This document shows, piece by piece, positions 1-22,665 of a DNA stretch of 22,665 nucleotides (positions are counted from its first letter, which is position 1; the number at the start of each line of letters is the position of its first letter). Source of the stretch: Desulfuromonas sp. SDB (lineage in GTDB: Bacteria > SDB-A); the NCBI GenBank assembly GCA_001412365.1, contig LKUE01000208.1:1-22665 (forward strand), written 5' to 3'. Both the position numbers and the translations under genes were made by a program. The notes below the pieces were generated by a model. That model saw only the letters and a list, made by a program, of their open reading frames with translations. It made no database searches and was not told where the DNA came from.

Positions 1-1
1 T

Positions 2-1057
2 AATGATCCCTTTTTTGATATTTTAGAAGATATCATTTTCAAGCCGTTGACCAGTGGTTATCCTGCTCAATCCTGGAAACCTTATGTCAATCCGGTTAGT
101 TTTTTGGTCGAAGGTAAATTGAATATAGCGAGAGCTGAACTTCCCGATAGTGGTTTATTGAAACTATGGATCCCTTTACCTGTCCAAACCGGTTCTCAAT
201 TTAATGTCAGAATTATTGAAATTTCTCCATCCAAGTATGTCAATCTTCCGGTTAGAACAGATGGTGATATGGGATTAGCCTATGTTGAAATTCCTTTGGG
301 GGAATTAGCCCATGACCTTTTGGTAACTGTAAAATTTAGTTTTTCTTGCTACCAGCAGCAATTTATTATTAATCCGGATAGGGTGGGGAATTATGACCAA
401 CAGGATTGGTTGTACCGGAAATATACCCACACAGGTGATAATATTGTTGTTTCCCAGAATATTAGAACGACTGCCGAGCAGATTACTGCCGGAGAAAATA
501 ATCCCTATTACCAGGCAAAAAAAATCTACCAGTACATTATTGATAATATTTACTATAGCCATGTTCCCCATTTAAGATTGGCAGCATTGGGATTTCCTGA
601 AGCAGAATATGTTCATCAGAATCATTTTGGTGATTGTGGGGCTCAGAGTATTTATTTTTGCTCACTTTGCCGATCAATTGGAATACCTGCCCGGACTACT
701 GGAGGATATCAATTGGTTCCGGGAGTAGAAGGGTGCCATTTTTGGGCAGAATTTTACCTGCCCAACTATGGCTGGATCCCTGTTGATGTTACGGTTGCGG
801 AAAGCTCAGATTGGACTGATAAGATATCTAGATCTCAACGAGATATATTTCAACAATACTTTTTTGGAAATCTGGACCCTTACCGAATGGTCATTCAAAA
901 AGATGTAGATGTTGTTTTGAATCCCTTGCCAGATGAAGAGGTGATCTTCACTATGGCCATTCAATATCCAGCGGCAGTATGCAGTACCTGTGATCAGGAT
1001 ATTGGATTTATTGTGGTAGAAAATTGGAATTTTAGTTTTTATCCGATTTATCACTGA
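2..1057 (+). CDS. Transglutaminase-like domain protein (5' partial)
   Basis: The reading frame is open to the left edge (upstream codons read NDPFFDILEDIIFKPLT), so the true start lies outside the window. The first possible internal start, a TTG at 47, has no convincing ribosome-binding site and is probably not used. The C-terminal half carries a transglutaminase-like papain-fold core: Cys in GDCGAQS (codon 635-637), His in GCHFWAEF and Asp in WIPVDVT, in the order and spacing of the Cys-His-Asp triad. The upstream part is predicted beta-rich, typical of domains preceding such cores. Bacterial members are mostly peptidases or amidases rather than protein crosslinkers, so the substrate is unknown. 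The gene converges on the minus-strand operon that ends at 1107. The fold is well supported; the function is not. Confidence 0.85.
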   Translation, partial: NDPFFDILEDIIFKPLTSGYPAQSWKPYVNPVSFLVEGKLNIARAELPDSGLLKLWIPLPVQTGSQFNVRIIEISPSKYVNLPVRTDGDMGLAYVEIPLGELAHDLLVTVKFSFSCYQQQFIINPDRVGNYDQQDWLYRKYTHTGDNIVVSQNIRTTAEQITAGENNPYYQAKKIYQYIIDNIYYSHVPHLRLAALGFPEAEYVHQNHFGDCGAQSIYFCSLCRSIGIPARTTGGYQLVPGVEGCHFWAEFYLPNYGWIPVDVTVAESSDWTDKISRSQRDIFQQYFFGNLDPYRMVIQKDVDVVLNPLPDEEVIFTMAIQYPAAVCSTCDQDIGFIVVENWNFSFYPIYH

Positions 1058-1060
1058 AAA

Positions 1061-1094
1061 GGCGAGGTTCAGGTTTAAACCTGAACCTCAAGCC
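1061..1094. terminator. Perfect palindrome between convergent genes, probable terminator
   Basis: Positions 1064-1089 form a perfect 26-bp inverted repeat with arms GAGGTTCAGGTTT and AAACCTGAACCTC. GGC at 1061-1063 can pair with GCC at 1092-1094 across a two-base bulge. Read on the minus strand the hairpin is followed by a short T run (the AAAA at 1057-1060), so it best serves the minus-strand operon ending at 1107. It may also stop plus-strand transcription of the transglutaminase-like gene. Confidence 0.7.
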
Positions 1095-1106
1095 AAAGGA
1101 GAAAAG

Positions 1107-1631
1107 CTAACGGGAAATAATCAGCTTGGCGCTGGAGGTGAAGTTGTCTGATCTCATCAGAACAAAGTAAGTTCCGCAGCTGAAACTGCGGGTATCTAAC
1201 TGGATTTGATATATACCCGGTTGAAAACTTTGATTTACTATTTCCTGTACTTCTCTTCCGGAAACATCGAACATGAATACTGCCACCGGAGATAATACGG
1301 GTACTTGAAATTTTATATCTGTATATTCTGAACAGGGATTAGGATAGTTGGGAAGAAGGCGGTATACTTGAGGGATTTGATCATCACCTGGATTTTCATA
1401 TTCCACCCCTAATGCCTGAAATAAATTTGAGTGCAGTATTCCCGCGGTTTCAGTATAACTGCCCCCGGTGCTGTAGCCGGTAACCGATTGTCCAATAGCG
1501 TCAACTAACTGATAACTAGATCCGGTGCTTAATTTGCCGGAAATATCGAATGCTGATTTTTTAATCTGATAATTCTGGGCAAATAAGCAACCTGCAGGCA
1601 AGATAAAGATAAGTAAAATTTTCCAGCGCAT
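1107..1631 (-). CDS. Small exported protein with T9SS type A sorting domain
   Basis: This 174-aa protein has an N-terminal signal peptide (MRWKILLIFILPAGCLFAQ). A short beta-rich stretch rich in Gly, Ser and Thr follows, of the form seen in many T9SS cargo proteins (SSYQLVDAIGQSVTGYSTGG). The last ~85 residues form a sorting domain: the LLPNYPNP start motif, then VFMFDVSGREV, GIYQIQLD and a closing KLIISR strand. Such domains direct outer-membrane translocation and surface attachment or release by the type IX system. The start codon overlaps the stop of the upstream surface-protein gene (TAATG), so translation is coupled; a GAGGTG ribosome-binding site lies just before it. Most of the protein is sorting domain, so it may be a small structural partner of the 525-aa protein rather than an enzyme. 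Confidence 0.88.
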   Translation of the reverse strand: MRWKILLIFILPAGCLFAQNYQIKKSAFDISGKLSTGSSYQLVDAIGQSVTGYSTGGSYTETAGILHSNLFQALGVEYENPGDDQIPQVYRLLPNYPNPCSEYTDIKFQVPVLSPVAVFMFDVSGREVQEIVNQSFQPGIYQIQLDTRSFSCGTYFVLMRSDNFTSSAKLIISR

Positions 1632-3208
1632 TATTCACCTCTCGGTTGAATAGCTTTAACATCATCTCTAATCGTTTGAAGTTCTGATCTGAGCTCTTCA
1701 ATTTCTTGTTCTAACTGGTCGCATCGGGAGGATAACTGCTGATTTTCCAGAGTCAGTAGTTCGAGGTTTTGATTGATTTTCTGGTTTTGCCGGGCTAATT
1801 CCTGGATGGCCAGAATTGCTACTCCCCCCATATCAATACCTGCTATATATCTGGGATCGGATCCGGTTTCAAACAGCTGGTAGAAGTCTTCCGCTACCGG
1901 ACTGATATGAGTGATCGCTTGTGATTCTCCCTTGTAATTATAACGGTAGATAGGTAAAGATAATACTTTTTCAAGTATTTCGTCGCTTTTCAGGGGAATG
2001 AAATTTTCTTTAAATGTTCGGGAACAACCATTAGTCCATACTCCTCCCGGACTCAGGAAGGCACCGTTTCCGTTGGTGGGATTGGTGCCCACATGGAGGG
2101 GAAACAGGGGATTTTCATTGTTGATTCCGAAATTATAGGGGATATTGGTGCCGTCTCCGAAAACAATGCTGTTGGGGTTCTGGATTAATACCGGATCGGA
2201 AGGTGAACCATGCCCCCAGCCGAAAGTCTGCGGAGCTAACGCCAGGACATATAGCCCTCCCGCTACAGTTGAAAAGAATCCTCCGCATTGATTATTGCTT
2301 CCTCCGTTAATATTTGAACCGAAAGCAACGGGTAAGATTGTATTGAAAACTCCTCCTGAGATTACCGCGCTGTCTGTTTCAATAACATTCATAAATCCAG
2401 CCCCGATGTTGGAAAAAATGGTGCCGTTGGAAATCATGTTTTCATGTCCGCCTCCTATTGCTGAGTAAGCACCCTGAGCCCAGTTGGTGGCTCCTCCCGC
2501 TACCGTGGAGTAAATTTCATCAGCTATATTACTCAATCCTCCTCCCACTGTAGCTCCGTCCTGAATGGCGCTGTTACCTGATCCGCCTCCCACCGTGCAG
2601 TAGGAATAATTTGAAGAACTGGAACCGGTGGTGCTGTTCACTCCCAGACAGACATGAGTGCTGTCATAGATACCCCATAAATTATTGGTTTGCCTCATGG
2701 ATAATCCGTAATCCATAAATGGAGCTAAGATATTCCCTATTACTATCCAGTCGTTATCCGGAGAAGCAGGGGCAGATTGAGCGTATACTGCGGTATCAGC
2801 ATAAAATGATCTCACTGCATAGGATACAGTTACAATTTTCTTACGGGGGGAGAGGGTTTGAGAAGCTATCTTGGTTTCCAGCCAGAGGGGATTGCCATTG
2901 AAGTAAGTTGCTGAAAATGGATTGTTTGAACCGAGTATCACATTGAAAATACCATTTCTTATAATTACATTGGAGTGAGATTCCGACCACAGCTGAGTTC
3001 CTCCGGTTGATTGGGTGTACAGCTTGAATTCCATGTTTAAGGTGTCATTAACCGTTGAGTCGTTATCCATCAGGTATCCTTGATAATTAATTTCCAGGGG
3101 AACTGATCTGTAATCTTGGGTATTGATGATTAAATCATTATGGTTGTCTAAACCAAACAGACTGACTACCCATATCAGACTGATTAACACTAGAGCTGTT
3201 CTCTTCAT
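1631..3208 (-). CDS. Surface protein with YadA-like head repeats and C-terminal S74-type chaperone domain
   Basis: Residues 1-19 are a signal peptide. Residues ~38-140 form a beta domain common in secreted proteins of this type (INYQGYLMDN, LWSES, NGIFNVILGS, SPRKKIVTVSYAV, YADTA). Residues ~200-330 contain repeated Gly-Gly turns (CTVGGGSGN, ATVGGGLSN, STVAGGATN, SAIGGGHEN, ISGGVFN, STVAGGL), the signature of trimeric-autotransporter left-handed beta-roll heads. Residues ~394-470 resemble the intramolecular chaperone of endosialidase (peptidase S74): SRTFKENF, then LPIYRYNYKG and an IAGID segment. The final ~50 residues are a heptad-like coiled coil (QNLELLTLENQQLSSRCDQL). Together these indicate a trimeric fibrous surface protein. 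It has no T9SS tail of its own, unlike its operon partner. A strong GGAGGT ribosome-binding site precedes the ATG, and a sigma-54 promoter lies ~35-50 bp upstream. Confidence 0.88.
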   Translation of the reverse strand: MKRTALVLISLIWVVSLFGLDNHNDLIINTQDYRSVPLEINYQGYLMDNDSTVNDTLNMEFKLYTQSTGGTQLWSESHSNVIIRNGIFNVILGSNNPFSATYFNGNPLWLETKIASQTLSPRKKIVTVSYAVRSFYADTAVYAQSAPASPDNDWIVIGNILAPFMDYGLSMRQTNNLWGIYDSTHVCLGVNSTTGSSSSNYSYCTVGGGSGNSAIQDGATVGGGLSNIADEIYSTVAGGATNWAQGAYSAIGGGHENMISNGTIFSNIGAGFMNVIETDSAVISGGVFNTILPVAFGSNINGGSNNQCGGFFSTVAGGLYVLALAPQTFGWGHGSPSDPVLIQNPNSIVFGDGTNIPYNFGINNENPLFPLHVGTNPTNGNGAFLSPGGVWTNGCSRTFKENFIPLKSDEILEKVLSLPIYRYNYKGESQAITHISPVAEDFYQLFETGSDPRYIAGIDMGGVAILAIQELARQNQKINQNLELLTLENQQLSSRCDQLEQEIEELRSELQTIRDDVKAIQPRGE

Positions 3209-3242
3209 CTTTTTTACCTCCGGTTAGATTTTCTATATATAT

Positions 3243-3258
3243 TGCAACTTCCGTGCCA
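3243..3258 (-). promoter_or_regulatory. Sigma-54 (RpoN) promoter
   Basis: On the minus strand the sequence is TGGCACGGAAGTTGCA, an exact match to the -24/-12 consensus TGGCACG-N4-TTGCA; a preceding C fits the extended consensus. The predicted transcription start is about 3232, giving a short leader that contains the GGAGGT ribosome-binding site before the ATG at 3208. It faces the 525-aa/174-aa operon. No other match of this quality was found in the window. Confidence 0.88.
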
Positions 3259-3338
3259 GTATTTAAAATATTCTTGTAAGTTACATGATTAAAATATTAT
3301 AGGAAAATATTAGAAAACTACTTAGTTGAATTACAAAT

Positions 3339-3353
3339 GGAACAAATTGTTTC
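3339..3353. promoter_or_regulatory. Putative enhancer (UAS) site 1
   Basis: The 15-bp imperfect palindrome GGAACAAATTGTTTC has 6 of 7 positions symmetric around a central A. It fits the consensus G-NN-ACAAWTTGT-NN-C shared with two other sites in this intergenic region. Its centre is about 114 bp upstream of the predicted sigma-54 start, the usual range for enhancer-binding protein sites. Confidence 0.65.
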
Positions 3354-3361
3354 GAAAACAG

Positions 3362-3376
3362 GATACTATTTGTTAA
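3362..3376. promoter_or_regulatory. Putative enhancer (UAS) site 2, degenerate
   Basis: GATACTATTTGTTAA matches the 15-bp consensus of the other sites except for two fixed positions. One half-site (TTGTTA) is intact and the other is decayed. It sits 23 bp centre to centre from site 1, consistent with cooperative binding of dimers. This is the weakest of the four sites. Confidence 0.4.
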
Positions 3377-3416
3377 AATTTAATGATATTACGATATAGT
3401 GTGATTTGAAATATTT

Positions 3417-3431
3417 GATACAAATTGTTAC
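3417..3431. promoter_or_regulatory. Putative enhancer (UAS) site 3
   Basis: GATACAAATTGTTAC matches the consensus G-NN-ACAAWTTGT-NN-C. Its right half-site, TTGTTAC, is identical to that of site 4. Its centre is about 192 bp upstream of the predicted sigma-54 start and 18 bp from the centre of site 4. Confidence 0.65.
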
Positions 3432-3434
3432 GAT

Positions 3435-3449
3435 GTGACAATTTGTTAC
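3435..3449. promoter_or_regulatory. Putative enhancer (UAS) site 4, overlapping the regulator's stop codon
   Basis: GTGACAATTTGTTAC is an imperfect palindrome with 6 of 7 positions symmetric. It overlaps the TAA stop codon (3446-3448) of the 1717-aa regulator gene. Its centre is about 210 bp upstream of the predicted sigma-54 start. Confidence 0.65.
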
Positions 3450-6400
3450 TTTTTAACAAGCTTGTATTTTTTTATCAGCCGGTAAAGCTGAACTCTGCTG
3501 ATTTTAAGATGTTGAGAAGCTTTAGTAATATGCCAATCATTTTTTTCCAGGGCATTATTGACTAATTGTTTTTCAATATTATCCAATGTATCCCTTAATG
3601 ATGATTTAATTACAATCCCGTTTTTACTTGCACTAATCTTTTTTAGATAATTGTCCTTTGATTGTAATTCCAGGCTATCTATGGGATTATTGCCTTTATG
3701 TTTGACTACTGATTTAGCAATTACATTTTCCAGTTCCCTGACATTTCCCGGCCAGTGATAATTATTTAATCTTTCCAGAGCAGAAGGGGTAAAACCGGGG
3801 ATATTGCGGTTAGCTAATTTACAGTGCTTTTCCAGGAAAAAATATGCTAAGAGAGGAATGTCCTCCACTCTATCCCTTAAACTGGGAACATCAATACGCA
3901 GAACATTTAACCGGTGATATAAATCTTCCCTGAATCTGCCAGTACTGACTTCTTTCTCTAAATCTTTATGGGTGGCTACAATAATTCTGGTGTCAATCTG
4001 GATTGGTTTTGACGCACCAATCCTCCAGATCTGCTGATCTTGAATAACTCTAAGTAATTTAGCCTGAAGATCAATGGGGAGATCTCCGATCTCATCTAAA
4101 AAGATTGTACCCTGATTAGCCAGTTCAAATTTCCCCTTTTGATCTTGTTTGGCTCCGGAAAATGAGCCCTGCTGATATCCGAAAAATTCAGATTCAGCCA
4201 ATCCCCCCGGAATAGCAGAGCAATTTACAGGGATAAAGGGTTGATTTGATCTACTGCTTAGTTGATGAAGAGCTTTAGCCACCAGCTCCTTTCCGCTGCC
4301 GGTTTCTCCGGTTATATAAACAGTTAAATCTGAATCAGAAATTTGTTTAATTTTTTCGTACAGGTTTTTCATGCTGTCGCTGTTTCCAATAAATAATCCC
4401 AGGTTTCTTATCTCAGATTGAGTTTTAAGCTTTTGATTATTATTTTGTTCAATTAACAATGGACCTAGTAATTCAGCAATTGTCTCCACTTCTTCCCGGT
4501 CAATCTCCATGAATTCACCCTTGGAAATATCTCTGCGGTCTACATAGAGAACCCCTAAAATCTGATGGTCTTTTGTCTTCAAAGGGGTAGCCAGTATGGA
4601 TAAAAATGTTTTACCGATTATGCTGGGATTAGATTTCAATGCTTCTTTTTCTAAAGCATTGGGAATTATCTGGGTTTTTTGAATTTGAAAAACCTGTTCC
4701 ATTATTCCTGTGCTGAAATCAACCTCATCTGAAGATATCTGTTTGGATAGATATCTAATATAGTGTTTAGATGAATCCCCAGATTTATCATCGTTTATCA
4801 AAATTATCTGGGCGGTATCCGCATTGATATCCTTTATCAGAAATTCCAAAAATTCTTGAAATGCAGTTTGAGGATTCAGAAATTTGACCAAGATATTCAG
4901 TAAATTGCGGTCATAGGATCTTGCTTGATCACTTGATTTATGATCATTGATCATCTTAGCTATCTCCTGTTGTCTGTGTAAATCTTTTAAATTCAGCATT
5001 CTTTGCCTGAACAGTTGATTATATAAATGTAAGATTTTTTGGATGTAAGGCTGAATTTCAGGCAATGGTTTAGCAATAGATTTTATTAGGTTGTAATAAA
5101 TCTCAATTTTTTCAGAAATATTGTCTGTATTATCAGCCAGTCTGCTGAAATGTTCAATTGAACTGGATGATGGTTTGTTTAAAAATTCTAACCTGTGCCT
5201 AAATAATTGCAGGGTAGTATCAGTTTGATGGGGAGGTAGTTTATCAAGAAAATTAGAACTTAATTCAAGATTTTCCTGAGATTTTTTAATGTCGCCTTGA
5301 TCGAAGTGCAGTTCAGCTTTTTCAATGTACAAATTAAATAATAAACTGTAATTATTTTGCTGATTAGCCTGATGAATTCCTTTATCTAGCAAATCCAAGG
5401 CTTTAACATAGTTGCCAGTTAATAGATAAAAGTAATTTAAACTTTGTTCAACTTTAAGGATTCTAACGTAATTGCCTAATTCCAGGACATTTTGGTATGC
5501 CTGGTTTAAATAATTTCCAGCTTGTTTATATTCTTTTTTTAACATATAGATTATTCCCGCCTTTTCCAGAGATCCAACTAGATATTCTTTTTCTCCAATA
5601 TTTTGAGAAAGTTTTATGCACTTAAAACAGTTTTTCAAAGCCTGATCAAGATTCTTCTGAACCATTAATATGTTAGTAGTGTTCAGAAGATATAATAAAA
5701 TCCCAGGTTGATTGTTGATGGTTTTATTTATCTGGAAATACTGGTCATAATATTTCAAAGCTTGGTCGAATTCAGAATTCTTAGCATAAATATTGCCGAT
5801 ATTTAACAGAGCTAAAGAATATATTTTTTGGGAACTGAATTCTTTGGAAATTTCTGCTGATTTAAGATAATAATCTAATGCTTCTGGGTTTTTATTTAAG
5901 TAGAAATTCAGATTTCCATTGTAAAGCAGAGCTTTTGCTAAAACTGCATTATTTTTGGTTTGTTCAGCCAGCATTAATTGCTTCTGATAAAGTTGTTCGC
6001 ACTTTTTAAAATTTCCTTGATTTAGGTAAATAGTACCCATTTCCCCTAAAGCTTTACTTAAACCTTCCACATAAGATGTCTTTTCACATAATTCAACAAC
6101 TTTTTGATAGTAACCTAAAGAATCGCTGTAATTTCCCTTTCTTCTTAAAATATGAGCTAAGTAGAAATTTGAATCAGCTTGTAATTTTTTATCAGCAGTA
6201 TTTTGGGATAAATTTTGAGCATTTGAAAACTTTTGTTCAGCTTTATCCCAATCACCCCCAAACTCATAAAGTTCACCTTGGGCAATGTATATTTCAGTTA
6301 CTTCCCGGGTATCCTTTTGAGGGTCCAGATATTCAAGGCAGATCGAATAATAATTTAACGCCTGCTCATACATTATTTGATTTCTGGCTTGTTCAGCGGC

Positions 6401-8599
6401 AATTTTATTGTAAGATACTGCTTCTGTTTTTGACTTGGCTTGATTAAAATGAAAGGCGATGTTTTCAATTTCCTGTCTTTCCAGAGCTTGGTAAAGCTGG
6501 TCAGTATTTTTAAAAATATGCTGATTAATATCAATTAAATTACCCTTTTGTAATTTTCTGTTTATCAGATGAAATGATTTGTACTTATTTTGAAAATAAT
6601 TTGCAATTTTAAGATGAAGCTTTGTTTTTTCCGGTTTTTCCAGCATAGATTGAAATATGTCTTTGTAACACTGATGTTTAAAAGAATAACAAGCTTCTTC
6701 CTGGTAATATTCCAATATAAATTGAGATCTTGCTGTTTCCAGATGATCAATTACTTCTCGTTCCTCCTGTCCGGAGAGATAGGCGATAATTTCAGAGGAA
6801 AAAGAAAACTTCAACAGGGATGCAATTTTCAGAAATAGTTCTACTTTGGAATCTAAATTGTTAAATCTCAACAGAAGTAGGTTCTCAATATCTCCCCCTA
6901 GATGCTCTTTTTGTAAGATTTTTTGTTTAGTGGACATCATATTCTGATTAATTTCAATCTGCCCGAAATTGTACAGATATTGGATTAATTCAATTATGAT
7001 CAGGGGAATCCCATTGCTTATTTGATAAATCTCCTCCAGAGAATCTTCATCTATATGTAAATTTTGATCAAGCATGGATAGAATTAAATTCCTGGTCTCC
7101 TGTAGATTTAAAGGCATAAGTTCAATATAGGTGATTTTTGAATCAGGAGAATATTTATTTTGTCTAAGAATTGGTAATTCCGGTTTAACTGTGCTGTTAT
7201 CGGTGGTCATAATTAATATTATTGAAGCTTGAATTCCCATAGACAAAAATGAATTAATCCATTTAAAAGTCAGATTTTCATGATAATGAACATCATCAAT
7301 GAAAATTACCAGAGGTTTTTGGCAGGATTTACTGAAATTAAAGATTAGATTGTTTATTGATTTAAAAATACGGGATTCAGATATATTTTCATCTAAATAA
7401 GGAATTTTATTGATTTTCTGCATAAAATCCTTTTTACCCAGATATGGTTCAATAATGGTTAAATCCCAAGCATAGGTTCCGAATATTTCAATTTTTTCAG
7501 AATCTGAATAGTTTTCTACTGCTGTTAAAATTTGATTGATCAGAATTTTGAAAAATTTATATGAAGAGCTTTTAGGGGTAGATTTATATTCAACCAGGGG
7601 ATGTTGAAGTATTCTAAATCCAATACCCATCTCTTCCCAAAGTTTGGTTTTACCAATTCCAATGGAACCCTGAACAATTACTGCTTGGTTACCTCCTTCA
7701 ACCTTACTGGTAATTAAGCCGTTTATTTTTTTTATCACCTGTTCTCTTCCAATAAAACCGGGTGGAGATAATAGGATTTGATTGAATTTAGTAATTCCAG
7801 CTATATTAACTGTTGATTTTAAAATTGAAATTACTGAATTAACAGCGGGATATCTATGTCTTGGATCTTTGGATAATAGTTTGTTGACCATTTTGTTGAA
7901 ATTTTCGGGTATGTTGGGCACCAGCTTGTTTAAAGAGGGTGGATTATTGTAAAGATGTTTATAGGCAATTTCAGTAAAGGTCTGCCCTTGAAAAGGTTCT
8001 TCCTCCGACAACAGCATGAAAAATAATATCCCCAGGGAATAAAGATCGCTTCTGAAGTCAACTTTTTTTGCATTTACACATTGTTCAGGAGAAGAATATT
8101 TAACTGAACCCAGAAACTGATAGTCAATAGTCTGGGAGAAATCCTGAATTTTAACAAAGTCAAAATCAGTTATCTTAACTGTTTTATTGTTATTGACTAA
8201 AATATTCGAAGGTTTTAAATCGCGATGAACCATATTGTGATGATGAATAGTTTTCAAACCTTCACAAATTTGCAAACCAACATCAACAAATAAGTTGAAA
8301 TTTAAATTGCCTTGTTCATCTCGGATATGTTGAGGGGAGATTGCCTTTCCCTCAATGTATTCCATAATAATTCCAAACTGGTTATCCTGTTCAAACCAAT
8401 CCAAGATTTTCACACAGTGGGGATGATTAATTTTTTTTGCTGAAGAAAAACTTAAATAAAGCCGCTTAATTATTTGTTCATCTGAAATTGGATACTTAAA
8501 CTGCTTAAATGCAAGTGTCCCTGGTATATCCGGAGATATTATCTTGTAAATATCACAGGTTGGAGTGGATGAAATTTTATCAATAATTTCGAAATTCAT
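3446..8599 (-). CDS. Sigma-54-dependent enhancer-binding regulator with kinase-like, AAA ATPase, TPR and GAF sensory modules
   Basis: This 1717-aa regulator has six modules. Residues 1-~265 are a Ser/Thr kinase-like domain (HRDLKPSN at 125-132, SPE at 170-172, but no Gly-rich loop and DFD instead of DFG). From ~281 there is an AAA/STAND-like ATPase (FIGRE; Walker A GSIGIGKT at 311-318; Walker B VIFIDD near 430). Residues ~725-1110 are TPR repeats and ~1230-1385 a GAF domain. Residues ~1400-1635 are the sigma-54 AAA+ domain (Walker A GETGSGKE, loop GSFSGA in place of GAFTGA, FLDEIGDLP, REDLYHRL, WPGNVRELE). The C-terminus is a Fis-type HTH (HITKASQHLKISRVQLYRL). The kinase-ATPase-TPR front resembles signalling cores seen in bacterial Ser/Thr kinase fusions. 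It lies directly upstream of, and in the same direction as, a sigma-54-driven surface operon, its likely target. No clear Shine-Dalgarno precedes the ATG. Confidence 0.93.
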   Translation of the reverse strand: MNFEIIDKISSTPTCDIYKIISPDIPGTLAFKQFKYPISDEQIIKRLYLSFSSAKKINHPHCVKILDWFEQDNQFGIIMEYIEGKAISPQHIRDEQGNLNFNLFVDVGLQICEGLKTIHHHNMVHRDLKPSNILVNNNKTVKITDFDFVKIQDFSQTIDYQFLGSVKYSSPEQCVNAKKVDFRSDLYSLGILFFMLLSEEEPFQGQTFTEIAYKHLYNNPPSLNKLVPNIPENFNKMVNKLLSKDPRHRYPAVNSVISILKSTVNIAGITKFNQILLSPPGFIGREQVIKKINGLITSKVEGGNQAVIVQGSIGIGKTKLWEEMGIGFRILQHPLVEYKSTPKSSSYKFFKILINQILTAVENYSDSEKIEIFGTYAWDLTIIEPYLGKKDFMQKINKIPYLDENISESRIFKSINNLIFNFSKSCQKPLVIFIDDVHYHENLTFKWINSFLSMGIQASIILIMTTDNSTVKPELPILRQNKYSPDSKITYIELMPLNLQETRNLILSMLDQNLHIDEDSLEEIYQISNGIPLIIIELIQYLYNFGQIEINQNMMSTKQKILQKEHLGGDIENLLLLRFNNLDSKVELFLKIASLLKFSFSSEIIAYLSGQEEREVIDHLETARSQFILEYYQEEACYSFKHQCYKDIFQSMLEKPEKTKLHLKIANYFQNKYKSFHLINRKLQKGNLIDINQHIFKNTDQLYQALERQEIENIAFHFNQAKSKTEAVSYNKIAAEQARNQIMYEQALNYYSICLEYLDPQKDTREVTEIYIAQGELYEFGGDWDKAEQKFSNAQNLSQNTADKKLQADSNFYLAHILRRKGNYSDSLGYYQKVVELCEKTSYVEGLSKALGEMGTIYLNQGNFKKCEQLYQKQLMLAEQTKNNAVLAKALLYNGNLNFYLNKNPEALDYYLKSAEISKEFSSQKIYSLALLNIGNIYAKNSEFDQALKYYDQYFQINKTINNQPGILLYLLNTTNILMVQKNLDQALKNCFKCIKLSQNIGEKEYLVGSLEKAGIIYMLKKEYKQAGNYLNQAYQNVLELGNYVRILKVEQSLNYFYLLTGNYVKALDLLDKGIHQANQQNNYSLLFNLYIEKAELHFDQGDIKKSQENLELSSNFLDKLPPHQTDTTLQLFRHRLEFLNKPSSSSIEHFSRLADNTDNISEKIEIYYNLIKSIAKPLPEIQPYIQKILHLYNQLFRQRMLNLKDLHRQQEIAKMINDHKSSDQARSYDRNLLNILVKFLNPQTAFQEFLEFLIKDINADTAQIILINDDKSGDSSKHYIRYLSKQISSDEVDFSTGIMEQVFQIQKTQIIPNALEKEALKSNPSIIGKTFLSILATPLKTKDHQILGVLYVDRRDISKGEFMEIDREEVETIAELLGPLLIEQNNNQKLKTQSEIRNLGLFIGNSDSMKNLYEKIKQISDSDLTVYITGETGSGKELVAKALHQLSSRSNQPFIPVNCSAIPGGLAESEFFGYQQGSFSGAKQDQKGKFELANQGTIFLDEIGDLPIDLQAKLLRVIQDQQIWRIGASKPIQIDTRIIVATHKDLEKEVSTGRFREDLYHRLNVLRIDVPSLRDRVEDIPLLAYFFLEKHCKLANRNIPGFTPSALERLNNYHWPGNVRELENVIAKSVVKHKGNNPIDSLELQSKDNYLKKISASKNGIVIKSSLRDTLDNIEKQLVNNALEKNDWHITKASQHLKISRVQLYRLIKKYKLVKK

Positions 8600-8718
8600 A
8601 TTAAAATAATGTTTAACTATTAAATCATGTATATAATATAAATAAAAAAAAGTAAATCTGTAACCGCTGTACCGTAAATCTCTTGGAAATTTTTGTAAAT
8701 ATTTTTGTAGATATCTTC

Positions 8719-8775
8719 TATAATTAACATTAAAATTTTTTCACTATGAAATTATTTTTTATTGTTGAATATAAT
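8719..8775 (+). promoter_or_regulatory. Candidate sigma-70-type -10 elements upstream of the RRM gene
   Basis: Two exact TATAAT hexamers occur, at 8719-8724 and 8770-8775, in the AT-rich divergent region. Neither has a good -35 at standard spacing. The upstream one would give a leader long enough to include the short ORF and hairpin at 8793-8837. The downstream one would start transcription almost at the AGAGGT motif (8781-8786). The choice between them is open. Confidence 0.35.
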
Positions 8776-8792
8776 TTCATAGAGGTTGTTTT

Positions 8793-8837
8793 ATGTTTTT
8801 GATCTCCATGGGAGATCGCAAGGTTTTTTACAAGTGA
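8793..8837 (+). CDS. Possible 14-codon leader peptide ahead of the RRM gene
   Basis: An ATG at 8793 preceded by AGAGGT (8781-8786, six bases away) opens a short frame, MFLISMGDRKVFYK, ending in TGA at 8835-8837, seven bases before the RRM start codon. The ribosome-binding site is better than average for this window, and the RRM gene's own site (GTGAGGG) overlaps the short frame's stop. The hairpin at 8801-8817 lies inside it. This would suit a translational switch on RRM expression but could be chance in a leader of this size. Confidence 0.3.
   Translation: MFLISMGDRKVFYK
8801..8817 (+). promoter_or_regulatory. Hairpin in the RRM gene leader
   Basis: GATCTCC and GGAGATC form a perfect 7-bp stem around ATG (8808-8810). 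A T6 run follows eight bases downstream, too far for a classic terminator. The right arm contains GGAG and an ATG sits in the loop. The structure could modulate translation of the leader ORF or of the RRM gene. Bacterial RRM genes are often cold-inducible and controlled through their leaders, which makes this plausible but unproven. Confidence 0.4.
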
Positions 8838-8844
8838 GGGTCTG

Positions 8845-9102
8845 ATGAACATCTATGTAGGTAATTTACCCTACAGTGTGACTGATGAAGAATTGAAGAA
8901 TCTTTTCCAGGAGTATGGAGAGGTTACTTCAGCAAAGATCATTATCAACAGAAAGATGAATCGCTCCAAGGGATTTGGTTTTGTTGATATGCCCAGTGAT
9001 GAGGAAGCAATGAAAGCAATTGATCAGCTTCACGGGCAGGATTATCAAGGAAGAAAAATTGTTGTAAACAAAGCAAGACCTAGAAAAGATCAAACTATTT
9101 AG
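8845..9102 (+). CDS. Small RRM-domain RNA-binding protein
   Basis: The 85-aa protein is a single RNA recognition motif. RNP-2 is IYVGNL (residues 3-8) and RNP-1 is KGFGFVDM (42-49), with the aromatic residues that stack on RNA bases present in both. A short basic tail follows (KARPRKDQ). Length and layout match the glycine-tail-less bacterial RRM proteins found in cyanobacteria, Bacteroidota and related groups. Those are thought to bind mRNA and are often cold-induced. GTGAGGG precedes the ATG. The gene appears monocistronic: it has its own leader and a strong hairpin just after the stop. Confidence 0.93.
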   Translation: MNIYVGNLPYSVTDEELKNLFQEYGEVTSAKIIINRKMNRSKGFGFVDMPSDEEAMKAIDQLHGQDYQGRKIVVNKARPRKDQTI

Positions 9103-9112
9103 AAAATAATCA

Positions 9113-9137
9113 TTCCCTGGGCTGTTAGCCCAGGGAA
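9113..9137 (+). terminator. Hairpin downstream of the RRM gene
   Basis: TTCCCTGGGC and GCCCAGGGAA form a perfect 10-bp GC-rich stem with a 5-nt loop (TGTTA), 11 bases after the RRM stop codon. No uniform T run follows (AATTAACACTTTAT), so it may terminate inefficiently or protect the 3' end. Its stem core is the same as that of the hairpin at 11123-11146. Confidence 0.7.
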
Positions 9138-9279
9138 ATTAACACTTTATTTATCCTCACTGAAGTAAAAGGGATTTTTTTAATTTAATTCCCTGATAAA
9201 CTACTTAAATTTCATAAATTAAAATTTAATCAGCAATCAAATTATGATATATGATATTAGTGGTTAAACAGGAGTAATT

Positions 9280-10119
9280 ATGATAACCAACTTCGATGAT
9301 TTAAAAGAAGATTTAAGGCAAATGATAGCTTGTCCGGTCTGCAAGCAGGAATTAAATGATAATCTAAGCTGTACTAAGTGCAGCCGGCATTATAAATTTG
9401 AACGGGATATTTACCTGTTAAAAACAAAATTATCCGATCAGGAATTCCAGTGGAATGACATCTATCTGGATCCGGCTAAATCTAATCAACGAAGACAGCA
9501 GTATTCCAGTTTTATAAATGATGAAACTAAAACTGTCCAAAAAAAATGGTTTCAGCAGATTGTGCAGGAAATTGAAAAATGTGATGGAATAATTGGAGAT
9601 ATTGCCACCGGCTACGGGGATTTCTATAAAAAGTTTATTGAATCGGAGAAGATCTTCAAAATAATAGCTACCGATGTTGATCCCAATGTACTGTCATTTA
9701 CCAAAAGCAGATTTAACGAAAAATTCAACCTGGATATCCCCGCAGTAGCCACTGATGGAAAATTTCTGGGATTTCTGGATAAATCTTTTGACTGGCTGGT
9801 CTCCTTTGCCGGATTTTCCAATATTCCTGAAGCAGAACTTGCCTGCGGGGAAACATACCGTACTTTAAAAAAATCAGGCAAGCTGTTGATTATGCATTCT
9901 TTTGTAGGTGAGAATTCAAAATCAGCTGAACTGGCGGCTAGATATAATTTAGGGGACAGCTTTACTGAATCTAGATTTAAAAGAATATTAAGAAAATCAG
10001 GATTTATGAATATTTCAATTAATTCAGTAGGATCTGCCCTTTGGTCAAAAAATCCCATGGATTTGCTTCCGGTGGAAGGGGATGAAGTGGAATACGTCAT
10101 TATCCAGGCAGAAAAATGA
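9280..10119 (+). CDS. SAM-dependent methyltransferase with N-terminal zinc ribbon
   Basis: Residues 16-38 form a four-Cys zinc ribbon (CPVC at 18-21, CTKC at 31-34) like the Trm112/RlmA-type N-terminal module. The class I methyltransferase core follows: motif I GDIATGYGDF (106-115), the acidic SAM-ribose residue in ATDVDP (130-135), then SFDWLVSFAGFSNIPE and LKKSGKLLIMHSFVG. Many proteins of this shape methylate small molecules or rRNA; nothing here fixes the substrate. The start is supported by an AGGAG site. Its last four bases overlap the start of the next gene (ATGA), so the two proteins are probably made together. The ribbon suggests RNA or a protein partner, but that is inference. Confidence 0.85.
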   Translation: MITNFDDLKEDLRQMIACPVCKQELNDNLSCTKCSRHYKFERDIYLLKTKLSDQEFQWNDIYLDPAKSNQRRQQYSSFINDETKTVQKKWFQQIVQEIEKCDGIIGDIATGYGDFYKKFIESEKIFKIIATDVDPNVLSFTKSRFNEKFNLDIPAVATDGKFLGFLDKSFDWLVSFAGFSNIPEAELACGETYRTLKKSGKLLIMHSFVGENSKSAELAARYNLGDSFTESRFKRILRKSGFMNISINSVGSALWSKNPMDLLPVEGDEVEYVIIQAEK

Positions 10120-10844
10120 ACGATTATGGTGATTTAAAATTAATTAAATCTCCTAAAATTGGATTATTAAACGAAAAATCACTACACGCTGAGTTGAAAA
10201 ATTGGATTGCTGAACAGGATGATCTTCAGGAAGTAAAAATTGACGGATATGTAGTTGACCTGGTCAGAGATCAGAAAATGATTGAAATTCAAACCTCGAA
10301 TTTTTCATCTTTTAAGAAAAAAATTAAAAAGCTGGCTGAAAAATATGAGATCGAGATTGTCTATCCCATTCCTAAGATTAAGTGGATTGTGAAGCTATCT
10401 TCTGACCTAACTACAAAAATAAACCGGAGAAAGTCCCCTAAAAGAGGCGATATCTACAATTTATTCGATGTCTTGGTAAATTTTCCCAGGATGCTGAATA
10501 AGGAAAATGTTAAATTGAGAGTACTGCTGGTCAGGGAAGAGGAATTGAGGTGTTATGATCCCCAAAAGGCTTGGAGAAAAAGGCACTGGGTAACCGTGGA
10601 GAGAAAGCTATTGCAAGTGGATGAACAGTATTTTTTCAATAAACCGGAAGAGCTTTACCGGCTTATTCCGGATAATCTCCCCGGGAATTTTACCACCACT
10701 GATCTTTCTTCCTGCTTAAACCGTTCAATGAGGCTAAGTCAGAAAATTGCCTACTGTTTTAAGAAGATGGATTTGATCCAAGTAGTGGGCAAGCAGGGGA
10801 ATTCCCTGGTTTACTGCAGGAACCACCCCACCCCAGGATATTAA
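10116..10844 (+). CDS. Conserved hypothetical protein, PD-(D/E)XK-like N-terminus with winged-helix C-terminus
   Basis: The N-terminal ~95 residues fit a PD-(D/E)XK-like fold: a helix with E26 (LHAELKNWI), a strand with D48 (GYVVDLV), then IEIQT (E57, Q59), NFSSFKKKIKKL and the strand IVYPIPKIKWIVKL. Gln replaces the usual Lys of the ExK motif, so catalysis is uncertain. A conserved-looking SPKRGDIYNLFDVLVNFP segment follows. The C-terminus (TTTDLSSCLNRSMRLSQKIAYCFKKMDLIQVVG) looks like a winged helix. From memory, proteins with this layout recur in environmental bacteria as uncharacterised families. It overlaps the upstream methyltransferase gene by four bases. A methyltransferase-nuclease pair is suggestive, but the role is unknown. 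Confidence 0.8.
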   Translation: MNDYGDLKLIKSPKIGLLNEKSLHAELKNWIAEQDDLQEVKIDGYVVDLVRDQKMIEIQTSNFSSFKKKIKKLAEKYEIEIVYPIPKIKWIVKLSSDLTTKINRRKSPKRGDIYNLFDVLVNFPRMLNKENVKLRVLLVREEELRCYDPQKAWRKRHWVTVERKLLQVDEQYFFNKPEELYRLIPDNLPGNFTTTDLSSCLNRSMRLSQKIAYCFKKMDLIQVVGKQGNSLVYCRNHPTPGY

Positions 10845-11122
10845 CCACAGAAAAACACAGAGCCCCGCTCAGCCCATCCTCTCCCCACACAGGGCACACC
10901 ACCCATCTCCGAATAATTGACAGGATTTACAAAATGCCGCTCCCCCCCCACCATAATAAAACACAAATGAACACGGAGCTCTTGGTCAATGAACAATTAA
11001 ACAATGACCAATTATCAATACCACCTCCATCCGGGGGGAATGGAACACTGATTCACCTGCCACTTGGCAGGTAAATACAAATAACAGAAAATCTTAGTCT
11101 TTTTTATTGAAAAATAAAAGAA
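10845..11122. repeat. Non-coding region with degenerate short-repeat remnants
   Basis: About 280 bp without a credible gene. It holds a mosaic of motifs recalling the short interspersed repeats common between bacterial genes: CCACAGAAAAACACAGAG at 10845-10862, AATTGACAGGATTTAC near 10915-10930, ACACAAATGAACACGGAG at 10961-10978, and a TTGGTCA/TGACCAA inverted repeat at 10982-11011. Positions ~10862-10912 are strongly C-rich on the plus strand, unlike the rest of the window. A perfect ACCTGCCA/TGGCAGGT palindrome lies at 11055-11072. No open frame or RNA gene is evident. Confidence 0.5.
11055..11072. repeat. Short perfect hairpin in the repeat-rich spacer
   Basis: ACCTGCCA and TGGCAGGT form an 8-bp perfect inverted repeat separated by CT. 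It sits between the repeat remnants and the terminator of the carboxypeptidase gene. No T run follows on either strand, so it resembles a REP-like element more than a terminator. Confidence 0.45.
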
Positions 11123-11146
11123 TGCCTGGGCGGTAATGCCCAGGCA
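11123..11146 (-). terminator. Rho-independent-type terminator of the M14 carboxypeptidase gene
   Basis: TGCCTGGGC and GCCCAGGCA form a perfect 9-bp stem with a 6-nt loop, nine bases beyond the carboxypeptidase stop codon. On the minus strand it is followed by the T-rich stretch TTCTTTTATTTTTC. Stem, loop and T tract together fit intrinsic termination. Confidence 0.8.
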
Positions 11147-11154
11147 AATAAAAT

Positions 11155-13344
11155 TTACTGAACAGTCATTAATTTTTCAGTTTGAGAATAGTGCTTAGAT
11201 GAAAAACGGACAAACCAGATTCCGCTGCGTCCTACCGGTATGGTCAGATTATGATTTCCCACCTGATTTTCAAAGCTGTACTGCTGTACCATTCTACCGG
11301 ACAGATCGAATAGCTGAATGGAAACATTATCATTCTGGGGCAACTGATAATTGACCGTAATATTGTTTTCTCTGGCTATAGCGGAGAAGGTAAATGGCTC
11401 CGATATCACTGGCTGCTCGTGTACATTACCTGCACTGCAGATCACAGTTTTTTCAGTGTTGGAGTAATTGCCCCACCCCCTGCTGTTATGTCCTCTAACT
11501 CTGAAATAATGATCTCCCACTGGCAGTGAAGTCAGATTATAGGTGGTATCGGTGATGTTGGAATCAACCACGGTGATAGAACTAAATTCCGGTACCGGAT
11601 AGATGTCGTCCACATAGAATCCTTCATCTAAAGTGTTGTCGTCAGTCATTGACCTGAACCGGAAGTAAACTGCCTGCCCTTGGTAATCCTCCAGGCTGTA
11701 TTTTTTCTGAATCCATCCGCCTGAATTATTAGTGTAACGGACATCGAATTGAATCCATTCCATCTGATCCACCGAAATCTCCACGGTAGCTACATCGTAA
11801 TTATTTTCCAGATCATACCAGCACCAAAAGATTAAACTGTCTCCAGGTTGAACCAAGTAAGGATATTTGGTTTGAGCGACATTGGAGATGTTGTCAGCTG
11901 AACCGGAGAACAAACTGTAAGATCCGCTATGTTCCCTAACTGTACTCTGGGTAAATCCGTTTAATATCCAGTTGGAGGTCCCTGATTCGATATCGTCAGT
12001 GGTATAACTGTATCCCTGCAGATGATCTAACTGCCACTTGTCTGGACTGTTCCAAGCCGAATTAACCGGGATCCAGCTGATCGGGCAGCTGGCGGTAGTT
12101 GCGCTGTCGGGAATGTCCACCTGGGGTGAGGGAACTCGGGCTAACAAGTTGTCCCTGATGCTATCCGCCATTTGAGCCAGGTACATTGCTCCGTCCCAGT
12201 TTTCTCTGACGATATCATCCAGATCACCGGTGGGCTGATAAAATGAAGTTCCTACTTCAATAGTATAAGCCAGGCAGGAAGTGCCGCAGATGAAGTGGTG
12301 ATATCCGTAAACCCAGGTACGGGTGGTTCCGGTATTAGGATAAAGACTTCCTGAAGCCACATAATTTCCGCCGTTCAATCTCTGTATCCGGCTGGACAGC
12401 TGGTTGGCAATAAACTCATAAGCAGTACTGTCCGGGGTCTTTATAGATGTGTTATAAGCCCAGGGCCAGATGATCTCTTCGGCATAACTGTGATAGGTAA
12501 TATTAGCATTAATATCATGGTTGCGGTAAAATTCCATCATCCAGTAAACCGCATCTCCCCATCCGGCATAAGCTCCGCAGAAAGTTGTACTGGATGGATT
12601 ATTGGACATGGAAGCATTGGGAGGGACCACTCCCCAGTCTCCGTCAGGATCGCCGTTTAATGCTCCGTTGTAGTTTCGGTTTAAATCAGTGCCGGTAGAT
12701 CCGCCAAAAGGTTTGCGGTTTTTACGCCACATGTTCTGTCCGGGATAATCGTATTCATATCCATCCGGATTCATAATGGGAATAAGCCAAATTTCATTGT
12801 TGTTCACTAAGTTGGTTATATCCGGATCACTTCCGTATCCGGTCAACAAGGTGTCTGCATAAAATAAAATCACTTCAATAGTAGCCCATTCCCGGGAATG
12901 ATGCAGACCGTCAAAAAGAACTCCCGGTTCGCTGGGATCTTCATATCCGGGATTGTCGGATATTTTTAAACAGTAAATCCAACGCCCTTGATAACTCTGT
13001 CCTATGGAATCCAGAACACAGATATTGGAGTAAGTAGTAGCATAATTCCGGAGTATATTATTGGTTTCAGTGTAGCTGTGATAGGATCCCCTGAACTGCT
13101 CCTGATAGGCGGTTAGGTTGTCGGTGATCACTTCATAATCCAAACCGGAAGAGATGATATTGGAAAATTGATCGGGAGTTATTACCAAATCAAAGTACTG
13201 CTGATATTCTCTTCCCGCAATGTCCAGAGATTTAAGCTGAATTTGGTTTAACTGCTGGTAATCTGAGGCGTAAACTCTAACCAGCATTTCATTTTCAGCA
13301 GGATAGCTGAAAAGCATAATTAACAATAAAAAAATATTAGACAT
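11155..13344 (-). CDS. Secreted M14 zinc carboxypeptidase with T9SS type A sorting domain
   Basis: The 729-aa protein begins with a short signal peptide. The M14 catalytic domain spans ~85-395. Zinc ligands are H149 and E152 (HHSREW) and H285 (TYHSYAEE); substrate-binding residues lie in NPDGYEYD, MWRKNRKP and DLNRNY; the catalytic Glu is E363 (TIEVG). All key residues are present, so it should be an active extracellular metallocarboxypeptidase that trims C-terminal residues. Residues ~440-590 form a jelly-roll or MAM-like beta domain (WILNGFTQS, YFRFRS, FYVDDIYP), and a fibronectin-like segment follows. The last ~70 residues are a T9SS sorting domain (VSIQLFDLSGRMVQQYSF, GIWFVRFSS). AGGAGGGG precedes the ATG. 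It probably supports growth on peptides, and it is transcribed alone. Confidence 0.93.
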   Translation of the reverse strand: MSNIFLLLIMLFSYPAENEMLVRVYASDYQQLNQIQLKSLDIAGREYQQYFDLVITPDQFSNIISSGLDYEVITDNLTAYQEQFRGSYHSYTETNNILRNYATTYSNICVLDSIGQSYQGRWIYCLKISDNPGYEDPSEPGVLFDGLHHSREWATIEVILFYADTLLTGYGSDPDITNLVNNNEIWLIPIMNPDGYEYDYPGQNMWRKNRKPFGGSTGTDLNRNYNGALNGDPDGDWGVVPPNASMSNNPSSTTFCGAYAGWGDAVYWMMEFYRNHDINANITYHSYAEEIIWPWAYNTSIKTPDSTAYEFIANQLSSRIQRLNGGNYVASGSLYPNTGTTRTWVYGYHHFICGTSCLAYTIEVGTSFYQPTGDLDDIVRENWDGAMYLAQMADSIRDNLLARVPSPQVDIPDSATTASCPISWIPVNSAWNSPDKWQLDHLQGYSYTTDDIESGTSNWILNGFTQSTVREHSGSYSLFSGSADNISNVAQTKYPYLVQPGDSLIFWCWYDLENNYDVATVEISVDQMEWIQFDVRYTNNSGGWIQKKYSLEDYQGQAVYFRFRSMTDDNTLDEGFYVDDIYPVPEFSSITVVDSNITDTTYNLTSLPVGDHYFRVRGHNSRGWGNYSNTEKTVICSAGNVHEQPVISEPFTFSAIARENNITVNYQLPQNDNVSIQLFDLSGRMVQQYSFENQVGNHNLTIPVGRSGIWFVRFSSKHYSQTEKLMTVQ

Positions 13345-13513
13345 TACCCCTCCTATGGGTATTAATTAAAAAATAACAGTATAATCTCCTGCAATTAAAA
13401 TTTCCATAAAAATTACAAATTATTTAAATTGCCTTTAATTTATGTTAATTAATCATAAGAAAACAAACCGGTAATAAGTTTCATAAAATCACAAACTGGG
13501 ATACAATATTGGT

Positions 13514-13542
13514 TTGGAATACATTGACTAATCGTATATAAT
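13514..13542 (+). promoter_or_regulatory. Candidate promoter for a leaderless mRNA
   Basis: TTGGAA (13514-13519) and TATAAT (13537-13542) are separated by 17 bp. The expected transcription start, about 7 bp past the -10, coincides with the ATG at 13549. No Shine-Dalgarno precedes that ATG, which fits a leaderless transcript. Confidence 0.5.
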
Positions 13543-13548
13543 TAAGTC

Positions 13549-14040
13549 ATGAAGATATTTATTTCATCGGAAAAAAGTTATTTTATCAATAAATATGTGG
13601 TAACTGCTTTTTTTGTGATTTGCTATGTGATCTTGTTTTTCTCCATTATTTTTATGGCTGTGGAATATAAGCTTATGTTTATAGGCACGTTGGTTTTGAT
13701 GATTTTACTCAGTTACTGGGTAGCGATGAGAAAATTTATCTGGCTGAAAAAACTGTATGTTGAACAGGATAAATTAATTGCGGAGGAGAGGGGAAAAAAA
13801 ATAAATATTGATCTTGAAAATATTGACAAAATCAGCAGAAATTACTTTTTTTACCATGCCGGTTTGTACTGCATTAAACTAAAACAAAAATCAGATTTCG
13901 GAAAAGAGTTGTATTTCACTGTGGATATTCTTAATAGGAAACCAAGACCAATTGACCTTCTGATTGCTGAATATAAAAAAGCAGATGGTTCAGTATCCAG
14001 TGTAAAAGATACTATCTTGAAAAACCAAAATTCTAAATAA
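13549..14040 (+). CDS. Small two-helix membrane protein of unknown function
   Basis: The 163-aa protein has two predicted membrane helices, ~16-37 (YVVTAFFVICYVILFFSIIF) and ~41-60. A C-terminal soluble domain of alternating charged and beta-prone segments follows (KINIDLENIDKISRNYFFYHAGLYCIKLKQKS). Two N-terminal helices plus a small beta-rich cytoplasmic domain is the layout of bacterial PH-like membrane proteins, but no motif proves it and no function can be assigned. It is transcribed divergently from the carboxypeptidase. There is no ribosome-binding site; the -10 element lies immediately upstream. Confidence 0.7.
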   Translation: MKIFISSEKSYFINKYVVTAFFVICYVILFFSIIFMAVEYKLMFIGTLVLMILLSYWVAMRKFIWLKKLYVEQDKLIAEERGKKINIDLENIDKISRNYFFYHAGLYCIKLKQKSDFGKELYFTVDILNRKPRPIDLLIAEYKKADGSVSSVKDTILKNQNSK

Positions 14041-14106
14041 AAACCAAATTACCAGAAGAAAATATGAAAATTTATTTTTATACAACTTCTATTACATTTA
14101 TGCCGC

Positions 14107-15054
14107 ATGAAGTTAACTAAACAGCTTTTAGCGAAATACCTGGAATTTCAGTTAAAACTTAATCCAGCCAGTAAGTTCAATTCATTGGAACATCAGTTAT
14201 TAAAAGAACTGGAAAATGGCTCCCGGGATATAAATTTAACCCGCCTGGCCTTAGATGAAAACAACAGCATTTATGCGGTTATCAGGTTATACCCGTTTAG
14301 TTCTAATACCTGGCTGTTAGGTGAATTAGAATATGTGCCCGGAATTCAGTCAACTCAAAAACTAGTAGCTCTGGAATTAATTCCGGAATCAATTTACATC
14401 GCCCGAAATTTCAATGTGGAAAAAATTGAAACCAGGATAAAAATTAGTTCAGTTTTTGAAGAATATCGGGGAATGCTGAAAAACAGCGGTTTTATATTCA
14501 AAGGTCCCCGAATTGAATTTAAATCCCCGGTAGAAGAACTTCCCGGAGAGGAGGGGAGTCCTCTGAAATGGATAGAAGTTGATGAACAGAAATTTGCCCT
14601 GTCCTTGGAAATTTTAGGAAAATGTCTGAAGAATGATCCTGATTGGGATCAAGATGATAGTGATTACCGGCAGTTTGTCAACAGCCTGCTCCGGCAAGAA
14701 GGATTGAATAATTCTTTGAGCTGTATTCATCTGGGAATTTACCGAGGAGTATATGCAGCTTTTGTCTTTGCCCAGGTTGACCCTTCCACCGGTTGGTCCA
14801 GAATTGCCTATATGGGATTGATCCCGGAATACAGAGGAAAAGATTTAGGGAAATGGGTTCATCGCCATGGATTTCAAATGATCAGAGATCAGCGGGGAAG
14901 GATGTACCAGGGGGGATGCCTGGCTGAAAATAAGCCCATGGTTTCATTGTTCCACCTGCATAAGTGCAGTGAATATTGCCGGTACGAAGAGTGGATTTGG
15001 GTAAAATCAAGAGTGGATTGGTATATTGAGAATATGTTTAAACATAATTACTGA
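14107..15054 (+). CDS. GNAT family N-acetyltransferase with extra N-terminal domain
   Basis: At 315 aa this is about twice the length of a single GNAT domain. The C-terminal half (~150-310) carries the acetyl-CoA pyrophosphate-binding motif PEYRGKDLGKW (240-250), preceded by the beta-4 strand segment SRIAYMGLI and followed by AENKPMVSLFHLHKCSEY (the N-x-x-x-x-x-F/Y-x-x-G-F-like region). The N-terminal half may be a degenerate second GNAT fold with no recognisable CoA motif, as in tandem GNAT proteins. The substrate is unknown. No Shine-Dalgarno is visible at the ATG. The gene ends four bases before the stop codon of the convergent ABC operon, with no terminator between them. Confidence 0.85.
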   Translation: MKLTKQLLAKYLEFQLKLNPASKFNSLEHQLLKELENGSRDINLTRLALDENNSIYAVIRLYPFSSNTWLLGELEYVPGIQSTQKLVALELIPESIYIARNFNVEKIETRIKISSVFEEYRGMLKNSGFIFKGPRIEFKSPVEELPGEEGSPLKWIEVDEQKFALSLEILGKCLKNDPDWDQDDSDYRQFVNSLLRQEGLNNSLSCIHLGIYRGVYAAFVFAQVDPSTGWSRIAYMGLIPEYRGKDLGKWVHRHGFQMIRDQRGRMYQGGCLAENKPMVSLFHLHKCSEYCRYEEWIWVKSRVDWYIENMFKHNY

Positions 15055-15058
15055 AGTT

Positions 15059-16171
15059 TTATTTCCAGGTTTTGGTAAATTTCATTGATGCCATCCCCAG
15101 CAGAGAAATACCGATTACAGTTAAACCAATGAACTGAGGGTATAGTACATCAAAACCTATTCCCTTTAAAAAAATCCCCCGGGTTATGATGATCATATAT
15201 CTAAGCGGATTCAGATATGTCAAATACTGAATCCAGGAGGGCATATTGGATAGGGGAAAGATAAATCCTGAAAGCAGTAAAGCGGGGACCATGAAGAAGA
15301 AGGTGCTCAGCATTGCCTGTTGTTGGGTGCTGCTCAGAGTGGAAATGAATAAACCTACCCCTAAGGTGCTCAGTAAAAACAAACTGTTCGCCGCTACTAA
15401 CCATAGAAGATTTCCTCTAAATGGCACCTTGAACCAGAACACCGCAACCAGACAAACCAGCAAAACATCCATCATTCCGATCAAGGCAAAAGGCAAGGTT
15501 TTCCCGGCAATGAATTCCCCCTTTTTAATGGGAGTGACCATTATTTGTTCAATAGTACCAATTTCCTTTTCTCTAACTATGGACATGCTGGATAACAAAA
15601 GAGTTATTATCATAACCATCATCACCAGAACTCCGGGAATGTAGAATAATTTACTCTGCAGGTTGGAATTATACCAAGCTCTGGCATGCACTTCAATACC
15701 CGGCGGGGACGGGTGATGCTGGGTCAGCAGCCGTTCACTTAAATAATTTAATATAATTCCCTGACTGTAGCTTAGAATTACTCCCGCAGTTAATGCATTG
15801 GAGCCATCAATTATTATCTGTATCCTCGGTGGAGATGAGTTTATCAACCTCTCCTGAAAATCAGGAGGTATGCGGATTATTAATTCAGCTTGCCCCCGGT
15901 CTAAACTGGATAATCCCTCCTCTGCATTAGAAATTGAATTTTCCAGAACAAAATATGATGTGGAGATGAATTTGTAAATTAGTGCTCTGCTGGAAGATGA
16001 TCTGTCCTCATCGAAAATTACAGTTTGAATATTCTTAACATCGGTGGTTACCGCATAGCCGAAAACCAGGGTCTGGAGAAGGGGAACAACAATAACCACG
16101 GCTCTCATCCGAGGATCCCGAAAGACCTGAATGAATTCCTTAATCATCATCTGTAATAATCTTTCAGTCAT
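15059..16171 (-). CDS. ABC-2 type transporter permease (YbhR-like)
   Basis: The 370-aa permease has one N-terminal membrane helix (~24-41), a large non-cytoplasmic domain (~45-165: VIFDEDRSSSSRALIYKFI, ELIIRIPPDFQERL, IIIDGSNA) and five C-terminal helices from ~178 on. REKEIGTIEQIMVTPI (~200-215) is the cytoplasmic coupling segment characteristic of this family. It is the last gene of the five-gene operon, eight bases after the other permease, with which it should form the membrane channel heterodimer. The whole follows the E. coli YbhGFSR and YhiI/RbbA/YhhJ pattern: efflux of hydrophobic or cationic compounds, or envelope-component export. Confidence 0.92.
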   Translation of the reverse strand: MTERLLQMMIKEFIQVFRDPRMRAVVIVVPLLQTLVFGYAVTTDVKNIQTVIFDEDRSSSSRALIYKFISTSYFVLENSISNAEEGLSSLDRGQAELIIRIPPDFQERLINSSPPRIQIIIDGSNALTAGVILSYSQGIILNYLSERLLTQHHPSPPGIEVHARAWYNSNLQSKLFYIPGVLVMMVMIITLLLSSMSIVREKEIGTIEQIMVTPIKKGEFIAGKTLPFALIGMMDVLLVCLVAVFWFKVPFRGNLLWLVAANSLFLLSTLGVGLFISTLSSTQQQAMLSTFFFMVPALLLSGFIFPLSNMPSWIQYLTYLNPLRYMIIITRGIFLKGIGFDVLYPQFIGLTVIGISLLGMASMKFTKTWK

Positions 16172-16179
16172 ATTATGTT

Positions 16180-17289
16180 TTAATTAAGCTGTAATTTTAA
16201 TTTTTTTCTGGCTAAAAGCACGGTGATACTGCTGAATACAAGTAGAAATAATAATTCCGGCCATAGATAAATAAATCCTCCCCCCTTTAAAAAAATACTG
16301 TGAAGTATGGTTACAAAGTATCTGGCTGGAATTACATAGCTTACTATTCTAACTGCCCAGGGCATATTATTTAAATCGAATACAAAGCCGGATAGAAGAA
16401 ATCCCGGCAGATAAGTGGTTACAATGGCAATTTGACAAGCCAACAGCTGATTTTTAGTAGTGATGCTGATAGTTATTCCCATCATTAAAGACCCGGTCAA
16501 AAATAACAAGCTGGTTATAGCCAGGAAAATTATATTGCCTTTGAGGGGAACTTTAAACAACCACAGAGTAGTTAATACTGCTAATAGAACATCTACAATG
16601 CCCATGGCGAAATAAGGGCTTAATTTCCCCAGAATAATTTCCATGGGGCGGATAGGAGTTGATATCAGCTGCTCAAAAGTTCCCGTTTCATATTCCCGGG
16701 CAATAGTGAGGGAGGTGAGCATCGCTGCAATGATCATAATAATTACTGCAATTAATCCGGGAATTACTCCATTTTTTGATTGCATCCAGGGATTGTACAA
16801 CACTCTTATACTTAAATTTTCCAAAGGATTTTGTGATTTTGGAAACCAGGACATAATGAATTTATTTACTACCTGATGGCAGTAAGATATGGAAAGACGG
16901 GCAGTATTGGCATCGGTTCCGTCCACGATTATCTGTATCTCCGGATTTTCACCTCCTTTTAATTTCTCCCCAAAATTTTGAGGGATGATAATTGCGGTGG
17001 AAACTTTGTTTTTTTCAAGGTAGTCCTTCACCTCAAAATAATTAGAGGACATCCCTATGAATTGAAATACTTCCGTTTCCATGAAATTGTAAATCAATTG
17101 CCTGCTGTGGGGAGAATGGTCAAAATCCACCACCGTAAGTTTGATATCCTTAACATCCATAGATAAGGCGTATCCGAAGAAAATTAACAGAAATAAGGGT
17201 ATAGCCAGACCCATCCCCATGCTTCTCCAATCTCTGTACAGGTGAATAAATTCTTTCAGCGCTATTGCTTTATATCTTTGAAATTTCAT
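16180..17289 (-). CDS. ABC-2 type transporter permease (YbhS-like)
   Basis: The 369-aa protein has the same topology as its downstream partner: an N-terminal helix (~24-42), a large external domain (VVDFDHSPHSRQLIYNF, AIIIPQNFGEKLKGG, IIVDGTDANTARL) and a C-terminal helix bundle. The coupling motif is AREYETGTFEQLISTPIRP (~198-216). The two permeases are clear paralogues kept as separate genes, as in the ybhS/ybhR pair. Its start overlaps the end of the second ATPase gene by four bases, so translation is coupled. Confidence 0.92.
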   Translation of the reverse strand: MKFQRYKAIALKEFIHLYRDWRSMGMGLAIPLFLLIFFGYALSMDVKDIKLTVVDFDHSPHSRQLIYNFMETEVFQFIGMSSNYFEVKDYLEKNKVSTAIIIPQNFGEKLKGGENPEIQIIVDGTDANTARLSISYCHQVVNKFIMSWFPKSQNPLENLSIRVLYNPWMQSKNGVIPGLIAVIIMIIAAMLTSLTIAREYETGTFEQLISTPIRPMEIILGKLSPYFAMGIVDVLLAVLTTLWLFKVPLKGNIIFLAITSLLFLTGSLMMGITISITTKNQLLACQIAIVTTYLPGFLLSGFVFDLNNMPWAVRIVSYVIPARYFVTILHSIFLKGGGFIYLWPELLFLLVFSSITVLLARKKLKLQLN

Positions 17290-18227
17290 TGTGTTTTGTT
17301 TTCTTTGGTTAAAGATATGAAAACATCTTCCAGGGTGGGCTTAATCATGGATAGGGAGGTTATATTGATTTGGGCAGATGAAAATAAATCGGTTATCTTT
17401 TGTTGTTGATGCTTTTCCTCCGTGGTCAAATGCAGCCCTTGTTCAAATAGCATAACTTCCCTTATCCAAGGAGTTGTCTCTGCTACTGCTATTGCCTGGT
17501 AGGGCTCAGGGCAGTATACTGAATAAACTGCTCCATCCATTTCTTCTTCTTTTAATTGGTGCGGAGATCCCTGTGAAATTAGTTTTCCCTTGAAAATCAA
17601 ACCTAAACGGCTGCAGTATTCTGCTTCCTGCATATAATGGGTGGTTACAAAAACGGTTATGTCATTTTTAGATAAATGGTATATCAAGTCCCAGAATTTT
17701 CTTCGGGTATAGGGATCCACTCCCGATGTGGGTTCATCCAGAAAAATAACTGAAGGTTGATGCATTACTGCGCAGCCCAAAGCCAATCTTTGTTTCCATC
17801 CTACTGGAAGGGATTTGGTCAATTTTTCTTTTTGATTACTCAGCTGAGCCATCTCCAGCACCCATTTTTTTCTTAACCGCCGGAATCTTCTTGGTATACC
17901 GTAGATACCCGCATAAAAGTCAAGATTTTCTTCTACGGTAAGATCGGTATATAATGAGAACTTTTGACTCATATAGCCAATTTCTGACTTCACCTCTTCA
18001 GGGTGCTGGCTTACTTCAATCCCGGAGACAATAGCCTTGCCTGAAGTCGGTTTAAGTAAACCGCAAAGCATTCTAATGGTAGTTGATTTTCCTGCCCCGT
18101 TGGGTCCCAGAAAGCCGAAGATTTCTCCGGATTTTACTTTTAACGAAATCTTATCCACCGCAGTGAAATCACCAAATTTCTTTTCCAGTTTATCAATGAT
18201 TACTGAATATGAATTGGAGTTTTCCAT
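17286..18227 (-). CDS. ABC transporter ATP-binding protein (second NBD, YbhF C-terminal-half-like)
   Basis: Residues 41-48 are Walker A (GPNGAGKS), Q88 lies in the Q-loop (YMSQKFSLY), Walker B is VIFLDE (160-165) and the H-loop is H197 (VTTHYMQEAE). The signature is LPVGWKQR (140-147) instead of LSGGQQR; as I recall, C-terminal NBDs of YbhF-type proteins share this change. In E. coli the two NBDs are fused in one polypeptide, whereas here they are separate genes one base apart. It should pair with the 305-aa ATPase to drive the two permeases. Confidence 0.93.
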   Translation of the reverse strand: MENSNSYSVIIDKLEKKFGDFTAVDKISLKVKSGEIFGFLGPNGAGKSTTIRMLCGLLKPTSGKAIVSGIEVSQHPEEVKSEIGYMSQKFSLYTDLTVEENLDFYAGIYGIPRRFRRLRKKWVLEMAQLSNQKEKLTKSLPVGWKQRLALGCAVMHQPSVIFLDEPTSGVDPYTRRKFWDLIYHLSKNDITVFVTTHYMQEAEYCSRLGLIFKGKLISQGSPHQLKEEEMDGAVYSVYCPEPYQAIAVAETTPWIREVMLFEQGLHLTTEEKHQQQKITDLFSSAQINITSLSMIKPTLEDVFISLTKENKTQ

Positions 18228-18228
18228 A

Positions 18229-19146
18229 TTATTCGATCAAACTCAGCAGCACATCTTCTAACTGAGGGGGGTGTATTTCCGTTATGATTTTATTAATCTT
18301 ATTATTCTCTAAAAATATTTTTAACTGTACCCTCAGGTTTTCAGCATCCCCGGTGAATACATGAATACAGTCGCCAAAAAATGAAACAGAATGTGAATGA
18401 TAATGCTGCTTCAGCAACTCCATCGCCTTTCGATTGTCTGAACATCTGATCTCGATAACTTTTTGGGGGATCATCTGTTTTATGTGCTGACTGCTGCCCC
18501 AGGCAAGTAACTCTCCCCGGTGGATCAGTCCAATTTTAGTGCATCTTTCTGCTTCCTCCAGGTAGGCGGTGGAAACAACAATGGTCAACCCCTGGCTGGT
18601 TAAAGTATACAGTATCTTCCAAAACTCTCGACGGGACAGGGGATCTACTCCATTAGTGGGTTCGTCTAAGAATAGTATTTTTGGAGTGTGGATTAAAGTG
18701 CAGATTAAACCCAGCTTTTGTTTCATCCCTCCGGAAAGATTCCCTGCTTTTCTTTTTATAAATTCAGCTAATCCGCTGAAATCAAGAAGATGAGGTAACC
18801 TCTGCTGCCATTGATTAGAGGATAGCTGGTAAACATCAGCATAGAATTTTAAATTTTCCAAGACGGTGAGGTCATTATAAAGTCCGAATTGCTGACTCAT
18901 GTATCCGATGTTATCTTTAATTTTCTGGGCTTGTTTATCTGAGTCCCATCCTAAAATATTAACTTTTCCCTTGGTGGGGGACATCACTGTGGTCATTATC
19001 CGTATTAAAGTTGTCTTTCCTGCTCCGTCCGGACCGATCAATCCGAAAATTTCACCGGGTTGAACTTGCAGGGAAATAGATTTCAGCGCTTGAACTGAAT
19101 TGAAATTTTTACAAACATCTTCAACCGTGATGACTGGTTCAGTCAA
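18229..19146 (-). CDS. ABC transporter ATP-binding protein (first NBD, YbhF N-terminal-half-like)
   Basis: Walker A is GPDGAGKT (38-45), the Q-loop is YMSQQFGLY, the signature LSGGMKQ (137-143) is canonical and Walker B is ILFLDE (157-162). The H-loop His is replaced by Ala (VVSTAYLEEAE, A194). The start overlaps the 3' end of the membrane-fusion gene by eight bases, and the stop is one base from the next ATPase start (TAA-T-ATG). Together with the second NBD it forms an asymmetric ATPase pair. Confidence 0.93.
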   Translation of the reverse strand: MTEPVITVEDVCKNFNSVQALKSISLQVQPGEIFGLIGPDGAGKTTLIRIMTTVMSPTKGKVNILGWDSDKQAQKIKDNIGYMSQQFGLYNDLTVLENLKFYADVYQLSSNQWQQRLPHLLDFSGLAEFIKRKAGNLSGGMKQKLGLICTLIHTPKILFLDEPTNGVDPLSRREFWKILYTLTSQGLTIVVSTAYLEEAERCTKIGLIHRGELLAWGSSQHIKQMIPQKVIEIRCSDNRKAMELLKQHYHSHSVSFFGDCIHVFTGDAENLRVQLKIFLENNKINKIITEIHPPQLEDVLLSLIE

Positions 19147-20116
19147 TTTCAGACCTTGGAATTTCTACAGTTACCGGCAATCCCGGTTTAAGTAATTGGT
19201 CTTGATTTGATACTATGGCTTGAACCAGGTAAACCAGGGTGGCTCTTTCCTGTTCAGTGACAACCATGGAAGGGGTGAACTCAGCTTGAGATGATATATA
19301 GCAAATAGTACCGGATAATTTTTCACCGGGATCAGAGTAGATTTCAACTTGATTGTCTAAGCTTATCCATTTTAAATCTTGTCCGCTGACCCAGAAATTC
19401 ACTTTCACTGTATCTAGTTGGGAAGTAGCCATTACCGGCATCCCTGCACTGACATTCTCCCCTGGTTCAACATAAACGGAGGTGATAATACCATCACCGG
19501 GTGAAGTCAGAATGGTGTAGGATAATTCCAATTTTGCCAGGGTTAAAGATATTTCCGCTCTTTCCACATTAGCCAGAGCTGCTTGTATTTCCTGAGGGGG
19601 GAATCCTTCACTGGCCAGAGAAAAATCCTGTCTGGCTATATTCATCTGAGATTTTACTATTTCCAAATTTGTCTGCGCCTGTTGATAGTCCTGCAGGGAA
19701 AGATCACCGTTTTTCCATAGAGCTTCAATTCGCTGAAAGTCTTCAACTGCTTGCTGGTATTTGGCTTGAGCTAGTTGAAGGGCAGAATAACTTCTGTATA
19801 TTTCCTGAGGACGGAGTCCGGTTTCAAGTTGATCTAATTTTGCCTGGGCAGAAATATATTCGGCAGTTCTCATCTCTACATTTAACTTGTAGGGAGTGGA
19901 ATCTAGTACCGCTAAACTTTCCCCAGCGGTTACCTCATCTCCTTGCTGGACCAGGATGGCATTGATATTGCCCCCTATCCTGAAACTTAGTTCTGTTTCT
20001 CGGTTCTCCACATAACCGTAACACTTCAGGTCATTGTTTTTTCGGGTGCAGCTGTTAGCCAGGATCAGCAAAATTAAACTGATCGTAGATAAATACTTTT
20101 TTAAGTTTACACACAT
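19139..20116 (-). CDS. HlyD-family membrane-fusion lipoprotein (YbhG-like)
   Basis: The periplasmic adaptor has an N-terminal hydrophobic segment ending in LILLILANSC, a plausible lipobox with the Cys at residue 23 from this start. The biotinyl-lipoyl half-motif GGNINAILVQQGDEVTAGESLAVLD follows. A long alpha-helical hairpin (~90-180, rich in Ala, Gln and Leu) comes next, and the second lipoyl half is SPGDGIITSVYVEPGENVSAG. It should bridge the inner-membrane transporter to an outer-membrane channel, which is not encoded nearby. An in-frame TTG at 20120-20122 with AAGG five bases upstream is an alternative start adding two residues; the ATG is preferred. First gene of the five-gene export operon. 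Confidence 0.92.
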   Translation of the reverse strand: MCVNLKKYLSTISLILLILANSCTRKNNDLKCYGYVENRETELSFRIGGNINAILVQQGDEVTAGESLAVLDSTPYKLNVEMRTAEYISAQAKLDQLETGLRPQEIYRSYSALQLAQAKYQQAVEDFQRIEALWKNGDLSLQDYQQAQTNLEIVKSQMNIARQDFSLASEGFPPQEIQAALANVERAEISLTLAKLELSYTILTSPGDGIITSVYVEPGENVSAGMPVMATSQLDTVKVNFWVSGQDLKWISLDNQVEIYSDPGEKLSGTICYISSQAEFTPSMVVTEQERATLVYLVQAIVSNQDQLLKPGLPVTVEIPRSEID

Positions 20117-20162
20117 ATCCAAATTAACCTTGTGAATTAAAGAATAATAAAATTGATAGATA

Positions 20163-20190
20163 ATTTTACATCTTGATGTGGAATATTCAA
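20163..20190 (-). promoter_or_regulatory. Candidate promoter of the ABC export operon with palindromic spacer
   Basis: On the minus strand TTGAAT (20185-20190) and TAAAAT (20163-20168) are 16 bp apart. The palindrome ACATC-TT-GATGT (20168-20179) lies between them, touching the -10. That is where a repressor would sit. The E. coli ybh operon is controlled by a TetR-type regulator, but no such gene occurs in this window. The predicted leader is ~40 nt. Confidence 0.4.
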
Positions 20191-20385
20191 GGATTTGTAA
20201 AATAATTTATTTTAGTGTTTAAACAATGGATTTAATTGTCTGAGCAAAATGTCTTTTTTGCAGTTGATCCTTTAATGAACCCATCCCTTTTTTAAATATT
20301 AACTATAGATATAGGGTACTATACTAATAATTACTTATTTGAAGACTTGTTGTCTGCTAAGTGAATTTCTGTTAATTATTTTTTT

Positions 20386-20865
20386 ATGCAGGAAATTAAA
20401 ATTGAAATTAAACTTTGTGAACAGGCTGAACACTTTAAAACAGCTAATAAATTAATTCGGGATTATAATCAATGGCTGAACATGAACCTTTCCTATCAGC
20501 ATATAGAACAGGAAATAAAAAATTTGTCGGTGGTTTATAATTTACCCCGGGGATGCTTTCTACTCGTCTATGCTGATAACAAATTGGCAGGGGGAGGGGG
20601 ACTGAGGAAAATTGATGAACAGTATGGTGAGATGAAGAGATTATTTATTTATCCTCAGTACCGGGGAATGGGTCTGGGCAAGATGCTATGTGTCAAGCTG
20701 TTGGATGAAGCGAAGAAATTAGGTTATGATTATGTCCGGTTGGATACGGTTGCAAAGTTGGAATCAGCTAATCAGCTGTACGAAAAGCTGGGTTTTTACG
20801 AAATTAAGCCTTATTGCTTGAATCCTGACCCCACTGCCCGTTTTATGGAGATAAAATTATTTTAA
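20386..20865 (+). CDS. GNAT family N-acetyltransferase
   Basis: This 159-aa single-domain GNAT has GGGGLRKIDEQYGEMKRLFI as the beta-3/beta-4 region, the acetyl-CoA motif PQYRGMGLGKML (90-101), and DYVRLDTVAKLESANQLYEKLGFYEI as the C-terminal CoA and substrate part. Length and motifs are standard for stand-alone bacterial GNATs that acetylate amino groups of metabolites or proteins; the substrate is not deducible. No Shine-Dalgarno precedes the ATG, and a TATACT -10-like element lies ~60 bp upstream. It is divergent from the ABC operon and ~100 bp ahead of the H-NOX pair. Confidence 0.9.
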   Translation: MQEIKIEIKLCEQAEHFKTANKLIRDYNQWLNMNLSYQHIEQEIKNLSVVYNLPRGCFLLVYADNKLAGGGGLRKIDEQYGEMKRLFIYPQYRGMGLGKMLCVKLLDEAKKLGYDYVRLDTVAKLESANQLYEKLGFYEIKPYCLNPDPTARFMEIKLF

Positions 20866-20973
20866 TTAATAAATTAATCCTGATTTACCCAGGGTAATAT
20901 TGATATTAATATAGGAGAATGCTTTGATATATATTTTAAGATGAATTTAATATTTTCTTTTAAAAAGGAGTAA

Positions 20974-21348
20974 ATGATGAATGTTGAGAAGTTAAATGAA
21001 TCTATTGAAGTATTGAAAAAAGATCTGGGGGAAGGTTTGGTATCTACAGATATATGGTCTGTAGACACTTCTCTGCCCATTGCCAGTTATAATTCAAAAC
21101 CGGAAAGCTGTGCAGTGAAAAATAAAATTACCGATACCATGTACGATTCATTTAAAAACATAAATCATCCGGGTATAGGGCGGTATTATATTTTAGATTA
21201 TGCTGACCTGACTATGGAAATTGTCATCCCTCTGGGAAAATATCAGTGGGGTATTCAGGTCAATCCAGCCAAGGTAGCTTTGGGTTTGCTGTTGAATATT
21301 GTGGTTCCCAGGGTCATTGACAGTTTTGAACAGGCAATGGTTGAATAG
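20974..21348 (+). CDS. Roadblock/LC7-like protein next to H-NOX
   Basis: The 124-aa soluble protein has no signal peptide. The order is helix (VEKLNESIEVLKKDLG), strand pair (LVSTDIWSVDTSLPIASYNS), long helix, strands (GRYYILDYADLTMEIVIPLG, YQWGIQVNPA) and terminal helix. That matches the Roadblock/LC7 fold, whose bacterial members (MglB type) regulate small Ras-like GTPases or act as dimeric scaffolds. The assignment rests on pattern, not on a diagnostic motif. AAGGAG precedes two adjacent ATGs (20974 and 20977). The next gene, an H-NOX sensor, starts 24 bases downstream with its own strong ribosome-binding site, so the two are very likely co-transcribed. No GTPase gene lies in the window. 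Confidence 0.75.
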   Translation: MMNVEKLNESIEVLKKDLGEGLVSTDIWSVDTSLPIASYNSKPESCAVKNKITDTMYDSFKNINHPGIGRYYILDYADLTMEIVIPLGKYQWGIQVNPAKVALGLLLNIVVPRVIDSFEQAMVE

Positions 21349-21372
21349 ATTTATGAAATAGGGAGGAATTTA

Positions 21373-21918
21373 ATGAAAGCCATAATTGTGAGGGCAATAG
21401 CTGATTTGGTGAAGGAAAAATTTGGCAGGGACAAGTGGGAGGAAATTCTGGAGAAATCCGGTTATCCCAAAGGATATTATTTTTTGACTTCCCAGGATAT
21501 TGATGATGGAAAAGTAATGGGAATTATAGGGTCAACTTGTGAAGTGCTAAATGCTCCTCTGGATAAAGTAATTGATCTTTTTGGCATTTACTGGGTTAGC
21601 ATATTTGCACCAAAATTTTATACAGACCTGTTCAAGAAATTTACTTCTGCCAGAGATATGCTCACTAAAATGAATTCGATTCACACCATGATTGTACAAA
21701 ATACTGTAAATGCCAGACCACCAGCCATAGAATATAACTGGCAGGATAAAAACACTCTGATTATGACCTACAAATCAGAAAGAGGTCTGATTGATCTTTT
21801 TGTAGCTCTGATCAAAGGAGTAGGGGTTTATTTCAAGGAAAATATTGAAGTATCCAAGGTGGATGAACGGAATGTGAAAGTTGTCTTTCCCCAACCTCAG
21901 CAACAGCCTGGGTTTTAG
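21373..21918 (+). CDS. H-NOX (heme NO-binding) sensor protein
   Basis: The 181-aa stand-alone domain matches H-NOX from end to end: KEKFGRDKWEEILEKSGY in the N-terminal helical part, the proximal heme ligand H104 in MNSIHTMIV, the conserved proline after it (RPPAIEY), and Y133-x-S135-x-R137 (YKSER), which binds the heme propionates. The position of the distal Tyr that stabilises O2 in the Thermoanaerobacter protein appears to be Leu142, predicting an NO (and CO) sensor that excludes O2. Stand-alone H-NOX proteins act through a partner, usually a histidine kinase or diguanylate cyclase. Here the adjacent gene encodes a roadblock-like protein instead. GGGAGG precedes the ATG. Confidence 0.93.
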   Translation: MKAIIVRAIADLVKEKFGRDKWEEILEKSGYPKGYYFLTSQDIDDGKVMGIIGSTCEVLNAPLDKVIDLFGIYWVSIFAPKFYTDLFKKFTSARDMLTKMNSIHTMIVQNTVNARPPAIEYNWQDKNTLIMTYKSERGLIDLFVALIKGVGVYFKENIEVSKVDERNVKVVFPQPQQQPGF

Positions 21919-21989
21919 ATCTAAATCTTAAACGTTATTTTATGCTTATCTAGGTCTTTATCATTTAAGTTTTTTATTTAGCCAGTTAC

Positions 21990-22547
21990 ATGAATACAAT
22001 TAATCTTGAAAACATGAAAATTAGAATTGTTAAATTAACAATTTTAATCACCATGGTTTTTCTGAATAATTTTTGTTCCGGTCAAAATCAACGGAACTTG
22101 AGTGTTCCCCAGAGTTCAGCAAGTGATGAAAATATAATTTATGTTTCCCAAGAAGATGAGCAGATGAATCAAGCTATTAACTTTGCCCGGTCAAAATTAG
22201 ATTATTTTATTGAAAATCTGAAAAACAATCCGGAAGATCAATACCACTATTCGGTGAAAGCTGCCTTTACCACTGCCGGTGAAGATGAAGTGGAACATCT
22301 GTGGATAAGTGAAGTAACTTACGACAGCGGGTATTTTAAGGGCACTATTTCCAATGAACCCCGATTGGTTGACCATATACAGTACGGTCAATATATTCAG
22401 GTTCCGGTCAATAATGTAACTGATTGGCTGATTGTGGATGAGGATGGATCAGTAACCGGCGGTTATACCATTAAAGTTCTCCGAAACCGGATGAGTGATC
22501 AGGAACGGGAACAATTTGATCGCAATACCGGTTTTATATTCGATTAA
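21990..22547 (+). CDS. Exported DUF2314 domain protein
   Basis: The second ATG (22014) gives a clean signal sequence (MKIRIVKLTILITMVFLNNF), so it may be the true start; the ATG at 21990 adds eight residues, and neither has a Shine-Dalgarno. A Cys follows the hydrophobic stretch, but the lipobox is poor (NNFC). Residues ~70-170 match DUF2314 (YegJ-like): FIENLKNN, YSVKAAFTT, EHLWISEVTYDSGYFKGTIS, YGQYIQVPVNNVTDWLIVD and GGYTIKVLRNRM. The domain's function is unknown. It lies 71 bases after the H-NOX gene in the same direction, so co-transcription is possible but not certain. Confidence 0.85.
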   Translation: MNTINLENMKIRIVKLTILITMVFLNNFCSGQNQRNLSVPQSSASDENIIYVSQEDEQMNQAINFARSKLDYFIENLKNNPEDQYHYSVKAAFTTAGEDEVEHLWISEVTYDSGYFKGTISNEPRLVDHIQYGQYIQVPVNNVTDWLIVDEDGSVTGGYTIKVLRNRMSDQEREQFDRNTGFIFD

Positions 22548-22568
22548 CCTCATTTAGTATTTATCCAG

Positions 22569-22665
22569 TTGAAAGATACTCTTTATAAACCAAATCCCAG
22601 CATCCGAATTGCCTTTCAGCTATCTGCCCCCTATCTATCCGTATTGTTTTTTTGGGTGGGATTAA
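22569..22665 (+). CDS. Possible start of a membrane protein (3' partial)
   Basis: A frame open to the right edge begins at a TTG at 22569, after an in-frame stop at 22545-22547. It reads KDTLYKPNPSIRIAFQ and then a hydrophobic run (LSAPYLSVLFFWVGL), like the start of an integral membrane protein. There is no ATG and no clear ribosome-binding site, and only 32 codons are visible, so the product cannot be named. Confidence 0.3.
   Translation, partial: MKDTLYKPNPSIRIAFQLSAPYLSVLFFWVGL

Follow-up and report, generated by a model that had tools for sequence, protein, structure and literature searches.

Is the exported fibre-like protein encoded in this stretch of DNA switched on by the very large regulator encoded beside it? 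A sequence-only reading had proposed that an exact sigma-54 promoter places the protein under dedicated control of a neighboring activator. We compared the window (the whole stretch analyzed, 22,665 nucleotides) with the rest of its genome and with genomes of other phyla. In our assessment, the locus is very probably a self-contained sigma-54 cassette, in which the giant regulator activates the promoter next to it, with one regulator per secreted cargo. The features involved are the following:

1063-1090, minus strand: terminator-like hairpin after the two-gene unit (pattern scan; shuffles give a similar number of such matches)
1107-1631, minus strand: 174-aa exported protein with a T9SS type A sorting domain (C-terminal TIGR04183/PF18962 over cut-off)
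1631-3208, minus strand: 525-aa exported protein with signal peptide, N-domain, YadA/UspA1-like head repeats, S74 domain and coiled coil (Pfam, PDB match)
3217-3221, minus strand: ribosome-binding site GGAGG (from the sequence)
3243-3258, minus strand: sigma-54 -24/-12 promoter element TGGCACGGAAGTTGCA, an exact match (TGGCAC-N5-TTGC, GG and GC 10 bp apart)
3341-3374, no strand assigned: candidate upstream activator site, an inverted repeat of AACAAATTGT, ~85-115 bp upstream of the promoter (weak statistics)
3420-3446, no strand assigned: second candidate upstream activator site, inverted repeat ACAAATTGT / ACAATTTGT, directly past the activator stop codon (suggestive)
3446-8599, minus strand: 1717-aa candidate activator, Pkinase - AAA_16 - TPR - GAF - Sigma54_activat - HTH_8 (Pfam)

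The promoter element and the operon behind it

The 16-mer reported at 3243-3258 on the minus strand was recovered at the same place as an exact -24/-12 match; it is present in a single copy in the 3.14 Mb genome, and is the sole match in the window to TGGCACGNNNNTTGCW with two or fewer mismatches. It should be noted that, in this two-mismatch search of the window alone, the element is indistinguishable from chance; therefore, the weight rests on the genome-wide count and on the position of the element. Exact matches to TGGCACRNNNNTTGCW numbered 7 across the 3.14 Mb assembly, compared to ~0.8 expected from base composition, and allowing one mismatch yielded 31 matches, compared to 3 for the reversed control pattern. 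As to position, the distances given in the sequence-only reading were reproduced: 34 nt separate the end of the element from the ATG at 3208 (approximately 35 bp had been given), and 237 bp separate this ATG from the stop codon of the activator gene, which runs in the same direction. The distance from that stop codon to the element itself is 187 bp, and transcription of the operon is predicted to start at ~3232. The presence of RpoN had been named as a point to check, and rpoN is encoded in the genome (contig C361). The core-binding (CBD) and DNA-binding (DBD) domains of the protein score far over cut-off and its box reads ARRTVAKYR, while its activator-interacting domain (AID) falls slightly under the cut-off (22.9 vs 23.8 bits).

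Promoter, ribosome-binding site and hairpin together point to a two-gene unit. The claim that a YadA-head/S74 gene is coupled to a gene with a T9SS tail was borne out by Pfam (S74 and Por_Secre_tail) and by the overlap of the two genes as TAATG. The head repeats of the 525-aa protein match the sequence of UspA1 (PDB 3pr7, E = 2e-9), supporting a YadA-like head, and its tail is coiled-coil-like; the protein would be expected to form trimers, to be expressed as a fibre and to be displayed on the cell surface. A similar anatomy is found in the MAT chimeric fibres of Bdellovibrio, which consist of a signal peptide, a beta-rich N-domain, a repetitive shaft and a C-terminal S74 domain (PMC10769870). 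However, the N-domain of the 525-aa protein matches NF053851 weakly (28.8 bits vs a cut-off of 60), its shaft is YadA/UspA1-head-like, and the S74 motif, which is SDxxxK in the MATs, reads CSRTFK (at residue 395, and likewise in a paralog on contig C210). The 525-aa protein is MAT-like, not a MAT member, and, given the altered motif, self-cleavage is not to be assumed. Both S74 paralogs (window 1631-3208; L067:2155-4119) have Cys at the position expected for the catalytic Ser. The window also contains a second T9SS cargo (11155-13344), an M14 zinc carboxypeptidase with a MAM domain and a sorting tail, which has no sigma-54 match.

The giant regulator

The identification of the neighboring gene as a sigma-54 activator stands (Sigma54_activat domain in Pfam, 233.9 bits); its 1717-aa fusion architecture was absent from the earlier reading. 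The AAA+ module keeps Walker A (GETGSGKE), Walker B (FLDE) and the L1 loop, which reads GSFSGA, a variant of GAFTGA. A C-terminal Fis-type HTH is present (PF02954, 1.9e-10), and the AAA+ and HTH parts can be aligned to enhancer-binding proteins of solved structure (ZraR, E = 3e-78). In the predicted kinase domain, the catalytic K, the D of HRD, the N and the D of DFG are all present, and K32, D127, K129, N132 and D145 are invariant among 8 giants; in the window protein, the Gly loop is degenerate and DFG reads DFD. No stretch of the 1717-aa protein is hydrophobic enough for a membrane segment, and its sensor is thus probably cytoplasmic. There are 10 strong sigma-54 activator domains in the genome, 3 of them in giants of the window type. 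Genomes of the same family (G000-G003) also encode dozens of proteins, 1100-1500 aa long, that are similar to the AAA_16/TPR region of the window giant but have no sigma-54 domain.

We propose the following mechanism. The regulator would sense a signal through its STAND-like TPR/AAA_16 part, the GAF domain and/or the kinase; its AAA+ module would form a ring, and the Fis-type HTH would bind the upstream sites. The ring would then remodel the RNA polymerase-sigma-54 complex waiting at 3243-3258, and the two-gene unit, i.e., the exported fibre-like protein and its small partner with a T9SS tail, would be switched on. As to the candidate upstream sites, shuffles did as well as the AACAAATTGT repeats at 3341-3374 and 3420-3446 in 4/200 to 42/200 cases, according to the word length and the mismatches allowed, and a search for an upstream-site motif shared between cassettes found none. 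Taken together, the sigma-54 sites show an enrichment of inverted repeats upstream (combined p = 3e-5), although some of these repeats may be terminators of the regulator genes.

Recurrence of the layout within the genome and in other phyla

Both further giants of the genome, on contigs C114 and C353, also adjoin sigma-54-like sites, ahead of different genes. The C114 giant (L065, 792-5102) is followed by two exact sites, one preceding a 110-aa gene without a Pfam match, and the other preceding a gene for a gingipain-like protease (C25) that bears a T9SS tail. The C353 giant, which is cut by the contig end, has a divergent site with one mismatch, TGGCATAAAAAATGCT, before an exported-looking protein. 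Conversely, no sigma-54 site was found upstream of the C210 paralogs of the fibre/tail pair, which have no giant beside them. Thus, the promoter tracks the regulator, and not the fibre pair. Two further sites lie within genes, one in the giant gene of C114 (7048-7063 of L065) and one in a gene on C398, and we discounted both as probably due to chance.

Two other arrangements were observed in both genera of the family. Pilin-like genes have a sigma-54-like site tens of bases upstream (L076:1350-1365, L190:8327-8342, L192:4657-4672), a promoter that is conserved across the two genera, unlike that of the window. At L068:5398-5413 and L191:5856-5871, similar small genes (129-130 aa) stay close to both a sigma-54-like site and a gene for a sigma-54 activator.

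In three other genomes of the same family (sister genus), neither the giant nor the fibre protein was found, and there was no orthologous cassette. Giants of the same layout are present in other phyla. More than 20 such kinase-sigma-54 regulators occur in one genome, G329 (L177, L178, L239-L258), and the gene after several of them encodes a YWTD propeller with a T9SS tail. Profile A1, applied at E<=1e-180, detected no giant in the phylum of G006, where more diverged giants exist (L183, L185); a scan of the named genomes with the giant returned a single match, an irrelevant TPR.

Giants were identified by profile, and those with a co-directional next gene at a distance of at least 60 nt were counted, which gave 28 cases. 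The pattern TGGCAYN5TTG, which was settled after some sites had already been seen, was present on the coding strand of the gap in 18 of the 28 giants (G329 copies not being independent of one another), in none of the 28 on the opposite strand, and in 5 of 71 control gaps. This association is significant (Fisher p = 1e-8, for a set nearly identical to the 28, where several of the control matches are further cassettes). With a stricter pattern, the frequencies were 9/28 for giant gaps and 4/71 for control gaps. Among giants collected once the pattern had been settled, nearly all of them outside the window clade, 1/7 matched the loose and 2/7 the strict pattern, compared to 1/19 controls; since this later set is mostly negative, the claim is limited to the clade of the window giant and scattered others (L181, L183, L251, L262, L313, L314). 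In a tree of the AAA+-HTH parts, the window giant belongs to a 20-member clade of giants that spans three phyla (support 100/97). A sigma-54 site accompanies 14 of the 20, and for 10 of those 14 it is located 165-291 nt past the regulator stop, several at 187-201. The -12 part is often TTGA or TTGT in G198 and G329, where the match to the classical consensus is weaker. The regulator-promoter-exported-protein layout belongs mainly to the subfamily of the window giant.

The gene that follows a giant is exported-looking, according to a simple heuristic, in 17/27 cases, compared to 21/73 controls (p = 0.002). The cargo includes YWTD propellers with T9SS tails, proteins of the MAM, FG-GAP and beta-propeller-repeat types, carboxypeptidase-regulatory domains, and lipoprotein-like proteins. 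Distant giants keep the regulator and the promoter and precede other exported genes; thus, it is the wiring that is conserved, and not this particular fibre. Since the layout recurs in unrelated phyla while the exported protein changes, it may be a reusable module by which a cell controls its outside.

Several other explanations have to be weighed against this one. The promoter may be real and yet be served by another enhancer-binding protein, with the giant acting elsewhere or only as a kinase. The 10 strong activator domains of the genome offer candidates for this role, several sigma-54-like sites are away from any giant, and the candidate upstream sites are weak; however, the site goes with giants rather than with other genes, at the same position in the gap, in several phyla and ahead of different cargo, and we consider a different activator unlikely. 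Alternatively, the association could result from the copying of whole blocks, a regulator together with the DNA that follows it, rather than from promoter function. Many paralogous giants in G329, several of which have related YWTD-propeller cargo, and the concentration of sites in one clade are what copying would produce. It would not readily account for similarity that is confined to the -24/-12 letters on one strand only, in a clade with long branches and varied cargo (S74 fibre, 110-aa protein, lipoproteins, YWTD, MAM, FG-GAP), and we regard it as highly improbable.

If the element were a chance match, transcription of the operon would stem from read-through of the giant gene, or would start at a sigma-70 promoter between that gene and the operon. 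Indeed, a pattern scan of the minus strand found no terminator between the giant gene and the operon, and a weak sigma-70-like site is present at 3410-3383 on this strand, although sigma-70-like matches are about as many as in shuffles. Set against this are the genome-wide excess of exact sites, the right strand, distance and ribosome-binding site, and the recurrence of the site beside other giants, which leave chance with hardly any credence. Our preferred reading is that the giant acts on its own adjacent promoter. So far as can be judged from sequence, the dedicated sigma-54 control put forward in the sequence-only reading is supported by RpoN, by the intact activator modules, by the layout of the operon with its promoter, ribosome-binding site and hairpin, and by a pairing that recurs twice in the genome, beside the paralogs, and in other phyla.

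Relation to known systems

The giant shares the AAA+ domain, the lid and the Fis HTH with classical enhancer-binding proteins (NtrC, ZraR, NorR, NifA), and, as in NifA and NorR, its GAF domain is immediately ahead of the AAA+ domain; it differs from them in having 1200 extra N-terminal residues (kinase, AAA_16, TPR). All its scores against NCBIfam equivalogs are under the respective cut-offs. The kinase, AAA_16 and MalT-like TPR follow one another in the same order as in STAND/PknK- and MalT-like proteins, and we take this front part to resemble PknK; the output, however, is a sigma-54 activator, and neither a LuxR-type HTH nor just a kinase.

Activators located near their targets are common. 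In polysaccharide-utilisation loci, one dedicated local regulator stands beside one set of surface genes, with many copies per genome, and the regulators are hybrid two-component systems, SusR, or ECF sigma/anti-sigma pairs, whereas here the regulator is a sigma-54 giant. Control of exterior functions by sigma-54 and its enhancer-binding proteins has been published (Francke et al. 2011, PMC3162934), and our case resembles that work in combining a sigma-54 promoter, an AAA+ activator and an exterior-linked target, and in drawing on gene context. A text search of that paper found no mention of Ser/Thr or other protein kinases or of TPR, whereas here a kinase-AAA_16-TPR-GAF activator pairs with one secreted protein. 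One regulator per surface protein is thus familiar from polysaccharide-utilisation loci; in the open-licence literature, we found no description of the kinase-STAND-GAF sigma-54 activator architecture, of its cross-phylum pairing, or of such control through giant soluble kinase-STAND sigma-54 activators.

We lean towards the view that the kinase-STAND-GAF-sigma-54 subfamily is a plug-in system, found in several phyla and in more than 20 copies in one genome: every copy would control a single secreted or surface protein through the sigma-54 promoter beside it, and exterior proteins could thereby be switched separately. If this is true, a giant together with TGGCAY-N5-TTG in the following gap would be a searchable signature. 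For phyla that have been little studied, such a signature would predict condition-dependent secreted proteins, several of them T9SS-tailed, and it would offer a direct route to what the giants sense and to what their kinase does.
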